From Paracrocinitomix mangrovi (GTDB lineage: Bacteria; Bacteroidota; Bacteroidia; Flavobacteriales_D; Crocinitomicaceae), in NCBI RefSeq assembly GCF_019740355.2, contig NZ_CP091819.1:3162001-3226000 (forward strand): 64,000 nt of DNA, written 5' to 3'. Shown here piece by piece: positions 1-64,000 of this stretch. The notes under the pieces are model-generated. The model saw only the letters and a list, made by a program, of their open reading frames with translations, did not search any database and was not told where the DNA came from. Each line of letters opens with the position of its first letter. Position 1 is the stretch's first letter. The position numbers and the translations under genes were made by a program.

Positions 1-1728
1 GAATGTTGATTTCGAATTAAATCCAGCTTCATAGGCCAATGACAAAATGGTGAATTTTTCATTTTGTCTATCATTGAGCATTTCAAGTAAATGTTTAATT
101 CTCAACGAATTTATGTAGTCAAAAAAGTTCTTATTATTTTGAGTATTGATAACCTGTGAAAGGTTGTTTGGACTGACATTTAATTTTTTAGCCAGTTTTT
201 TAAGATTAATCTTAGGATCCAAAAATGGCTTGTGCTCTTCAATATAATCATTGAGTTGAATTTCTATTGCCAATAAATCATCTTCTGTTAATCCTGACTT
301 GGCATATTTTACTTTTTCAACTTCACCATAGGTATAAGTTCCAACAAGGGCATTTTCAAGAATAGCTGATCTTGGGTTGTTCAATATAGGGTCAATGTAT
401 GGATTCGCTCTATAAAATCTTGTATACCATTTCCCAATTTTAACGTCCTCTTCTAATACACTAAAAGCTTCTTCAAATCGACCTAAAAATAAATTCACAA
501 AAACAGATGGGTTCTCACAATAGCTTAGATTTAAATTTTTATCGTGTTGTTTAGATAATGCTAGATTTTCCTCTGCTTTTGATATCAATCCCATTATGGC
601 ATATGCCATAGAAATCCCCCCATAAAATTTAATTGTTTCACCATTAGGTCCCGGCAAATTACTCCATTGTTTTAGGGCCTCTTTTGGTTTTTTTAACCTC
701 AATAAAATATGGCCTCTTATATTATGCGCGTTAAGGTGGTTAGGATGATCTTTGACAAAATTATTAGCCTCTTCCAATGCCTCTTCATACTTTCTCAATC
801 TCATTAAATTCAAAAAACGCAAGTATTTAGGTAAAGGAGACATTGGATCAATTTCATATGCTAGTTCATTAGCCTCCATTGATTTGTTATAATTGCCTAG
901 AGCAGATTCAATTATTGAAACAAAATGTAGCGCCAAAACATCTCTAGGTTTTTCCCTGAGTACGGTATTGATATTTTCATAAAATAAATCAACATCACCG
1001 GTAATTACAAAAATTAGGTACCCTTTAACAGCCAGGGCGTCCATATTTTTATTGTTGAATCTAAGTGCTTCTTCACATAAGTCTAGCGCTTGTCTTCCTG
1101 CTAAATGCAGTGGCCATGACCCATTTATCCCTAATGTGGTTACAAGTAAAGCCTTTGTACTAATGAAAGCGTCATTTTCAGGATCAATTTCTAAAGCTTT
1201 TTCTATTAATTCTAATGCTAATTTGACACTGGAACCAGATAGATCAGTAGATAAGTCTTTTGCTTTTAAATTTAATTCAAAAGCCTCAATAGAAGTATGA
1301 GGTGAACTTATAAGGTTTTCTGCTTTATCATTGGTGTTGAGAAGTTTTTTAAGTGCATCTTTTACAGATGTAGCTACACTTTCTTGAATTTTGAATATGT
1401 TTTCATTTTCAAAATCAAAAACTTCAGACCAAATGTGAAAATCTCCAACCGCATTTACAATTTGAATAGTGATTTTAAATTGATCTTCAAATCTTCTTAA
1501 TGAACCTTCAATTATGTATTTAACACCCAGATCAGCTGCAATTTCAGAAACTTCTAAAGAGGTGTTTTTAAAATGAAATGAAGAAGTTCTGGAAGTGACA
1601 AACAATTCTTTGAGATGAGAAATGGCGTTAATTATTTCTTCTGATAAACCATCACAGAAAAAATGATCTTCCTTTATGGACGAAAGAGGAATAATTGGTA
1701 AAACCGCTATAGAGTTTTCTCTTCTCAT
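1..1728 (-). CDS. TolB-like/TPR/AraC-HTH transcriptional regulator, 3' end cut by window edge
   Basis: This cytoplasmic regulator is open from an ATG at 1728 down to base 1, giving 576 residues with no stop; the last part of the protein lies outside the window. Residues about 1-135 resemble the TolB/FlgO-like domain found with adenylate cyclases (IAVLP at the start, then DGLSEEIINA, RTSSF, GVKYIIEGS and IWSE). The middle, about 140-470, is helical and TPR-like. From about residue 500 it reads as an AraC-type helix-turn-helix (KLNVSPNNLSQVIN, then ILSLAYEAGFNSKSTF). I see no membrane segment. The start is chosen because an in-frame stop lies 19 codons upstream with no other ATG between. It is transcribed away from the T9SS gene at 1961. 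Its target genes and signal are unknown. Confidence 0.85.
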   Translation of the reverse strand, partial: MRRENSIAVLPIIPLSSIKEDHFFCDGLSEEIINAISHLKELFVTSRTSSFHFKNTSLEVSEIAADLGVKYIIEGSLRRFEDQFKITIQIVNAVGDFHIWSEVFDFENENIFKIQESVATSVKDALKKLLNTNDKAENLISSPHTSIEAFELNLKAKDLSTDLSGSSVKLALELIEKALEIDPENDAFISTKALLVTTLGINGSWPLHLAGRQALDLCEEALRFNNKNMDALAVKGYLIFVITGDVDLFYENINTVLREKPRDVLALHFVSIIESALGNYNKSMEANELAYEIDPMSPLPKYLRFLNLMRLRKYEEALEEANNFVKDHPNHLNAHNIRGHILLRLKKPKEALKQWSNLPGPNGETIKFYGGISMAYAIMGLISKAEENLALSKQHDKNLNLSYCENPSVFVNLFLGRFEEAFSVLEEDVKIGKWYTRFYRANPYIDPILNNPRSAILENALVGTYTYGEVEKVKYAKSGLTEDDLLAIEIQLNDYIEEHKPFLDPKINLKKLAKKLNVSPNNLSQVINTQNNKNFFDYINSLRIKHLLEMLNDRQNEKFTILSLAYEAGFNSKSTF

Positions 1729-1845
1729 TGGTTCAAAATGGAGAGGATTAGTAGTGCCTAAGTTAATATACGTAGTGAACCATATTGGTGGTTGGGTCTA
1801 ATTGATACTAAATCCTATCTAAATCGATATAATTAACGCAAAATA

Positions 1846-1853
1846 CAAAAGTA
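1846..1853 (-). promoter_or_regulatory. -7 box of the TolB/TPR/AraC regulator
   Basis: On the minus strand this reads TACTTTTG, a perfect match to the Bacteroidota -7 consensus TAnnTTTG, about 117 nt upstream of the ATG at 1728. No clear TTTG -33 element is present at the usual spacing. The remaining sequence of the 1729-1960 divergent intergenic region shows no gene or RNA. Confidence 0.45.
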
Positions 1854-1960
1854 CGACTTTTCACGCAAATGGTGCGAACATATAGGGAGAGACGATTTAA
1901 TAAAGTTTTATTCCGAAATTTAGCGCCGAAAGTAAGTTATGTTTAAATTAAATTAGAGTT

Positions 1961-4900
1961 ATGAAGAAAATTTACGCTTTAGTGTTAGGCTTGGTGCTGA
2001 GTTCCTCAGCCTTGGCTCAATACTGTGTAACCGGTGTAGGTCCTTCCTTTACAGGCGATACAAATGTAGAAGGAGTTGCCCTCAACGGTGAAACAATGAA
2101 TATTAATTACACCGGGTGTCCTGGTGTTGCAGGAGTGGAAGATCAAACGAGCCAGGTGGCAGATGTGATTGCAGGAAACTCCTATACCGTTGATGTTACT
2201 TGGGGGACATGTGGGGGTAGCTATTCCAATGCTTGTGAAGTTTGGATCGATTTTGATGGTTCACAATCATTTGAACCGAGTGAAAGTGTAGGTACGCTTA
2301 CATGGGCGGGAGGAACAGGTAACCTTCAATCTTATGGTTTCACAGTTCCCGTTTTGGCATTAAATGGAACACATAGAATGCGTGTAATGTCAAGAGAAAG
2401 TGGAGCTTTACCTCTTGATCCTTGCGGGGCATATGATTGGGGGTCTGTTACAGACTTTTCCATCACAATTACTGGTGGTTCTTCATGTGGACCAGCTACA
2501 GCATTGAGTGTTTCAAATGTTCAGTCAACTTCTGCTGATCTATCTTGGACTCAAGATGGTGGTTCTGTCACAGATAATGTTGAGTGGGGATTTCCTGGTT
2601 TTACACCAGGTACTGGAGCAGAGCAAGGTTCAGCAACAGGAGTAAGTGGTGGAACAACTAGTGCAACTGGTTTGTTGTCTGCTACAAATTACGAGTATTA
2701 TGTGCAAACTGATTGTGGTGGTACTCAAAGTGCATGGGCAGGGCCTTATTCATTCTCAACTTCGGGAACATGTGGTTTCTTTGATATCTCATTATTTGAT
2801 ACGTGGGGAGATGGATGGAACGGAGGAACTGTTGATGTATACATTAATGGCGTATTATACCAAAGTGGTTTAACAGTTGCTTCTGGTAACGGACCGGTAG
2901 TTTACCAAATTCCAGTGAATAATGGAGATATAGTTTCACTTGATTATACCGCAGGTGGTTTTTCATCTGAAAATGAAATTACAGTTTATGACCAAATCGG
3001 AACTGTTGTGGCTACTGAAGGTTTAAGTGGTGCTACTCCTAATGATATTGGAGACTACACAATACCAACCGGTTTAGTTGCATGTCCGTCTTGTCCTTCG
3101 CCATCTAACTTTGCCTCTTCTAATCTTACGGATACTTCAGTAGATTTGTCTTGGACTGAAAATGGAGGTGCAACGGCATGGGAAATTGAGTATGGAGCTC
3201 CTGGATTTACACCTGGAACGGGAACAAGTATGATCACAGCAAACAACCCTGAAACAGTTTCAGGTTTAACTTCAGAAACACCTTATGATTTTTATTTAAG
3301 AGCTGTTTGTGGAGCTGGAGATACTAGTATCTATGTTGGGCCTCTTAGTATTGTAACACCTCTTGCATCTTTGAATTGTTCATTAGGTGATCCTTATATT
3401 ATGTATGAAGCAGACTTTGAAGGCGGATTCCCTGGAGACTGGTCTTCTCCGGTTACTGGTCCTGACTGGACTCAAACAACAGGAGGAACAACTTCAACAG
3501 GAACTGGTCCAACGCAAGCTCATTCAGGAACTGGATACATGTATCTTGAAACATCTTCAGGAACAACAGGTCAAACTGATACATTATTTGCTCCAGACGT
3601 AGATTTAACAACTGGTTCTGGTGAGGCTAGAGTAACTTTCTATTACCATATGTTTGGTGCAACAATGAGTAAATTGGCTGTAGAAGCTTCAGGTGATGGA
3701 ATTACTTGGACAGAGATTTGGTCAGATTCAGGTCAGGTTCAAGCACTTCAAACAGATCCATGGTTGGCAACTCAGGCTGATTTAACTCCATATGTAGGAA
3801 ACGTTGTTAGTTTAAGAGTGATTGGACACAGAGGATCAAGCTTTACTGGTGATATGGCGATTGATTTTTGGAGAGTTGAAGCTTGTTTAACTTGTCCACA
3901 ACCTACTGCTCTTGATACTTCAAATGTTACAGAAACAACTGTAGACTTGAACTGGACTGCAGGTAATACAGAAACTGCTTGGGTAATTGAGTACGGTCCT
4001 GATGGATTTACACCTGGAACAGGTACAACTGTTGGAACAACTTCAAATCCTCATACTGTAACTGGATTGATTGACAATACAGATTATGATTTTTATGTGT
4101 ATGCTGATTGTGGTGGAGGAGATACAAGTATGTACACTGGTCCTGTAAGTGCATGGACAGATACAGTTTGTGCTCCGGTAACTAACTTAGCGTTTACTTA
4201 TACAGGTAATGATACAGTAGCGTTTGATTGGACTCCAGGATTTTTAGAGTCTATGTGGAATGTTTCTTATGGAACTGCAGGTTTTACTCCTGGTTCAGGA
4301 ACTCAATTCAGTACAAGTAACTTCCCTGATTCAGTAACTGGTTTAGGTGCTGGTGTTTGGGATTTCTATGTACAAGCTGATTGTGGTTCAGGTTTAAATA
4401 ACCCTTGGACTGGTCCAATTACTTATACTGTACCATTGACTAACGACATCCCTTGTACTGCAATTGATGTGCCGGTAGATGGTTCTTCAACTACTTATCA
4501 CAACTTAACTGCTACTGAAGGTGGTAGTGAGCCTACAAACGGATTCAATACTGTTTGGTTTACATTTGACGCTCCAACTACTGGACATGTTGAAATCAGA
4601 ACTTGTGGAAACGATTTTGATAACATGATTGCAGTTTATGAAGCTACAGATTGTAACAACTTTGGTACTTTTACATTAGTTGATGAAGCTACATTTAATC
4701 CATTCGCAGTTTGTTCTGGAGTTGATCCTGCAGGTATGAACTTATGTGGATTAACACCAGGTAATACTTATTACTTAGTAGTAGGTTCAGAAACTTCTGG
4801 TAATACTGGAATCTTCCCATTACAATTAACTGAATTGCCAGCTGTTGAAGCAGGTACTGCAATGCCGGTTGATGCTTGTGAGGATGACACTGCTGTTGAA

Positions 4901-5596
4901 TTATTCAATGCAATTACTGGAAACTTAACTCAAAATGGTCAGTGGTATGAAAATGCTGCTACGGCTGGAAACGAGATCAACAACTCAGTAAGTATGTTGA
5001 ACTACCCTGTAGGAACTAACACATTCTTCTATGTTGATCAAGAAGTTTGCGGAACTGATACAGTTGAAACTACTGTAAATGTTGTAGCACTTCCAAACGT
5101 TGGTGTTGGTTCAACTATCAATGCTGGATGTAACTACGGTGCAGTAAGTTTATTTGATGGTTTATCTGGAAATGTTGACTTAGGAGGTACTTGGTATGAT
5201 TCTGACGGAACGCCTGTTGGTGGTTCATTAGTTAATTTTGATGGAGAAGCTGCTGGAACTTACACTTACAACTATGTAGTTGATAATGGAGTTTGTCCTG
5301 CTGATTCATCAACAGTTCAAGTTGATATCATTGATTGTACTGGAATTGGAGAAGAAGATATTACAGCTTCTGTTTATCCTAACCCGGTTTCAGGTATCTT
5401 GTTTGTTAACTTACCAAATGCTGACGCAGGTACAACTGTTCAGTTGATTGGTATTAACGGACAAGCTGTTGCTCAACCAATGGCTGTTAATTCAGATATC
5501 GTAAAAATTGATATGTCAGATTATGCTGATGGTGTTTATTTCATTAGAGTTACCGCAAATGGTGCTACTAAAGAAATTAAAGTTGTTAAGCAATAA
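1961..5596 (+). CDS. Large secreted multidomain Fn3 protein with T9SS type A sorting tail
   Basis: A 1211-residue exported protein. Residues 1-19 are a signal peptide ending ALAQ. Then come a GEVED-like domain (about 60-170, with VWIDFDGSQSF), four fibronectin type III-like repeats (about 177-270, 380-468, 693-783, 785-868) that each carry a variant of YGxxGFTPGTG, a MAM/jelly-roll-like segment (about 480-690, EADFEGGFPGDW), a pre-peptidase-like domain (about 870-990) and Ig-like material. The tail from about 1130 has VYPNPVSGILFVNL and ends in TKEIKVVKQ, the T9SS type A signal, so the protein should cross the outer membrane by type IX secretion and be released or anchored. No catalytic domain is recognisable; adhesin or matrix roles are possible. 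It is monocistronic with a strong terminator behind it. Confidence 0.9.
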   Translation: MKKIYALVLGLVLSSSALAQYCVTGVGPSFTGDTNVEGVALNGETMNINYTGCPGVAGVEDQTSQVADVIAGNSYTVDVTWGTCGGSYSNACEVWIDFDGSQSFEPSESVGTLTWAGGTGNLQSYGFTVPVLALNGTHRMRVMSRESGALPLDPCGAYDWGSVTDFSITITGGSSCGPATALSVSNVQSTSADLSWTQDGGSVTDNVEWGFPGFTPGTGAEQGSATGVSGGTTSATGLLSATNYEYYVQTDCGGTQSAWAGPYSFSTSGTCGFFDISLFDTWGDGWNGGTVDVYINGVLYQSGLTVASGNGPVVYQIPVNNGDIVSLDYTAGGFSSENEITVYDQIGTVVATEGLSGATPNDIGDYTIPTGLVACPSCPSPSNFASSNLTDTSVDLSWTENGGATAWEIEYGAPGFTPGTGTSMITANNPETVSGLTSETPYDFYLRAVCGAGDTSIYVGPLSIVTPLASLNCSLGDPYIMYEADFEGGFPGDWSSPVTGPDWTQTTGGTTSTGTGPTQAHSGTGYMYLETSSGTTGQTDTLFAPDVDLTTGSGEARVTFYYHMFGATMSKLAVEASGDGITWTEIWSDSGQVQALQTDPWLATQADLTPYVGNVVSLRVIGHRGSSFTGDMAIDFWRVEACLTCPQPTALDTSNVTETTVDLNWTAGNTETAWVIEYGPDGFTPGTGTTVGTTSNPHTVTGLIDNTDYDFYVYADCGGGDTSMYTGPVSAWTDTVCAPVTNLAFTYTGNDTVAFDWTPGFLESMWNVSYGTAGFTPGSGTQFSTSNFPDSVTGLGAGVWDFYVQADCGSGLNNPWTGPITYTVPLTNDIPCTAIDVPVDGSSTTYHNLTATEGGSEPTNGFNTVWFTFDAPTTGHVEIRTCGNDFDNMIAVYEATDCNNFGTFTLVDEATFNPFAVCSGVDPAGMNLCGLTPGNTYYLVVGSETSGNTGIFPLQLTELPAVEAGTAMPVDACEDDTAVELFNAITGNLTQNGQWYENAATAGNEINNSVSMLNYPVGTNTFFYVDQEVCGTDTVETTVNVVALPNVGVGSTINAGCNYGAVSLFDGLSGNVDLGGTWYDSDGTPVGGSLVNFDGEAAGTYTYNYVVDNGVCPADSSTVQVDIIDCTGIGEEDITASVYPNPVSGILFVNLPNADAGTTVQLIGINGQAVAQPMAVNSDIVKIDMSDYADGVYFIRVTANGATKEIKVVKQ

Positions 5597-5618
5597 CTGA
5601 ATTACAATAATTGAAGGA

Positions 5619-5647
5619 CCGCACCTCTTTTGGGGTGCGGTTTTTTT
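5619..5647 (+). terminator. Intrinsic terminator after the Fn3 T9SS gene
   Basis: CCGCACC at 5619-5625 pairs with GGTGCGG at 5634-5640, followed by a run of seven T. It is 23 nt after the stop codon. Confidence 0.9.
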
Positions 5648-5710
5648 ATGCTGACTTTTGTCAGAATAAGGAATAAGTATTTTTAGTAAATTGAACCAAA
5701 ATTTTAAATC

Positions 5711-6244
5711 ATGGCTATAGCACCCCCTTTTAATTTGAAGAAATGGATTGATGATAACAGAGATTTATTAAAACCTCCTGTATCTAATAAAAATCTATAT
5801 ACTGAAGCAGATGATTACATTGTGATGATAGTTGGTGGACCAAATGCTAGAAAAGATTATCATTATAATGAAACTGAAGAATTGTTCTATCAATTAGAAG
5901 GTGATATCGTTGTAACAATTCAAGAAAATGGTGAAGCCAAAAAGGTGGAGATAAAGGCAGGTGATATGTTCTTATTGCCGGCAAAAATCCCTCATAATCC
6001 TGTACGTCCTGCAAACTCTGTTGGCTTGGTAGTTGAGAGAGTAAGAAAAGGTACAGACTTTAAAGACGGTTTGATGTGGTTTTGTGATGAATGTAATAAT
6101 CAATTACACGCTACGTATTTTGAATTAAATAATGTAGAGAAGGATTTTCAACCTAGATTTAAAGAATTCTATACTTCTGAGGATCTTCGTACTTGTGATA
6201 AGTGCGGTCATGTTATGGAAGTAGATCCAAGATTTGTTGACTAA
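5711..6244 (+). CDS. nbaC: 3-hydroxyanthranilate 3,4-dioxygenase
   Basis: This cupin enzyme opens the ring of 3-hydroxyanthranilate to 2-amino-3-carboxymuconate semialdehyde in the kynurenine pathway, which leads to quinolinate/NAD or to catabolism. All residues known from the Cupriavidus enzyme are visible: iron ligands His51, Glu57 and His95, substrate-binding Arg47 and Arg99, and a glutamate at 109 in VVERV. The C-terminal rubredoxin-like site is intact with CDEC at 125-128 and CDKC at 162-165. The length of 177 residues is typical. The gene stands alone between a terminator and a convergent gene whose stop lies 1 nt away. A possible downstream enzyme, a 2-aminomuconate-semialdehyde-type dehydrogenase, is at 60532; the other kynurenine genes are not in the window. 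Confidence 0.95.
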   Translation: MAIAPPFNLKKWIDDNRDLLKPPVSNKNLYTEADDYIVMIVGGPNARKDYHYNETEELFYQLEGDIVVTIQENGEAKKVEIKAGDMFLLPAKIPHNPVRPANSVGLVVERVRKGTDFKDGLMWFCDECNNQLHATYFELNNVEKDFQPRFKEFYTSEDLRTCDKCGHVMEVDPRFVD

Positions 6245-6245
6245 A

Positions 6246-9200
6246 CTATTTTAATACGGTAACGTGCCCTCTTAATGTATGAGGGTCGTTATTGATATCA
6301 ATATATCTAACCTGCCAGATATATACATCATCTTTTACCAATACACCATGATAGGTTCCATCCCAGTATTCATCAGCTGAGTTCAAAGTTTTAATTAATT
6401 CACCCCATCTGTTGAAAATCAACATTTCAAAATCTATTACATTCAATACTTCTGCTTTAAAGTATGGGTTAATGCCATCCCCGTTAGGTGTAAATGCATT
6501 TGGAATGTAAATTAATGGATCAAAGTAGATAGGAACATTTGCCCAATTTGTACAGCCATTTGCATCTGTGATTGTTGCAGTATAAACGTAATGAGTTTCT
6601 GGCCATACATATGGATCCACACAATCTAAGCAAGAAATATTGTAATCAGGAGACCAGACAATATCTCCATTTCCTTGTGCCCATATATGTATGGTATCTT
6701 GTAATACAGCATAAACAGGAGGAGAAACTTGTATTGAAGGAGTAGGGAACAGAAATACGTTTGTAAAAGCAGTATCCTTACATCCATATTGATCCGTAAC
6801 AATTACTCGGTATTGTGTACTTACAGGTGGAGTAGCAACAGTTGTAGCACTTTGTGACCCAGTTAAATTAGCAGAAGGGGACCATGAGTAACTAACACCA
6901 CCACTTGCTGATAAAATAGCAGATTCACCTGGACAAACAGTTGTGTCAGGATTGGCTTCAGCTATTACTTCAATTACATCTACAAAAATCGAATCTGGAG
7001 TTATACCACATGCATTAATAGCATCTACATAGTATGTTGTATCCACCAATGGATTAACAATTGGATTATCGACAGTAGTGCTACTAATATTATAATTAGG
7101 AGACCATATGTATGAAGTTCCTCCTGTTATTAAAAGCTGCTCGCTAGCTCCTTTACATAAGTATATTTGATCATCCAGGATAGGAAAAGGTAAATCAAGA
7201 TCAACCCATACTTGCGTAGTATCCTTTAAAATACAGCCTTCTTGTGTGGTGACTGTTACAATATAGTCTGTTGTTGAGTTTGGTGAGGCTATTGGTGTTG
7301 CGCTAGATGCATTATCCAAACTTCCTGATGGCGTCCAACTATATGAAATACCTCCGCTAGCCCATAAAGGAGCTGTTTCTCCAATACAAATTGCCGTATC
7401 AGGAGATGCTTCAGCATGTGTATCATACACTGAAACGATTACTTCAACCTGACTGCTTCCACAAACACTTGTTACATCAACTATAAATGTGGTTTCCTCA
7501 TAAATTGTAGCAACTGGATTTGCACTATTTGGGTTGTCTAAAACATCCGGTGGTCCCCAGCTGTATGTGTCACCACCATTAGCAAATAACTGAACAGAAG
7601 TTCCGGGACAAATAGTATCCTGTAATGTGCCGGCCTGAGCTTGTAATAATTGAATAGTTACATCCAAATATGCCGTGTCTGGCTCATAACAACCGGATGC
7701 ATCTGAAACAATTAGCATTACTGTATAATCTCCCGGGTTTTGATAAAAGTGAGTAGGTTGAAAATCTGTAGAAATACTTCCGTCTCCAAAATCCCAGAAA
7801 TATTGATTACCGTTTTGAGAATCATTTATAAAATTAACCGGGTCAGGTATACATACTACGGGATTAGCCGCACTTAAAGTGGCCTCAATTTTTGATAATT
7901 CAAATAAAAATGCAGCCATATTACAGTTGCTGGAGTTGTTTGTTTGAGAATATACTCCGGGCGTAGTAGGAAATCCACTTGAATTTCCCCCACATGCAGC
8001 ACATACAGCATGATAGACTCCTCCTTCTTTATCAAATCTTGAAGTTCCGCCATCTACGTGATCATTAGAACCATTTTGACTCCCCATATAAGTTGAATAC
8101 TTAAGACTGGCCATATCTTGTTCAAATAGAGCTAAATAAAAATTACTCCCTGAAGTTGTTGCCTGGTATGCATCACTTGTAATCGGCATACCGCTACTTG
8201 AACTGTTGATTGCAGAAGAATTAGAAGAATTGGTTACTCCACCCCAACCTGCAATGTATATTTCATAACAGTCAGAAACAAGAAAGGCCGTAGGTGATAA
8301 TTCTTCATCACCTGAACTTGCACCAAATGTACTTGTCCACATAGAAGTGGTTAATGTGTTGTTGAGTTTTTGAATAAATTGACCGCTATTGGCGTTACCA
8401 TAAACTCCTGATGAAATAGCATAACTTCCTTTGGTTTGACCATATAAGTAGACATTGTCATCAGGGTCCAACTGCACAAAGTATGCTTGATCATAATCCC
8501 CGGTTCCAACATAAGATGACTTAGGATTGTTGTAGTTAGGCGCATTAAATTTTGCGACATATCCATCTGTTGATCCACCTTGAAAACTTGGCCATGCCTG
8601 TCCTGATGTGTAGGGGAAGTTGCTACTTGTAGTTCCTCCTGCCACATAAATATCGCCTGTTGAACTTAATTGGATACTGTTCCCTGATTCAAGTGAAGAA
8701 CCTCCAAGATATGTACTCCATATCAATGAACTTAGGGTAGGGTTGAATTTCGCAATTATCGCGTCTTGAGTTCCGGATAAAGAAGTTTGATTTCCTCCTT
8801 GTATTTCAATATTTGTTGAGGTTGTACTTGAGCAGATATAAACGTTCAAAGCGTCATCCACCATGATTTCACCTCTTAATTGATCTCCATAATTAAAAGC
8901 TATTGATGACCCTGAATTGGAGATTCCATCAGTACCTGATCCACCATAATAAGTGCTACCCAATAGATTGGCTCCGTTTCCTGAAAGTCTGGTAATGTAA
9001 ATATCTGATCCACCAGTAAACTGAATACCATCAATTACCATACTTGCACCTCCATCATGAGACGATTGAAAAGCAGATCCTGATACAGGAAAGTTGGTTG
9101 ACGAAGTGGCTCCCATTACCAATAGGTCGTTATTTGCATTTGAAATGATACTGTGAGGAGTTTCACTTCCGTTACCACCTAAAAAAGTTGAGAATATTAA

Positions 9201-10106
9201 GCCTGTTCCGCTGGCATTGAACTTGGTTAAAACAACATCTTGTTGTCCTGAATTCCAACCGGTGTCATAAGCTCCGGCAGTTGTCGGATACAAAGACCCA
9301 AAAACGATTCCACCGGCTACTAGATTTTTGTTTGCATCCGGGCAAGCTGTCATTCCCCAGTTATCTGCTTGTGAACCTGTAAAAGTAGAAAAGGCAAGTT
9401 GTGGATCAATTACTAGTACTTCACTTGTATCGTATCCTTCAGGAAAAATAAATTGCATTTGATTGCCATGCAATTGATATTCACAACTTACTTTTTGTCT
9501 TAACCCATTGACTATCTGAAAGGCAAATGGTTTACTTTCAGTAATGGTTCCCATGGAAGTTGCAATTACTAACTCTCCATCTTCATTGATAGATAAATTA
9601 TCTTGACCTTGATATGCAACCTGAATGACTGAAGGATCAACGTTTGGTTGAATAGTAAAATCATATTTTAAGGTTGAATTTTTCTCGTATAAAGAGAGAT
9701 TGATCCCGTTGTAAAGACTTATGTAGTCAACTTTACCACAAGGATAGATGTTTGACTTCCACTTAGTGCTATCATTGCCCAAGAAGTAATTTTCATAAAA
9801 AGTAGCCTGTTTGGATTCCTCAAAAATTGGCTGAGGATTAGCTCCTATGAATGTTGTCTTAACCACGTGTCCTTTAAAAGGTTCGGCAGGGTGATTCTCA
9901 TGGCTATGATCGTAAATTTCCCCAGAATTGTTGAGGTCGTAAGTAAATCCATTTTTTTCCAGATACATAAATCCGGACGGTAAATTGATTTTGTATGAAA
10001 CATGATTATCCCATTGTCCTCTATTAGGATGTATCCAGATGTCATCCTGAGCAAACATTTGTTGCCCAGCTAACAATACTATGAGAAGTAATACAATTCG
10101 TTTCAT
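6246..10106 (-). CDS. Secreted SBBP beta-propeller/PKD protein with gliding-motility (T9SS type B) C-terminal domain
   Basis: A 1286-residue exported protein starting with a signal peptide (MKRIVLLLIVLLAG, cut near FAQ). The N-terminal 230 residues (IHPNRGQW, then a beta-rich region) match the domain that usually precedes SBBP repeats. About 240-740 holds SBBP-type beta-propeller repeats with recurring FSTFLGG, LIWSTYLGGS and LKYSTYMGS blades. A PKD domain follows (about 755-840, YFWDFGDGS), then about five Ig-like units built around SYSWxP. The end (about 1195-1286) is the CHU_C/type B sorting domain: IPNAFTPNGDGIN, MLIFNRWGELI and WDGTYHG. Such proteins are secreted by the T9SS and are surface adhesins or cell-envelope proteins in gliding Bacteroidota. 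No enzyme motif is visible. Confidence 0.9.
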   Translation of the reverse strand: MKRIVLLLIVLLAGQQMFAQDDIWIHPNRGQWDNHVSYKINLPSGFMYLEKNGFTYDLNNSGEIYDHSHENHPAEPFKGHVVKTTFIGANPQPIFEESKQATFYENYFLGNDSTKWKSNIYPCGKVDYISLYNGINLSLYEKNSTLKYDFTIQPNVDPSVIQVAYQGQDNLSINEDGELVIATSMGTITESKPFAFQIVNGLRQKVSCEYQLHGNQMQFIFPEGYDTSEVLVIDPQLAFSTFTGSQADNWGMTACPDANKNLVAGGIVFGSLYPTTAGAYDTGWNSGQQDVVLTKFNASGTGLIFSTFLGGNGSETPHSIISNANNDLLVMGATSSTNFPVSGSAFQSSHDGGASMVIDGIQFTGGSDIYITRLSGNGANLLGSTYYGGSGTDGISNSGSSIAFNYGDQLRGEIMVDDALNVYICSSTTSTNIEIQGGNQTSLSGTQDAIIAKFNPTLSSLIWSTYLGGSSLESGNSIQLSSTGDIYVAGGTTSSNFPYTSGQAWPSFQGGSTDGYVAKFNAPNYNNPKSSYVGTGDYDQAYFVQLDPDDNVYLYGQTKGSYAISSGVYGNANSGQFIQKLNNTLTTSMWTSTFGASSGDEELSPTAFLVSDCYEIYIAGWGGVTNSSNSSAINSSSSGMPITSDAYQATTSGSNFYLALFEQDMASLKYSTYMGSQNGSNDHVDGGTSRFDKEGGVYHAVCAACGGNSSGFPTTPGVYSQTNNSSNCNMAAFLFELSKIEATLSAANPVVCIPDPVNFINDSQNGNQYFWDFGDGSISTDFQPTHFYQNPGDYTVMLIVSDASGCYEPDTAYLDVTIQLLQAQAGTLQDTICPGTSVQLFANGGDTYSWGPPDVLDNPNSANPVATIYEETTFIVDVTSVCGSSQVEVIVSVYDTHAEASPDTAICIGETAPLWASGGISYSWTPSGSLDNASSATPIASPNSTTDYIVTVTTQEGCILKDTTQVWVDLDLPFPILDDQIYLCKGASEQLLITGGTSYIWSPNYNISSTTVDNPIVNPLVDTTYYVDAINACGITPDSIFVDVIEVIAEANPDTTVCPGESAILSASGGVSYSWSPSANLTGSQSATTVATPPVSTQYRVIVTDQYGCKDTAFTNVFLFPTPSIQVSPPVYAVLQDTIHIWAQGNGDIVWSPDYNISCLDCVDPYVWPETHYVYTATITDANGCTNWANVPIYFDPLIYIPNAFTPNGDGINPYFKAEVLNVIDFEMLIFNRWGELIKTLNSADEYWDGTYHGVLVKDDVYIWQVRYIDINNDPHTLRGHVTVLK

Positions 10107-10191
10107 TTTTCAATTCTTGATCCCGATAGCTAAACTGCCACCTAAAACTTTCAAAAACTGAAGTTGGGTTAAGTTTCTATTACAAATATCT

Positions 10192-10282
10192 TACCAAACA
10201 GCAATTGGAATTAAAGATACTAATTATCAGTGCATTGAGCCTAATAATTCTTTGTACGGTAGTAGCCAATTATTGTTTGGTA
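10192..10282. repeat. Imperfect 17-bp inverted repeat in intergenic region
   Basis: TACCAAACAGCAATTGG at 10192-10208 is matched in inverse orientation by CCAATTATTGTTTGGTA at 10266-10282, with 15 of 17 positions pairing and 57 nt between the arms. No T-run follows, so it is not a normal terminator. The 10107-10323 gap holds no gene. It could be a remnant of a small mobile repeat, an operator or an mRNA 3' structure for the MORN lipoprotein. Confidence 0.5.
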
Positions 10283-10323
10283 TAAACAAGACGATTATGA
10301 AAGGTGGAAAGTTTGCTAAAAGG

Positions 10324-10749
10324 CTAGAAGTTTTCCTCTTTTGAAAGATTTCCTTCTTCATCATAGAATTTCCACAAACCGGTTTTTTTGTCGGCTTTGT
10401 ATTCACCAACATATCTAACCTTTCCATTTGGGAAGAAAGTTAATGAATGTCCTTCTTTGATTCCATCAGAATAATATGATTCGCTCCATTTGGTTCCATT
10501 GTCATAGTAAGATACCCAAAGTCCTTCGCGATTACCATTTTCATTGAGTTTTCCTTCTATTGAAAGTTGACCATTAGGATGAAACTCTTGGTAAACATCT
10601 TTAGGTACTTCTGATTGAATTTCTGAATTTTCAGTTGTTTGATTGATTTCTTCAGAATTATTCTGGTCGTTATTCTCTTCGTGATTTTCTTCATTACCAG
10701 AGCAAGCAACAAAAAGTAATGAAATTAATAGCCAGCTAAATGTTCTCAT
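10324..10749 (-). CDS. MORN-repeat (YwqK-like) lipoprotein
   Basis: A 141-residue predicted outer-membrane lipoprotein. The signal peptide ends in the lipobox LFVAC, with Cys16 as the lipidation site, followed by an Asn/Glu-rich linker of about 30 residues. The folded part, about 50-141, has three MORN-like units: EFHPNGQLSIEGKLNENG, YYDNGTKWSESYYSDG and FFPNGKVRYVGEYKADKKTG, the pattern of YwqK-family proteins. No function can be assigned; the name 'antitoxin' attached to this family does not apply without a toxin partner, and none is seen. It follows the polyprenyl synthase by 5 nt on the same strand, so the two are probably cotranscribed. Confidence 0.8.
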   Translation of the reverse strand: MRTFSWLLISLLFVACSGNEENHEENNDQNNSEEINQTTENSEIQSEVPKDVYQEFHPNGQLSIEGKLNENGNREGLWVSYYDNGTKWSESYYSDGIKEGHSLTFFPNGKVRYVGEYKADKKTGLWKFYDEEGNLSKEENF

Positions 10750-10754
10750 TTTTA

Positions 10755-11732
10755 TTATTTATCTCTGTTTACTGTATATTCTACAAGTCCAACAAGTGCC
10801 CTTTTTGCGTCATTATCTTCAACGTCAGCAATTACATCAAGCGCTTGTTTTTTAATTTCCATCATTCTTTCATGAGCGTATTTTACTCCTCCGGATGCAA
10901 TAACCATTTGTATTGCTTCTTTCACATATTTACGCTTCTCATTGTGTTTTTTTACAATGTTGATGAGCTTTTTACGATCTGTAGGACTGGCATTATTTAA
11001 AGTATAAATTAGCGGTAAAGTCATTTTACGCTCTCTAATGTCATTTCCTGTTGGTTTTCCAATCTTTTCAGCATCACCGTAGTCAAAAATATCGTCCTTA
11101 ATTTGAAAGGCGATTCCTACCAATTCACCAAATTTTTTCCATTTGCTTACCATTGCCGGGTCATCAGAAACAGATGCTGCACCAGCTGCACAACAACTCG
11201 CGATTAATGAAGCCGTTTTTTGTCTAATTATATCAAAATATACTTCTTCTGTAATGTCTAATCTTCTAGCTTTTTCTATTTGCAATAATTCCCCTTCACT
11301 CATTTCTCTAACTGCCGTAGAAACGATTTTTAAAATTTGGAATTCTTTGTTGTCTACTGACATTAATAGTCCTCTTGCTAATAGATAATCACCAACTAAA
11401 ACCGCAATTTTATTTTTCCAAAGTGCATTGACAGAGAAAAATCCTCTTCTTTCATTTGCATCATCAACTACATCATCATGTACAAGCGTTGCGGTATGTA
11501 ATAATTCAATTAAGGATGCTGCTGTGTAGGTAGATTCTTCAACTTTTCCGTTGATTGTTTTGGCAGTTAAAAACACGAACATAGGTCGCATTTGTTTACC
11601 TTTTCTTTTAATGATGTAGTGCGTTATTTTGTCCAATAATGCAACTTCAGACTTCATAGAAGCTTTGAACTTTTGCTCAAAGATTTCCATTTCTGAAGCG
11701 ACATTGGCTTTTATTTCACGTACGGTTACCAT
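10755..11732 (-). CDS. ispB: Polyprenyl (octaprenyl/heptaprenyl) diphosphate synthase
   Basis: This soluble trans-isoprenyl diphosphate synthase makes the long side chain of menaquinone by adding isopentenyl units. The first aspartate-rich motif is DDVVDDANERRG and the second is DDIFDYGD; KGKQMRPM near the N-terminus is the usual substrate-binding segment. The length of 325 residues is normal. An in-frame codon at 11756 exists, but the ATG at 11732 fits the family N-terminus (REIKANVASEMEIFEQKF) and lies 5 nt after a perfect -7 box, so the upstream codons would be promoter. Chain length cannot be read from the sequence. The MORN lipoprotein follows directly. Confidence 0.92.
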   Translation of the reverse strand: MVTVREIKANVASEMEIFEQKFKASMKSEVALLDKITHYIIKRKGKQMRPMFVFLTAKTINGKVEESTYTAASLIELLHTATLVHDDVVDDANERRGFFSVNALWKNKIAVLVGDYLLARGLLMSVDNKEFQILKIVSTAVREMSEGELLQIEKARRLDITEEVYFDIIRQKTASLIASCCAAGAASVSDDPAMVSKWKKFGELVGIAFQIKDDIFDYGDAEKIGKPTGNDIRERKMTLPLIYTLNNASPTDRKKLINIVKKHNEKRKYVKEAIQMVIASGGVKYAHERMMEIKKQALDVIADVEDNDAKRALVGLVEYTVNRDK

Positions 11733-11737
11733 TAGTA

Positions 11738-11745
11738 CAAAGATA
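11738..11745 (-). promoter_or_regulatory. -7 box abutting the polyprenyl synthase start codon
   Basis: The minus strand reads TATCTTTG (TAnnTTTG consensus) with only 5 nt to the ATG at 11732. Transcription would start at or within a few bases of the ATG, so the mRNA would be leaderless or nearly so. The box decides against the more upstream in-frame start at 11756. Confidence 0.55.
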
Positions 11746-11807
11746 AGGCTAAACAAATAGCAAAGATTTTATTCTAAAGATAATTTGATGGATAACGGTT
11801 TGATTCT

Positions 11808-12512
11808 CTAATTCTCTTTGATGACCTCTAACCATTCTTCAACGTTCATGGCTCCATCTAATTTGTATTCTCCAATGGCTTCTCTTCTTAAGGCAGCTAG
11901 ATGTCCCCCGGAATCTAATTTTTTTCCAAAATCGTGAGCGATTGATCTGATATATGTTCCTTTAGAACAGGTGATCATAAAATGAACGTCATTACCATCA
12001 ACCTTAACAATGTCAAACTTTGAGATTTCTATTTCCTTAGGTTTTAGTTCAACATCTTGTCCTTTTCTAGCAAAATCATATGCTTTTTTGCCCTGCACTT
12101 TTTTTGCTGAAAAAATAGGAGGATATTGGTCTTGAAATCCTTCCATTGACTTTGCTGTTTGACGAATTATTTCTTCAGTAATGTGAGCTGTGTCAAAATG
12201 TTCATTTATTTCTGTTTCCAGGTCATATGATGGTGTGGTTGAGCCAAGTCTGATAATTCCGGAATACACTTTTTCCATCCCCATAAGTGATTCAATGGTT
12301 TTGGTTTTTTTACCAGTGCAAATAATTAATAATCCATCTGCTAATGGATCAAGTGTACCTGCATGACCAACTTTAATTTTTTTAACTCCAATTTTGTGTT
12401 TGATGGTGTACCTTAGTTTATTGACAACATCAAATGAAGTCCATTCTAAAGGTTTGTTAACCAACAGTACTTCACCTTCAATAAAATTGTATTTACTTGC
12501 TTGATTATCCAT
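11808..12512 (-). CDS. truB: tRNA pseudouridine(55) synthase TruB
   Basis: TruB converts U55 of the tRNA T-loop to pseudouridine. The catalytic aspartate lies in HAGTLDPLADGLL, and the surrounding LLVNKPLEWTSFDVVNKLR and KGTYIRSIAHDFG are family motifs. I chose the ATG at 12512 (MDNQASKYNF) over 12545 because it overlaps the uppP stop by 8 nt (ATGGATAA), a normal translational-coupling arrangement, whereas the longer form would overlap by 41 nt and add residues the family lacks. It is the last gene of the ftsX-DUF3098-uppP-truB run, a gene order common in Bacteroidota. Confidence 0.95.
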   Translation of the reverse strand: MDNQASKYNFIEGEVLLVNKPLEWTSFDVVNKLRYTIKHKIGVKKIKVGHAGTLDPLADGLLIICTGKKTKTIESLMGMEKVYSGIIRLGSTTPSYDLETEINEHFDTAHITEEIIRQTAKSMEGFQDQYPPIFSAKKVQGKKAYDFARKGQDVELKPKEIEISKFDIVKVDGNDVHFMITCSKGTYIRSIAHDFGKKLDSGGHLAALRREAIGEYKLDGAMNVEEWLEVIKEN

Positions 12513-13302
12513 TGATAACGGCATATACCATTGCTCCAATTCCAACTAGAAAACAGTAAAAAGAAAAATATTTTAGTTGTGCTTTTTTAACCAATGCAAT
12601 CATCCAATTACATGCTAAAAGACCGGTTACAAATGCTACGATAAATCCTACCGCAAGTGGAGCAAAATCTGCAGTGTCAAATGCGATTTTATCACTCATC
12701 ATGTCTTTGGCCATCAATCCAAATATCAAAGGCACTACCATTAAGAATGAAAATCTTGCCGATTTATCTCTGTCAATACCCAGTAAAACCGCAGTTGAAA
12801 TTGTGGCGCCAGATCTTGAAATACCCGGTAAAATTGCAATAGCTTGAGATAATCCGATTATCAGTGCTGCTGAAAAACCTACTTGTTTTTCTGTGTTTTT
12901 TGCCTTATCTGCCAAAAACAGAAGTAAACCTGTTACCAGAAGCATACATCCCACTAATAAAACATTACCATTAAAAAAAGATTCGATTTGATCTTCAAGA
13001 AATAAACCAACTAAAACAGCTGGAATCATTGAAAGAATGATTTTAACAGAAAACTTTGCTTCATCATTCCATTTAAACTGAAACAATCCTTTAAAGATGA
13101 TGAGTAATTCTTTTCTGAATATTACAACGGTACTGCAAGCTGTGGCAAAATGAAGTACCACTGTCATCAACATGCTTTTGTCCGGATCCAGGTCATTATC
13201 TAAAACTGAATTGGCCAAAACTAGATGACCACTGCTACTTACTGGTAAAAATTCAGTAAGCCCTTGAATTACACCAAGAACAATGGCTTCTAATATGCTC
13301 AT
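12505..13302 (-). CDS. uppP: Undecaprenyl-diphosphatase UppP (BacA)
   Basis: This integral membrane enzyme dephosphorylates undecaprenyl pyrophosphate to recycle the lipid carrier for peptidoglycan and other polymers, and it gives low-level bacitracin resistance. The signature motifs are present: GVIQGLTEFLPVSSSGHL at the N-terminus and LPGISRSGATI in the middle; the glutamate and serines there form the active site. The length of 265 residues and the 7-8 hydrophobic segments are typical. It lies 9 nt after the DUF3098 gene and overlaps truB. Confidence 0.95.
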   Translation of the reverse strand: MSILEAIVLGVIQGLTEFLPVSSSGHLVLANSVLDNDLDPDKSMLMTVVLHFATACSTVVIFRKELLIIFKGLFQFKWNDEAKFSVKIILSMIPAVLVGLFLEDQIESFFNGNVLLVGCMLLVTGLLLFLADKAKNTEKQVGFSAALIIGLSQAIAILPGISRSGATISTAVLLGIDRDKSARFSFLMVVPLIFGLMAKDMMSDKIAFDTADFAPLAVGFIVAFVTGLLACNWMIALVKKAQLKYFSFYCFLVGIGAMVYAVING

Positions 13303-13311
13303 TGAAAGATG

Positions 13312-13545
13312 TTAAGATTTGTTTTTCTTCATGATCCCAACGATCACAACAACATATCCTCCAATAACTAAAATAGGAGCAAGAGTGATTCTAGTCCAGC
13401 TAAACATTTCATCTTCATTAAAGACATTAGGATCTTCAGATCCTCCACCCATCATTAAGATGAAACCAAGGAATGCTACAATTACACCAATGATAAGAAG
13501 CATGATGTTTTGTTTTCCAAATACGAAATTGTTTTCTGTGCTCAT
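13312..13545 (-). CDS. DUF3098 family small membrane protein
   Basis: A 77-residue protein with two hydrophobic segments (about 13-31 and 52-71) separated by an acidic loop containing GGGSEDPNVFNEDEMFSWTRI. This is the DUF3098 family, almost always found between ftsX and uppP in Bacteroidota. The function is unknown; the conserved neighbourhood suggests an envelope or division role. It lies 14 nt after ftsX and 9 nt before uppP, so it is part of the same operon. Confidence 0.85.
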   Translation of the reverse strand: MSTENNFVFGKQNIMLLIIGVIVAFLGFILMMGGGSEDPNVFNEDEMFSWTRITLAPILVIGGYVVVIVGIMKKNKS

Positions 13546-13559
13546 GAGGGCAAATTTAA

Positions 13560-14441
13560 TTAATATAAGTTATCAAGGTCAAGTCTTAAGTACTTTCTCA
13601 ATGCCAATTGAGTACTAACAACTGTTATTAATACACCAAATAAAATCAAGATGGCAAATACAATATAAAAGTGACCTACATTAGTCATTTCAAGAATAAT
13701 CGGGTAATTTTTTTCAATTACATAGATCAATCCCAATAGTAAACATCCGGCAATTAATCCTGATAACAATCCTTGACCTATTGCAGCCATAAAAAATGGT
13801 CTTTGAATAAATCTAGGAGTGGCACCAACCAATTGCATTGTTTTAATTAAGAATCTTTTGGAGAATAAGGCAAGTCTAATGGTGTTGTTGATTAATCCAA
13901 TTGAGATAATTAATAGTAAAATTCCAATAACAGAGATGAAATAGATAGGCTTTTGAAGATTTTTGCCATAATTCTCAAATATTTCCTCTTGATAGATAAC
14001 TTCTTTGATGCGTCCATTGTATTCAGTCATCAACTCTTTTTCAATCTGTTGCATTTGCTCAATTGAGAAAAAATCTTTTTTCAAAGACATTACAATATGC
14101 TGATCTAATGGATTTTCTCCATCTATAATGCTTAGGTCTATATCTTCATCCACTTCTTCTCTATAAATAGCTAAAGCGTCATCTGCAGATCGATAAAAAG
14201 CTTTTGAAGTGTAATCTTTGGCGGCTATTTCAGTTTCGATCATCTTTAATTCCAAATCATTAACTGTTTCATTGAAGTAAAGCGATACTTCGTAGCTCTC
14301 AATCTTAGAGTTCTTTAAATGATTGAATCCTAAGGCGAGCCATGCGGCTATTCCCATAAAGAATAATACCAATACGATTCCAACAATAGTGGAGACATAT
14401 GCTGTCTGAACTCCTCTTTTATTCTCGCGACTTTTAGCCAT
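13560..14441 (-). CDS. ftsX: Cell division permease-like protein FtsX
   Basis: FtsX pairs with the ATPase FtsE to control peptidoglycan hydrolases at the division site. The protein has one TM segment near the N-terminus (about 18-40), a periplasmic domain of about 120 residues, and three C-terminal TM segments separated by the FtsX permease region (about 165-290, with LIKTMQLVGATPRFIQRPF). The 293-residue length is normal. ftsE is not adjacent here. It is the first gene of the DUF3098-uppP-truB operon; the sequence before the ATG has no Shine-Dalgarno site. Confidence 0.9.
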   Translation of the reverse strand: MAKSRENKRGVQTAYVSTIVGIVLVLFFMGIAAWLALGFNHLKNSKIESYEVSLYFNETVNDLELKMIETEIAAKDYTSKAFYRSADDALAIYREEVDEDIDLSIIDGENPLDQHIVMSLKKDFFSIEQMQQIEKELMTEYNGRIKEVIYQEEIFENYGKNLQKPIYFISVIGILLLIISIGLINNTIRLALFSKRFLIKTMQLVGATPRFIQRPFFMAAIGQGLLSGLIAGCLLLGLIYVIEKNYPIILEMTNVGHFYIVFAILILFGVLITVVSTQLALRKYLRLDLDNLY

Positions 14442-14514
14442 GGGTTAAAAGTAGGAATAAAAGTTTTTTTAAAAATATTTGTTTAAACATATATAGAATT
14501 ATTTAGGTATTTTT

Positions 14515-14522
14515 TAGATTTG
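14515..14522 (+). promoter_or_regulatory. -7 box of the YceI lipoprotein gene
   Basis: TAGATTTG matches TAnnTTTG and lies 25 nt upstream of the ATG at 14548, giving a short 5' leader of ordinary length. No TTTG -33 element is found at the usual distance. Confidence 0.45.
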
Positions 14523-14547
14523 TCCCTCACAAATAAAAAGTTAAGTA

Positions 14548-15150
14548 ATGAAAAAAAGATTTATTTATGGATTTGCTGCATTTGCAATGGCTTTCAGTTT
14601 AGTAGCTTGCGGTGGTGAATCAGAAGAAAACACTGAAGAAGGAACTGAAAATACTGAAACTACTGAGGAAGTAGTTGCTGTAGAAAACACAATTGATGCA
14701 GAAGCTTCAACAATTAATTGGTGGGCAATGGATGGCGAAGAAAAAGGTCATACAGGAACTATTGCTATCAAAGAAGGAACTTATACTGTAGAAGGTGATA
14801 AAGTTACTGCTGCTGCTATGTCAGTTGATATGGGATCAATGACTTCTGATAGCGAGAAATTAACAGGACATTTACAGACTGCTGATTTCTTTGATATTGA
14901 AAATTATGGATCTACAACTTTTACATTTAACAAGCATGAAGATGGTGTCGTTTACGGTACTTTAAGTGTTGTTGGAATGGAAATGGCTGTTGAAGCTCCA
15001 GTTACTGTTAGCGAAGGAGCTGTTGCAGTATCAGATTTTTCTGTAGACATGGTACAGTTACCATTTTTCCAAACAGAGAGAGCTGAAAAACCAGAAGCTG
15101 AGTGGCATAACACAAACATCTGGTTCAATGCAAACATTGTTGCAAAGTAA
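14548..15150 (+). CDS. YceI-family lipoprotein
   Basis: A 200-residue lipoprotein with a signal peptide ending in the lipobox LVAC (Cys21), followed by GG and a Glu/Thr/Asn-rich linker to about residue 50. The rest is a YceI-like lipocalin-type barrel: STINWWAMDGEEKGHTG at its start, SEKLTGHLQTADFFDIENY in the middle and WFNANIVAK at the end. YceI proteins bind isoprenoid or amphiphilic ligands in the periplasm; the actual ligand here is unknown. It is a single-gene unit with its own promoter and a terminator shared with HPPD. Confidence 0.88.
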   Translation: MKKRFIYGFAAFAMAFSLVACGGESEENTEEGTENTETTEEVVAVENTIDAEASTINWWAMDGEEKGHTGTIAIKEGTYTVEGDKVTAAAMSVDMGSMTSDSEKLTGHLQTADFFDIENYGSTTFTFNKHEDGVVYGTLSVVGMEMAVEAPVTVSEGAVAVSDFSVDMVQLPFFQTERAEKPEAEWHNTNIWFNANIVAK

Positions 15151-15172
15151 TTTAGATAACAATTGATTAAAC

Positions 15173-15206
15173 AAAAAGGGGAGCAATTTAATTGCTCCCC
15201 TTTTTT
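15173..15206. terminator. Bidirectional terminator between YceI and HPPD genes
   Basis: GGGGAGCAAT and ATTGCTCCCC form a long stem with A-runs on the left and T-runs on the right, so it can stop transcripts from both converging genes. Confidence 0.9.
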
Positions 15207-15221
15207 TATTCTTTATTATTC

Positions 15222-16388
15222 TTAGAGTGTACCTCTTTTTTCTTGTTCACGTTCGATAGATTCGAATAACGCCTTAAAGTTACCTGCACCAAAACCTCTA
15301 GCTCCCATTCTTTGGATAATTTCAAAGAACATGGTTGGTCTATCTTCAACAGGTTTTGTAAAGATTTGTAACAAATAGCCTTCTTCATCTGCATCAATCA
15401 TAATACCAAGGCTTTTTAATATTTCAATATCTTCAGCAAGTTCATGATTGTGTGCCCCTAATCTTCCGGGTACTTCTTCATAATAAGTATCAGGCGGAGT
15501 GGAAAGGAATTCTACACCTCTTGCTCTCATTCCTTTTACAGTTGAAATTATATCATCTGTAGCAACAGCTATATGTTGGCATCCGGGTCCTTCATAAAAA
15601 TCAAGATATTCTTCAATCTGAGATTTTTTCTTTCCTTCTGCAGGTTCGTTGATAGGGAATTTAATTCTACCATTACCATTACTCATTACTTTACTCATAA
15701 GAGCAGAGTATTCAGTATGTATTTGTTTGTCATCAAAAGAAAGGAAATTTTCAAATCCCATTACATCTTCGTACCATTTAACCCATTGGTTCATTTCTCC
15801 CCAACCTACATTACCAACCATATGGTCGATATATTTTAATCCAAGAGGTTCAGGATTATACTCAGATTCCCATGAAACAAAGCCAGGCATAAATATTCCG
15901 TTGTAGTTTTTTCTTTCTACAAACATGTGTACTGTTTCACCATAAGTATAGATTCCAGCTCTTACAATCTCACCATTTTCATCTTTTTCAACAGTAGGTT
16001 CCATGAAAGATTTAGCACCTCTAGAGGTAGTTTCTTTCCAGGCACTAGTTGCATCATCCACCCATAAAGCAATTACCTTAACACCATCTCCGTGTTTAAC
16101 AATATGCTCATTGATTGGGTTTTTAGAATTTAATGGTGTAGTTAATACAAGTCTAATTTTATCTTGCTTAACAACATAAGAAACCTGGTCTTTACTTCCA
16201 GTTTCTAATCCTTTGTATGCATAAGATTGAAATCCAAATGCAGTTTTGTAAAAATGTGCTGCTTGTTTGGCATTTCCTACATATAATTCAACGTAATCAG
16301 TACCCAACAATGGTAAAAAATCTTGTGCTCCTTCAAATATTTTCTCTAATCCGTAATCAACAGATTTTAATCCTTTATTATCACTCAT
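15222..16388 (-). CDS. hppD: 4-hydroxyphenylpyruvate dioxygenase
   Basis: This Fe(II) enzyme turns 4-hydroxyphenylpyruvate into homogentisate, the second step of tyrosine breakdown. Two vicinal-oxygen-chelate domains are seen. The C-terminal one carries the active site: GCQHIAVATDDI around residue 265-275, FFEIIQRMGARGFG around 350 with the glutamate ligand, and the end GNFKALFESIEREQEKRG that closes the pocket. The first histidine ligand lies in YIDHMVGNV. The ATG at 16388 (MSDNKGLKS) is preferred to 16412. It lies 109 nt after the homogentisate dioxygenase gene, on the same strand, so the two steps may be co-expressed. Confidence 0.95.
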   Translation of the reverse strand: MSDNKGLKSVDYGLEKIFEGAQDFLPLLGTDYVELYVGNAKQAAHFYKTAFGFQSYAYKGLETGSKDQVSYVVKQDKIRLVLTTPLNSKNPINEHIVKHGDGVKVIALWVDDATSAWKETTSRGAKSFMEPTVEKDENGEIVRAGIYTYGETVHMFVERKNYNGIFMPGFVSWESEYNPEPLGLKYIDHMVGNVGWGEMNQWVKWYEDVMGFENFLSFDDKQIHTEYSALMSKVMSNGNGRIKFPINEPAEGKKKSQIEEYLDFYEGPGCQHIAVATDDIISTVKGMRARGVEFLSTPPDTYYEEVPGRLGAHNHELAEDIEILKSLGIMIDADEEGYLLQIFTKPVEDRPTMFFEIIQRMGARGFGAGNFKALFESIEREQEKRGTL

Positions 16389-16497
16389 AATTTTCAATTT
16401 TATAATTGTCAATTATCAATAAACAATTTATAGCAATTTCAATATTTCTGTTATGTTCATTGAATATTGCCATTTGTTAATTGTTAATTGATTTGGC

Positions 16498-17655
16498 TTA
16501 GTGTAGCCATGATTTATAGTAATCTTTTACTTCAATATTTATTGCATCCTCACAGATCATTAATGGTTTAAATGTATCAACCATTACTGCCAGTTCCAAG
16601 GTTTCTTTTTTTCCAATAGATCCTTCGTAAGTTCCAGGATGTGGTCCATGTGGAATTCCCGCCGGGTGCAATGTGATTTGACCTTTTTGGATGTTATTTC
16701 TACTCATGAAATCTCCATCTACATAATATAAAACTTCATCAGAGTCTATATTACTGTGATTATATGGTGCCGGTATAGCATCCGGATGATAATCATATAA
16801 CCTTGGCACAAAAGAGCAAATTACAAAACCTGCACATTCAAATGTTTGATGAATAGGTGGTGGCAAATGCACTCTTCCGGTTATTGGCTCGAAATCATGA
16901 ATTGAAAACGCGTAAGGATAATTATATCCATCCCATCCAACAATGTCAAAAGGATGCGACTCATATACGTAATCGTACAAAATGTCTTCCTTTTTAATTT
17001 TTACAAGGAATTCACCTTTTTCATCAAATGTTTCCAATTCTACCGGAGGACGGATATCTCTTTCGCAAAATGGAGAGTGTTCCAATAATTGTCCAAACCA
17101 GTTTCTGTATCGTTTAGGAGTATAAATAGGAGAGGTTGATTCAACTATAAATAACCTGTTGTCTTCATCATCAAAATGCAGTTGGTAAATCATCCCCCTT
17201 GGTACTACCAGGTAATCTCCATAAGAAAAAGGAATGTTTCCCAATTGTGTTTTAAGCTTACCTGATCCCTTATGAATGAAAATTACTTCATCAGCATCAG
17301 CATTTTTATAGAAGTATCCGGTTGTTGATTTTTTAGGTGCAGACAAAACAATTTTGCAGTCACTGTTCATTAAAACAGTTTTACGACTTTCAATGTAGTC
17401 GTCAATTTGAGGAACATTATAACCTTGAAGACTAGTCATCTTCATGTTTTTAGCTACTGCTACCTTAGGTGTAACATCTTTTTGCCCCAAAATCTCTTTT
17501 ACAAGAGTAGGAGGATAGTGATGGTACATTAAGGATGACATTCCATCAAAACCAATTGTTCCGAAAAGCTGTTCATGAAAAAGTGAACCATCTTCTTTTC
17601 TGTAAACTGTATGTCTTTTATGAGGGATTTTCCCCAGTTTATGATATATCGGCAT
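16498..17655 (-). CDS. hmgA: Homogentisate 1,2-dioxygenase
   Basis: This iron cupin enzyme opens the ring of homogentisate to maleylacetoacetate, the step after HPPD in tyrosine catabolism. The N-terminus (YHKLGKIPHKRHTVYRK) and the metal-site region (ITLHPAGIPHGPHPG near 320-335, with FECAGFVICSFVPRLYDYHP before it) are typical of the shorter bacterial form of about 385 residues. Maleylacetoacetate isomerase and fumarylacetoacetase are not in the window. A -7 box lies 148 nt upstream, giving a fairly long leader that might hold regulation. Confidence 0.93.
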   Translation of the reverse strand: MPIYHKLGKIPHKRHTVYRKEDGSLFHEQLFGTIGFDGMSSLMYHHYPPTLVKEILGQKDVTPKVAVAKNMKMTSLQGYNVPQIDDYIESRKTVLMNSDCKIVLSAPKKSTTGYFYKNADADEVIFIHKGSGKLKTQLGNIPFSYGDYLVVPRGMIYQLHFDDEDNRLFIVESTSPIYTPKRYRNWFGQLLEHSPFCERDIRPPVELETFDEKGEFLVKIKKEDILYDYVYESHPFDIVGWDGYNYPYAFSIHDFEPITGRVHLPPPIHQTFECAGFVICSFVPRLYDYHPDAIPAPYNHSNIDSDEVLYYVDGDFMSRNNIQKGQITLHPAGIPHGPHPGTYEGSIGKKETLELAVMVDTFKPLMICEDAINIEVKDYYKSWLH

Positions 17656-17802
17656 AATATTGTGTTAAAATGAATAATAGAAATTTCTTCGCAAACGACA
17701 GAGTAGTCATTCCGGGTTTCTCTTGATTAAGAACTTCAATAATTCCAATAAATGTTCAAAAGTTCCTGATATCATTTATATCACTTTTATCTGCTATTCT
17801 AA

Positions 17803-17810
17803 CAAAGATA
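17803..17810 (-). promoter_or_regulatory. -7 box of hmgA
   Basis: The minus strand reads TATCTTTG, a consensus -7 element. It would give a 5' leader of about 140 nt for hmgA. No conserved riboswitch fold is recognised in that leader. Confidence 0.4.
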
Positions 17811-17839
17811 CTTAAAAACTGGGCATTATTTATATGATA

Positions 17840-17875
17840 TTTGTCAGTGATCCTATTAAATAAAAATTATTTTTG
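17840..17875 (+). promoter_or_regulatory. Candidate promoter of threonine dehydrogenase gene
   Basis: TTTG at 17840-17843 and TATTTTTG at 17868-17875 resemble the -33 and -7 elements, but the 24-nt spacing is slightly long. The ATG follows at 17938. Confidence 0.35.
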
Positions 17876-17937
17876 TCCCTCCTCCTTTGTGGTAGGAACT
17901 ATACCTAAATTTACCCTCTGCTCAAAAAATATAATTC

Positions 17938-18870
17938 ATGAAGAAAATTTTAGTGATAGGTTCATCTGGACAAATCGGTACCGAATTGGTTACTGCACTA
18001 AGAGAAAAGTTTGGAAATGATGCCGTTGTAGCTTCTGATATAAAAGAAGTAAGTAATGATGATTCGGGTCCATTTGAGGTGCTTGATGTCATGGATATGG
18101 AGAAATTAACGGCCATTGTAGATAAACACGGGATCAACGAAATTTATCTGTTGGCGGCATTATTATCTGCTACAGCTGAAAAAAATCCAAAGTTCGCCTG
18201 GGATTTGAATATGATAGGATTATTCAATGTCTTGAATTTAGCAAAAGAAGGTAAAATAAATAAGGTATTTTGGCCTAGTTCAATAGCCGTATTTGGCCCG
18301 TCAACACCAAAGCACAATACGCCACAATTTACCATCATGGAACCAACTACAGTTTATGGCATTTCAAAACTGGCAGGTGAACGTTGGTGTGAGTATTACG
18401 CAAAGAACTATAATGTAGACGTAAGGAGTATTAGATATCCCGGTTTAATCAGTTATGCAAGTTTACCTGGAGGAGGAACTACCGATTATGCAGTAGACAT
18501 TTTTTATTCTGCAAAAAAAGGAGAGAAATTTTCATGTTTTTTAAAGGCAGACACTCCACTTCCAATGATGTATATGGAAGATGCTATTAGGGCTACTATT
18601 GATTTGATGGAAGCGCCAGCTGAAAAGGTCAAAGTGCGTTCGTCGTACAATATTGCGGGTATGTCTTTTACCCCTGAAGAAATTTTTAATGCGGTAAAAC
18701 GATTGAGACCTGATTTTGAAATAGAATATCAACCGGATTTTAGACAAAAAATTGCAGACTCATGGCCTGGAAGTATTGATGATTCTAAGGCTGCAGAGGA
18801 TTGGGGCTGGAAAGCTAAATTTGATATTAACGACTTGGCACAGATTATGTTTGATAACGTAAGTGTGTAG
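17938..18870 (+). CDS. L-threonine 3-dehydrogenase, SDR/epimerase type
   Basis: This NAD-dependent enzyme oxidises L-threonine to 2-amino-3-ketobutyrate, which then gives glycine and acetyl-CoA. It is the extended short-chain dehydrogenase type, not the zinc type. The nucleotide-binding motif is GSSGQIGTE (8-16), the catalytic pair is in YGISK (Tyr near 140) with SSIAVFG before it, and the diagnostic region RYPGLISYASLPGGGTTDY matches this threonine dehydrogenase group. The length of 310 residues is usual. The 2-amino-3-ketobutyrate CoA ligase is not adjacent. It is a single-gene unit next to tyrosine catabolism genes. Confidence 0.9.
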   Translation: MKKILVIGSSGQIGTELVTALREKFGNDAVVASDIKEVSNDDSGPFEVLDVMDMEKLTAIVDKHGINEIYLLAALLSATAEKNPKFAWDLNMIGLFNVLNLAKEGKINKVFWPSSIAVFGPSTPKHNTPQFTIMEPTTVYGISKLAGERWCEYYAKNYNVDVRSIRYPGLISYASLPGGGTTDYAVDIFYSAKKGEKFSCFLKADTPLPMMYMEDAIRATIDLMEAPAEKVKVRSSYNIAGMSFTPEEIFNAVKRLRPDFEIEYQPDFRQKIADSWPGSIDDSKAAEDWGWKAKFDINDLAQIMFDNVSV

Positions 18871-19011
18871 TTGAAATATTTTATTCGAAAATTGCCTAAT
18901 CTATTTTAAAGTTTTTTTTATCTTTAAATTTTACCGATTTGTCGAATTGATATTGAAACCCATGATATAATTCGTAAATTGCCTAACAGAAAAGAAACAA
19001 CCCGCATTATT

Positions 19012-19929
19012 ATGAAAAGAATTGTCGCCCTATTTACTTTCGTAATTCCAATTGCTGGATTATCCTTCAACGAAGTTGTTGAGGTTAAGCCTTTATCGTT
19101 CAAGTTAATGATTGAACAAGAAGGAGAAGACCCTCAAGGATATCCGAACAAAACAGACGAACAAGGAATGAAACAAGGCATGTGGACCATTTGGGGTCAC
19201 ATGAAACCAGAAAAAGGATACCCTGAAAAAGGGAAAATCGAAGAAGGTCCATACAAAGACAACAGAAAGAACGGAGAATGGATCAAATATCACAAAGACG
19301 GTAAAACTCCTAGATTAATTGGTGTGTATGAAAATAACAGACCAAATGGTGCCTACAAAAAGTACTACGAGAATGGTGGTATCATGGAAGAAGGTACTTT
19401 CTCTGGAGGAAAACAAAAAGAAGTTTTCAAGAGATACCATGAGAATGGAAATGTTGCTCAGGAAAAAACTTTCAATGCAGATGGTAAAGAAGACGGAAAG
19501 GTAGCTTACTACTTTGAAGATGGTACACCTGAGTTTGTTTTCACTAAGAAAGATGGAGTAACAGTAGGGACTGGTACAAGATACTACCCTAATGGAGATG
19601 TTAAAGAGATTATCACTTACAATGATGATGGATCAGTTGCTAAAACTGAGCAAAAAGACAGAGTGAATCCTCCTAAAGGACAAGTAGCTGATGAAACTGC
19701 CGGTGGTGGTGGACCAAGCGGAACTGCTGGAAAAACTAAAAACGGAGAGAAATTTAACCGTGACGGATACAACAAATTGTACAATTCTGATGATGAGTTG
19801 TGGATGGACGGACAATTCAAAAGTGGTAAACTTTGGGAAGGTAAGTTATACAAATACGATTCAGACGGAATTCTATTGAAAATCGAAATCTGGAAGAATG
19901 GTAAATATCACTCAGACGGACAACTTTAA
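19012..19929 (+). CDS. Secreted MORN-repeat (YwqK-like) protein
   Basis: A 305-residue exported protein with a short signal peptide (MKRIVALFTFVIPIAGLSF). The body, about 35-210, has six or more MORN-like units such as DNRKNGEWIKYHKDG, NNRPNGAYKKYYENGG, YHENGNVAQEKTF and YYPNGDVKEIITYNDDG. A Gly/Ser-rich stretch (about 220-235) separates a last unit with LYNSDDELWMDGQFKSG. I prefer the ATG at 19012 to a TTG at 18979, because the signal peptide begins exactly there. It is related in repeat type to the lipoprotein at 10324 but not lipidated. The function is unknown. Confidence 0.8.
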   Translation: MKRIVALFTFVIPIAGLSFNEVVEVKPLSFKLMIEQEGEDPQGYPNKTDEQGMKQGMWTIWGHMKPEKGYPEKGKIEEGPYKDNRKNGEWIKYHKDGKTPRLIGVYENNRPNGAYKKYYENGGIMEEGTFSGGKQKEVFKRYHENGNVAQEKTFNADGKEDGKVAYYFEDGTPEFVFTKKDGVTVGTGTRYYPNGDVKEIITYNDDGSVAKTEQKDRVNPPKGQVADETAGGGGPSGTAGKTKNGEKFNRDGYNKLYNSDDELWMDGQFKSGKLWEGKLYKYDSDGILLKIEIWKNGKYHSDGQL

Positions 19930-19954
19930 TTGATAGAAAAAGAATAATTTTACA

Positions 19955-19983
19955 CCCCTGACGGATTCGTCAGGGGTTTTTTT
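19955..19983 (+). terminator. Intrinsic terminator after the MORN protein gene
   Basis: CCCCTGACG at 19955-19963, loop GATT, and CGTCAGGGG at 19968-19976 form a perfect 9-bp stem followed by seven T. Confidence 0.92.
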
Positions 19984-20011
19984 ATTTATTAATCTGAATC
20001 AAATAAGATTT

Positions 20012-21454
20012 ATGGAAAGCAAATTACAGGTATACAACACACTGTCAGGTAATAAAGAAGTTTTTAAACCAATTGCAGAAGGAAGAATAGGCATGTATGT
20101 TTGTGGTCCTACTGTTTACAGTGATGTACATTTAGGTAATTGCCGAACATTTATCTCCTTTGATATGATTTATAGATATCTACTATACTCTGGTTACAAG
20201 GTAAGATATGTGCGAAACATTACTGATGCAGGACATCTTGAAGAGAGTCTAAGCGGTAAAGGAAAGTTGGATCAATTGGAACCAATGGAGATAGTGCAGA
20301 AGTACACTGTTGGATTTCATGATATTATGGGATTGTTTAATGCCCATCCTCCAACAATTGAACCTACCGCAACAGGTCACATCATAGAGCAAATTGAAAT
20401 TACCAAAAACATACTTTCAAAAGGATTAGCTTATGAAAGTAATGGCTCTGTATATTTTGATGTTGAGAAATACAATGAGCAGGAAAATTACGGCGAGTTA
20501 TCAGGAAGAAAAATTGAAGATTTGATTTCCGGTACCCGTGATTTGGATGGGCAAGACGAGAAAAAAAGTCCTTTGGATTTTGCTTTATGGAAGAAAGCTT
20601 CTCCTCAACATATAATGCGTTGGCCTTCACCATGGGGTGATGGTTTCCCTGGATGGCACCTTGAGTGTACCGCTATGTCTACTAAATATCTTGGTGAAAA
20701 CTTTGATATACACGGTGGAGGAATGGATCTTAAGTTTCCGCATCACGAATGTGAGGTTGCTCAAGGAACAGCTGCAAATGGTAAAAAGCCAGTAAATTAT
20801 TGGTTGCATACAAACATGTTGACCTTAAATGGTCAAAAGATGAGTAAATCTACAGGGAATACAATTTTGCCGTATGAATTATTTACGGGTGATAATAATT
20901 TCATGGATAAAGCTTATCATCCTATGGTAGTTAGGTTTTTTATGATGCAAGCACATTATAGAAGTGTTTTGGATTTTTCATCTCAAGCCTTATCTGCTGC
21001 AGAAAAAGGTTATAATAGATTAATGACTGCTGTAGCGGATTTAGAGTCTTTAAATACTGCTGAAAATAGTTCTGAAGATGTTCAAGCTTTGGTAAATTCA
21101 TTTTACAATGCAATGGATGATGATTTTAACACTTCAATACTCATTGCTAATTTGTTTGAAGCAGCAACTTATATTAATAAAGTTAAGTCTGGCCAAGGAA
21201 CAATTACCAAAGAAGATCTGGAAACCTTAAAAACAAAAATGCATGGTTTTGTATTTGATGTTTTAGGAGTTAATGCAATTCAAGAAGGAGCCAATGATAA
21301 ATTAGACGTTGCCATGGAGATTATTTTGGAAGTAAGAAAGAATGCAAGAGAACAAAAAGATTGGAATACTTCTGATTTGATTAGAGATAAATTAAATGAA
21401 GCAGGTATTTCTGTTAAAGATGGAGCAGAAGGAACTAGTTGGTCTATTAATTAA
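20012..21454 (+). CDS. cysS: Cysteinyl-tRNA synthetase
   Basis: This class I synthetase charges tRNA-Cys. The zinc ligand Cys31 is in [11 protein letters not shown], the HIGH-type motif is HLGN, further zinc ligands lie in WHLECTAMS and PHHECEVAQ, and the KMSKS loop is at about 276-280. The DALR anticodon-binding region covers the last 140 residues and the length of 480 is typical. It begins 28 nt after the previous terminator and ends at a shared bidirectional terminator, so it is transcribed alone. Confidence 0.97.
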
Positions 21455-21476
21455 AACTCCGAACATAAAGACATTA

Positions 21477-21507
21477 AAAAAGGCGATCTAATTTAGATCG
21501 CCTTTTT
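21477..21507. terminator. Bidirectional terminator between cysS and hppA
   Basis: AAAAAGGCGATCTA and TAGATCGCCTTTTT form a 14-bp stem with A and T runs at the two outer ends, serving both converging genes. Confidence 0.92.
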
Positions 21508-21524
21508 AATTCAATATATTTTAC

Positions 21525-23837
21525 TTACTCGGCAGTAGTTTCAAACAACTCAGTTGCATCAAACACATCTGCTTGCGAAGTGTGAATTTCAGTTTCTTCA
21601 ACAACTGTTTCATCTTCGTTTTGTCCGTGACCTCCATGATCATTTCCACTTAATTCACCCAAAATTGGAGCAATTACTAATCCAACTAAACAAGTAAGTT
21701 TGATTAGAATGTTCATTGAAGGACCAGAAGTATCTTTAAATGGATCACCAACAGTATCTCCAGTTACTGCAGCTTTGTGAGCTTCTGAACCTTTGTACGT
21801 CATTTCACCGTTGATTTCAACACCTGCTTCAAATGATTTTTTAGCGTTATCCCAAGCTCCACCAGCATTGTTTTGGAAAATAGCCCAAAGAACACCAGAA
21901 ACAGCTACACCGGCCATATATCCTCCTAATACTTCAGCAGCTAATTTTCCACCTTCTTCACCACCCATGATAAGAGCGGTTCCTAAACCAATTAACAATG
22001 GGAATAAAATTGTGATAGCACCTGGTAACATCATTTCTTTTAATGCGGCTCTTGTAGAAATCTCAACGCATTTTCCGTATTCAGGTTTAGCTTCTCCTTC
22101 CATGATGCCTGGAATTTCTTTAAACTGACGTCTAACTTCCATTACCATAGCCATTGCAGCTTTACCTACAGATTTCATAGCTAATGCAGAGAATACTACA
22201 GGTACCATTCCACCAATAAATAATGCGGCTAAAACAGGAGCTTTAAAGATATTAATTCCATCAATCCCTGTAAATGTTACATAAGCAGCAAATAAAGCCA
22301 AAGCTGTCAATGCAGCAGAAGCAATAGCAAATCCTTTTCCAACAGCAGCTGTTGTGTTTCCTACTGAATCCAGGATATCTGTTCTTTCTCTAACTTCATC
22401 AGGTAATTCAGACATTTCAGCAACACCACCTGCATTATCTGCAATTGGTCCAAAAGCATCAATAGCTAATTGCATTGCCGTTGTTGCCATCATTGCAGAA
22501 GCCGCGATTGCTACACCATAGAAACCAGCTAATGCATATGATCCCCAAATAGCGGCAGCAAATAATAATACTGATGAGAAAGTAGAAATCATTCCAGTAG
22601 CTAAACCGGCAATGATATTAGTCGCAGCTCCAGTAGATGAGTTTTTTACAATATCTAAAACTGGTTTTTTACCTAAAGCAGTATAATATTCTGTGAAGTA
22701 TGAAATCAAGTATCCCACCCCTAATCCTACTAAAGTAGCGAAGAATACATTTAAGCTTGGAATATCTTTAGTTCCTTCACCAAAGAATTTCATTCCTTTA
22801 ATAGTTTCAGGAAGCATCCAGTCAATCAAGAAGAAAACAGCAATAGCCGTAAGGATGATTGATGAAATATTACCAACATTTAAAGCTCTTTGTACTTGAG
22901 CCTCTTTAGCGTTATTATCTTTAATCTTAATTAAGAAAGTTCCAATGATTGAAGCAATGATACCAACTCCTGCAATCATTACAGGTAATAAAATTGGCCC
23001 CATTCCTGAGAAAGCGTCATTTACTTGTCCTGCCTCATACATGTCTCTAATGATATAGTTTCCTAATACCATTGAAGCAAGTACGGTTGCAACATAAGAT
23101 CCAAAAAGGTCAGCACCCATTCCGGCTACGTCACCTACGTTATCACCTACGTTATCAGCAATAGTTGCAGGGTTTCTAGGATCATCTTCTGGAATTCCAG
23201 CCTCAACTTTTCCTACCAAGTCAGCTCCTACGTCAGCCGCTTTAGTATAAATACCTCCACCAACTCTTGCAAATAAAGCAATTGATTCAGCTCCTAAAGA
23301 GAAACCGGCCAACGCCTCTAATACCATTGTCATTTCATTGTAAAAAGTTCCTTCACCAACGAAGAACATTTTTACAAAAACCATGAAGAATAAACTTAAT
23401 CCAAGTACTGCTAATCCTGCAACACCTAATCCCATTACTGTTCCACCACCAAAAGACACCTTAAGTGCTTGTGGTAAAGAAGTTCTTGCAGCTTCAGTAG
23501 TTCTTGCGTTAGCTTCAGTAGCTACACGCATTCCTATGTTTCCCGCTAAAGCAGAGAAAACTGCACCAATAATGAAAGCTGGAACAATCATCCAGTGTGT
23601 TGTTTCAACAGAAACGGAGATTCCGAACAATGCTGCCGAAGCAACAACAACGAAAATCAATAATTTTTTATATTCTGCACTTAAAAACGCTAGAGCTCCC
23701 TCTTTAATGTTACGTGAGATTTCTTGCATCTTTTCATTACCAGGGCTTTGCTTTTTTACCCAGCTCATTTTAAAGAACATGAAAAGTAGTCCAAGTACCG
23801 AAATTATTATGGGAATCAGAATTAAGTTATTTTCCAT
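21525..23837 (-). CDS. hppA: Membrane-bound pyrophosphatase, K+-dependent type (probable Na+ pump)
   Basis: This integral membrane enzyme couples pyrophosphate hydrolysis to ion export. About 16 hydrophobic segments are present. The pyrophosphate/Mg site is clear: [18 protein letters not shown] followed by [15 protein letters not shown], and further acidic motifs [12 protein letters not shown] and [17 protein letters not shown]. The motif [10 protein letters not shown] has Ala where K+-independent enzymes have Lys, so K+ stimulation is expected. Whether Na+ or H+ is moved cannot be settled here; Na+ is common in this group. A 45-residue C-terminal tail with HGGHG and many Glu is unusual. The gene has its own perfect promoter. 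Confidence 0.95.
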
Positions 23838-23865
23838 AAGATATTCATTTCAAATTTTAGAGGGG

Positions 23866-23897
23866 CAAAAGTAGTTCATTAATTTAGATTGTGCAAA
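23866..23897 (-). promoter_or_regulatory. Complete -33/-7 promoter of hppA
   Basis: On the minus strand TTTG (complement of 23894-23897), a 20-nt spacer and TACTTTTG (complement of 23866-23873) match both elements of the Bacteroidota housekeeping promoter. The leader to the ATG at 23837 is about 25 nt. Confidence 0.7.
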
Positions 23898-24010
23898 TTT
23901 GGTATTATAATATGATAGGATAATGATTGTGCGGTGTTATAAAAAGCATAAATCTACTTTACCAAATAATCAATTTAATCACCCGATTACTAATAAAAAT
24001 CAACTTTTAG

Positions 24011-24091
24011 TAATTTTAACGCGTCTACATGGATAAGTTTGCAGCTTAAAAGGCCTATTACTTTAATATATTGTTAATTTTAACGCGTCTA
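24011..24091 (+). repeat. Perfect 17-bp direct repeat upstream of the PKD gene
   Basis: TAATTTTAACGCGTCTA occurs at 24011-24027 and again, identically, at 24075-24091, 64 bp apart. The second copy ends 11 nt before the ATG at 24103. Each copy contains the palindrome ACGCGT. It may be a binding site for a regulator or a duplicated promoter segment. The remainder of the gap 23838-24102 holds no gene. Confidence 0.7.
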
Positions 24092-24102
24092 AAAACTATT
24101 AC

Positions 24103-26538
24103 ATGATGAAACATCTACTACTAGGTGTAATGGCAACCTTAAGTGCCGCCTTTTCCTGGTCTCAAACTGTTGTATACAGTGAAGATTTCACTTCTGGAGC
24201 AACTTGGGCCTTGAATACTGTTACTGGTGCTGAAGGTTCAAATCCAAATGTTTGGTATATCTCTTGTCAGGAGGATGGTCAAACGGCTGGTTCTTGTGGA
24301 ACTGCTTGCGTAATCACTGATAATTCACTTCACGTGGGTGCAGATGCACTTGCAGGAGGAGATTTAGGGGCTGCTTATTTCGAAACTGGAGCAGGTATAA
24401 CCAATACAGATCGTAGAGCCGAATCAGGAAACATAAGCACAGTAGGATTTACCAACCTTACCTTAAGTTTTGATATGATAGGTAATGGAGGAAATGCCAA
24501 TGATTATTGTGAGTTAATGTATAGTACAGATGGTGGAGGTACATGGACTTCATTGGCTACACCGCTTACTTCTTTGTGTTGTGGTGGTATTGCATGTGAT
24601 GGTTTTACTCAGGGATTATGGCAAAACAACACTTATGCTTTACCAGCCGCTTGTGAAAATATTGCTAACCTAAGAATAGGTTTTGTTTGGAAAAATTTAG
24701 ATGATGGAATTGCAACTGACCCATCTTTTGCCGTAGATGATATTCAAATTACTACTCCGGCTACAGGAGCGCCGGCAGCTGATTTTACAGCTTCTTCTGT
24801 TTCAATTTGTGCAGGCAACTGTATTGATTTTACAGATGCAAGTACGTTGGGAACCAATCCTACTTGGTCATGGACTTTCAACGGATCAACAACGGCTAAT
24901 TCAACCAGTCAAAATCCAACTGCGATATGTTATCCGGCACCTGGTTCATATCAGGTTTCGTTAACGGTTACAGATGATAATGGTACAGATACTGAAACAA
25001 AAGTGAGTTATATAACTGTAACAGCTTCAGCAAATGCAGGATCTAACGTGGCTCAAAATTTATGTAATAACACAACACTTGATTTAAATACAGTATTATC
25101 TGGTCAAGACGCTGGTGGAACTTGGACAGAAACATCAGGAACTCCTTCTGGTCAATTTACAGCTGGAACGGGTGTGTTGGATGGAAATGGACTAACGGCT
25201 GGAAACGTTTATACTTTTGAGTATACCGTTACTGGTACATCTCCTTGTCCTGATGCAACTGCCACTGTTACTATTACAATGACAAGTTGTACAGGAACTC
25301 CTCCTACAGCTGACTTTTCAACTACAAATACTACTATTTGTGCGGGAGATTGTATAGATTTTTCAGATTTGAGTACAGTTGGAACCAATCCTACATGGTC
25401 ATGGACATTTACTGGAGCTCAAACAACTTCTTCTACATCTCAAAATCCAACAGGAATTTGTTATATAAATCCAGGGACTTATGACGTGTCATTGACCGTT
25501 ACAGATGATGGAGGAAGTGATACGCAAACCATGACTACATATATTACAGTAAATCCTTCGCCAAGTGTTACTGCTAGTGCTAGCCCGGCTACTACTATTT
25601 GTACCGGTGAGCAAGTAACATTAACAGGAAGTGGTGCACAAACCTACACATGGGATAATGGAGTAACAGATGGAACGGCATTTACTCCAACAGCAACTAC
25701 TACTTATACGGTAACAGGAACAGATGCCAATGGATGTACAAGAGATGCTGTTATTACAATTACAGTTGAAGCTTGTGATACACTCACTGCCGGATGGTCT
25801 GTTTCAAGCAACACTATTTGTTCTGGAGATTGTATAACATTTACGAATGAAACCACCGGAACTGTATCTTATTATGAATGGGATTTTGGTGGAGGAGGAA
25901 TACCTAATACATCAAATAGTTCTAATCCAACGGTTTGTTTCCCTGGAGTTGGTAACTACACAGTTGAATTAACTGCTATTGGTGGTGGAGATACTTCAGT
26001 ATTTACAGATGTAATAACGGTTTTAGGTAGCCCTAGTATTACTGCTCAACTTGATACGGTAATTGATCTAGGTGGTACTGCAGGATTATATTCTTACGGT
26101 TTTGGACAAGGAACTTATCATTGGGAACCATCTGATGTGGTGTTATGTGATACTTGTTCAAGTACAGAAGCTAATCCAATTTTAGATACTGATTTTATTG
26201 TAACATTTACAGATACAAACGGATGTTCTGTTACTGACACTGTATTGGTATTGGTAAACTTTATTGAGGCTATAAATGTACCTTCTGCTTTCTCACCTAA
26301 CGGTGATGGAACCAATGATGTGCTTTATGTGAAAGGTTACGGAATTGAGAGGATGACATTGACCATTTATAATAGATACGGTCAAAAAATATTTGAATGC
26401 GACAATCAGGGTATTGGTTGGGATGGAACATTCTTGGGAAGAGAAGAAAATTCCGGCGTATTTGCATGGGTCCTCGAGTATAAGTTGTTTAATGGCACCA
26501 CGGGAGTGCTCAAGGGAAATACAACCCTGATAAGGTAA
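24103..26538 (+). CDS. Secreted PKD-repeat protein with gliding-motility (T9SS type B) C-terminal domain
   Basis: An 811-residue exported protein with a signal peptide (residues 1-20, ending WSQ). About 25-220 is a jelly-roll or MAM-like domain (VVYSEDFTSGATW, then a Cys-rich stretch with CCGGIACDG). Three PKD-like domains follow at about 226-307, 402-485 and 565-640, each with an ICAGxC or ICSGDC opening and a WSWTF or YEWDF core; the first two are near-duplicates. The last 90 residues are the type B sorting domain: INVPSAFSPNGDGTND, TIYNRYGQKIFEC and WDGTFLG. It sits 22 nt before a PorP/SprF gene, the usual partner of such proteins. Confidence 0.9.
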   Translation: MMKHLLLGVMATLSAAFSWSQTVVYSEDFTSGATWALNTVTGAEGSNPNVWYISCQEDGQTAGSCGTACVITDNSLHVGADALAGGDLGAAYFETGAGITNTDRRAESGNISTVGFTNLTLSFDMIGNGGNANDYCELMYSTDGGGTWTSLATPLTSLCCGGIACDGFTQGLWQNNTYALPAACENIANLRIGFVWKNLDDGIATDPSFAVDDIQITTPATGAPAADFTASSVSICAGNCIDFTDASTLGTNPTWSWTFNGSTTANSTSQNPTAICYPAPGSYQVSLTVTDDNGTDTETKVSYITVTASANAGSNVAQNLCNNTTLDLNTVLSGQDAGGTWTETSGTPSGQFTAGTGVLDGNGLTAGNVYTFEYTVTGTSPCPDATATVTITMTSCTGTPPTADFSTTNTTICAGDCIDFSDLSTVGTNPTWSWTFTGAQTTSSTSQNPTGICYINPGTYDVSLTVTDDGGSDTQTMTTYITVNPSPSVTASASPATTICTGEQVTLTGSGAQTYTWDNGVTDGTAFTPTATTTYTVTGTDANGCTRDAVITITVEACDTLTAGWSVSSNTICSGDCITFTNETTGTVSYYEWDFGGGGIPNTSNSSNPTVCFPGVGNYTVELTAIGGGDTSVFTDVITVLGSPSITAQLDTVIDLGGTAGLYSYGFGQGTYHWEPSDVVLCDTCSSTEANPILDTDFIVTFTDTNGCSVTDTVLVLVNFIEAINVPSAFSPNGDGTNDVLYVKGYGIERMTLTIYNRYGQKIFECDNQGIGWDGTFLGREENSGVFAWVLEYKLFNGTTGVLKGNTTLIR

Positions 26539-26560
26539 TAACACCCAAAATTCAAAAGTG

Positions 26561-27577
26561 ATGAAAAAGTTAGGAATCGTTTTAGTTTGTGTTTTGTCGG
26601 TGTTAAAAGCAAATGCTCAACAAGACAAGCATTTTTCAATGTTCGCAGAATCTCCTGTGTACATGAATCCTGCTACAGCCGGATTTATGCCCGGTAAATT
26701 GCAATTATTTACCAATTTCAGAATGCAGTGGTTAACTGTATCGGATAATCCATACCGAACAATTTCTGCGGCCGCAGATACTAGAGTTTTGGACAACGGA
26801 AACTTTATGGGATTGGGTTTAACCTTTTACAATGATGTTGCAGGTGATGGTCAATATATGATTAATGAAGTTACCGTTCCGATTAATTATGCATTAGAAG
26901 TTGGTAAGAATAGCCATGTTGCGCTAGGTTTACAATTTGGGTGGTATTCTAGAACACTACAAAGTGCTGCTTTCACCTGGGATAACCAATGGACAGGTGC
27001 AAGTTTTAATACAGATTTGCCAAGTAATGAGGCCATTTTTGGACAAAATTTTAGCTCAAGCAAGTTTGACTTGTCTACTGGATTCCACTATTACGGACAT
27101 GTTAAAGAAAATGTAAGAATTAGTTTAGGAGTTGCCGGACATCATTTAACGAAGCAAAAAATCAATTTCTATTCTGATGACGATAAGTTGTTTAGAAAGT
27201 TGACCATCCATGGACAGGCAGAAATCAAACAAATAGGAACAACACTTACAGTTTATCCTGCTTTTTATGGATTTTTACAAGGACCCAATATGGAGTTCAC
27301 AATGGGGTCTAATTTTAGATTCTTGTTAAGAGACGCTTCAAGAACAACAGGTTATTTTAGTGAGACGGCATTATCGTTAGGAGCATATTATAGATTTGGT
27401 GATGCAGTTTTGGTAAATGCCATATTGGATTTGTCAGGACTTTCTATTGGTGCAGGTTATGACATCAATATTTCTGGCATGTCTAAAGCCACAAACTCAG
27501 TTGGTGGTTTTGAAGTTTTTATTAGATATAGAATGAAATTCGCCAAGAAAGGTTTAGGAAATCCTTCGATCCACTAA
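26561..27577 (+). CDS. PorP/SprF family type IX secretion membrane protein
   Basis: A 338-residue outer-membrane beta-barrel protein with signal peptide MKKLGIVLVCVLSVLKANAQ and the family opening DKHFSMFAESPVYMNPATAGF. SprF/PorP proteins help the T9SS deliver or anchor gliding adhesins such as SprB, and each copy tends to be encoded just after the large type B protein it serves; here that is the PKD protein at 24103. The ATG at 26561 is preferred to a GTG just before it. A strong terminator follows. Confidence 0.92.
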   Translation: MKKLGIVLVCVLSVLKANAQQDKHFSMFAESPVYMNPATAGFMPGKLQLFTNFRMQWLTVSDNPYRTISAAADTRVLDNGNFMGLGLTFYNDVAGDGQYMINEVTVPINYALEVGKNSHVALGLQFGWYSRTLQSAAFTWDNQWTGASFNTDLPSNEAIFGQNFSSSKFDLSTGFHYYGHVKENVRISLGVAGHHLTKQKINFYSDDDKLFRKLTIHGQAEIKQIGTTLTVYPAFYGFLQGPNMEFTMGSNFRFLLRDASRTTGYFSETALSLGAYYRFGDAVLVNAILDLSGLSIGAGYDINISGMSKATNSVGGFEVFIRYRMKFAKKGLGNPSIH

Positions 27578-27598
27578 ACTCTTCGAATAAAAAATATG

Positions 27599-27627
27599 AA
27601 TCCCACTCATGCGAGTGGGATTTTTTT
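27599..27627 (+). terminator. Intrinsic terminator after the PorP/SprF gene
   Basis: TCCCACTC at 27601-27608, tetraloop ATGC, and GAGTGGGA at 27613-27620, extended by AA/TT and followed by seven T. The loop contains an ATG that is in frame with dusB. Confidence 0.92.
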
Positions 27628-27632
27628 GTTCG

Positions 27633-27640
27633 TACCTTTG
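27633..27640 (+). promoter_or_regulatory. -7 box abutting the dusB GTG start
   Basis: TACCTTTG followed by C matches the extended -7 consensus. Four nt separate it from the GTG at 27645, so transcription should begin at about the start codon. Confidence 0.55.
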
Positions 27641-27644
27641 CACC

Positions 27645-28637
27645 GTGGGAATAAAAATTCGCGATATAGATTTAGGTGACTTTCCATTATTGTTGGCGCC
27701 AATGGAAGATGTTTCTGATCCGCCTTTTAGAGCTTTATGCAAAAGGTATGGTGCAGATATGATGTATACCGAGTTTATTTCATCTGAAGGTTTAATTAGA
27801 GATGCAGCAAAATCTGTTCAAAAGTTAGATATCTATGAATATGAGCGTCCAATTGGAATTCAAATTTTTGGCTCAGACATTGAAAGCATGAAAAAAACCA
27901 CAGAAATTGTGGAGAAAACTAATCCGGATGTGATTGATATCAATTATGGATGTCCGGTTAAAAAAGTGGCATGTAAAGGAGCAGGAGCGGGGATCTTACA
28001 AGATATCCCAAAGATGGTTGAAATGACCAAAGAAATAGTGAATACTACCCATTTACCAGTTACAGTTAAAACGCGTTTAGGATGGGATGATAGTACCAAA
28101 TACATTGTTGAGGTCGCAGAGAGATTACAAGATGTAGGGATTGAAGCCATATCTATACACGGAAGAACCAGAAAACAGATGTATAAAGGTGATGCAGATT
28201 GGTCTTTAATTGCAGAGGTAAAGAATAATCCCAGAATGAAAATACCTGTGTTTGGAAATGGGGACATTAATTCAGGTGAAAAAGCGGTTGAATACAGAGA
28301 TAGATATGGAGTTGATGGAATTATGATAGGACGTGCTGCAATAGGTAATCCATGGGTCTTTAATGATATCAAACAATACATGAAGGATGAAACAATCAGA
28401 CCATCTGCAAGTATTAAAGAGAGAGTGCAAGTAACAAAGGAACATCTTGACATGTCAATTGAATGGAAAGGGGAGATACTTGGAATCAACGAAATGAAAA
28501 GGCATTATGCCAATTACTTTAAAGGAATTCCAAACTTTAAAGAATACCGAATGAAATTGGTTACCTCAATGGATTTGCAAGAAGTGTATGATACGCTTGC
28601 AAAGATTGAATCTGAATTTGGTGCTGTTGAAATCTAG
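27645..28637 (+). CDS. dusB: tRNA-dihydrouridine synthase
   Basis: This FMN enzyme reduces uridines in the tRNA D-loop. PMEDVSDPPFRALC near the N-terminus, the catalytic cysteine in INYGCPVKKVACKGAGAG, HGRTRKQMYKGDADW, and the FMN-phosphate motifs GNGDI and GIMIGRAAIGNPW are all present. The start matters: an in-frame ATG at 27609 is exactly the tetraloop of the preceding terminator, so I take the GTG at 27645 (MGIKIRDIDLGDFP), 4 nt after a -7 box. The protein is then 330 residues, normal for DusB. Its stop overlaps the stop of the convergent DUF2279 gene by 4 nt. Confidence 0.93.
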   Translation: MGIKIRDIDLGDFPLLLAPMEDVSDPPFRALCKRYGADMMYTEFISSEGLIRDAAKSVQKLDIYEYERPIGIQIFGSDIESMKKTTEIVEKTNPDVIDINYGCPVKKVACKGAGAGILQDIPKMVEMTKEIVNTTHLPVTVKTRLGWDDSTKYIVEVAERLQDVGIEAISIHGRTRKQMYKGDADWSLIAEVKNNPRMKIPVFGNGDINSGEKAVEYRDRYGVDGIMIGRAAIGNPWVFNDIKQYMKDETIRPSASIKERVQVTKEHLDMSIEWKGEILGINEMKRHYANYFKGIPNFKEYRMKLVTSMDLQEVYDTLAKIESEFGAVEI

Positions 28638-29548
28638 AAATAAAATGGCCTGAAACCTACTTTACCTTGTGAAAATTCTAGTGCAGGAAAAGGAACTTTA
28701 AAATAATTCAATCCTCTAAAAATCAGTTTTAGCCATCTTCTATCTGTAGGAATGGCCTCAAAATTTACATCAAAAGATAAAAAATACTGCTTATACGGCG
28801 TAAAGCTTTGAGAAGTAATACCATCCGTATAAACGAAAGTACCGCCATCACCAATCAGCTGATTATTGATGCTGTATCCAAGTGATAAATTAATCCATTC
28901 AGGAAATTTAGATTCCTTTTTAAACCAATAAATGGGGTTGAAACTCATCCAATAGGTTTGACCATTGTAGTCTTTTAACATTCTGCTTGTGGCATTGCTT
29001 CCCAGAACTTCAGGTCTATATTCAGCTAAACCGGAATGATGCGCAGAGAATTTGAATTGGACATATTGTTTATTAAAAAAATACTCTTGTCCCCAATATG
29101 TGACAGCTCCTAATGTATTATAACCCATATCTCCCCATGAAAACCCCCATTGTTCATTCGTTGCGTCCAACAATTCAAAAGTTGACATATATCCTAAACT
29201 TACTCCTGCTCCTATAATAGATGCCTTTTTATGATTAAGTCCGGACCATTCATATAAATCACCAACGAATCTCCCAACATGATGTGAGATGTACAGATGA
29301 CCCATTTTGTCCATGTGCTGCCATTGTTGATTATCGTTAAAAACATGAAATCCTGTTTTAGGAAAATCTTTGTACCAAACAAAATACAAACCACCAATAG
29401 ATCCTGTCCAAGAAGCAGCTCCAATTGCACTTACAGCAATTAGTCGTTTTTTATTTAGGGAGTCAGATGGTACTAAAAATTGAGCATTCAACTTTGATGC
29501 GTTGAAGCTGAATATGATTAAAAAAAGTATGAACCTAATCCCATTCAT
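28634..29548 (-). CDS. DUF2279 family exported protein
   Basis: A 304-residue exported protein with a signal peptide (residues about 1-22, ending LNAQ). The pattern DKMGHLYISHHVGRFVGDLYEWSGL followed by hydrophobic stretches and FELLDATNEQWGFSWGDMGYNTLGA is characteristic of DUF2279 (YfiM-like), thought to be an outer-membrane or membrane-associated protein. No function is established. It faces dusB tail to tail and is divergent from the gene at 29588, with only 39 nt between the two starts. Confidence 0.75.
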   Translation of the reverse strand: MNGIRFILFLIIFSFNASKLNAQFLVPSDSLNKKRLIAVSAIGAASWTGSIGGLYFVWYKDFPKTGFHVFNDNQQWQHMDKMGHLYISHHVGRFVGDLYEWSGLNHKKASIIGAGVSLGYMSTFELLDATNEQWGFSWGDMGYNTLGAVTYWGQEYFFNKQYVQFKFSAHHSGLAEYRPEVLGSNATSRMLKDYNGQTYWMSFNPIYWFKKESKFPEWINLSLGYSINNQLIGDGGTFVYTDGITSQSFTPYKQYFLSFDVNFEAIPTDRRWLKLIFRGLNYFKVPFPALEFSQGKVGFRPFYF

Positions 29549-29587
29549 CTTGTACGAAAATACAGCTATTTAAGTAAATTAGTTAGA

Positions 29588-30187
29588 TTGATTTTTGATT
29601 TGGTTAGATACATCTCCATATTGATCTTTTTTTGTTGTTCTCAAACCCTTTTGGCTAAAGAGGTCAATTACATTTATTTTAAGAAAAAACAATCAGAAAG
29701 AACATTCAAATTAAAGCTCCCTTTAAAATGTCGTATTTATCCATCAGATGAAGACAAAAGATTTGGTAAGATTGTCGATTACAATGACAGTATAATTCAT
29801 TTTGAGTATAAAGATTATGACACATCACATGTGAGTGAGATTCTAAAAATAGACTCACTTGGTAGAAAAGAAAAGTATGATTTGGTTGATTCTTTGATTG
29901 AACATAGCAAAGTCATACAAAAAATCCCACACGAGAAAATCCTAAAAATTTCAGTTTTGTCAGGAAGCGATAACCTTAGCAGGGAAATTGGAATTTTGGT
30001 TGCATCATTGGGTGTTATGGCAAGTGCAACGGCCTTACTAATTAGCAGATCACAAAAAGTAGGTTCATCATGGGATTTGGCCAACTACCTGGAACTTTCA
30101 GGTATAGGAATTAGTGTAGGAGCAATGGCCATCCTATACAAACGCAATATCAATATGGAAAAATGGGAATTTCACATTCCCAAATGA
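29588..30187 (+). CDS. Uncharacterised exported or membrane protein
   Basis: A 199-residue protein that I do not recognise. The first 25 residues form a hydrophobic signal-like segment (ISILIFFCCSQTLLAKE). The middle is charged and beta-rich (KRFGKIVDYNDSIIHFEYKDYD). Two further hydrophobic stretches at about 135-155 and 170-185 (IGILVASLGVMASATALLI and LSGIGISVGAMAILY) suggest membrane association of the C-terminal part. No ATG is available near the start; TTG at 29588 is the first usable codon, so the exact start is uncertain. The stop lies 3 nt from the convergent pdhB stop. Confidence 0.6.
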   Translation: MIFDLVRYISILIFFCCSQTLLAKEVNYIYFKKKQSERTFKLKLPLKCRIYPSDEDKRFGKIVDYNDSIIHFEYKDYDTSHVSEILKIDSLGRKEKYDLVDSLIEHSKVIQKIPHEKILKISVLSGSDNLSREIGILVASLGVMASATALLISRSQKVGSSWDLANYLELSGIGISVGAMAILYKRNINMEKWEFHIPK

Positions 30188-30190
30188 TAA

Positions 30191-31168
30191 TTACTTATAC
30201 ATTACTGATTTGATAGCAGCAACGATTCTAGGAACGTTTGGTAAAGCTGCATCAATCAAGCTTGGGCTAAATGCAAAAGGAGTATCAGTTTGAGTTACTC
30301 TTTTTACAGGAGCATCAAGATAATCAAATGCATAATTTTGTAAGTGATATGCAATCTCAGAAGAAATTGAAGCCAAAGGCCATGATTCTTCAACAACAAC
30401 ACAACGATTAGTCTTTTTCACTGATTCAACAACAGCTGCATAATCAATTGGTCTGATAGTTCTCAAATCAATAATTTCACAAGAGATTCCTTCTTTTGCT
30501 AATTCATCAGCAGCTTTATGTGCTTCTTTGATGATTTTACCAAAACTTACAATTGTAACATCAGTTCCTTCTCTTTTTACATCTGCCACTCCAATAGGAA
30601 TGATGTATTCGCCTTCAGGAATTTCTCCTTTATCACCATACATTTTTTCAGACTCTAAGAAAACTACCGGATCCTCATCTCTAATAGCAGATTTTAATAA
30701 ACCTTTAGCGTCATAAGGAGTTGAAGGTGTGATAACTTTTAATCCCGGAACATGAGCATAAAAAGCTTCAAAACTTTGTGAGTGTGTTGCAGCTAGCTGA
30801 CCTGCAGTTCCGTTCCCACCTCTAAATACAATTGGACAACCAACTTGTCCTCCAGACATTTGCAACATCTTTGCTGCTGAATTAATAATCTGGTCTGCAG
30901 CTAAAATGGCAAAGTTCCAAGTCATAAACTCAACGATTGGTCTCAAACCATTCATGGCTGCACCAACTCCAATTCCTGCGAAACCTAGCTCGGCAATTGG
31001 TGTGTCAATTACTCGTTTAGGTCCAAACTCATCTAACATTCCTTGAGATACTTTATAAGCTCCGTTATACTCGGCTACTTCTTCACCCATTAAGAATACG
31101 TTCTCATTGGCGCGCATCTCTTCAGACATTGCCTCTCTTAAGGCTTCACGAAATTGTACAGTTTTCAT
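30191..31168 (-). CDS. pdhB: Pyruvate dehydrogenase E1 component, beta subunit
   Basis: The beta subunit of the thiamine-dependent E1 enzyme that decarboxylates pyruvate for the pyruvate dehydrogenase complex. FREALREAMSEEM, GEEVAEYNGAYKVS, the thiamine-site region EFMTWNFA, GGNGTAGQLAATHSQSFEAFYAHVPG and the C-terminal transketolase domain with VVEESWPLASISSEIA are family hallmarks; 325 residues is normal. The alpha subunit and E2 are not adjacent. The ATG at 31168 is chosen over a TTG two codons upstream. A branched-chain 2-oxoacid E1 is less likely from the sequence but not excluded. Confidence 0.92.
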   Translation of the reverse strand: MKTVQFREALREAMSEEMRANENVFLMGEEVAEYNGAYKVSQGMLDEFGPKRVIDTPIAELGFAGIGVGAAMNGLRPIVEFMTWNFAILAADQIINSAAKMLQMSGGQVGCPIVFRGGNGTAGQLAATHSQSFEAFYAHVPGLKVITPSTPYDAKGLLKSAIRDEDPVVFLESEKMYGDKGEIPEGEYIIPIGVADVKREGTDVTIVSFGKIIKEAHKAADELAKEGISCEIIDLRTIRPIDYAAVVESVKKTNRCVVVEESWPLASISSEIAYHLQNYAFDYLDAPVKRVTQTDTPFAFSPSLIDAALPNVPRIVAAIKSVMYK

Positions 31169-31188
31169 TTGCAAAAAAAAGTTTGCGC

Positions 31189-31196
31189 CAAAACTA
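31189..31196 (-). promoter_or_regulatory. -7 box of pdhB
   Basis: The minus strand reads TAGTTTTG, a TAnnTTTG match 20 nt upstream of the ATG at 31168. A -33 TTTG is not obvious. Confidence 0.5.
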
Positions 31197-31352
31197 CGAA
31201 ATATTGCATTTAATGCGCGATTTCATTCATACTTTTTAACGTCAATAAATTTTCCGGTAAATTTTCGCTTCTCCTATCTTTTATTTTTCAGGGATTAGGG
31301 TTATATTCGCACCCCCGTATAAATGTGTATGGGTTAAATTACATTTTTAGAG

Positions 31353-33593
31353 ATGGCTATAATTGGTAAAATTCAAAAGAATTCAGTGCTTCTGCTAGTT
31401 GTTATCGGAGGTGCTATGTTGGCATTTATCTTTTCAGATAATTTCTCTGGAGGAGGAGGATCAGGTGAGATTCTTCCTTTAGGAACTGTTTATGACGAAG
31501 GAATTGACGAAGAAGAGTACGAGCAGTTAAGAACAGTTTATGTTGACAGAGAAATCAGTAGCGCAATGGAGCAAAATGGCGGAAATGCGATATCTGATGA
31601 TCAAAGAAGACAAAAAGAACAACAAGCGGAAGATCAAGCATTCAATGAAGTAATCAGAAGAAACTTGATGAATCGTGAGTTTGATAAATTAGGTATTGTG
31701 TGTACTACTACTGAGTTAACTGACATGTTACATGGTAATCACATTCACCCTTGGGTAGAAGCAATTCCTATGTTTAGAGACAGAACCGGTCAATTTTCAC
31801 GTGACTCTGTAAGAAACTATATGAGATTTTTAGGTCCTGAAAATGAGCCATTGGATAATCCTGATTTTAGAGAAGCATGGTTGCAAAGCGTTAAGCAATG
31901 GCAAGAATTCGAAAGAGAATTAATGGATACCAGAAAAGCAGATAAATATGTGACTTTGATTAAAAATGGTTTATTCGTTAACTCTTTAGAAGCTGAACAT
32001 GACTATTACTCAAAAAGTGAAACAAGATCAATCAGATTTGTAGTTCAAAAATATACTGATATCCCTGATTCAACTGTTAACCTTACAGACGAAGATATTA
32101 AAGCATATTATGATGAGCACAAAGACGAAAAGCAATTTGAAATGCAAGAGTCTAGAGATGTTGATTACGTAACTTTTGAAGTAAAACCAACTGAGGATGA
32201 CGTTCAAGATATTAAAGAGGAAATGACCTCTATGAAAGAGAAATTCGCTAAAACTGATGAGAACCTTAGTTTTATGATGAAAAACTCTTCAATCCAAACT
32301 GGTTGGGATACTATTGAATACAATAGAGGAACAACTGCATTTGGTCTTGCTAATCCACAATTTGGTATCCCTGGAACAATTACAGAAGAGGCTGATGACG
32401 CAGTACAAGAATCAAAAGTAGGTGATGTTATTGGACCATTTAGTGCAGTTGATCAAGGAACTGGAGATGATATCGTATATATTGCTAAAGTAACTAAGAC
32501 CAGAACTGAAAAACAAGCTTGGGTAAGACACATCCTTATCCAAATAGATGCTACTAGATCTGAAGAAGAAGCAAAAGCAATGGCTGACAGTGTTATTGCT
32601 GAAATCAAAACTAACAGCAACTTCGTTGAAATGGTACAAAAAGTATCAGAAGATCCAGGATCAAAAGAAACTGGTGGTGAATACAAATGGTTTGCTGAAG
32701 GAAGAATGGTTCCTGAGTTTAATGATGCCTCATTTAACGGAGCTATTGGTCAATTACAATTAGTTAAAACTACTTATGGTTATCATATTGTTGAAGTTCT
32801 GGGAAGAGCGGAAAGAGTAATTCCTTCTTTGGCAGTTGTAACTAAGAAAGTAGAACCATCTGAAAATACAATCTTAGATAGAGAGCAAATGGTTTTTGAC
32901 TTTATCTACAATGTAAATAATTCAGATAAAGATTCAGCTTTCTTTAACATTTCAAGTGACAGTGGTTTAACTGTTTTACATTCTAGAGTTTGGATTAACC
33001 AAAACTACATTAATGGAATGAACGACAACAAAAAAATGATGGGATTCCTTTTCAATAGAAATAGATTAGAAGGAGATATCTCAGATCCATTGTTTGACGG
33101 AGATAAATATGTTGTTGCTTATTTAACTAACATCATTGAAGAAGGTACACCTGAATTTGAAGATGTAAAAGAGCAAATGAGATTCCCTGCATTGAAAGAC
33201 AAAAAAGCTGCAATGTATATGGATAAAATGGCCGGAAAAGAGAATCTTGAGCAAGTTGTTCAAGTAATGAATAAAGGTCAAATTTTGAATGCTCAGTTAA
33301 CTTTCGGTGCAAATGTTATTGCCGGTGGTGGAGGAAATGAGCCTGAAGTAATTGGTTCTTTATTTAGAAGTGAATTACAAGAAGGATACATGACTGTTCC
33401 ATTAAAAGGAAGAACTGGAGTTTACGTTTGTATTTTAGACAGAATTTCTCCTCCTGCTGAAACTTCTGATTACTCAGAGCAAACTGCTTATTTAACAAGT
33501 AGCAGAAGACAAACTGCAGATAACCTTGTTATCAGAGCTTTAAGAGAAGCTGCTGATGTACAGGATAACAGAAGAAAAAGAGAATATCAATAA
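31353..33593 (+). CDS. ppiD: PpiD-like periplasmic peptidyl-prolyl isomerase/chaperone
   Basis: A 746-residue membrane-anchored chaperone of the SurA/PpiD type. One TM segment (about 13-30, VLLLVVIGGAMLAFIF) anchors it in the inner membrane with the rest in the periplasm. A SurA-N-like helical region spans about 30-250. A parvulin (PPIC-type) domain lies at about 389-485 (WVRHILIQI, VSEDPGSKETGGEYKWFAEG, TTYGYHIVEV). A second, degenerate region follows to the end. It helps newly exported proteins fold. Transcribed alone, away from pdhB, with a terminator behind it. Confidence 0.9.
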   Translation: MAIIGKIQKNSVLLLVVIGGAMLAFIFSDNFSGGGGSGEILPLGTVYDEGIDEEEYEQLRTVYVDREISSAMEQNGGNAISDDQRRQKEQQAEDQAFNEVIRRNLMNREFDKLGIVCTTTELTDMLHGNHIHPWVEAIPMFRDRTGQFSRDSVRNYMRFLGPENEPLDNPDFREAWLQSVKQWQEFERELMDTRKADKYVTLIKNGLFVNSLEAEHDYYSKSETRSIRFVVQKYTDIPDSTVNLTDEDIKAYYDEHKDEKQFEMQESRDVDYVTFEVKPTEDDVQDIKEEMTSMKEKFAKTDENLSFMMKNSSIQTGWDTIEYNRGTTAFGLANPQFGIPGTITEEADDAVQESKVGDVIGPFSAVDQGTGDDIVYIAKVTKTRTEKQAWVRHILIQIDATRSEEEAKAMADSVIAEIKTNSNFVEMVQKVSEDPGSKETGGEYKWFAEGRMVPEFNDASFNGAIGQLQLVKTTYGYHIVEVLGRAERVIPSLAVVTKKVEPSENTILDREQMVFDFIYNVNNSDKDSAFFNISSDSGLTVLHSRVWINQNYINGMNDNKKMMGFLFNRNRLEGDISDPLFDGDKYVVAYLTNIIEEGTPEFEDVKEQMRFPALKDKKAAMYMDKMAGKENLEQVVQVMNKGQILNAQLTFGANVIAGGGGNEPEVIGSLFRSELQEGYMTVPLKGRTGVYVCILDRISPPAETSDYSEQTAYLTSSRRQTADNLVIRALREAADVQDNRRKREYQ

Positions 33594-33615
33594 CAGTTGA
33601 TTTATATCATTTGAG

Positions 33616-33650
33616 AATCCCTTTCCATTGATATGGAAGGGGATTTTTTT
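33616..33650 (+). terminator. Intrinsic terminator after ppiD
   Basis: AATCCCTTTCCAT at 33616-33628 pairs (one G-T pair) with ATGGAAGGGGATT at 33633-33645 around a TGAT loop, followed by a T-run. Confidence 0.9.
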
Positions 33651-33697
33651 TAAGTCAACTTTGGGTCAATTTCAATTTTATTAAATTTAAAATCAGA

Positions 33698-34207
33698 ATG
33701 AAAACAAAAACGCCAAAAGAAACCCTGGCAATCCAAACAAAAGTTGTGTTGCCTCACGAAACAAATTCGTTGGGAAAATTGTTCGGTGGAGCATTGTTAG
33801 CCTGGATGGATGAAATTGCAGCTGTTTCAGCTCATAGACATTCAAAAAGGGTAGTTGTTACTGCATCAATTAATAATGTTTCATTTGGTGAACCCATTGA
33901 TTTAGGTGCAATTGTAACACTGGAAGCAAAGGTGTCGCGTGCTTTTTCATCTTCAATGGAAGTGTTTATTGATGTATTTGTGGAAGATAGATTAACTGGT
34001 GAGATGCGTAAATGCAATGAGGCGATTTATACCTTTGTTGCTGTTGATCAAAACGGCGGACCTATTAGCGTGCCTGAATTGGTTCCTGAAACCGAATTGG
34101 AAAAAGAAAGGTTTGATGCGGCATTGAGAAGACGTCAACTAAGTTTAGTTTTAGCCGGCAAACTAGATCCGCATGATGCTACAGAATTAAAATCAATTTT
34201 TATATAA
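33698..34207 (+). CDS. Acyl-CoA thioesterase, hotdog fold (YciA/BACH type)
   Basis: A 169-residue cytoplasmic hotdog-fold enzyme that hydrolyses acyl-CoA to free acid and CoA. The active-site segment HETNSLGKLFGGALLAWMDEIAAV carries the Asn and Asp expected for the YciA-like group, and VSFGEPIDLGAIVTLEAKV is the usual central strand. The chain-length preference cannot be read from the sequence. It is followed 13 nt later by a lipoprotein gene, probably on the same transcript. Confidence 0.88.
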   Translation: MKTKTPKETLAIQTKVVLPHETNSLGKLFGGALLAWMDEIAAVSAHRHSKRVVVTASINNVSFGEPIDLGAIVTLEAKVSRAFSSSMEVFIDVFVEDRLTGEMRKCNEAIYTFVAVDQNGGPISVPELVPETELEKERFDAALRRRQLSLVLAGKLDPHDATELKSIFI

Positions 34208-34220
34208 ATAAAACCCTGCT

Positions 34221-34925
34221 ATGAAACGAATTTTTATTGCAATTATGGCTGTTTCTCTTTTCTCTTGTGGAGGAGAAGAAACAACAGAAAATGAGCACAA
34301 CGAAACAACTAATGATCAAGAGCAAACTGAAGTTCAGGATGAAAGTCTTGATATGGAAATTGCGGATTTCAAGTACTTTGAAGACTACACAAAAATCCAA
34401 ACAAGACAACAGTTGTATGAAATTTTTGGAGAAGACAATTTGGATGATGATACGGCCTGGTTTGGTGAAGGTACAACCATGTTTATGTGTACAGATTTAA
34501 CGAACCCTGATAATGGATGGTTGATCAGATATGTATTTGATGAATTGCAAATAGACTCCGTTAGCTTTATTGAAACAAGGTTCCACAATTTTGATAGCGA
34601 TTACAATGATTTAGGAACTCAAAAGGTTGAAGCAGAGAATGGATTGTATACAGGAATGCCTTTAGCAGAATTAGTAGAGTGGCAAGGCAACGATTTCGAT
34701 TTCTCTGGATTTGGATGGGATTATGAAGGAGGAATCAGTTATGATCCTGATTCAAAATTAGGACAATCTAAAGTAATGGTTAGTTTAACATTGAATGTTA
34801 CTGAACTGTTAGATGACAAATTCAATTCAATTTATGGAGATACAAAAATTAACTCTTCAGATGAATTGGCTAAAGAAGCTCCAATTGTGGTTGGTTATAT
34901 GAGCTATTTCGTAAAGGAATACTAG
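34221..34925 (+). CDS. Uncharacterised lipoprotein with acidic linker
   Basis: A 234-residue lipoprotein. The signal peptide ends in LFSC (Cys12 region) followed by GGEE and a Glu/Asn/Thr-rich linker to about residue 45. The remainder is a compact domain with LYEIFGEDNLDDDTAWFGEGTTMF and GLYTGMPLAELVEWQGNDF that I do not recognise as a named family. The acidic residues directly after the lipidated cysteine resemble the export signal that brings Bacteroidota lipoproteins to the cell surface. It lies 13 nt after the thioesterase gene. Confidence 0.75.
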   Translation: MKRIFIAIMAVSLFSCGGEETTENEHNETTNDQEQTEVQDESLDMEIADFKYFEDYTKIQTRQQLYEIFGEDNLDDDTAWFGEGTTMFMCTDLTNPDNGWLIRYVFDELQIDSVSFIETRFHNFDSDYNDLGTQKVEAENGLYTGMPLAELVEWQGNDFDFSGFGWDYEGGISYDPDSKLGQSKVMVSLTLNVTELLDDKFNSIYGDTKINSSDELAKEAPIVVGYMSYFVKEY

Positions 34926-34951
34926 AAAAAAATTGAAATACAATGGAAAAG

Positions 34952-34978
34952 CGTCCTTTATTAAAGGGCGTTTTTTTT
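34952..34978 (+). terminator. Terminator after the lipoprotein gene
   Basis: CGTCCTTTA and TAAAGGGCG form a stem with one G-T pair, followed by eight T. It touches the stop codon of the convergent GT9 gene. Confidence 0.85.
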
Positions 34979-35942
34979 ATCCCTGTATATCTTTCACAAT
35001 AGCTTTGGTGTCTTGTAGCATCATACAATTGAAATGTCCTTTAGGGCATCTATCATAGCCTATTTTAGAACAAGGTCTGCATTTTAATTCCACTTCATGA
35101 ATACTAAAATTGGCTTCTTCGTTGGGGATATATGGAAACATGCCAAATGCCGGACTTGTGTTTCCCCATATTGAAACAATTTCTTTTTTAAACGCCGCAG
35201 CTATGTGCATTAAACCGGTGTCATGTGTGATTACTTTTTCTGATCTATCCAAAATAGAAGCGGATTGATGTAGATTTATTTTTCCAACCACATTGACGAC
35301 ATTTTCACAAACAGCTTCAATTTTACCTGCATTTTCAACATCTTCTGGCCCTCCAAGTATAACAACAGTTTTGTCCAAATGCTGAATGATTTCAATGATC
35401 TTTTCATTTGGAAGTCGCTTGGTTCCAAATTTGGCTCCAATAACAAATGAATAATACTTTCTGGGGATGTTGTAGTCAGCCAAACTGACCATCCATTTTT
35501 CAGGAATGAAGTAATCTAAGCCTGCATGATCATTTTTTACTCCCAATGGTTTTACTGCTTCAAAATACCTGTCAACAATGTGTTTAGATGGCATTTTATT
35601 TATTTTTAGTTTCGTCAACATCCACTTGTGCTTATTTAATTTAGGAAAGCTGGCAGATGGTCTTCTCAACTTGCTTTTCAACCTAAAACTTCTCAAGTTG
35701 TGATGTAAATCAACAATAAAATCAAATTTCTCTTCTTTTAAGGCTTTGGTGACTTCAGTAACCTCTTTATCTATGGTCCATAATTTATCAACGTATGGAT
35801 TTACTTCAAACAATGAAGAATAACTTTTCTTAGTGATAAAATGTACTTCTGCATCCAGCTGTTTTTTAATACAGCGAATTACAGGTGTAGTTAAAACTAT
35901 ATCACCTATAGATGAGAACCGTATGATCAAAATTTTCTTCAC
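34977..35942 (-). CDS. Glycosyltransferase family 9 (ADP-heptose:LPS heptosyltransferase-like)
   Basis: A cytoplasmic GT-B enzyme of family 9, which adds heptose or a related sugar to the lipopolysaccharide core. The N-terminus KILIIRFSSIGDIVLTTPVI, the central VILGGPEDV and the C-terminal donor-site motif THDTGLMHIAAA followed by VSIWGNTSP are typical. It also has a C-terminal Cys cluster (CRPC, CPKG, FNCM). The 5' end is open to a TTG at 35951; I prefer the GTG at 35942, which gives the family-like MKKILIIRF. It is the last gene of rsgA-dtd-GT9. Confidence 0.88.
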   Translation of the reverse strand: MKKILIIRFSSIGDIVLTTPVIRCIKKQLDAEVHFITKKSYSSLFEVNPYVDKLWTIDKEVTEVTKALKEEKFDFIVDLHHNLRSFRLKSKLRRPSASFPKLNKHKWMLTKLKINKMPSKHIVDRYFEAVKPLGVKNDHAGLDYFIPEKWMVSLADYNIPRKYYSFVIGAKFGTKRLPNEKIIEIIQHLDKTVVILGGPEDVENAGKIEAVCENVVNVVGKINLHQSASILDRSEKVITHDTGLMHIAAAFKKEIVSIWGNTSPAFGMFPYIPNEEANFSIHEVELKCRPCSKIGYDRCPKGHFNCMMLQDTKAIVKDIQG

Positions 35943-35968
35943 CGATAACAAATGTAAGAAACCCTTGC

Positions 35969-36421
35969 TTACTCTTTGTTTTTTGTGTCTATGATAATTG
36001 TGACAGGACCGTCATTAACTAAGCTCACTTGCATATTAGCACCAAATTCTCCGGTTTGTACTTCTTTACCTAGTATCTCACTCATTTTTGAAATGAATTT
36101 TTCGTACAATGGGATGGCAACTTCTGGCTTGGCAGCTTTAATGTATGAAGGGCGATTGCCTTTTTTTGTTTTGGCGTATAAAGTGAATTGTGAAATCAAT
36201 AAAATGCCTCCATCCACATCAGAGATGGATAAATTCATCAATCCATCATGATCTGAGAATATACGCAAGTTGTAAATTTTGTTTGCCAACCAATCAATGT
36301 CTTCTTGTGTGTCATCTTCAGCTATTCCTAACAGAATAACATATCCGACATCAATTTTTCCCATCACTTTGCTGTTGATGCTTACAGAAGCAGATGACGC
36401 TCTTTGAATAACAGCTTTCAT
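35969..36421 (-). CDS. dtd: D-aminoacyl-tRNA deacylase
   Basis: Dtd removes D-amino acids wrongly attached to tRNA. MKAVIQRASSASVSI at the start, the active-site motif LISQFTLYA with the following KKGNRPSY, and NDGPVTIIID near the end are family signatures; the length of 150 residues is exact. Its ATG overlaps the rsgA stop by one base (TAATG), so translation is coupled. Confidence 0.96.
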   Translation of the reverse strand: MKAVIQRASSASVSINSKVMGKIDVGYVILLGIAEDDTQEDIDWLANKIYNLRIFSDHDGLMNLSISDVDGGILLISQFTLYAKTKKGNRPSYIKAAKPEVAIPLYEKFISKMSEILGKEVQTGEFGANMQVSLVNDGPVTIIIDTKNKE

Positions 36422-37362
36422 TATTTGTAAATATCTTTGCGATAGGTTTCATCCTCATCCGCTTCCATCATTGTGACGTAATTGTAGTAACGCTCTGCAG
36501 ATATTTCACCACTTTCTACACCTTCTTTTACTGCACATTGAGGTTCTTGCAAATGCTGGCAATTATTGAATTTGCAATCATGTATCACGGCTCTCATTTC
36601 AGGAAAGTAATGTGACAATTCACTTTTATCAAAATCAATCAAACCAAAAGCTTTAATTCCGGGTGTGTCAATGATAAATCCACCGGTTTTTAAAGGGTAC
36701 ATCTCTGCAAAAGTGGTGGTGTGTTGCCCGGCAAGATGAGACATACTGATTTTACCGGTTTTAAGATCTAAAGTACTGTCTAAGGTATTGATCAGTGTAG
36801 ATTTTCCTACTCCTGAATGCCCACCAAACATTACTTTTTTACCTTTGATTTCTTCTCTTAAAAATGCAACTGATTGTTCGTTTTGTGCTGAGATAGTGAG
36901 ACAACGATATCCAACATCTTTGTATATCTGCATAAAGTTCTCTAACACAACCAGGTCTTCTTCTTCATACAAATCTACTTTATTAAACAAAATAGTGACA
37001 GGTATGTGATAGGCTTCAGCTGTTACCAAAAATCTGTCAATGAATGCGGTATGAGTTTGTGGTGCCACCAATGTTACCAGTAAATAAACGTGGTCAATAT
37101 TGGCTGCTAAAATGTGTGATCTTTTGCTGAGGTTGATTGATTTTCTGATGATGTAGTTTTTGCGAGGAAGAATTTCTTTAATGACACCATTGTCATTTTC
37201 TTCAATTTCAAACATTACTTCATCTCCAACAGCTACGGGATTGGTAGATTTAATTCCTTCAAGTCTCAGTTTACCTCTAATACGACAGTCTCTTTCTTTA
37301 CCGTCTTCTTCCATTACACGGTACCAACTTCCTGTGGACTTTATGACAATTCCCTTTTTCAA
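36421..37362 (-). CDS. rsgA: Ribosome small subunit-dependent GTPase A
   Basis: RsgA is a circularly permuted GTPase that acts late in 30S ribosome maturation. An OB-fold is at about 1-75, then the motifs appear in permuted order: FNKVDLY (G4), GHSGVGKSTLIN (G1, near residue 180), then DTPGIKAFGL (G3). A C-terminal zinc site is seen in HDCKFNNCQHLQEPQC. The only usable start is a TTG at 37362 giving MKKGIVIKSTGSWY, the normal family N-terminus. A -7-like TATTTTTA lies 7 nt upstream of it. Confidence 0.95.
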   Translation of the reverse strand: MKKGIVIKSTGSWYRVMEEDGKERDCRIRGKLRLEGIKSTNPVAVGDEVMFEIEENDNGVIKEILPRKNYIIRKSINLSKRSHILAANIDHVYLLVTLVAPQTHTAFIDRFLVTAEAYHIPVTILFNKVDLYEEEDLVVLENFMQIYKDVGYRCLTISAQNEQSVAFLREEIKGKKVMFGGHSGVGKSTLINTLDSTLDLKTGKISMSHLAGQHTTTFAEMYPLKTGGFIIDTPGIKAFGLIDFDKSELSHYFPEMRAVIHDCKFNNCQHLQEPQCAVKEGVESGEISAERYYNYVTMMEADEDETYRKDIYK

Positions 37363-37481
37363 TCAGACGTAAAAATAGCATTTAATTAGAAGTGTGTGCT
37401 GTCAAAAACATAGGTAGTTGAGAAATGGTCATATCTATTTTCTATATCCTATATTCTGGTGTCTGACTTCTATTTATATAC

Positions 37482-37489
37482 TATCTTAG
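37482..37489 (+). promoter_or_regulatory. -7 box abutting the GT2 GTG start
   Basis: TATCTTAG (one mismatch to TAnnTTTG) lies 5 nt before the GTG at 37495. The position supports that GTG and not the in-frame GTG at 37459, which would be upstream of the promoter. Confidence 0.45.
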
Positions 37490-37494
37490 CGGCC

Positions 37495-38208
37495 GTGCAA
37501 AAACTAAGTATCATAATCCCTGTGTTTAATGAGGCTGCCACTATTGGAGATGTAATTCATGCTATGGATAAATTGCAATTGGTAGGCGGAATTGAAAAAG
37601 AAGTGATATTGGTGAATGATGCATCAACAGACAGTAGTAAAGGGATCATTGAAGAGGCTATCAAATCGGTTACTGTGAATATCAAGCATATTGATCACGC
37701 AGAGAATACCGGAAAAGGTGGAGCAATTCATACCGGAATTAAAGAAGCCAGTGGTGACTATACTATTATTCAGGATGCGGATTTAGAATTGGATCCTAAT
37801 GAGATCAATGACTTATTGCAGGTTGTTTTGGACAAGAAAGCAAATATCGTTTATGGTTCAAGATTCTTAAAAGAAAACCAAAAAGGAGGTACCAAATTAA
37901 GCAATATGGCAAATGGTTTTTTAACCCGATTGTCAAATGTAACTTTTGGAATTCGCATTACGGATATGGAGACATGTTATAAATTGGTACCTACTGAATT
38001 GTTTCAATCATTAAATCTTGTAGAAAAAAGGTTTGGTTTTGAACCTGAAATCACTGCTAAATTGGCCAAATCTAAAGAGCTTAAATGGGCTGAAGTTCCT
38101 ATTACTTATAATCCCAGAACCGAAGAGCAGGGGAAGAAAATTGGATGGAAAGATGGTTTTAGAGCAATTTGGTGTATTCTCAAATACGGCTTATCGAGAA
38201 AGCAGTAG
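37495..38208 (+). CDS. Glycosyltransferase family 2 (polyprenyl-phosphate sugar transferase-like)
   Basis: A 237-residue soluble GT-A enzyme related to dolichyl-phosphate mannosyl- and bacterial polyprenyl-phosphate glycosyltransferases. LSIIIPVFNEAATIGDVI opens the fold, VNDASTDSS holds the nucleotide-binding region, IIQDADLELDPNE carries the metal-binding DxD, and METCYKLVPTELF plus RFGFEPEITAKLAK are typical of the DPM1-like group. There is no C-terminal membrane anchor. The GTG at 37495 is preferred over GTG 37459. The sugar and acceptor are unknown. Confidence 0.88.
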   Translation: MQKLSIIIPVFNEAATIGDVIHAMDKLQLVGGIEKEVILVNDASTDSSKGIIEEAIKSVTVNIKHIDHAENTGKGGAIHTGIKEASGDYTIIQDADLELDPNEINDLLQVVLDKKANIVYGSRFLKENQKGGTKLSNMANGFLTRLSNVTFGIRITDMETCYKLVPTELFQSLNLVEKRFGFEPEITAKLAKSKELKWAEVPITYNPRTEEQGKKIGWKDGFRAIWCILKYGLSRKQ

Positions 38209-38256
38209 TTCGATAACATTTTTACATTTTTTAGCAATATCACATTGTTACATTCG

Positions 38257-38264
38257 TAACTTTG
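38257..38264 (+). promoter_or_regulatory. -7 box of the dCMP deaminase-ctpA-aquaporin operon
   Basis: TAACTTTG fits TAnnTTTG and lies 10 nt upstream of the ATG at 38275. Confidence 0.5.
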
Positions 38265-38274
38265 TGAGTTACTA

Positions 38275-38709
38275 ATGGAAACAAGGGTGGACAGCAAACA
38301 ACAAAAATATGATGAGGCTTATTTGCGCATGGCACAAGAGTGGGCAAAACTGTCTTATTGCAAAAGAAAACAAGTAGGATCCTTAATTGTGAAAGATAAA
38401 GCCATCATCTCTGATGGATATAATGGAACCCCTTCTGGTTATACAAATTGTTGTGAAGATGATGAAGGAGATACTCACTGGTATGTTTTACACGCAGAGG
38501 CAAATGCCATTCTTAAGGTCGCTAAGTCCACTCAAAGTGCAGATGGAGCGACCCTGTATATTACCTTGTCTCCTTGTAAGGAATGTAGTAAATTGATTAT
38601 TCAAGCTGGAATTAAAAGAGTGGTATATCACGTTAAATACAAAGATGATTCGGGGATTAATTTTCTTGAAGAGTACGGAATCGACGTGAAACACATAAAA
38701 GAAATATAA
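38275..38709 (+). CDS. dCMP deaminase family zinc enzyme (ComEB-like)
   Basis: A 144-residue zinc-dependent deaminase, most likely converting dCMP to dUMP for thymidylate synthesis. The zinc and catalytic site is complete: HAEANAIL with the histidine ligand and proton-shuttling glutamate, and SPCKECSKLI with the two cysteines. The N-terminal AQEWAKLSYCKRKQVGSLIV and SDGYNGTPSGYTNCCED match ComEB/dCMP deaminases. Its stop codon shares a base with the ATG of the next gene (TAATG). Confidence 0.92.
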   Translation: METRVDSKQQKYDEAYLRMAQEWAKLSYCKRKQVGSLIVKDKAIISDGYNGTPSGYTNCCEDDEGDTHWYVLHAEANAILKVAKSTQSADGATLYITLSPCKECSKLIIQAGIKRVVYHVKYKDDSGINFLEEYGIDVKHIKEI

Positions 38710-40322
38710 TGGAGGAAAATAAAAGAAGCTTATTGTTTATTGTTCCAATTTTGATGGGAGGATTTTTGGCGCTGGGTATTTGGTTAGGAAGTATGTTTAC
38801 TCCTGTAAGCGTAATGTCTAACCCAGTTGTTGAGAATACAACAAAATTCAATACCATTCTTGAGTTGATTGAGGATAAATATGTTGATTCTGTTGATCAT
38901 GATTTATTAATTGAAAGCTCAATTGAGGGTATGATTAAAAAACTTGATCCTCATTCTTCATATATACCTGCTTCAGATTTAGAGTCAGTAAATGAACAAT
39001 TGTATGGAAGTTTTGGAGGTGTTGGAATTCGTTTTTTAATTCATGAAGATTCATTGGTGGCAACACACATTTTACCGGGTGCACCGTCAGAAAGAGCCGG
39101 ACTTTTACCGGGAGACAGAATAATTGAAATTGATGGGGAAGACGTAACTGATGGGACATTGACTAACCTGGATGTAACAGAAAAGTTAAAAGGAAGAGCA
39201 GGCTCAGCTGTTAAAGTAAAAGTGTACAGAAAAGGGATCACTAAGGATTTATCGATTACAAGAGGAACTATTCCTTTGAGCAGTATTGATGCTGCAATAA
39301 TGTTGGATAGTGAAGTTGGATTTATCAAGTTAAACGGCTTTACAAGTCAATCTTATAATGAATTTCATGATGCTGCTGCTGCATTGAAACAAAAAGGGAT
39401 GAAGAAAATGATCTTTGACCTTAGAAACAATGGCGGTGGGTTGATGAGTGCCGCTACAGATATTTGTGATGAGTTTTTAAAGTCGGGGAAATTAATTGTT
39501 TATACAGAAGGAAGAACATCTGGTAAAACAGAGTATCACTCAAGTTCAAAAGGAATTTTGGAGGATATTGAGGTGATTGTTTTAATCAATTCGCTTTCGG
39601 CATCTGCCAGTGAAATTGTAGCAGGAGCTATTCAGGATAATGACAGAGGTTTAATAATGGGGAGAAGATCATTTGGTAAAGGATTAGTGCAGGATCAAAG
39701 TGAATTTACAGATGGAAGTGCTTTGCGATTGACTATTTCAAGATACTATACTCCAAGTGGAAGAAGTATTCAAAAGCCATATGGTGACGATATAGATTAC
39801 GAAAATGATTACTGGAACAGAATTGAAAGCGGAGAGTTACTGAACGAAGACAGTATAAAACTTGATGAGAATTTGAAGTTCAAAACTATTGGTGGCAGAA
39901 CTGTTTATGGTGGAGGTGGAATTTATCCGGATGATTTTATTCCAAACGATACAGCCGGAGCATCTTATTACCTAACATCATTGTATTACAAAAATGCTTT
40001 CAATCATTTTGCCATCAAATACTTGGATAAAGAACGAGAGAATTTAAAGGATTTTGACAAGTTCAATAGTTCGTTTAATGTAGACAACAACATGTTTAAT
40101 GACTTTATTAAATATGCAAGCAAATTGGGTGTTGAAGAAAATCCAATAGATATTGTTACTTCCAGATCAACTATTAAAAACCGAATCAAAGCAGAGATTG
40201 CCAGACACATTTGGCAAGACAACGGTTACTATATGATCTATGTTCAAAATGACATGGACGTACAAGAAGCGCTTAAAAAGTTCAGATCAGGTAAATCACT
40301 GGTGTCAATGCTAATAGAATGA
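38709..40322 (+). CDS. ctpA: C-terminal processing peptidase, S41 family
   Basis: A 537-residue envelope serine protease. One hydrophobic N-terminal segment (about 8-30) targets it to the periplasm. A PDZ domain (about 85-165, YGSFGGVGIRF, PGAPSERAGLLPGDRI) recognises C-termini, and the S41 domain has FDLRNNGGGLM, catalytic serine in SLSASASEI (near 300) and lysine in SFGKGLVQ (near 322). It overlaps the upstream gene by 1 nt and the downstream aquaporin gene by 4 nt (ATGA), so the three form one translationally coupled unit. Confidence 0.93.
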   Translation: MEENKRSLLFIVPILMGGFLALGIWLGSMFTPVSVMSNPVVENTTKFNTILELIEDKYVDSVDHDLLIESSIEGMIKKLDPHSSYIPASDLESVNEQLYGSFGGVGIRFLIHEDSLVATHILPGAPSERAGLLPGDRIIEIDGEDVTDGTLTNLDVTEKLKGRAGSAVKVKVYRKGITKDLSITRGTIPLSSIDAAIMLDSEVGFIKLNGFTSQSYNEFHDAAAALKQKGMKKMIFDLRNNGGGLMSAATDICDEFLKSGKLIVYTEGRTSGKTEYHSSSKGILEDIEVIVLINSLSASASEIVAGAIQDNDRGLIMGRRSFGKGLVQDQSEFTDGSALRLTISRYYTPSGRSIQKPYGDDIDYENDYWNRIESGELLNEDSIKLDENLKFKTIGGRTVYGGGGIYPDDFIPNDTAGASYYLTSLYYKNAFNHFAIKYLDKERENLKDFDKFNSSFNVDNNMFNDFIKYASKLGVEENPIDIVTSRSTIKNRIKAEIARHIWQDNGYYMIYVQNDMDVQEALKKFRSGKSLVSMLIE

Positions 40323-41056
40323 GAATAATATTAGGGGAGTTTATCGGGACATTTATCCTGGTATTTATTGGATGCGGCTCAATAGCTTTTGCCACGTATG
40401 TTTACCCAATTTCATTACCCGTAATTGCATCAATTTGGGGATTGGCGGTTTTTACCGGAATAATGTCAAGTGCTAAACTTTCTTCCGCTCATCTCAATCC
40501 TGCAGTTACTTTGGCTTTTGTTGGTCTTAAAAAAACCGGTACTAAAGAGATTCCATTGTATTTTTTAGGGCAGATTTTGGGATCATTTTTAGCAGCAATT
40601 CTGCTCTTTATACTCATACAGTCTAATATTTCAGATGCATGGACATTTGAAAGTGCCAGGATGTTTGGCGAGTATTATGGCTCAGAGCCTAGTACTGACT
40701 TTGAAATTTTTCCATTTATGGCTGAGTTTGGAGGTACTTTTTTATTGATGTTGGGAATTTTAATCATCACTTCATTTAAGTACAAATCTGAGTTGCCAAG
40801 CGTAGCTTTTTTGATAGGAGTGCTTTTAACGGTATTGATAATTGTTTTCGCGCCTTATTCGCAAGCTGGTTTTAATCCTGCAAGAGATTTTATTCCTCGA
40901 TTAGTAAGTTATTTACAAGGATGTGATTTTGCTTTTGATTACAACAATTTAGCCTGGTTGACAGTTTATATCTTGGCTCCAATTTTAGGCGCAATTGTCG
41001 GCGCTATTATTTATATGTTGATTAAAAAGAGCAAAAAAAATCCTGCCCAAAATTGA
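40319..41056 (+). CDS. MIP family channel (aquaporin/glycerol facilitator)
   Basis: A 245-residue membrane channel with six TM segments and two half-helices. The first NPA box is in SAHLNPAVTLAF and the second in GFNPARDFIPR; the aspartate after the second NPAR is the mark of glycerol-conducting members, so GlpF-like activity is plausible while water transport is not excluded. It starts inside the end of ctpA (ATGA overlap). No glycerol kinase is nearby. The 3' end of the gene contains the terminator hairpin of the convergent Na/Pi gene. Confidence 0.9.
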   Translation: MRIILGEFIGTFILVFIGCGSIAFATYVYPISLPVIASIWGLAVFTGIMSSAKLSSAHLNPAVTLAFVGLKKTGTKEIPLYFLGQILGSFLAAILLFILIQSNISDAWTFESARMFGEYYGSEPSTDFEIFPFMAEFGGTFLLMLGILIITSFKYKSELPSVAFLIGVLLTVLIIVFAPYSQAGFNPARDFIPRLVSYLQGCDFAFDYNNLAWLTVYILAPILGAIVGAIIYMLIKKSKKNPAQN

Positions 41057-41063
41057 GCAGGAT
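41032..41063 (-). terminator. Terminator of the Na/Pi cotransporter gene, inside the aquaporin 3' end
   Basis: ATCCTGC (41040-41046) pairs with GCAGGAT (41057-41063); on the minus strand the stem is followed by a T-run (complement of the A-run ending at 41040). The hairpin overlaps the last codons of the aquaporin gene. Confidence 0.8.
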
Positions 41064-41085
41064 ATATAGTTTAAGTCTTTATTGA

Positions 41086-43509
41086 TTAGTTAATCTTTCC
41101 TGTAATTGCTTCTGAAACATTTATAATGTGATCACCAACTTTTTCAAGTGAAGAGAAGATGTTACTAAACACCATTCCGCTTTCCATATTAAAGTCAGGA
41201 TTTTGCATGTTTTCTAAATGCTCTTTTCTCAATTCATTTCGCTTTTTATTGATTTGATGCTCAGCTAATTGAGCAGGTTCAATAGAAACTGCTTCCCATT
41301 CAGCATTTAAGTTATCAATCATTATTTCAAAGGCGCCATCAACCAATTTCAACATCTCAAAAATGTTAGCTCTTTGTTCTGGTAAGAAGTATAATTTTTG
41401 TTCGTCCTTACGCTCCAATGTTTTTGAAATTTGATAGAAAATATCTCCAATTCTTTCCAAATCATTAACTATAGCATTCATTGAACGAACTCTCTGAGCT
41501 GTTTCTGCAGTCATTTCACCTTGAGAAACTTTTGAAAGGTAATTGGCAACCTCAATTTCTACGCGGTCAGTAATCTCTTCATACTTAGCAATTTTCTCAT
41601 GAAGCTTCCCTTTAGCTTTTTTGTTTTGTTCAACCAATAGTTTTTTCATGAAACCTGCCATTCTAGAAGTAATTTCACCAAATTTCGCAACTTCTTTTTT
41701 AGCTTCTAAAATTGAAAGGTCAGGCGTTCCCATCATTCCGGTACCAATATAATCCAGGTGGAATTCTTCATCAATTGCACCTCTAGAACGTACAGTTTTT
41801 TCAGCCAGTTTTACCAATTTAGGTACAAACCAAACTAATACTAATACGTTGGCAATGTTAAATGCAGAGTGGAAAATAGCAAGTCCTTCATTAGCATCTT
41901 CCGGGTTTGAGAAAGGATCACCATCAACAAAATAAGCTACTCCCTTGAGGAATAATTGGAAAACCAGAACGCACCAAATAACTCCAATAATATTGAATAA
42001 AGCATGGATTCTTGCTGCACGTTTGGCATGTACGTTTCCAATTAATGCAGCCAATTGTGCAGTAATAGTAGTTCCAATGTTTTCACCTAAAATCATAGCA
42101 GCTGCTACTTCAAACGGAAGAACACCTCCACCAACAAGTGTCATTGTCAATGCCATGGTAGCGGAAGAGGATTGAATTAATACAGTGGCAAGGGTACCTA
42201 ATCCAATAAACATTAAAGTACCTAATAAGCCAGAATCTTTATAGTCAACAAAGAATTGGATCAAAGGAGAATCCGCTCCAATATCCGGCACATTGTCTTT
42301 TAAGAATCCAAGTCCCATAAAAAGCAATGAGAAACCAATAATTACTGAAGCCCAATTCCTTACCGAACTTTTACCAAAGAACAACAATGGAGCACCAAAT
42401 GCTATTAAAATTAAAGCGTAAGCACCAATATCTACTTTGAATCCAAACAATAAAATCAACCAGGCCGTCATGGTGGTACCAATGTTAGCACCCATAATAA
42501 CCCCGGTAGCCTGTTTAAGATTCATTAATCCGGCGTTTACAAAACTCACTGTCATCACAGTAGTAACTGAAGAAGACTGCACAATTGAAGTAATCCCTAA
42601 TCCGGTAAAAATTCCTGAAATTCTGTTTGAAGTAATTGATCCAAGCATGTTTCTTAATCTTGAACCAGCTGCTTTCTGCAATCCTTCAGACATGATTTTC
42701 ATACCATAAATGAACATCCCTAAAGAACCTAAAAGCACTAATAATTTGAATATTCCCCAGCTACGTTTAGTTTCAAACTTGCTTTCTTTTGACCAGATGT
42801 GTTTGCCATCTACAACTAATCCTATTTTGTAAATGTATTTTTCACCACCAACAAGATCTTTTTCTTTGATTTTTACTTTGTTGATGTCTATTTTATCTTT
42901 TACCTGCCATTTACCTTTTTCAGGATTAAGTTCATTTTGTTTTTTTCCAATTTTGGTATTCCATTGTACTATGTAATAGGCATCAGGAAAATAGCTTAAA
43001 ATTTCACTTAGTGCTCCATATTCAATTGCCCAAAAAATCTCTACGCTTTCTTCTTTTCCTTTGGCACCATTATTTTTAAATATGTTTTGTGAAAGGGTAT
43101 GACAAAGTTCAATTTCGTTGTTATAAACTATTTCATCTTCGCTAGATCCACTTCCAATTTGATAATCAAAAAACAGATTTTCTGTAAGACTTTCAAATAC
43201 AATAGCCGTATCAGCTGCCGGAACAACCTTTTCAATCCAATTTTCTTGATTTTTGGACTTTAACTTAATACCAATAAATGAATCTTCTGTATTATCAGTT
43301 TTCCAGGTAAAAGTAAGATTCCCGGTTTCTAATAATTTAAGTGTTCGATTATCCTCTGCATTGACAAAATTAAAATCAAGGTGCTTTAATTTTAATAAAG
43401 GTTGAGTTTGAATTGTCTGTTGTAGTGAGTCTGCAGGATTAATTTGAGATGCCCCTATAAAAGGTATTAAAAAGGCAATAATTGCAAGAATTATTAATGG
43501 CTTTCTCAT
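41086..43509 (-). CDS. Na+/phosphate cotransporter with extracytoplasmic N-terminal domain and PhoU-like tail
   Basis: An 807-residue membrane transporter of the NptA/YjbB family for phosphate or related anions. A signal-like segment (1-20) and about 230 residues of beta-rich extracytoplasmic material (with FTWKTDNTEDSFIGIKLK and Fn3-like strands) precede the transporter, which is not standard for the family. The Na/Pi domain, about 250-560, shows duplicated QSSS motifs (ITSIVQSSSVTTVMTVSF and VLIQSSSATMALTMTLV), each followed by an (M/L)GxNIGTT loop. About 580-800 is a PhoU-like helical domain. The upstream region has TTAACA-like repeats next to the -7 box, suggesting phosphate control. Confidence 0.92.
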   Translation of the reverse strand: MRKPLIILAIIAFLIPFIGASQINPADSLQQTIQTQPLLKLKHLDFNFVNAEDNRTLKLLETGNLTFTWKTDNTEDSFIGIKLKSKNQENWIEKVVPAADTAIVFESLTENLFFDYQIGSGSSEDEIVYNNEIELCHTLSQNIFKNNGAKGKEESVEIFWAIEYGALSEILSYFPDAYYIVQWNTKIGKKQNELNPEKGKWQVKDKIDINKVKIKEKDLVGGEKYIYKIGLVVDGKHIWSKESKFETKRSWGIFKLLVLLGSLGMFIYGMKIMSEGLQKAAGSRLRNMLGSITSNRISGIFTGLGITSIVQSSSVTTVMTVSFVNAGLMNLKQATGVIMGANIGTTMTAWLILLFGFKVDIGAYALILIAFGAPLLFFGKSSVRNWASVIIGFSLLFMGLGFLKDNVPDIGADSPLIQFFVDYKDSGLLGTLMFIGLGTLATVLIQSSSATMALTMTLVGGGVLPFEVAAAMILGENIGTTITAQLAALIGNVHAKRAARIHALFNIIGVIWCVLVFQLFLKGVAYFVDGDPFSNPEDANEGLAIFHSAFNIANVLVLVWFVPKLVKLAEKTVRSRGAIDEEFHLDYIGTGMMGTPDLSILEAKKEVAKFGEITSRMAGFMKKLLVEQNKKAKGKLHEKIAKYEEITDRVEIEVANYLSKVSQGEMTAETAQRVRSMNAIVNDLERIGDIFYQISKTLERKDEQKLYFLPEQRANIFEMLKLVDGAFEIMIDNLNAEWEAVSIEPAQLAEHQINKKRNELRKEHLENMQNPDFNMESGMVFSNIFSSLEKVGDHIINVSEAITGKIN

Positions 43510-43532
43510 TTATTAGTCATTTGATATTTGCA

Positions 43533-43540
43533 CAAATTTA
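43533..43540 (-). promoter_or_regulatory. -7 box of the Na/Pi cotransporter gene
   Basis: The minus strand reads TAAATTTG, a perfect TAnnTTTG, 23 nt upstream of the ATG at 43509. The nearest TTAACA-like repeat begins 23 nt further upstream, about where a -33 element would end, as in activator-dependent promoters. Confidence 0.55.
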
Positions 43541-43563
43541 ATGTAAGTACTGCTCAGTATTTG

Positions 43564-43590
43564 ATAACGTACATTAAGCTTGTGTTAACT
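43564..43590 (+). promoter_or_regulatory. Putative Pho box upstream of the Na/Pi gene
   Basis: Three hexamers, ATAACG (43564), TTAAGC (43574) and TTAACT (43585), repeat with 10 and 11 bp steps. This is the spacing of OmpR/PhoB-family operators, and TTAACA-like repeats are the known B. subtilis PhoP site. It lies between the divergent Na/Pi (minus) and response-regulator (plus) genes. The rest of the 43510-43786 gap holds no gene. Confidence 0.5.
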
Positions 43591-43786
43591 TAAGTCAGGC
43601 AAAGATAAAACAGCTACCTCTAATTACTGTATTAAAGATGGATAAAAAGTTTAACTATGTACAATAAGACGAATTATTTAGAAGAAAATAAAGTTTTACC
43701 CCTTGGCCCATAGGTGATTAAAGTGATGTGTTTTAGAATTCGTCAATAATATTTAACTTAGGATTCAAGAAAACAATTGATAATAA

Positions 43787-44467
43787 ATGAAAAAAACCGT
43801 CCTGATTATAGATGACGAACCTGATATCAGAGTATTGCTAAAGTACAATATTGAAAAGGAAGGATTTGTTGTTGTGGAGGCGTCAAACGGACCGGAAGGA
43901 ATAGAAGTTGCACAAAAGGTTTCACCTGATCTTATTTTATTAGATGTGATGATGCCTGGGATGGACGGAATTGAAACGTGTGAGAAAATCAAAAGTATTC
44001 CTGCTTTGGAAAATACCATTATATGCTTTTTAACTGCTAGAGGAGAAGATTACTCACAATTAGCAGGTTTTGAAGCTGGAGCAGATGATTACATTGTTAA
44101 GCCAATCAAGCCTAAAATTCTAATCAGTAAAATTGTTGCTCTGTTCAGAAGAGTGGATTCTTCAACTGCAAGTTTGCAGCAAGATGACGTAATAGGCTCT
44201 TTGACTTTGGATAGGGAAAAGTATGTAGTTATTAAAAATGATGAAGCTTTGACTTTGCCTAGAAAGGAGTTTGAGTTGCTGTCATTATTAATGTCAAAAC
44301 CCGGAAAAGTATTTAAACGAGATGAAATAATGAATCGCGTTTGGGGAACAGATGTCATTGTGGGTGATCGTACAATTGATGTTCACGTGAGAAAACTAAG
44401 GAAGAAAATTGGAGATGAGTTTATAGAAACCATCAAAGGAGTTGGATATAAATTTGTTAATGTATAA
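43787..44467 (+). CDS. OmpR/PhoB-type response regulator 1
   Basis: A 226-residue two-component response regulator. The receiver domain (1-120) has the acidic pair Asp9-Asp10 in IDDEPD, phosphoacceptor Asp53 in LLLDVMMPG, and Lys105 in YIVKPIKP. The C-terminal winged-helix DNA-binding domain (about 130-226) contains LPRKEFELLSLLMSKPGKVF and GDRTIDVHVRKLRKKIG. No sensor kinase is adjacent. A paralogue at 49065 shares roughly half its residues by eye. Position beside the Na/Pi gene and putative Pho boxes suggest a PhoB-like role, but partner kinase and signal are unknown. Confidence 0.93.
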   Translation: MKKTVLIIDDEPDIRVLLKYNIEKEGFVVVEASNGPEGIEVAQKVSPDLILLDVMMPGMDGIETCEKIKSIPALENTIICFLTARGEDYSQLAGFEAGADDYIVKPIKPKILISKIVALFRRVDSSTASLQQDDVIGSLTLDREKYVVIKNDEALTLPRKEFELLSLLMSKPGKVFKRDEIMNRVWGTDVIVGDRTIDVHVRKLRKKIGDEFIETIKGVGYKFVNV

Positions 44468-44470
44468 ATA

Positions 44471-44502
44471 AAAAAAGGCCTTCATCACTGAAGGCCTTTT
44501 TT
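44471..44502. terminator. Bidirectional terminator after response regulator 1
   Basis: GGCCTTCA (44477-44484), loop TCAC, TGAAGGCC (44489-44496), with A-run to the left and T-run to the right. It serves the response regulator and the convergent lipoprotein gene. Confidence 0.92.
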
Positions 44503-44530
44503 CTTTGGGTTTATTATTTTAATCTAACTA

Positions 44531-45760
44531 CTAAAGAGCTTTAGTCCATCCAGTAGTCCATCCTGAATCAGCTCCAGTTCCAGTTCCGTCAACTGCAGCA
44601 GCTCCCATAGTAGCAGCATTTGTAGAATCAGTACCAGTAGTTGCAGAAACAACAATATCAGTAGTAACGTTTGTTGTAGTTACACCAGAAATATCTAACG
44701 TTCCAGCTGTTACATTTGCAACAGTTACATCATGTTGAATATCAATTCCTGTAGCGCAATCCTCAATTAAGATGTTTGAAAGGATACCAGCAGTTCCTTC
44801 TCTTAATTTAATTCCAACTTTTCCAGCTGAAACTCCTCTTCCCATGATTGTAATTTTAGAAAGAGTTGGAGAAGACATTGGTGAAGCAGAGTTATTATCT
44901 CCGTTGTTATCAGCTTCGATACCTCTATCACCAGTTGTAGGATCTTGTTCTACGATCCAGTTTTCACCAGTTCCTGACCATCCGTGAGTCCAGTCAAATG
45001 AATCATCTCCGTTTCCAGTAGACAAAGCATAAGTTAAGCTAACTGTTCCACCAAAGAATTCAAATCCATCATCATTTCCTCTATATGCTTGTAAGTGGTG
45101 TAATGTAGTTCCTGAACCAACTCCGTTAAAAGAGAAACCGTTCAATTCGTTGTTTACAGACAATAATTTACCTGCATATTCAACTCTTACATAACACATT
45201 GTTCCTGAATTATCAGCAGCATCAGTACCACCATAAGTTCCAGTTCCACCTTCACCTTCAGCAGTAGCACCAGTGTTGATTGGAGCATATCCATTTAAGA
45301 TAATTCCTCCCCAGTCTCCAGCAGCTGGAGTAGAAGAAACAGGAGTAAATACGATTGGATCAGTAGCTGTTCCACAAGCGTTAATTTTACCTCCTTGAGA
45401 GATAGCTAAAAATGGTACTGTTCCGTCATCAGCAGTGTAAACTGTAGTACCTGCATCAATTGTTAATGTAGCACCATCACCAACGAAAACACCTCCTGAT
45501 AATAACCAGTTTGAGTTTGCATCTAAAGTGTAGTCCTCAGTTAAAGTCCCAGTGATTTGCTTGTAAACTGTTCCACTGTACTCAACCTCAGTGTACCATG
45601 AAGGGTAAACACAAGGATTGTCCGGATCATCTTTTTTAGCTTCTGGATTGTAGTTTGTTGCATTAACATCTGTACATCCTTTCTTTTTACATGAAGGAGT
45701 AACGAATGCGATTCCTCCTATTAATAGTGCACCAACTATGGCTGTTCTGTTTAATTTCAT
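44531..45760 (-). CDS. Beta-helix-like lipoprotein paired with a TonB receptor
   Basis: A 409-residue lipoprotein with the lipobox VTPSC followed by KKKGCTD. The segment GCTDVNATNYNPEAKKDD is a small motif common at the start of Bacteroidota surface proteins. The body is a Gly/Thr/Asn-rich repeat protein (VFVGDGATLTIDAGTTVYT, GGDWGGIILNG-like strands, NDDGFEFFGGTVSL) compatible with a right-handed beta-helix. It contains no enzyme motif I recognise. It is downstream of the TonB receptor on the same strand but separated by a terminator and by its own repeat-rich operator, so it likely has an independent promoter. A role in phosphate-ester capture is only inference. Confidence 0.8.
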   Translation of the reverse strand: MKLNRTAIVGALLIGGIAFVTPSCKKKGCTDVNATNYNPEAKKDDPDNPCVYPSWYTEVEYSGTVYKQITGTLTEDYTLDANSNWLLSGGVFVGDGATLTIDAGTTVYTADDGTVPFLAISQGGKINACGTATDPIVFTPVSSTPAAGDWGGIILNGYAPINTGATAEGEGGTGTYGGTDAADNSGTMCYVRVEYAGKLLSVNNELNGFSFNGVGSGTTLHHLQAYRGNDDGFEFFGGTVSLTYALSTGNGDDSFDWTHGWSGTGENWIVEQDPTTGDRGIEADNNGDNNSASPMSSPTLSKITIMGRGVSAGKVGIKLREGTAGILSNILIEDCATGIDIQHDVTVANVTAGTLDISGVTTTNVTTDIVVSATTGTDSTNAATMGAAAVDGTGTGADSGWTTGWTKAL

Positions 45761-45830
45761 TTCAATACTTTTTTCGAATTAACTTGATACAAATTTCGGA
45801 CAATTAAACGACCAACTATTTATGCTCAAG

Positions 45831-45879
45831 TTATACTTGTGTTAATTAATAGTGACCAGTAATTAATGTTTAGTTAACA
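45831..45879 (+). promoter_or_regulatory. Putative Pho box upstream of the beta-helix lipoprotein gene
   Basis: Hexamers TTATAC (45831), TTAATT (45842), GTGACC (45852, weak), TTAATG (45863) and TTAACA (45874) recur at 11, 10, 11 and 11 bp. The array lies about 70-120 nt upstream of the ATG at 45760 and touches the TonB-gene terminator. The gap 45761-45935 holds no gene. Confidence 0.5.
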
Positions 45880-45910
45880 AAAAAAACCTTGCAGTATTTC
45901 GTGCAAGGTT
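45879..45910 (-). terminator. Terminator of the TonB receptor gene
   Basis: AACCTTGCA (45885-45893) and TGCAAGGTT (45902-45910) pair; on the minus strand the stem is followed by a T-run, 26 nt after the receptor stop codon. Confidence 0.88.
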
Positions 45911-45935
45911 TTTGTTATTCAATTAGTTATCAGAA

Positions 45936-48866
45936 TTATTTCTTGTCTTTCTTCTTTTGAGTAAAGTTGTATGATACAGATAAACTGAAATCAATTCCTC
46001 TTCTGAATTCAGAAACACTTAAGTCTCCACCTACAGGTTGTGTATTTTCTTGTACAACTTTGATATAAGGATTCAATAAGTTTCTAGCTTTAACTCCTAC
46101 AGAGAATCTATCATCAAAAGTAACTTTAGAAATAAAGTTCAATGTGTTAACAGGTAAAGCATATTGATCTCCAATTCCGTTTCCACCTACAGCTACCAAT
46201 CTTCTTCCAAATACATTGTAAGCCAATGCAACTAGGACAGATTTTTTAGCCTCTTTGAAATCTCTTTGGTATCTCAAGTCAACATTAAGTAAGAATGGTG
46301 AAGCTCCTTCTAATGGTCTTCTATAATTTGTACTAATGTTTCCTGCGTCAAGTGTATCAATAGTAACTTGTGTCCACATAAATGAAGCGTTCATTCCAAT
46401 TCCGAAATATTTCAAAAATGATGAATCTCTTTTTTCTGCTTTTACGAAACAATCTAAACTTCTCATATATTCTACTTCAACTCCGGCAACTTGTCCTTGT
46501 TTTGCATTTGAGAAACTAGCTAACTGTCCAGATGCGGTTCCACGCATTGTTTGCTCAATTGGATTTTGCAAGAATTTGTAGAAACCTCCGATTGTGATCA
46601 TTTCACCCGGGCTAGGGTAACGCTCATAACGGAAATCTGCATTGTAGTTAACACCATTTTTCAAAGTATCATTTCCTTGAGCTTTAGTTCCTGAGAAGAA
46701 CAAAGTATATTGGAAAGGAGCTACTTCATTAAACTTAGGTCTTGTCAATGTTTTGCTGAAAGCCAATCTTAAAACGTCTTTTTCAGAAGCTTCATATTTG
46801 AAAATCAAACTTGGTAACAAACCTTGAACAAAATCTGTAGGAACGATAGTGTTGTTGTATTTTGAAGGAGTTGTTTGATCTCTGTTATACACTCTTTGCT
46901 CAGAAAATTCTTTTCTAATACCAGGAATCATCTCCAACTTATTGAATTTGAATTTGGCATCAATGTATGCTCCAATTACATTTTGAGAAGCAACATATGA
47001 AGATCCGAAATTGGCTAACTCATCAATATAGAACAAACCATTTTCGTGATTTTCATCTGTAAAATATTGAGCAGTGTTGTAAATATCTACAGGTTGAATA
47101 CTGTCAGCTAAATTTTTGATATTGTAGTTAAACTGTTTGTAATCAAAATTTCTTCTTTTTGCTTTGTAATCAGCACCTACGTTAAAAGTAATCAACTCTT
47201 CAACTTCGGTATTTCCTCTTTCAGTTTTTACTTCTTTAAATTTCAATACGTATCTAGCATTAGCTTTTGCACTGATCTCATTTTCTTTCAAAATACTAAA
47301 GAATCTGTGATTTTCGTTTACATCAAGTGCATTCCATAAATCGTAAGAATCTGTTTGAGCAGGATCACCTGTATATAAAGCAACCAACTGTCTTCTGTCT
47401 GGTTCTTTACTTCCGGTGATGTTATATGCACCTCTCCAGTCAACTATCAATCTTGCAAAGTCTTTATCATCTTTATGAGTAAAGAATTTGTGTGTTCCAA
47501 TCAACTGATTAACATTCAAGAAATTTTGTTTGTACGTAAATCTTCTTGAATAAACGTAGTACGGATCGTAATCAAAGTGATATCCCCAAGTTTCTCTTGT
47601 TTCATCATTTGATTTGTTTACGAATAATGAATTTACGCTAATAGCATGGTCAGGATTAATTCTGTAGTAGAGATTCAATAATCCTGTTGATGCAGTTTCG
47701 TAATTATACTGATAGACATCATAGTTTAATCTTTCTTCACTTTGAGCGTTGATAATTTTTACAACACCTTCTTGATATTTTAATGAGTTTTCATTTTTCA
47801 ACAAGGCCAAGAATCCAAATCCTTTTGACTTATCTTTTTTGTCAGACATATCAAAGAAGTTTCCTCCAGTAATAGAGAAATTGATGTTTGGTCTTGCAAT
47901 TTTGGAAACGATATCAAAGTTGTTAGAGAAATCTGCTGATTTATCATACTGAGTATTGTACAACAAGTCTGGGAACAAAGTGTTAACTCCAGGAAAAGAA
48001 GTCAATGGTTTTGAATTTGTAAATACTTCAGTTGGAATATTTCTTGTTCCATCATCAAATCCAAAGTAATCAAATTTACCACCTCTGTAAGAGTTGAATG
48101 GTCTGAAAACAGTTTGAGAATTTCCTCCTGTGCTCAATGATACCTTCAAAGTTGGTTTATTGTAAAAACTCTTAGTAGTAATGTTAAAAGCACCACCTGC
48201 AAAGTCTCCGTAGAATTCTGATGACATAACTTTTGAAACTTGAACTGAGCTTACAACATCTGTCGGAAATAAATCCAAAGGAACAACTCTAAAATCTGGA
48301 TCTGGAGAAGGTAATGGTAAACCATTTAAATATGCAACATTATATCTGTCACCTAAACCTCTTACATAAAGTACAGAACCTACTGTAGAAAGACCAGTGA
48401 TTTTTTTCACTGAACCTCCAACATCTCCTTCACCTTTTTGCTCCATCATTTCTGCTGTTTGAACAGCAACTACTTTATCATCTTCTTTGATGTCTTTTGC
48501 AGCTTTAATCTCAGACCCTCCATTTGAAATAGCTCCTTGAACTACAAAAATTTGAAGCTCATTGCTCATTGAAAGATCTTTTGTAAAAGGAGGATTTTCA
48601 CCTTCTTTTACGGTGATTTCTAACGTATCCTTAATTCCGGTATACATTACAACAATGTGATGAACACCTGCAGTTAGGGTCATACTAAAATTACCATCAA
48701 AATCTGTTCTCTGAAATTTCCCATCTTCTAACTCGACCAACTTTGCCATAGCAAGCGGAATAACCTCACCATTCTCAGTTTTGAAAAGATTACCTGATAT
48801 TGTCCCTTCTTGGGCCATTAGGTTGTTTGTTAAAACAACAAATATCAACAGTATTAATGATCTCAT
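45936..48866 (-). CDS. TonB-dependent outer membrane receptor with N-terminal carboxypeptidase-regulatory-like domain
   Basis: A 976-residue outer-membrane transporter. After a signal peptide (1-18, ending LMAQ), a beta-sandwich of the CarboxypepD_reg type covers about 20-100. The plug domain follows (about 135-235, GLSTVGSVLYVRGLGDRYNVAYLNG, FYGDFAGGAFNITTK), then a 22-strand barrel to the end. The substrate is unknown. No SusD partner is present; the beta-helix lipoprotein beyond the terminator may be its surface partner. The neighbouring Na/Pi transporter, PhoB-type regulators and TTAACA-like repeats suggest induction by phosphate limitation. Confidence 0.93.
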   Translation of the reverse strand: MRSLILLIFVVLTNNLMAQEGTISGNLFKTENGEVIPLAMAKLVELEDGKFQRTDFDGNFSMTLTAGVHHIVVMYTGIKDTLEITVKEGENPPFTKDLSMSNELQIFVVQGAISNGGSEIKAAKDIKEDDKVVAVQTAEMMEQKGEGDVGGSVKKITGLSTVGSVLYVRGLGDRYNVAYLNGLPLPSPDPDFRVVPLDLFPTDVVSSVQVSKVMSSEFYGDFAGGAFNITTKSFYNKPTLKVSLSTGGNSQTVFRPFNSYRGGKFDYFGFDDGTRNIPTEVFTNSKPLTSFPGVNTLFPDLLYNTQYDKSADFSNNFDIVSKIARPNINFSITGGNFFDMSDKKDKSKGFGFLALLKNENSLKYQEGVVKIINAQSEERLNYDVYQYNYETASTGLLNLYYRINPDHAISVNSLFVNKSNDETRETWGYHFDYDPYYVYSRRFTYKQNFLNVNQLIGTHKFFTHKDDKDFARLIVDWRGAYNITGSKEPDRRQLVALYTGDPAQTDSYDLWNALDVNENHRFFSILKENEISAKANARYVLKFKEVKTERGNTEVEELITFNVGADYKAKRRNFDYKQFNYNIKNLADSIQPVDIYNTAQYFTDENHENGLFYIDELANFGSSYVASQNVIGAYIDAKFKFNKLEMIPGIRKEFSEQRVYNRDQTTPSKYNNTIVPTDFVQGLLPSLIFKYEASEKDVLRLAFSKTLTRPKFNEVAPFQYTLFFSGTKAQGNDTLKNGVNYNADFRYERYPSPGEMITIGGFYKFLQNPIEQTMRGTASGQLASFSNAKQGQVAGVEVEYMRSLDCFVKAEKRDSSFLKYFGIGMNASFMWTQVTIDTLDAGNISTNYRRPLEGASPFLLNVDLRYQRDFKEAKKSVLVALAYNVFGRRLVAVGGNGIGDQYALPVNTLNFISKVTFDDRFSVGVKARNLLNPYIKVVQENTQPVGGDLSVSEFRRGIDFSLSVSYNFTQKKKDKK

Positions 48867-48891
48867 TTTATCTCGCGTGTATAATTTGATG

Positions 48892-48899
48892 CAAAGTTA
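48892..48899 (-). promoter_or_regulatory. -7 box of the TonB receptor gene
   Basis: The minus strand reads TAACTTTG followed by C, a perfect -7 element 25 nt upstream of the ATG at 48866. The nearest repeat of the putative Pho box starts 34 nt further upstream. Confidence 0.6.
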
Positions 48900-48933
48900 C
48901 GGCGAGAAAAGGCCTCAAAAATTCATTTGCCTG

Positions 48934-48971
48934 TTATCAATGAGTTAATAATGCTTAACATTTAGTTAACA
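48934..48971 (+). promoter_or_regulatory. Putative Pho box between the TonB receptor and response regulator 2
   Basis: Four hexamers TTATCA (48934), TTAATA (48945), TTAACA (48955) and TTAACA (48966) repeat with steps of 11, 10 and 11 bp, the clearest array in the window. It lies in the divergent region between the TonB receptor (minus) and response regulator 2 (plus), so it could control either or both. No gene lies in 48867-49046. Confidence 0.6.
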
Positions 48972-49034
48972 ATAAATATTGAATCTTAATGATTGCATAA
49001 TAAAGGGTAAATGATCTGTTGATAAGGGTGGGGT

Positions 49035-49042
49035 TAAATTTG
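49035..49042 (+). promoter_or_regulatory. -7 box of response regulator 2
   Basis: TAAATTTG matches TAnnTTTG. It is 4 nt before an in-frame ATG at 49047 and 22 nt before the ATG at 49065, the latter giving the usual N-terminus. Confidence 0.55.
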
Positions 49043-49064
49043 TACCATGGAAATTTGTTACAAT

Positions 49065-49727
49065 ATGGAAGGCCTAAAAATTCTGATAGTAGACGACGAA
49101 CCAGATATCGTAGAGATGTTGTCTTACAACTTTGAAAATGAAAAAATGTTAGTTCAAAAAGCACTAAACGGTAGAGAAGCGCTTGAAAAAGCAGAAACTT
49201 TTAAACCGGATGTGATTTTATTGGATGTTATGCTTCCGGATATTGATGGAATTGAAGTTTGTGAACGAATCAGAAATATTGAAGGCCTTAAAGATTCATA
49301 TGTAATTTTCTTGTCTGCAAGAGGGGAAGACTATTCTCAAGTTGCAGGATACAAAGCCGGAGGAGATGATTATGTTGTAAAACCGGTACGTATAAAAATC
49401 TTAAAACATAAAGTGGCAGCTTTTGCTAATAGATTTAAAGTTGGAGATATCTTCTTTGATTCTGATATTTCAATTGACAAAGAAAAATTTGTTGTTTCCA
49501 AAGAAGGAGTTGATCACGTGATTCCTAAAAAGGAATTCGAACTACTTGCTCTATTGATGAGTACTCCGGAAAAAGTGTTTAGAAGAGAGGAAATTTTAAG
49601 AGATGTTTGGGGTGACACAGTAATAGGTGATAGAACAATAGATGTTCATGTTAGAAAATTGCGTGAAAAATTTGGAGATGAAGTTATCCAAACTATAAAA
49701 GGGGTAGGTTACAAATTTGCAGGTTAA
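49065..49727 (+). CDS. OmpR/PhoB-type response regulator 2
   Basis: A 220-residue response regulator, paralogue of the one at 43787. The receiver domain has VDDEPD at 10-15, phosphoacceptor Asp54 in LLDVMLPD, and the conserved lysine in YVVKPVR. The winged helix shows IPKKEFELLALLMSTPEKVF and GDRTIDVHVRKLREKFG. The ATG at 49065 (MEGLKILIVDDEPD) is preferred to 49047 because it gives the standard family N-terminus and a short leader after the -7 box; the alternative would be leaderless. No kinase is adjacent. Its upstream region has the strongest Pho-box-like array, so it may be autoregulated or control the TonB receptor. Confidence 0.92.
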   Translation: MEGLKILIVDDEPDIVEMLSYNFENEKMLVQKALNGREALEKAETFKPDVILLDVMLPDIDGIEVCERIRNIEGLKDSYVIFLSARGEDYSQVAGYKAGGDDYVVKPVRIKILKHKVAAFANRFKVGDIFFDSDISIDKEKFVVSKEGVDHVIPKKEFELLALLMSTPEKVFRREEILRDVWGDTVIGDRTIDVHVRKLREKFGDEVIQTIKGVGYKFAG

Positions 49728-49749
49728 CTGGTAATAAATTAATTTTTTG

Positions 49750-49786
49750 AAGACTCGGTTTGTTTATTGAACCGAGTCTTTTTTTA
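49750..49786 (+). terminator. Intrinsic terminator after response regulator 2
   Basis: AAGACTCGGTT (49750-49760) pairs with AACCGAGTCTT (49770-49780), then a T-run. Confidence 0.92.
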
Positions 49787-49796
49787 TTTTGGGCAG

Positions 49797-50771
49797 ATGA
49801 AAAATTTTTGGACAATTGGTGTATTGACATTCTTATTGCTTGGATGTGGTGGGTCAAATCAGGAAACACATAATGAAGACAGTAATAACGAATCTTCAGA
49901 AGATCAAATAATAGAGGAATTGTTCCTAAGCGGATTTATTGATACTTATCCAATTAAAATGTATTTGAGTATGCCTTCTGGTGATGGAGATGTGGAAGGT
50001 GAGTATTATTACTTAAGCCAAAGAAAACCAATTGAACTTAAAGGTGAGAAAACCGGAACTCACATGGAGATTCAAGAATTTAGCAAAGGAGAGGTTAATG
50101 GGACATTTGTTATTGATCTAAATGAAGGAAAGGATCCACTTTATACCGGTAAATGGACTAATAAAGACAATAAATCACTTGATTTTAAAGCAAATGCTAT
50201 CACGGTAGGTGAATACCAGCTTGGCATGGAAGAAGCAATTGAAGCCAAAAGCTGGGATGAGGTTTTAGCCATGTTTAATAATGAAGAAATTCCAATTAGT
50301 GATTTGATTCCAGATTACGAATCAGAAGGACTGGATTCAGCAACAAGACACCAATATTTCGGAACCATAGATGAATTAGAAGAATTTGATTGGACCTCTT
50401 TATATCCTGGATGTAAATTCGAGTATTTCAATAATTGGATACTATTGGCAGTTTACAATTCTACCCCAGGAATGATGGGAATAGATAATGACCATTATGT
50501 ACTTTATTCCTTTGATCAAGACGGAAATAAAATTGACGAGCAGATACTGAGCTGTAATTGCAGAGATTCTAATATGGGAGCAAATGAAATTTACTACAGC
50601 AATGTTAAAATTTCAATAGCAACAGAAGGAGAAATCAATGTGGTAACAGAAAACATTCACACCAACCTCTTTGAAGAAGATTTAAGTGAGGATGAATTCT
50701 TTGATGAAAGAGATACTACTTACAAAGATTTTATCATCAAGCGCGACGGTAAAATAGAAGTGTATAAGTAA
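49797..50771 (+). CDS. Uncharacterised lipoprotein
   Basis: A 324-residue lipoprotein starting at the ATG at 49797 (MKNFWTIGVLTFLLLGCGG; an in-frame start 10 codons upstream lies inside the previous terminator). The lipidated cysteine is followed by GG and an Asn/Glu/Ser-rich linker. About 35-150 is a beta-rich domain (IDTYPIKMYLSMPSGDGDVEGEYYY, GTFVIDLNEGKDPLYTGKWTN) that resembles small lipocalin-like domains in other Bacteroidota proteins; the rest is unfamiliar, with CNCRDSNMGANEIYY near the end. Function unknown. Its stop lies directly against the stop of the convergent peptidase gene. Confidence 0.75.
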   Translation: MKNFWTIGVLTFLLLGCGGSNQETHNEDSNNESSEDQIIEELFLSGFIDTYPIKMYLSMPSGDGDVEGEYYYLSQRKPIELKGEKTGTHMEIQEFSKGEVNGTFVIDLNEGKDPLYTGKWTNKDNKSLDFKANAITVGEYQLGMEEAIEAKSWDEVLAMFNNEEIPISDLIPDYESEGLDSATRHQYFGTIDELEEFDWTSLYPGCKFEYFNNWILLAVYNSTPGMMGIDNDHYVLYSFDQDGNKIDEQILSCNCRDSNMGANEIYYSNVKISIATEGEINVVTENIHTNLFEEDLSEDEFFDERDTTYKDFIIKRDGKIEVYK

Positions 50772-53141
50772 TTATTTAATGATACTTAATCGCTTAGTAA
50801 TACTGCGATTTTGGTCATCAATTACAGTTACAAAGTAGATTCCCTCAGCAAAATCAGTTGTGTTGATTTCAACGTAATTAGAATTCACTTTTTCTTTTAC
50901 AATCAACTGTCCAATGCTATTTGTAATTTGAACATTTTGGATGTTTAATCCTGCATCAAATTTCACAAATACATTGTTGTTTGCAGGGTTAGGGTAAATA
51001 GAGATGTCATCTAATGTTAGTTCATGATTTCCCATATCACTGGTAGCATCTGTATAAACTGTGAAATCGTCAAAATAATATCCATCTTCAACAACACCTT
51101 GATCAGTATTTAAGTAAAATCGGAATTTAACATTTGTCTGTCCAATATAATCTGTCAAATCTATTTCTTCCAATACCCAACTAGTTTGAAATCCATCATA
51201 TAAAGGTTCATCTACATCTTGATTTGAACCACCTTGATTAGTATATAATCCGCATAAAGGAGTCCATGTAGAACCGCCATTTGTAGAAGCCAAGAATTCT
51301 ACATAATCCCAATTGTCTTCAATTTGCCATTTTGCATTGAAAGTGATGTATGCGTAGGTTGCATTTCCAAAATCAAAAGATTGATTTAAAGTAATGTTCT
51401 TGTCTTGATTGTTGGAGTAGTCATTGTTTGGACTATCTGTAATACAAGTGCTAGGAGATACAAAATCTTCTGTAGTGGTGCTCCAACTTCCCGTCCAGTT
51501 TGACAAGTCTGAGCAATCATCAGTAAATAGAGCTGTTCCTGCTCCAAAAGTTTTGTAAATGGTATCTTTTCTGGTCCAAGTACCATTATCCGTTTCTAAT
51601 ACGTAGATGATGTCATCACCAAAATTAAGTCCGGCATCCAAAGTGTATTGAATAGAATCTTCAACAATTTCCATCAAATTTAAATTGTGCACATTACTAC
51701 TTCCAAAACTTGTGATCCCAGTAATTGCAGTCATGCTAATTGTAATAGGTCCATCAGTCAATCCCAATCTTTCTAAATTGTACGAAAAATAACCGTTAGG
51801 ATCCTGAACTTTTGATGTGCCAAGTGGAGTTGTTACTCCAAAAACATGAGGCATATGAGCCAATGTCATATTCATGTGAACATTGGCCTTGCAAATTGCT
51901 TCTATTGAAGATTGAGGAGGCCAAAAGTCATTGTTGGTTCCTTCACTTGAGCATTCAGGAGTCATGGCAAAAATCGTATCATGGTTTACCCCTATATCAT
52001 CCGTGTACATCCAATCATCAGAATCTCCAGAAGCAGGGTATAATCCTGAACTTTTAATGTTCTCATATCCATTAAATTTTACCATGTGCGTGGTAAAAGC
52101 ATCAAAATAATTGTGATGTGGTGCAAACTCATTGTCAGACCAACCTATAGGATATAAAAGTTGATTTCCATGTGTGTGAGCATTGAATGCAAATTTGAAT
52201 TCTCTTTGCTCAACAAACCACTTCATTGCCTGAGTTTCAATTTCTGAAAAAGAACCGGTCCCTGGCCATGTATCAAAACCCGGATTTGCAGAAACTCCTG
52301 TGGTATTCCAGTGATAACCATAATTTCTGTTGAGGTCAACTCCTTGATTAGAACTCCCGCCACTTACTAAGTTTCTGTTTTTTCGGTGCATTCCGCCACC
52401 ATTTGGAGAATTGAGTTCATTGTATTTGTATCCATCAGGATTTAACATAGGAACAAAGTACATTTCAGTATTGTCAATCAAATAAGTTACTTCAGGATCA
52501 GTACCGTAATTTTCTAACATATACCACATATAGTAAATCAACTGAGACAAACTTGCCGGTTCTCTCGCATGGTGAAGAGCTGAATAAAGTACTTCTTCTT
52601 CAGCTTCATCTGTATCCGGGTTATCAGAAATTCTAACCCAATAAATAGAATTACCATCAACAGTAGTATATGATCCAATTGGTGATTTTGCAGAGATCAA
52701 ATTAGGATATTGGGTTCTCATGTCGTCCAACTCATCAATAAACTCTTGATATTTATAGAACCCTGCCATTGTACCAAGGTTAAAATTTGAAGGTGTTGTA
52801 GGATTATAACTGCTTCCTCCTGTTGAAGAAGGGCAAGCTGCCCTATCAGCACCTTTTGTAGCAATTTCTGATCTGTCAGATTGGTAATATGCCTTAACAT
52901 CATCAATTACAATTTCATAAACGAAATTATGTGCGTCTAATTCGGCAATTTCCAGTTCTGAAAAGTCTGTCATGAACCAGGTGTTTTGTTTCAATTCACC
53001 ATGATCAACAGGTAAACCCAAATCACCCAACTTTCTGAGTTCTTCATTGGTGCCAAATACTTTTACACGGCTCCATTTTAATTGAGAAAATACTGGGGCA
53101 ATTGCCAATAGCATTAGTAGTAGCAAGCTGATCTTTTTCAT
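50772..53141 (-). CDS. Secreted M14 zinc carboxypeptidase with T9SS type A tail
   Basis: A 789-residue exported peptidase. Signal peptide at 1-20 (ending VFSQ). The M14 domain spans about 110-420: zinc ligands in HHAREPASL (near 190) and AHTHGNQLL (near 323), and catalytic glutamate in MTPECSSEG (near 394). After it come a beta-sandwich (about 425-520), a MAM/jelly-roll-like domain (about 530-700) and a T9SS type A tail (about 710-789, ISIYPNPANNNVFVKF to TKRLSIIK). It should be released or displayed outside the cell and digest proteins or peptides. Start: the ATG at 53141 is preferred to 53177 because the signal peptide begins there. Confidence 0.93.
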   Translation of the reverse strand: MKKISLLLLMLLAIAPVFSQLKWSRVKVFGTNEELRKLGDLGLPVDHGELKQNTWFMTDFSELEIAELDAHNFVYEIVIDDVKAYYQSDRSEIATKGADRAACPSSTGGSSYNPTTPSNFNLGTMAGFYKYQEFIDELDDMRTQYPNLISAKSPIGSYTTVDGNSIYWVRISDNPDTDEAEEEVLYSALHHAREPASLSQLIYYMWYMLENYGTDPEVTYLIDNTEMYFVPMLNPDGYKYNELNSPNGGGMHRKNRNLVSGGSSNQGVDLNRNYGYHWNTTGVSANPGFDTWPGTGSFSEIETQAMKWFVEQREFKFAFNAHTHGNQLLYPIGWSDNEFAPHHNYFDAFTTHMVKFNGYENIKSSGLYPASGDSDDWMYTDDIGVNHDTIFAMTPECSSEGTNNDFWPPQSSIEAICKANVHMNMTLAHMPHVFGVTTPLGTSKVQDPNGYFSYNLERLGLTDGPITISMTAITGITSFGSSNVHNLNLMEIVEDSIQYTLDAGLNFGDDIIYVLETDNGTWTRKDTIYKTFGAGTALFTDDCSDLSNWTGSWSTTTEDFVSPSTCITDSPNNDYSNNQDKNITLNQSFDFGNATYAYITFNAKWQIEDNWDYVEFLASTNGGSTWTPLCGLYTNQGGSNQDVDEPLYDGFQTSWVLEEIDLTDYIGQTNVKFRFYLNTDQGVVEDGYYFDDFTVYTDATSDMGNHELTLDDISIYPNPANNNVFVKFDAGLNIQNVQITNSIGQLIVKEKVNSNYVEINTTDFAEGIYFVTVIDDQNRSITKRLSIIK

Positions 53142-53293
53142 GAGACTATTTGTTTTTCGAGATGTTAAAGATATCACATATATCGGACACTCCCAACTTT
53201 TATTTATCAGGAGGTATTACTTATTGATTAAAAAAAAGTCATTTATATGGCGATTTTTTTCAGAATTTTTATCTTTACCAAAAATCCAAAGAA

Positions 53294-53407
53294 ATGTCAG
53301 AACATAATTCAGATAGAAATTACTTTGATGATTCAACAGCAATCTTAGCTCCGGTTTACATTGTTATTGCGCTTGCAGTAATTTTCTTGACCTTGTTTTT
53401 AGGCTAA
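53294..53407 (+). CDS. 37-residue single-TM small protein
   Basis: A short ORF below common length cut-offs. It has a polar N-terminus (MSEHNSDRNYFDDSTA) and one clear TM segment from about residue 17 to 36 (ILAPVYIVIALAVIFLTLFL), ending in Gly. It has its own terminator 22 nt after the stop, and TATCTTTA, one base from a -7 consensus, lies about 20 nt upstream, so it is probably a real transcription unit. I do not recognise a family; small TM subunits of respiratory enzymes look like this, but no partner is nearby. Confidence 0.65.
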   Translation: MSEHNSDRNYFDDSTAILAPVYIVIALAVIFLTLFLG

Positions 53408-53428
53408 GTGTCTGTCAAAAATATTGAT

Positions 53429-53460
53429 AGGTCTTCTACTTTTTGTGGAAGACCTTTTTT
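53429..53460 (+). terminator. Intrinsic terminator after the 37-residue ORF
   Basis: AGGTCTTC (53429-53436) pairs with GAAGACCT (53448-53455), followed by a T-run. Confidence 0.88.
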
Positions 53461-53544
53461 ATTCTCATAGCTGACTTTTCATTTATTTTTTCTCCTTCAT
53501 AACAGATGCTATTGTTATCTTTAAAGGACAAATTTTAAAGATAA

Positions 53545-55065
53545 ATGCCCTTTAACTCGATCTTTTCCTGGATAATTAAAAAACGTATCCATCAAATTGA
53601 ACTTTTCAAAAAATATCCTTTTGAAGTACAAAGAGATGTATTCAATTATTTGATTCAGAACGCAAAGGATACCGAATGGGGTGTTAAATATGGATATAAT
53701 AAAATTAAGTCTTATAAAGATTTTAGTAAGCAAGTTCCACTTTCAGATTATCCTCTTTTGCAGCCTTACATTGAAAGAATGCTCAAAAACGAGCAAAATT
53801 TACTGTGGAATGAGGATATTTTGTGGTTTGCAAAGTCTTCTGGAACTACTACAGGGAAGTCTAAGTTTTTACCAGTTTCAAAATCAGCTCTGGAAGATTG
53901 TCATTACAAAGGAGGAAAAGACCTTTTGAGCTTATATTACAATCAATTGCCGGATAGAAAATTGTACAAGGGAAAACACTTGATAATTGGAGGGTCTGCG
54001 GAGATTACCAACCTTGATGGTGATTCTTACTTTGGTGATTTATCTGCCATTATCCTTAAAAATATGCCTTGGTGGGCTGAGATAAGAAGAACGCCAAGTA
54101 AAGAAATTGCTTTAATGAGCAACTGGGAGGAGAAAATAGAAAAGTTGGCGCAAACTACGAAGGATGAAGACATATACATATTAGCGGGTGTTCCAAGCTG
54201 GACACTTGTTTTATGTAACAGGGTTTTGGAAATAACAGGTAAAAAGCACCTCAGAGAAGTGTGGCCTAATTTAGAATTGTTCATGCATGGAGGCGTAAGC
54301 TTTGATCCTTATAAGGAGCAGTTCAGAAAATTGATTCCGTTTGACGATATGAATTACGTTGAAACCTACAATGCTTCAGAAGGTTTTTTCGGAATTCAAG
54401 ATGATTTTAAAATAGATGAGTTATTGTTGATGTTGGATTACGGAATATTTTTTGAATTTATTCCAATGTCTGATTTTAATGGGGTTGATTCAAAGACAGT
54501 TGTTCCATTAGAAGAAGTGGAATTAGGAAAAAATTATGCACTGGTAATTTCATCAAATGGTGGATTGTGGAGATATATAATTGGAGATACTATAAGGTTC
54601 ACGTCAAAATCTCCGTATCGGTTTAAAATTACGGGTAGAACCAAAAGTTTCATCAATGCTTTTGGAGAAGAATTGGTTGTAGAAAATGCAGAAGTTGCAA
54701 TGGCGGCTGCTTGTCAAAAAACAAATGCCCATATCAGTAATTATACTGCAGCTCCAATTTTTATGGAAAACGGTGAAGGTGGTGGACATGAATGGTTGAT
54801 TGAGTTTATTACACTGCCGGATGATTTAGAAGCTTTCACTCACATTTTAGACGGTGAATTAAAATCAGTCAATTCAGATTATGAAGCCAAAAGAGCCGGT
54901 AACTTATCATTGCAAATGCCTAGAATTCAAATAGCGTCAAAAGGCTTGTTTGAAGCCTGGTTAAAAAAATCAGATAAGCTGGGTGGACAACATAAAATCC
55001 CAAGACTTAACAATGACCGCATTTTAATAGACGAATTATTGGCAATGAATCTGGTTGAAGGTTAA
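53545..55065 (+). CDS. GH3-family acyl-adenylating/acid-amido synthetase homologue
   Basis: A 506-residue soluble member of the GH3 branch of the adenylate-forming superfamily, best known from plants, where it joins amino acids to auxin or jasmonate. The ATP motif SSGTTTGKSKFLP is near residue 97; NASEGFFGIQDDF and YIIGDTIRFTS carry the next ANL motifs, and TGRTKSFINAFGEELVVENAE is the hinge and C-terminal domain. Bacterial GH3 proteins are scattered and mostly uncharacterised; the substrate here is unknown. It ends tail to tail with the gene at 55062, overlapping 4 nt. Confidence 0.9.
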   Translation: MPFNSIFSWIIKKRIHQIELFKKYPFEVQRDVFNYLIQNAKDTEWGVKYGYNKIKSYKDFSKQVPLSDYPLLQPYIERMLKNEQNLLWNEDILWFAKSSGTTTGKSKFLPVSKSALEDCHYKGGKDLLSLYYNQLPDRKLYKGKHLIIGGSAEITNLDGDSYFGDLSAIILKNMPWWAEIRRTPSKEIALMSNWEEKIEKLAQTTKDEDIYILAGVPSWTLVLCNRVLEITGKKHLREVWPNLELFMHGGVSFDPYKEQFRKLIPFDDMNYVETYNASEGFFGIQDDFKIDELLLMLDYGIFFEFIPMSDFNGVDSKTVVPLEEVELGKNYALVISSNGGLWRYIIGDTIRFTSKSPYRFKITGRTKSFINAFGEELVVENAEVAMAAACQKTNAHISNYTAAPIFMENGEGGGHEWLIEFITLPDDLEAFTHILDGELKSVNSDYEAKRAGNLSLQMPRIQIASKGLFEAWLKKSDKLGGQHKIPRLNNDRILIDELLAMNLVEG

Positions 55066-55478
55066 TTCTTTTTCCTGTAATGTTTTCTTAAACCCTTGAT
55101 GTGTTTACTCATTAACACTGTGGCCCCACCAATAAACAAATAAGGATAAACATGAATAGCACTACCGGTGTCTAAATTAGGATCCTTATCATAAACACGA
55201 ATTAGGTAAATAATCGAAAAGGCAATAATGCTGATATTCATTCCTAGAAACAACCAGGTGAATATGATGTGATCAAAAAAGTGAAAAAGTGGTTTCTTTT
55301 CAGAAGTTAGTTTATGGAATTCTCTGTCAGATATTTTCTGACAAATCACTTTAATATCTTCCTCTGAAAATTGAGCAGTATCTTTTAATTCAGTTCGAAT
55401 TTGGCTCAGATCCATTTCTCCCGAAGTTTTTTTATCGGAGTAATAATTGATTGCCTGATCTTCGCTTTCAAAATGCAT
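55062..55478 (-). CDS. Uncharacterised two-TM protein
   Basis: A 138-residue protein with a soluble N-terminal half of about 65 residues (FSEEDIKVICQKISDREFHKL) and two hydrophobic segments, about 70-92 and 107-122, ending in a Lys/His-rich tail (KHIKGLRKHYRKKN). No family is recognised. Its ATG overlaps the stop codon of the upstream DUF4837 gene by one base, so it is probably translated with it. The stop overlaps the convergent GH3 gene by 4 nt. Confidence 0.65.
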   Translation of the reverse strand: MHFESEDQAINYYSDKKTSGEMDLSQIRTELKDTAQFSEEDIKVICQKISDREFHKLTSEKKPLFHFFDHIIFTWLFLGMNISIIAFSIIYLIRVYDKDPNLDTGSAIHVYPYLFIGGATVLMSKHIKGLRKHYRKKN

Positions 55479-56533
55479 TAGTCAATATCAATGGTGTTTA
55501 ACATTGCCTCTAACTCACGAATGTGCTCTCTTTTGTCAAATTTCGGTGCGTAAACATATCCGCAAACCGTCACAATTTGGTTTGTTTTTGGATGGTGAAT
55601 ACTGTATTGCACAAAAGGTCCTCCACCTGCTGCAGCAGGATTTCCGGCATGTTTCCATAGACCTTTGATTTTAACACAATCATTGCCATTAAAGGTTGTT
55701 ACTTCACCGGTAGGTGCATAAGCAGGATCATATTCTGTTGCCATGTATGAACCTTCAAGTTTTCCAGGCACATTGTGTTTTAAAACTGTATCTCTGTTTG
55801 ACATTATGTTGGAAGGATCCATTGCTGAATCAGAGTAAGGTTCAGACCAAAATACAATACCTTCTTGAATCCAAAATACCCCACCTTTTGCTCCGGTTGA
55901 TTGGTTTCCGATTATGCTGTGAGACCTGTCATATTTTACCCACATAAAGTCTTCGGTTTCTACTTTTAATGCACTTTTTGATGGAAGAGCAATATCAATT
56001 CCAAACAATTCTTTTGATCTCAATGCTATACCGTTATTTTTATGAGCACGGTAATATTTTTCAAGAGATAGAGTAGTAAACTCATTCAAACGATCCATTA
56101 CATCCGTAAATTGAGTTTCAACGTATCTTTTTAAACGGTTAGGATCAGAATCTTTTATAATGATGAACAATTGATCTTTTGCAAAGTAATTTTCTTTTTC
56201 AATAACCGCAGTTTCACCATAAGTTGAATCATAATCAACATGAACTTTTAATAATAGCCTGCCCAATTTATTACCATGTGTTAAGTTTTTTGGGTCAGAA
56301 TGATGATAGTCAAACATAGGTTCAGGTCTTAAATACGGACCTTTTGCGTTTTGAGATAAGAAAGATTGAATAGTATCTCCTAATGGTCCATTCCAAAGTT
56401 GATTTTCCATTATTACTACTATCTCACCTCTATTACCAGCAGAGTCAGGAAGAAAGTCCTCTTTTTGAGAGCTTGAACTGAAACATGCAGTTAATAAGAA
56501 TGCGGGAATAAATGCGATCAATAAATGCTTCAT
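55478..56533 (-). CDS. DUF4837 family lipoprotein
   Basis: A 351-residue lipoprotein. The lipobox LLTAC is followed by a Ser-rich linker and by GNRGEIVVIMENQLWNGPLGDTIQSFL, the characteristic opening of DUF4837. Further conserved stretches are FAKDQLFIIIKD and EGIVFWSEPYSD. The family is restricted to Bacteroidota and has no established function; outer-membrane lipoprotein location is expected. It is the first gene of a two-gene unit with 55062 (TAATG overlap). Confidence 0.85.
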   Translation of the reverse strand: MKHLLIAFIPAFLLTACFSSSSQKEDFLPDSAGNRGEIVVIMENQLWNGPLGDTIQSFLSQNAKGPYLRPEPMFDYHHSDPKNLTHGNKLGRLLLKVHVDYDSTYGETAVIEKENYFAKDQLFIIIKDSDPNRLKRYVETQFTDVMDRLNEFTTLSLEKYYRAHKNNGIALRSKELFGIDIALPSKSALKVETEDFMWVKYDRSHSIIGNQSTGAKGGVFWIQEGIVFWSEPYSDSAMDPSNIMSNRDTVLKHNVPGKLEGSYMATEYDPAYAPTGEVTTFNGNDCVKIKGLWKHAGNPAAAGGGPFVQYSIHHPKTNQIVTVCGYVYAPKFDKREHIRELEAMLNTIDID

Positions 56534-56620
56534 TTTAATTCGTGTTAGGTTTATGCAGGTGTAAATACACCATTTGTTTTGTGCTCAGCAAATATTGATA
56601 AAAAGATGCAAATTGGGCTA

Positions 56621-58153
56621 TCAGATTTTTTCAATTCTGATCTTGTCGCCGGGTTGCATTCTTTTAGGATCAAGATCTCTGTTCAACTCCTGAATTCGTC
56701 CAAATGGTATGCCAAGTTTCTGGCTAACGGTCCAAAGACTCTCACCATTTTGTAAAGTGTAGTATTTATATTTTCCGTCGTATGAATAATTTACTTTACT
56801 GCTACTACTTGAACTGCTAGAACTACTACTTGAAGTTGTTTTTACACTCGAAACTTCAGTTTTAGGAACGTATTTTTTCTCTTGAATCATGATGGTCAAT
56901 CTTTGACCCGGATAAACTTTGGTATATTTTAATCCGTTCCAGTTTTTGATATCAGATACCATCACATCATATTTTTCTGCCACCATTGCCATTGATTCGC
57001 CAGCTTCAACATAGTGGTATTTCTTTTTTTCTAACGTAACAAAAGACATTTGTAAACTGTCCAAATTCTTTTCGTAGGCATAAATTTCCGCTTCTTTTTC
57101 AAGAAATACAGGAATAAGTTCAACTGGTAAAGTAATACATTGTGGATGTTCAGTTTTAGGAATAATATTGGTTTTATAGGTAGGATTTAAATATTCAAAA
57201 TCTTCATCTGATAATCCAATCAAAGAATCTAAATAATGAATCCTAACTACATCCTTTAGACAAACTGTGTCAACTTCATGATCGTAAATTTTTGGTTCAA
57301 CCGGAACAATGTTATGTTCAGGATAATAATTCATCATGTACACCATTGCGATAAAGTTGGGAACATACATCTGAGTTTCTTTTGGTAAAAATGGTCTTAA
57401 GCTCCAATAGTTCATTTGGCCACCAGATCTTCTTATTGCCTTGTTAACATTTCCGGGACCGGCATTATATGCGGCTAAAGCAATACTCCAATCTCCATAC
57501 ATGCCGTATAGGTATTTTAAATATCTGCAAGCAGCATCAGTAGCTTTTTCAGGATCATTTCTTTCATCCACGTATGAGTCGGTTTCTAAACCATACATTC
57601 TACCTGTACGGTACATAAATTGCCATAAACCAGATGCACCAACTCGAGATTTGGCAGTTGGTCTTAATCCACTTTCAATAACTGAGAGATATTTTAGTTC
57701 GATAGGTATTTGGTATTTATCCAAATACTCTTCATACATAGGGAAGAAAAGTTTTGATCTCCCAATACACAAGGCGGTAAATTTTCTTCTGTTTCTAACA
57801 AAATATTTGATTACCGTAATCATGTCATCATTGGCTTGAATATCAATGATGGTAGATTCATTTAATTTATTTAATCTGGCAACATATACAGAGTCGGGAT
57901 AAGTAGGGCGATCTGATTCTTCATAACCCATAGAATCAATTACTTCATAGGCGCGTTCTTTGCCCCAAACTTCCTTATAGTGTTCAAAAAGCGAAAATTC
58001 AACAATCTCCAGAAACCTTTCATATTCAAAGGTGTCTACATCTCCCATAAATGGAATTGAATCATCAGCAATTAATAATTCAGTCTCTTCTTCCTGTGCC
58101 CTTCCTATAAGGCATACAAACAGTATTCCCGTTAATCCTAGTAAATATCTCAC
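56621..58153 (-). CDS. Membrane-bound lytic transglycosylase with two LysM domains (MltD-like)
   Basis: A 510-residue exported peptidoglycan lyase. Signal peptide at about 1-18. The SLT domain (about 125-265) has the catalytic glutamate in SVIESGLRP (near 155), ASGLWQFMYRTGRMYGL and ALAAYNAGPGNV. Two LysM domains (about 365-408 and 465-508) bind peptidoglycan, separated by a poly-serine linker of about 15 residues. It is 6 nt behind gatA and follows tatA-gatA on one strand, so it is probably cotranscribed. It cleaves glycan strands during wall growth or turnover. Confidence 0.92.
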   Translation of the reverse strand: MRYLLGLTGILFVCLIGRAQEEETELLIADDSIPFMGDVDTFEYERFLEIVEFSLFEHYKEVWGKERAYEVIDSMGYEESDRPTYPDSVYVARLNKLNESTIIDIQANDDMITVIKYFVRNRRKFTALCIGRSKLFFPMYEEYLDKYQIPIELKYLSVIESGLRPTAKSRVGASGLWQFMYRTGRMYGLETDSYVDERNDPEKATDAACRYLKYLYGMYGDWSIALAAYNAGPGNVNKAIRRSGGQMNYWSLRPFLPKETQMYVPNFIAMVYMMNYYPEHNIVPVEPKIYDHEVDTVCLKDVVRIHYLDSLIGLSDEDFEYLNPTYKTNIIPKTEHPQCITLPVELIPVFLEKEAEIYAYEKNLDSLQMSFVTLEKKKYHYVEAGESMAMVAEKYDVMVSDIKNWNGLKYTKVYPGQRLTIMIQEKKYVPKTEVSSVKTTSSSSSSSSSSSSKVNYSYDGKYKYYTLQNGESLWTVSQKLGIPFGRIQELNRDLDPKRMQPGDKIRIEKI

Positions 58154-58159
58154 AACTAA

Positions 58160-59578
58160 TTAATTGTAATTCTTCATTAAATAATCAGAAAACGAAAGAA
58201 GATCAGCTTCTTCATGGTGTTTTCCGATTAACTGTACTCCAAAAGGCATTCCATTTGTATGATTACCCATTGGAAGTGAAATAGCAGGGTTACCCGCTAA
58301 ATTAGCTTGTACGGTAAAAATGTCCTGAAGATACATTGTAATTGGATCATCAATGTTTTTACCAATTTCAAAGGCAGTTGAGGGAGTAGTTGGAAGTAGG
58401 ATAAAATCATAATTATCCAAAATTGCCTTTGTTTTATTTTGAATGACTCTTCTCACTCTTTGACCTTTTGTGTAATAAGCGTCATAGTAACCGTGAGAGA
58501 GAACAAATGTTCCTAGCATAATACGTCTTTGAACTTCTTCACCAAAGCCCTCCGAACGAGATTTTTTGTAGGTATTTTCAACACCTTCTACATTAGGTGA
58601 TTGGTATCCATAATGAACACCGTCATATCTTGCCAAATTAGAAGAAGCTTCAGCAGTAGTTAACACATAGTAAGTAGGAACCATTGCATCCAGATAAGGG
58701 AAGTCAACAGCTTCAACTACGTGCCCATTTGCTTTTAATGCTTCAATAATTTCTAAAGATCTTGCTTTGATTTCAGGGTCTAAACCTTCACTTTCAATAC
58801 AGTCTTTAATATAGGCAACTTTGATTTTTTTATCGCTTGGAAAATCAACTTTGAAATTTCTTTCTTCAGCTTGATAAACCGTACTGTCATATTCGTCTTT
58901 ACCTGCAATTACTTCAGTAACCAAAGCCGCATCTTCTACATTGTTTGCAAAAGGTCCAATTTGATCAAATGAAGAAGCATAAGCCAAAAGTCCGAATCTT
59001 GAAACACAACCATAAGTAGGTTTATATCCCACTGTTCCGGTAAATGAAGCAGGTTGTCTAATAGATCCACCCGTATCACTTCCTAATGTAGTTGTGCACA
59101 AATTAGCAGCAACTGCAACAGCTGATCCTCCAGAAGATCCACCTGGAACCATTTTCTCATTAAGAGGATTCAATACGTTACCAAATGCCGAATTCTCATT
59201 AGAGCTTCCCATTGCAAATTCATCACAATTGGTGCGTCCAATAATTACGGCATCTTCATCAATTAAACGTTGAATTGAAGTTGCGTTGTAAAGCGATTCG
59301 AAATTTTCAAGAATTTTAGAAGCAGCAGATACTTTATGATCTTTATAAGCCATGTTATCTTTTATTCCGATAACCATTCCGGCTAATTTCCCTGCTTTTC
59401 CTGATTTTAATTTTTCATCAACCAATGCAGCTTGTGCAAGCGCACTTTCTTCAAAAACTTCTAGAAATGCATTGAGATGTGATTGCTGCTTGATGTTGTT
59501 CAGATAATAAGTTGTGATTTCAACAACCGTTTTACCTTCTGCAATTGCCTTTTTTATTTCAGCAAATGTATTGTACAT
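58160..59578 (-). CDS. gatA: Glutamyl-/aspartyl-tRNA amidotransferase subunit A
   Basis: GatA supplies ammonia by hydrolysing glutamine so that misacylated Glu-tRNA-Gln or Asp-tRNA-Asn can be corrected. The amidase signature is intact: lysine in GIKDNMAYK (near 73), and the two serines in VPGGSSGGSAVAVA and LGSDTGGSIRQP. The length of 472 residues is normal. gatB and gatC are not in the window; GatA genes stand alone like this in many Bacteroidota. It starts 16 nt after tatA. Confidence 0.93.
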   Translation of the reverse strand: MYNTFAEIKKAIAEGKTVVEITTYYLNNIKQQSHLNAFLEVFEESALAQAALVDEKLKSGKAGKLAGMVIGIKDNMAYKDHKVSAASKILENFESLYNATSIQRLIDEDAVIIGRTNCDEFAMGSSNENSAFGNVLNPLNEKMVPGGSSGGSAVAVAANLCTTTLGSDTGGSIRQPASFTGTVGYKPTYGCVSRFGLLAYASSFDQIGPFANNVEDAALVTEVIAGKDEYDSTVYQAEERNFKVDFPSDKKIKVAYIKDCIESEGLDPEIKARSLEIIEALKANGHVVEAVDFPYLDAMVPTYYVLTTAEASSNLARYDGVHYGYQSPNVEGVENTYKKSRSEGFGEEVQRRIMLGTFVLSHGYYDAYYTKGQRVRRVIQNKTKAILDNYDFILLPTTPSTAFEIGKNIDDPITMYLQDIFTVQANLAGNPAISLPMGNHTNGMPFGVQLIGKHHEEADLLSFSDYLMKNYN

Positions 59579-59594
59579 AGCAGCTATTTAGAGA

Positions 59595-59813
59595 TTAAGC
59601 TTCTGACTTTGAATCTTCAGAATTATCCCCTTTTGCAGGTGTATTATCTGAATCAGCCGTTCCGTTCATCTCATCTTTGAATCCTTTGATTCCTTTTCCC
59701 ATCCCTCTCATTAGTTCAGGAATTTTTCTTCCTCCAAACAACAGCAAGATTGCCACAATAATTAAGATAATTTGTGGTCCACCGATCCATCCTGCAAGAA
59801 CTACGTTTTCCAT
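59595..59813 (-). CDS. tatA: Twin-arginine translocase subunit TatA
   Basis: TatA forms the pore that exports folded proteins. The 72-residue protein has one N-terminal TM (PQIILIIVAILLLFGG) followed by the hinge RKIPELMRGMGKGIKGFKDEM and an acidic, disordered tail. I take the ATG at 59813 (MENVVLAGWIGGP), because the 18 upstream codons have no counterpart in the family and cover the promoter. tatC is not adjacent. It heads the tatA-gatA-mltD run. Confidence 0.92.
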   Translation of the reverse strand: MENVVLAGWIGGPQIILIIVAILLLFGGRKIPELMRGMGKGIKGFKDEMNGTADSDNTPAKGDNSEDSKSEA

Positions 59814-59843
59814 GTTTTTACGTATAAATTGTAAATGTGAACG

Positions 59844-59851
59844 CAAAGTTA
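59844..59851 (-). promoter_or_regulatory. -7 box of the tatA-gatA-mltD run
   Basis: The minus strand reads TAACTTTG followed by C, a perfect -7 element 30 nt upstream of the tatA ATG. It overlaps the codons of the longer possible TatA reading frame, supporting the shorter start. Confidence 0.6.
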
Positions 59852-59914
59852 CTAAAAATAAGAACAAAGAAGTATCTCAGCAGTTTATATTTGTTTGTTA
59901 AAAGCAGAGATAAA

Positions 59915-60358
59915 CTATTTCAAGTCTTTGGGATAAGTTTTTTGTAAGTGTGACTTGATAGCATCTAACTTGTCAATAGGCGAATAGAAACCACCGCCAT
60001 CTGCATTGAAGTAAATGCCAAAAACACCTTCATCTTGCATTTCATTTAACCACTCTAAAAGCTCTTGGTTGTTGGGAACTACCATGATAGGTGAGGTGTT
60101 ATCTTCCATAAACAGTCCGTTCCTTTTTACGAAAAATGTGGCTCTGTCCATATCTGTAAATGCATGAACCCACTGTTTGCCTGTAGAAATTTCTTTGGCT
60201 TCAGCTATGTAAGGATGAATATTGTCTCTACTGCCTCTTGGAATAAAATACCATTCCTTCATCTTGAATATTTCTATCCATAACTTATCTTTTTCTATAA
60301 GTCCGGCCTGAGGTGAATAGGCATTTTTACATAATTGATCGAAGTCTATCTTTTCCAT
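59915..60358 (-). CDS. Uncharacterised cytoplasmic protein
   Basis: A 147-residue soluble protein starting at the ATG at 60358 (MEKIDFDQLCKNAYSP). It has no signal peptide or membrane segment. The region AFTDMDRATFFVKRNGL and the alternation of short strands and helices recall SseB-like proteins, but the match is weak. YFNADGGGFYSPIDKL near the end is another recognisable block. No function is proposed. It lies between the divergent ALDH gene and the tatA unit, with its own promoter region. Confidence 0.7.
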   Translation of the reverse strand: MEKIDFDQLCKNAYSPQAGLIEKDKLWIEIFKMKEWYFIPRGSRDNIHPYIAEAKEISTGKQWVHAFTDMDRATFFVKRNGLFMEDNTSPIMVVPNNQELLEWLNEMQDEGVFGIYFNADGGGFYSPIDKLDAIKSHLQKTYPKDLK

Positions 60359-60531
60359 GCAGCTTTGCAATATCAAAATTGAAGATAGTAAAATACAAAG
60401 ATATCAAGTGTTAAAAATTGTTGAATCAATTACTCACTTTACCATTCATTGAACAAGTTAATTCAAGCGGAATACTTATTTTTAAAGCGTAAAAAATCTA
60501 ACCCAACAAATTCATCAGATACAAATCGTAA

Positions 60532-61977
60532 ATGAAAGCAATACAAAATTATATCAATGGGGAATTAGTAGCGGCTAGTTCAGGAGGAACAATTGACAAT
60601 TATGATCCATCAAGAGGGGTTGTTTATTCAACAATTCCTGACTCTGCGCATGAGGACATTGCAAAGGCAGTAGAAGCAGCCGAAGCAGCTTTTGAGGGTT
60701 GGTCAAACACACCAAAAGAGGCCAGAGGAGCCATCATGATTAAAATTGCGGATATAATTGAATCAAGGTTAGACGCTTTTGCTTTGGCAGAATCAACTGA
60801 TAATGGTAAGCCAGTAAAATTGGCTGCTGAGGTTGATATTCCAAGAGCGGTTAGCAACCTGAAGTTTTTTGCTACAGCCATTCAACATTTTGCAGCCGAA
60901 TCTCATTATATGGAGGGTATTGGATTCAACTATACATTAAGAAAGCCTATAGGAGTCGTTGGGTGTATATCACCATGGAATTTGCCTTTATACTTATTTA
61001 CATGGAAAATAGCTCCGGCTTTGGCTGCAGGAAATTGCGTAGTGGCAAAACCATCTGAAATTACGCCAATGACAGCTTATTTGTTATCAGAGGTTTGTAA
61101 AGAGGCAGGATTACCAAAAGGTGTATTAAACATTGTTCATGGTTTAGGACCAAAAGTGGGAGATGCCATTACAAGACATCCAAAAATCAAAGCAATCTCA
61201 TTTACAGGTGGAACTGCTACAGGACAAACAATTGCATCTATTGCAGCACCTATGTTTAAAAAATTATCTCTTGAATTAGGAGGTAAAAACCCCAACATAA
61301 TTTTTGCTGATTGTGACTTTGATAAAGCTCTGAGCACTACTATGCGATCAAGTTTTGCTAATCAGGGACAAATTTGTCTTTGCGGTTCAAGAATATTTAT
61401 TGAAAGACCGATTTACGAAAAGTTTAAAGAAGCTTTTGTAGCTAAAACAGCCGCGTCAAAAGTATCTTTCCCTCAAGATCCTGAAGCCAAATTAGGAGCA
61501 GTTGTTTCTAAGTCACACATGGAAAAAATCTTGTCATACATTGAGTTGGCAAAAGAAGAAGGAGGAACTGTTTTAACAGGAGGTGAGAGAGTAATGATGG
61601 ACGGTGAATATAAAGATGGTTACTACATCAGGCCAACAATAATTGAAGGATTAACTTTTGATTGTAGAACTAATCAAGAAGAGATTTTTGGCCCGGTTGT
61701 GACTATCACACCATTTGATTCTGAAGAAGAAGTTTTAATGATGGCCAATTCAACTCAATATGGATTAGCTGCTACTGTTTGGACTGAAAATTTGAACAAA
61801 GCACACCGCATGGCAGATAAATTAGATTCAGGAATTGTTTGGATCAATTCATGGTTGGTACGTGATTTGAGAACGCCTTTTGGTGGAATGAAAAATTCAG
61901 GTGTTGGAAGAGAAGGAGGCTTTGAAGCCTTGAGATTCTTTACTGAACCTAAAAATGTCTTTGTCAAGAGCAATTAA
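60532..61977 (+). CDS. 2-aminomuconate/2-hydroxymuconate semialdehyde dehydrogenase (ALDH superfamily)
   Basis: An NAD-dependent aldehyde dehydrogenase of 481 residues. The catalytic glutamate is in LELGGKNPNI (near 247) and the nucleophilic cysteine in NQGQICLCGSRIF (near 280). The C-terminal block WLVRDLRTPFGGMKNSGVGREGG, with the arginine pair, is typical of the muconic-semialdehyde group (human ALDH8A1, bacterial aminomuconate and hydroxymuconate semialdehyde dehydrogenases). With the 3-hydroxyanthranilate dioxygenase at 5711 the aminomuconate route is the best guess; the linking decarboxylase is not in the window. A tail-specific protease gene follows after 19 nt. Confidence 0.9.
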   Translation: MKAIQNYINGELVAASSGGTIDNYDPSRGVVYSTIPDSAHEDIAKAVEAAEAAFEGWSNTPKEARGAIMIKIADIIESRLDAFALAESTDNGKPVKLAAEVDIPRAVSNLKFFATAIQHFAAESHYMEGIGFNYTLRKPIGVVGCISPWNLPLYLFTWKIAPALAAGNCVVAKPSEITPMTAYLLSEVCKEAGLPKGVLNIVHGLGPKVGDAITRHPKIKAISFTGGTATGQTIASIAAPMFKKLSLELGGKNPNIIFADCDFDKALSTTMRSSFANQGQICLCGSRIFIERPIYEKFKEAFVAKTAASKVSFPQDPEAKLGAVVSKSHMEKILSYIELAKEEGGTVLTGGERVMMDGEYKDGYYIRPTIIEGLTFDCRTNQEEIFGPVVTITPFDSEEEVLMMANSTQYGLAATVWTENLNKAHRMADKLDSGIVWINSWLVRDLRTPFGGMKNSGVGREGGFEALRFFTEPKNVFVKSN

Positions 61978-61996
61978 CTAAAAACGGTAGTTTGAC

Positions 61997-64000
61997 ATGA
62001 TAAACAAAATAGTAGTATACTTCTTGTTTTTGCTGACTTTTTCAGCATTTGGTCAAACTTCAAAAGTAGGTGAAACTGCTAATGCAATTGATAGATTAAT
62101 TTCAAAGTATCACTATGAAGCTAAACCTTTGGATGATGCCTTATCTAAGTGGCTTTTTTGGGAATTTATTGAATCAATAGATCCAACTGGTTTTTACTAT
62201 TTGAAAGAAGACATTGATCAATTAAAGCGATTTGAGCTTGAAATAGATGATCAAATTCAAAATAAAACATCACAGTTTTTTGATGAAGCGGTAGAAATCT
62301 ATCACAACAGACTGTTGGAAGTAGAGAAAATTATCAATGGACAGTTTGAAAAAGGATTTGATTTTAATAAAAAGGAGGTCATTGATGTTAGCATTGACAC
62401 CACTGTTTATTTAAGTGATTTATCGCAACTAAAAGATAGATGGCGCAAATGGCTTAAATCTTCCGTTTTAGAAGAGTTGTTTGATGGTTATTATCTGAGT
62501 AATCCAACTACTACAACGCTTGATTCTTTAAAAATGTATTTGCCCGAAGCGGCAGAAGAAGTAAAGAAGCATGAGCTATTTGAAATTTCATCAATCACTA
62601 AACATCCGGCAGGTTATAAAGAGTATTTAGCTACTTTTTACCTGGATGATTTGGCAGGATATTATGATCCGCATACTTCCTATTTTTCAGATATAGAAAA
62701 AGAACAGTTTGAGGCTGAGTTATCCAAAGACAATTATGCATTTGGTTTTTCATTGAAAGAAGATGGTTCTGGAAAAATATTGATTGCAGGATTAACCCCG
62801 GGAGGAGCTGCATGGATGTCAAATGCCATTAATAAAGACGATCAGATTTTATCTGTAAGGTTTGGAAAGGAAAAGTTGATAGATGCTACGGTCTTGACCT
62901 TAAATGAATTGATGTTGCTGTTCAATGCTTCTAATGCAGAAACAATTGAATTAAAATTGAAAAAGGCCAGTGGCTTAATTGAAACTGTGACCTTGACTAA
63001 AACTCAGATTTATGATGATAATGATGTGATCAAAAGCGTGATTTTAAATGGCGACAAAAAGATTGGATACATCACTTTACCCGACTTTTATACTGATTGG
63101 GATGCTGAAAATCAAGGCTTAGGTTGTGCAAATGATGTGGCAAAGAATATCGTAAAACTCAAGAAAGAAAGTATTGATGGATTAATATTGGACTTGCGAA
63201 ACAATGGAGGTGGATCACTTAAAGAGGCGGTTGACTTGGCCGGAATCTTTATCAATTATGGGCCAATTGCTGTAGAGCGCAACAAGTATGGAGAAGAAAC
63301 GACCTTAAAAGACATGAATAAAGGTGCTATTTATCTGGGACCTTTAGTGATTTTGGTAAATGGTTTGTCGGCATCAGCATCAGAGATATTTTCTGCTACA
63401 ATGCAAGATTATAATCGCGCAATTATTGTGGGATCTCAAACTTACGGTAAATCTACCGGACAGGTAATTATGCCTTTAGATCCAACTTTTAGCATGCTTT
63501 TGGATGATCCATCATCAGTTAATACTGAATTTGGATTTTTAAAAATTACGCGTTCTAAATTCTATCGAATAACGAATGAAACACATCAAAAAGAAGGAGT
63601 GGTACCGGATGTAGTAATGAGAGATTATTATGAATTGTATGAGTATAGAGAGGCGATAAATGAAATGGCATTAGAAAAGGATAAGATCGAGAAAAAGATG
63701 TACTATACTCCATTAGCTGAATTTCCTTTATCACAATTGCAATCAAACAGTAAGTTTAGGTTAGATCAAAATGTGTTTTACCAGGAGTTATGTGATGTAA
63801 TTGATTCCATTCAAAATTTTACATCCTACAAAGAAATTACACCTCTTGACCTGGCCTCTTATCAGCAAAATGAAAAGGCCATTACATTGCTTTATGATCA
63901 GTTGTTTTCTGAAGAATTTACTCCTTCAAATGATTTTCAAGTTCAAAATAATCAATTTGATGCGGAGATAATGAAGATAAATGAATACAGATCCGAACTG
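61997..64000 (+). CDS. Tail-specific (Prc-like) S41 protease, 3' end cut by window edge
   Basis: A periplasmic serine protease, open from an ATG at 61997 to the last base (668 residues visible). Signal peptide MINKIVVYFLFLLTFSAFGQ. An N-terminal helical domain covers about 25-230 (DPTGFYYLKEDIDQLKRF, DPHTSYFSD), a PDZ-like domain about 235-320 (GFSLKEDGSGKILIAGL), and the S41 core about 345-550 with DLRNNGGGSLKEAV, catalytic serine in LSASASEIF (near 460) and lysine in TYGKSTGQ (near 485). This layout is the Prc type, longer than CtpA. It is the second S41 protease in the window. It follows the ALDH gene by 19 nt. Confidence 0.9.
   Translation, partial: MINKIVVYFLFLLTFSAFGQTSKVGETANAIDRLISKYHYEAKPLDDALSKWLFWEFIESIDPTGFYYLKEDIDQLKRFELEIDDQIQNKTSQFFDEAVEIYHNRLLEVEKIINGQFEKGFDFNKKEVIDVSIDTTVYLSDLSQLKDRWRKWLKSSVLEELFDGYYLSNPTTTTLDSLKMYLPEAAEEVKKHELFEISSITKHPAGYKEYLATFYLDDLAGYYDPHTSYFSDIEKEQFEAELSKDNYAFGFSLKEDGSGKILIAGLTPGGAAWMSNAINKDDQILSVRFGKEKLIDATVLTLNELMLLFNASNAETIELKLKKASGLIETVTLTKTQIYDDNDVIKSVILNGDKKIGYITLPDFYTDWDAENQGLGCANDVAKNIVKLKKESIDGLILDLRNNGGGSLKEAVDLAGIFINYGPIAVERNKYGEETTLKDMNKGAIYLGPLVILVNGLSASASEIFSATMQDYNRAIIVGSQTYGKSTGQVIMPLDPTFSMLLDDPSSVNTEFGFLKITRSKFYRITNETHQKEGVVPDVVMRDYYELYEYREAINEMALEKDKIEKKMYYTPLAEFPLSQLQSNSKFRLDQNVFYQELCDVIDSIQNFTSYKEITPLDLASYQQNEKAITLLYDQLFSEEFTPSNDFQVQNNQFDAEIMKINEYRSEL

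Follow-up and report, generated by a model that had tools for sequence, protein, structure and literature searches.

A probable compound Pho-box-like operator between divergent TonB-receptor and PhoB-like regulator genes of Paracrocinitomix mangrovi, and a candidate Pho-box consensus for Bacteroidota

CtrA sites of alphaproteobacteria consist of TTAA half-sites 11 bp apart, which are read by an OmpR-family regulator. The PhoP box of Bacillus subtilis, which we take to be made of TTAACA-type direct repeats with an 11-bp step, is like the site analysed here. The Pho-box consensus differs between species, according to the accessible part of a review. A PhoB regulon has already been published for Bacteroidota. 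The PhoB of B. fragilis directly binds a 512-bp pst promoter fragment in vitro (PMC3547664, accessible part), in a paper which gives no motif (the words 'motif' and 'consensus' are absent from its main text). A prominent part in phosphorus mobilisation is ascribed to plant-associated Bacteroidetes, and in F. johnsoniae at phosphate depletion a receptor and a lipoprotein gene beside phoB reach FC values of 8.02 and 9.91, with 3.06 for phoB (log2 values by the wording of the text; PMC8115612, accessible part); the terms 'pho box' and 'motif' are both absent from that paper. Pho-box sites have been located bioinformatically at the plcP clusters of marine bacteria, with no Bacteroidota Pho-box consensus in the part of that paper examined (PMC4796936). 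No Pho-box consensus for Bacteroidota was found in the literature searched; one may exist in subscription papers, most of which could not be searched. Here we describe repeats in P. mangrovi, set roughly one turn of the helix apart and present before phosphate-uptake genes of many Bacteroidota, to which, judging from their sequence and surroundings, a phosphate-starvation regulator very probably binds, switching phosphate-uptake genes on.

Operator units and genes of the phosphate cluster

The window, meaning the whole 64-kb stretch of DNA analysed (64,000 nucleotides), harbours a cluster composed of a TonB-receptor gene, the gene of a 409-aa lipoprotein, nptA and the genes of two PhoB-like regulators, parts of which recur in relatives. 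The first-pass annotation had reported four TTAACA-like hexamers between the divergent receptor (minus strand) and PhoB-like response regulator 2 (plus strand) genes, and read them as a Pho-box-like operator. The four hexamers are present on the plus strand at the claimed positions, with steps of 11, 10 and 11 bp, and lie between these two genes; the four-unit array is real, and the description was incomplete, as a weaker third pair (48986/48997) is also conserved. The features of the cluster are as follows (scores are those of the matrix described below):

41086..43509, minus strand: nptA, Na+/phosphate cotransporter with PhoU domain
43533..43540, minus strand: -10 of nptA, TAAATTTG, 31 bp from the second unit of the nptA box
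43562..43588, minus strand: second array (TTAACA, TTAATG, TTATCA; 11-10 steps), toward nptA; score 14.8, region in the training set
43787..44467, plus strand: response regulator 1, PhoB-like
44531..45760, minus strand: 409-aa predicted secreted lipoprotein, partner of the receptor gene
45863..45879, plus strand: third array, TTAATG-N5-TTAACA; score 13.6, region outside the training set
45936..48866, minus strand: TonB-dependent receptor (Plug domain; CarbopepD_reg_2 below cut-off)
48892..48899, minus strand: -10 of the TonB-receptor gene, TAACTTTG, 34 bp from the array edge; conserved alignment block
48934..48950, plus strand: operator pair 1, TTATCA (48934-48939)-N5-TTAATA (48945-48950), 11-bp step; score 12.8
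48955..48971, plus strand: operator pair 2, TTAACA (48955-48960)-N5-TTAACA (48966-48971), 11-bp step; score 23.2
48986..49002, plus strand: operator pair 3, TTAATG-N5-ATAATA; score 10.2, under the 99% level
49035..49042, plus strand: -10 of the regulator 2 gene, TAAATTTG, 63 bp from pair 2 and 32 bp from pair 3
49065..49727, plus strand: response regulator 2, PhoB-like (receiver and Trans_reg_C); listed start 49047

The six conserved units start at 48934, 48945, 48955, 48966, 48986 and 48997, forming three pairs with an 11-bp step each, separated pair to pair by 21 and 31 bp and placed between the -10 elements of the receptor and regulator genes; that of the receptor gene, TAACTTTG at 48892..48899, is presumably a -10 of the Bacteroidota TAnnTTTG type. 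When this intergenic region is aligned across five genomes (own, L003, L005, L006, L012), two kinds of conserved block appear: the receptor -10 (CAAAG-TA read on the plus strand), followed by six TTAT/TTAA cores. Of the 205 own positions, 36 belong to the six units; these contain 23 of the 41 invariant columns, and the receptor -10 contains 7 more. The TTAT/TTAA cores of pair 1 and the TTAA/TAA cores of pair 3 are kept in all five genomes; pair 2 is the strongest matrix site of the window (99% control level 12.28; its region belongs to the training set), and pair 3 is weaker, with scores of 7.2-13.2 in the other four aligned genomes. The strand of the array is not absolute (22/24 in the plus reading, 19/24 in the minus reading), because GTTAAC is palindromic. 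At the corresponding operator of a congener, the divergent gene encodes a receiver-like protein with no NCBIfam match at 1e-20 (L298:10460-11131); this operator retains the array and a distance of 65 bp to the -10.

The "three arrays" of the window mentioned in the first-pass annotation are real: the four best matrix sites (48951, 48930 and 43592(-), in trained regions, and 45859, outside them) are the four that exceed the 99% level on both window strands, and they fall in the three intergenic regions of the cluster. The third array lies about 100 bp upstream of the 409-aa gene and reads away from it.

For response regulator 2, the start at 49065 is suggested to be likelier than the listed one, because 49047 is too close to the -10 at 49035; the shorter N-termini of relatives fit the later start. 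No histidine kinase adjoins either regulator gene within the window. The 409-aa lipoprotein had no match in a Pfam/NCBIfam search at 0.001; by gene order and type, we infer that it is the counterpart of the F. johnsoniae lipoprotein. In the own genome, PF12849, Porin_O_P and PHO4 are all without a match at E 0.001 and the PstC match stays below cut-off (45.8 of 196.45 bits), which leaves nptA (41086-43509) as the sole phosphate transporter found there.

Eleven-bp pairs upstream of phosphate genes

Same-strand pairs of hexamers, each with at most one mismatch from TTAACA, were counted in upstream regions at spacings of 6 to 45 bp and compared to shuffle means. In the first set of loci, pairs at 11 bp were in excess upstream of the receptor (25 vs 1.0, 28 regions), PhoB-like regulator (18 vs 0.55, 12 regions), lipoprotein (7 vs 0.9, 15 regions) and nptA genes (18 vs 1.5, 28 regions), groups that overlap in that divergent genes share regions and each of the 12 regulator loci belongs to the receptor set as well. 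Receptor matches whose query start lay beyond residue 35, or which had less than 80 bp of DNA upstream, were removed from this first set before counting, as were, in other groups, loci lacking a usable start. The second set, 80 loci of the phylum found by receptor similarity, had pairs at 11 bp upstream of the regulator (25 vs 1.4, 20 regions; 23 vs 1.4 without one duplicate), the lipoprotein (19 vs 1.6, 26 regions) and the receptor family (15 vs 3.7, 80 regions; the same in the 75 without duplicates), and 2 vs 0.4 for nptA in only 7 regions. The oprP-like genes, which were not used to find the motif, had 46 pairs vs 2.5 expected (30 regions, some shared with divergent nptA and two overlapping matches of the three-unit pattern given below). 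The PHO4 genes gave a partial signal (8 vs 1.6, 24 regions); in the one case checked, L295, a PhoU-type gene (DUF47) precedes PHO4. There was no 11-bp peak at recA (2 vs 1.6, 30 regions), and random upstream regions had a mild excess (25 vs 11.4, 321 regions).

The pstC upstream regions showed no clear 11-bp peak (4 vs 1.25, 30 regions), and a same-strand gene lies just upstream of pstC in 26 of the 30. Upstream of this preceding gene, in other orders of the class, the pairs reappeared (23 vs 1.25; 0 of 100 shuffles reached the count) in 23 regions, three others being excluded because the gene starts near the end of the locus. All of the encoded proteins except that of L304 (22 of 23) match PstS-type families, and two regions of this pstS set (L313, L326) start inside the gene by the start rule used. 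Among close relatives, 24 of the 39 genomes lacked a PF12849 match at E 0.001, and the matches were of mixed strength.

Real DNA exceeded the shuffle mean at other spacings too (receptor 2.6, nptA 3.2, oprP-like 5.7, controls 16.6, the last in a slightly wider window), which makes it fairer to compare each peak to the neighbouring spacings: the contrast is at least 8-fold for the receptor, regulator, nptA and oprP-like groups, vs 1.7-fold for the controls. Orthologous promoters are not independent, owing to common descent, which shuffles ignore; as far as these sequences go, shared descent is answered by the spread of the pairs over gene families and orders, not by a p-value.

When promoters were scored singly with a four-unit score, p values up to 0.05 were reached by 7 of 28 nptA, 1 of 22 PF12849 (relatives), 13 of 30 oprP-like, 2 of 24 PHO4 and 1 of 30 recA regions, and, in the second set, by 12 of 20 regulator, 18 of 26 lipoprotein, 1 of 7 nptA and 12 of 80 receptor-family regions. 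Many single promoters were non-significant by this score, indicating at the sequence level that the common element is the 11-bp pair and that long arrays are not general.

A matrix of 24 bp covering two units was trained on the receptor, regulator, nptA and oprP-like regions of relatives, own included (98 regions, 79 used). It reads roughly [CG]TTAACA(T/A)(T/A)NNNTTAACATTG, with T common in place of C, and its 95% and 99% levels were set on the 321 random upstream regions. Among the groups not trained on, the 95% level (in brackets, the 99% level) was exceeded by 12/23 pstS (10) and by 23/26 (17) and 11/15 (8) lipoprotein regions. Regulator genes in new loci reached 18/20 (15), PHO4 8/24 (7), the wider receptor family 14/80 (10) and recA 1/30 (0); some of these loci may share species with the training genomes. 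Below the 95% level remained 66/80 wider-family receptor, 16/24 PHO4 and 11/23 pstS regions. On the two points by which the first-pass annotation proposed to judge its reading, conservation of the 11-bp repeats proved to extend to relatives and to other orders of the class, and the matrix prefers phosphate genes over random upstream regions.

The two-unit pattern STTAAYAWWNNNTTAAYAWW, which from these sequences is most likely about the Pho box of Bacteroidota, had 64 matches in the 39 genomes, vs 47 for the reversed control. Within 3 kb of the listed phosphate genes (114 places, hand-compiled, with short or weak match rows excluded; 0.56% of the sequence) lie 25 of the 64, vs 0.36 expected, an enrichment that is partly circular at receptor, nptA and oprP genes, because the pattern was shaped by a matrix trained partly on the same genomes; 6 of the 25 lie at PF12849 or PHO4 genes only, neither of which was trained on. 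The pattern is not exclusive, 39 matches lying away from listed phosphate genes: its random background is large, and phosphate genes hold the surplus. The window site is the one match that it has in the own genome.

The exact three-unit pattern TTAAYA-N4/5-TTAAYA-N4/5-TTAAYA also occurs once in this 4,365,762-base genome, at the window site. Across genomes it had 17 matches, vs 5 for the reversed control, and alone is not specific genome-wide: three matches are clearly at phosphate genes (the own site, a porin-like/PhoU-type locus in L089 and a porin-like/response-regulator locus in L097), and one, in L099, is near a PF12849 gene. Other three-unit TTAAYA arrays lie about 60-100 bp upstream of moxR-like (L085, L094) and rpiB-like (L093, L095) ORFs, all named by eye.

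A 464-kb sample of the own genome, which includes two 20-kb stretches also used as control DNA, contained 7 sites that exceed the 99% level, a density of about one in 64 kb, vs 4 in the window. A strong matrix site, scoring 20.3 (L406:2189; own genome 3,842,189), precedes by about 70 bp an ORF of 1,954 aa whose N-terminus is signal-like and which may be a further member of the regulon. One relative has a Chromate_transp (PF02417) transporter gene inside its phosphate cluster, and in another relative such a gene follows a Pho-pattern match at a distance of 53 bp (L297:9310-10470; L377:1574-2704); by position, this transporter may belong to the Pho regulon.

Promoter geometry

The distance from the arrays to exact TAnnTTTG -10 elements was followed in 80 forward arrays above the 99% level; 65 further arrays read away from the gene, with less -10 order (a region with both kinds was counted in both). 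Of the 80 forward arrays, 20 have the -10 at 30-32 bp beyond the nearest pair (17 nptA, 2 lipoprotein, 1 regulator), 5 at 20-21 bp and 6, at regulator genes, at 63-65 bp; shuffles gave a total of 5.4 exact -10 elements over the whole range of 0-80 bp. The nptA promoter of the window, at 31 bp, falls in the distance class of the 17. For the majority of the 80, no exact -10 lies at any of these three distances. The regulator genes of L003, L005, L012, L018 and L127 have a pair-to-(-10) distance of 63-65 bp, compared to 63 bp here. A preferred array-to-(-10) distance is seen in part of the promoters, clearest at nptA. Structural models of PhoB activation support a strict spacing to core promoter elements (PMC10294691, accessible part). 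The best strand points away from the gene in 54 of 121 regions (18 of 22 for oprP), indicating that, in sequence terms, the orientation rule is loose.

Candidate binder, alternative readings and known systems

PhoB is the best family for both regulators, at NCBIfam scores below the cut-offs (regulator 1: 210.2 of 296.2 for TIGR02154 and 199.7 of 270 for NF053854; regulator 2: 177.1 and 163.6 against the same cut-offs). Both have in common, near the C-terminus, the stretch DRTIDVHVRKLR, which we take to be the recognition helix, and the other four Trans_reg_C regulators of the genome differ from it; three of these four match RprY best, below the RprY cut-off. Because DRTIDVHVRKLR is common to both, regulators 1 and 2 would be expected to read the same box.

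The 11-bp periodicity, the conservation and the association with phosphate genes support the Pho-box-like reading of the first-pass annotation, and we hold it to be quite probable that the window site is a compound Pho box bound by PhoB-like regulator dimers. As in a Pho box, the repeats are direct and have an 11-bp step, and at the level of groups, though not in each single case, they precede the nptA, oprP-like, pstS, PhoB-like and receptor/lipoprotein genes. In the proposed mechanism, the three head-to-tail pairs of TTAAYA-like units would be bound by phosphorylated dimers of a PhoB-like regulator (response regulator 2, probably also response regulator 1), and these dimers, when phosphate is low, would bring RNA polymerase to the two divergent promoters, that of the TonB receptor/lipoprotein pair and that of the regulator gene itself. 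The identity of the binding protein, its phosphorylation, activation rather than repression and the low-phosphate signal are what we infer from the sequence; the periodic units, their conservation, their association with phosphate genes and their distance to the -10 are direct observations.

The alternative that survives best, which we judge unlikely, is that the array is a generic OmpR-family operator read by RprY-like or by several regulators, the phosphate link being only part of its use. It is favoured by the kinase-gene promoters that a search with one RprY-like kinase of the own genome brought up (30 regions, mixed kinase types), which carry TTAACC/TTAACA arrays with 22 pairs at 10 bp and 9 at 11 bp, vs 1.5 expected, indicating that the TTAAC half-site, as a sequence, is not private to phosphate control; the mild 11-bp excess in random upstream regions (25 vs 11.4 in the 321 regions) and the three-unit matches before the two moxR-like and two rpiB-like ORFs point the same way. 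Against it, the kinase promoters prefer the 10-bp step, whereas the phosphate promoters prefer 11 bp; the 99% level of the Pho matrix was passed by 0 of 30 kinase regions (the 95% level by 5), vs 10 of 23 pstS and 17 of 26 lipoprotein regions; and the box adjoins PhoB-like, not RprY-like, genes. The RprY-like arrays mostly read away from the kinase gene (L294:865-951, own genome near 1,545,400; loci L329-L358). 

Between Pho and RprY-like boxes, the step, and perhaps the sixth base, would carry the distinction. We tentatively propose a spacing code, a possibility we rate somewhat below even, in which a near-identical TTAAC half-site is read at 11 bp by PhoB-like and at 10 bp by RprY-like regulators, the six-unit operator being a phylum-specific Pho box for TAnnTTTG promoters; if true, it is chiefly the step between half-sites that keeps the paralogous OmpR-family regulators of one cell apart.

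That regulator 2 is instead dedicated to the receptor/lipoprotein pair and answers a signal other than phosphate we consider very improbable. Its TIGR02154 score is lower than that of regulator 1 (177.1 vs 210.2 bits), and its gene adjoins that of the receptor; nevertheless, the same box precedes nptA, oprP-like and pstS genes, and the F. johnsoniae receptor beside phoB was induced under phosphate depletion only (PMC8115612, accessible part).

Chance was assessed with chains, defined as hexamers each with at most one mismatch from TTAACA at steps of 10-12. With both strands of the window searched, the array is the sole chain of at least three units. When the intergenic region (198 bp) was shuffled by dinucleotides, a four-unit chain arose in 0 of 5,000 cases and a three-unit chain in 27, the array score was matched by 0 of 3,000 shuffles, and the 321 real upstream regions held no four-unit and two three-unit chains; the whole-window test was less extreme, with a four-unit chain in 1 of 60 shuffles of 64 kb. 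Although the intergenic region is 70% A+T, in which TTAA runs can arise, and that one whole-window shuffle did yield such a chain, the intergenic shuffles and the conservation of the units in five genomes reject a chance origin, whose probability we regard as negligible given also the sharp 11-bp peaks before phosphate genes and none at recA.

The proposed compound Pho box matters in three respects. With a consensus supported in several orders, the phosphate regulon would become readable from genome sequence; the consensus yields predicted sites of action for the published gel shift in B. fragilis and induction in F. johnsoniae; and it allows a clean test of whether step length separates paralogous regulators.

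Compared to known systems, the RprY-like boxes of the same genomes are alike in having TTAAC half-site arrays beside OmpR-family regulators, but differ in stepping by 10 bp and in their frequent TTAACC units; at the window site a single 10-bp step separates two 11-bp pairs and TTAACC is absent, which is not the form of an RprY-like box (10-bp step, TTAACC units). The CtrA sites belong to another regulon and phylum, and their likeness comes from description only. The PhoRB system of B. fragilis offers a PhoB of the same phylum acting on a pst promoter fragment (PMC3547664, accessible part). The PhoP box of B. subtilis belongs to another phylum and another regulator, and was likened by description. 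The TTAACAT unit found here shares T--CAT in register with the CTGTCAT of the E. coli PHO box, read by PhoB, whereas its core is TTAAYA instead of CTGTCA (the matrix reads STTAACA, which is not the E. coli CTGTCAT core), up to three pairs are present, and the -10, where one was found, is of the TAnnTTTG type, often 30-32 bp away. The operator belongs to a well-known kind, of which it would be a phylum variant in consensus and promoter geometry.
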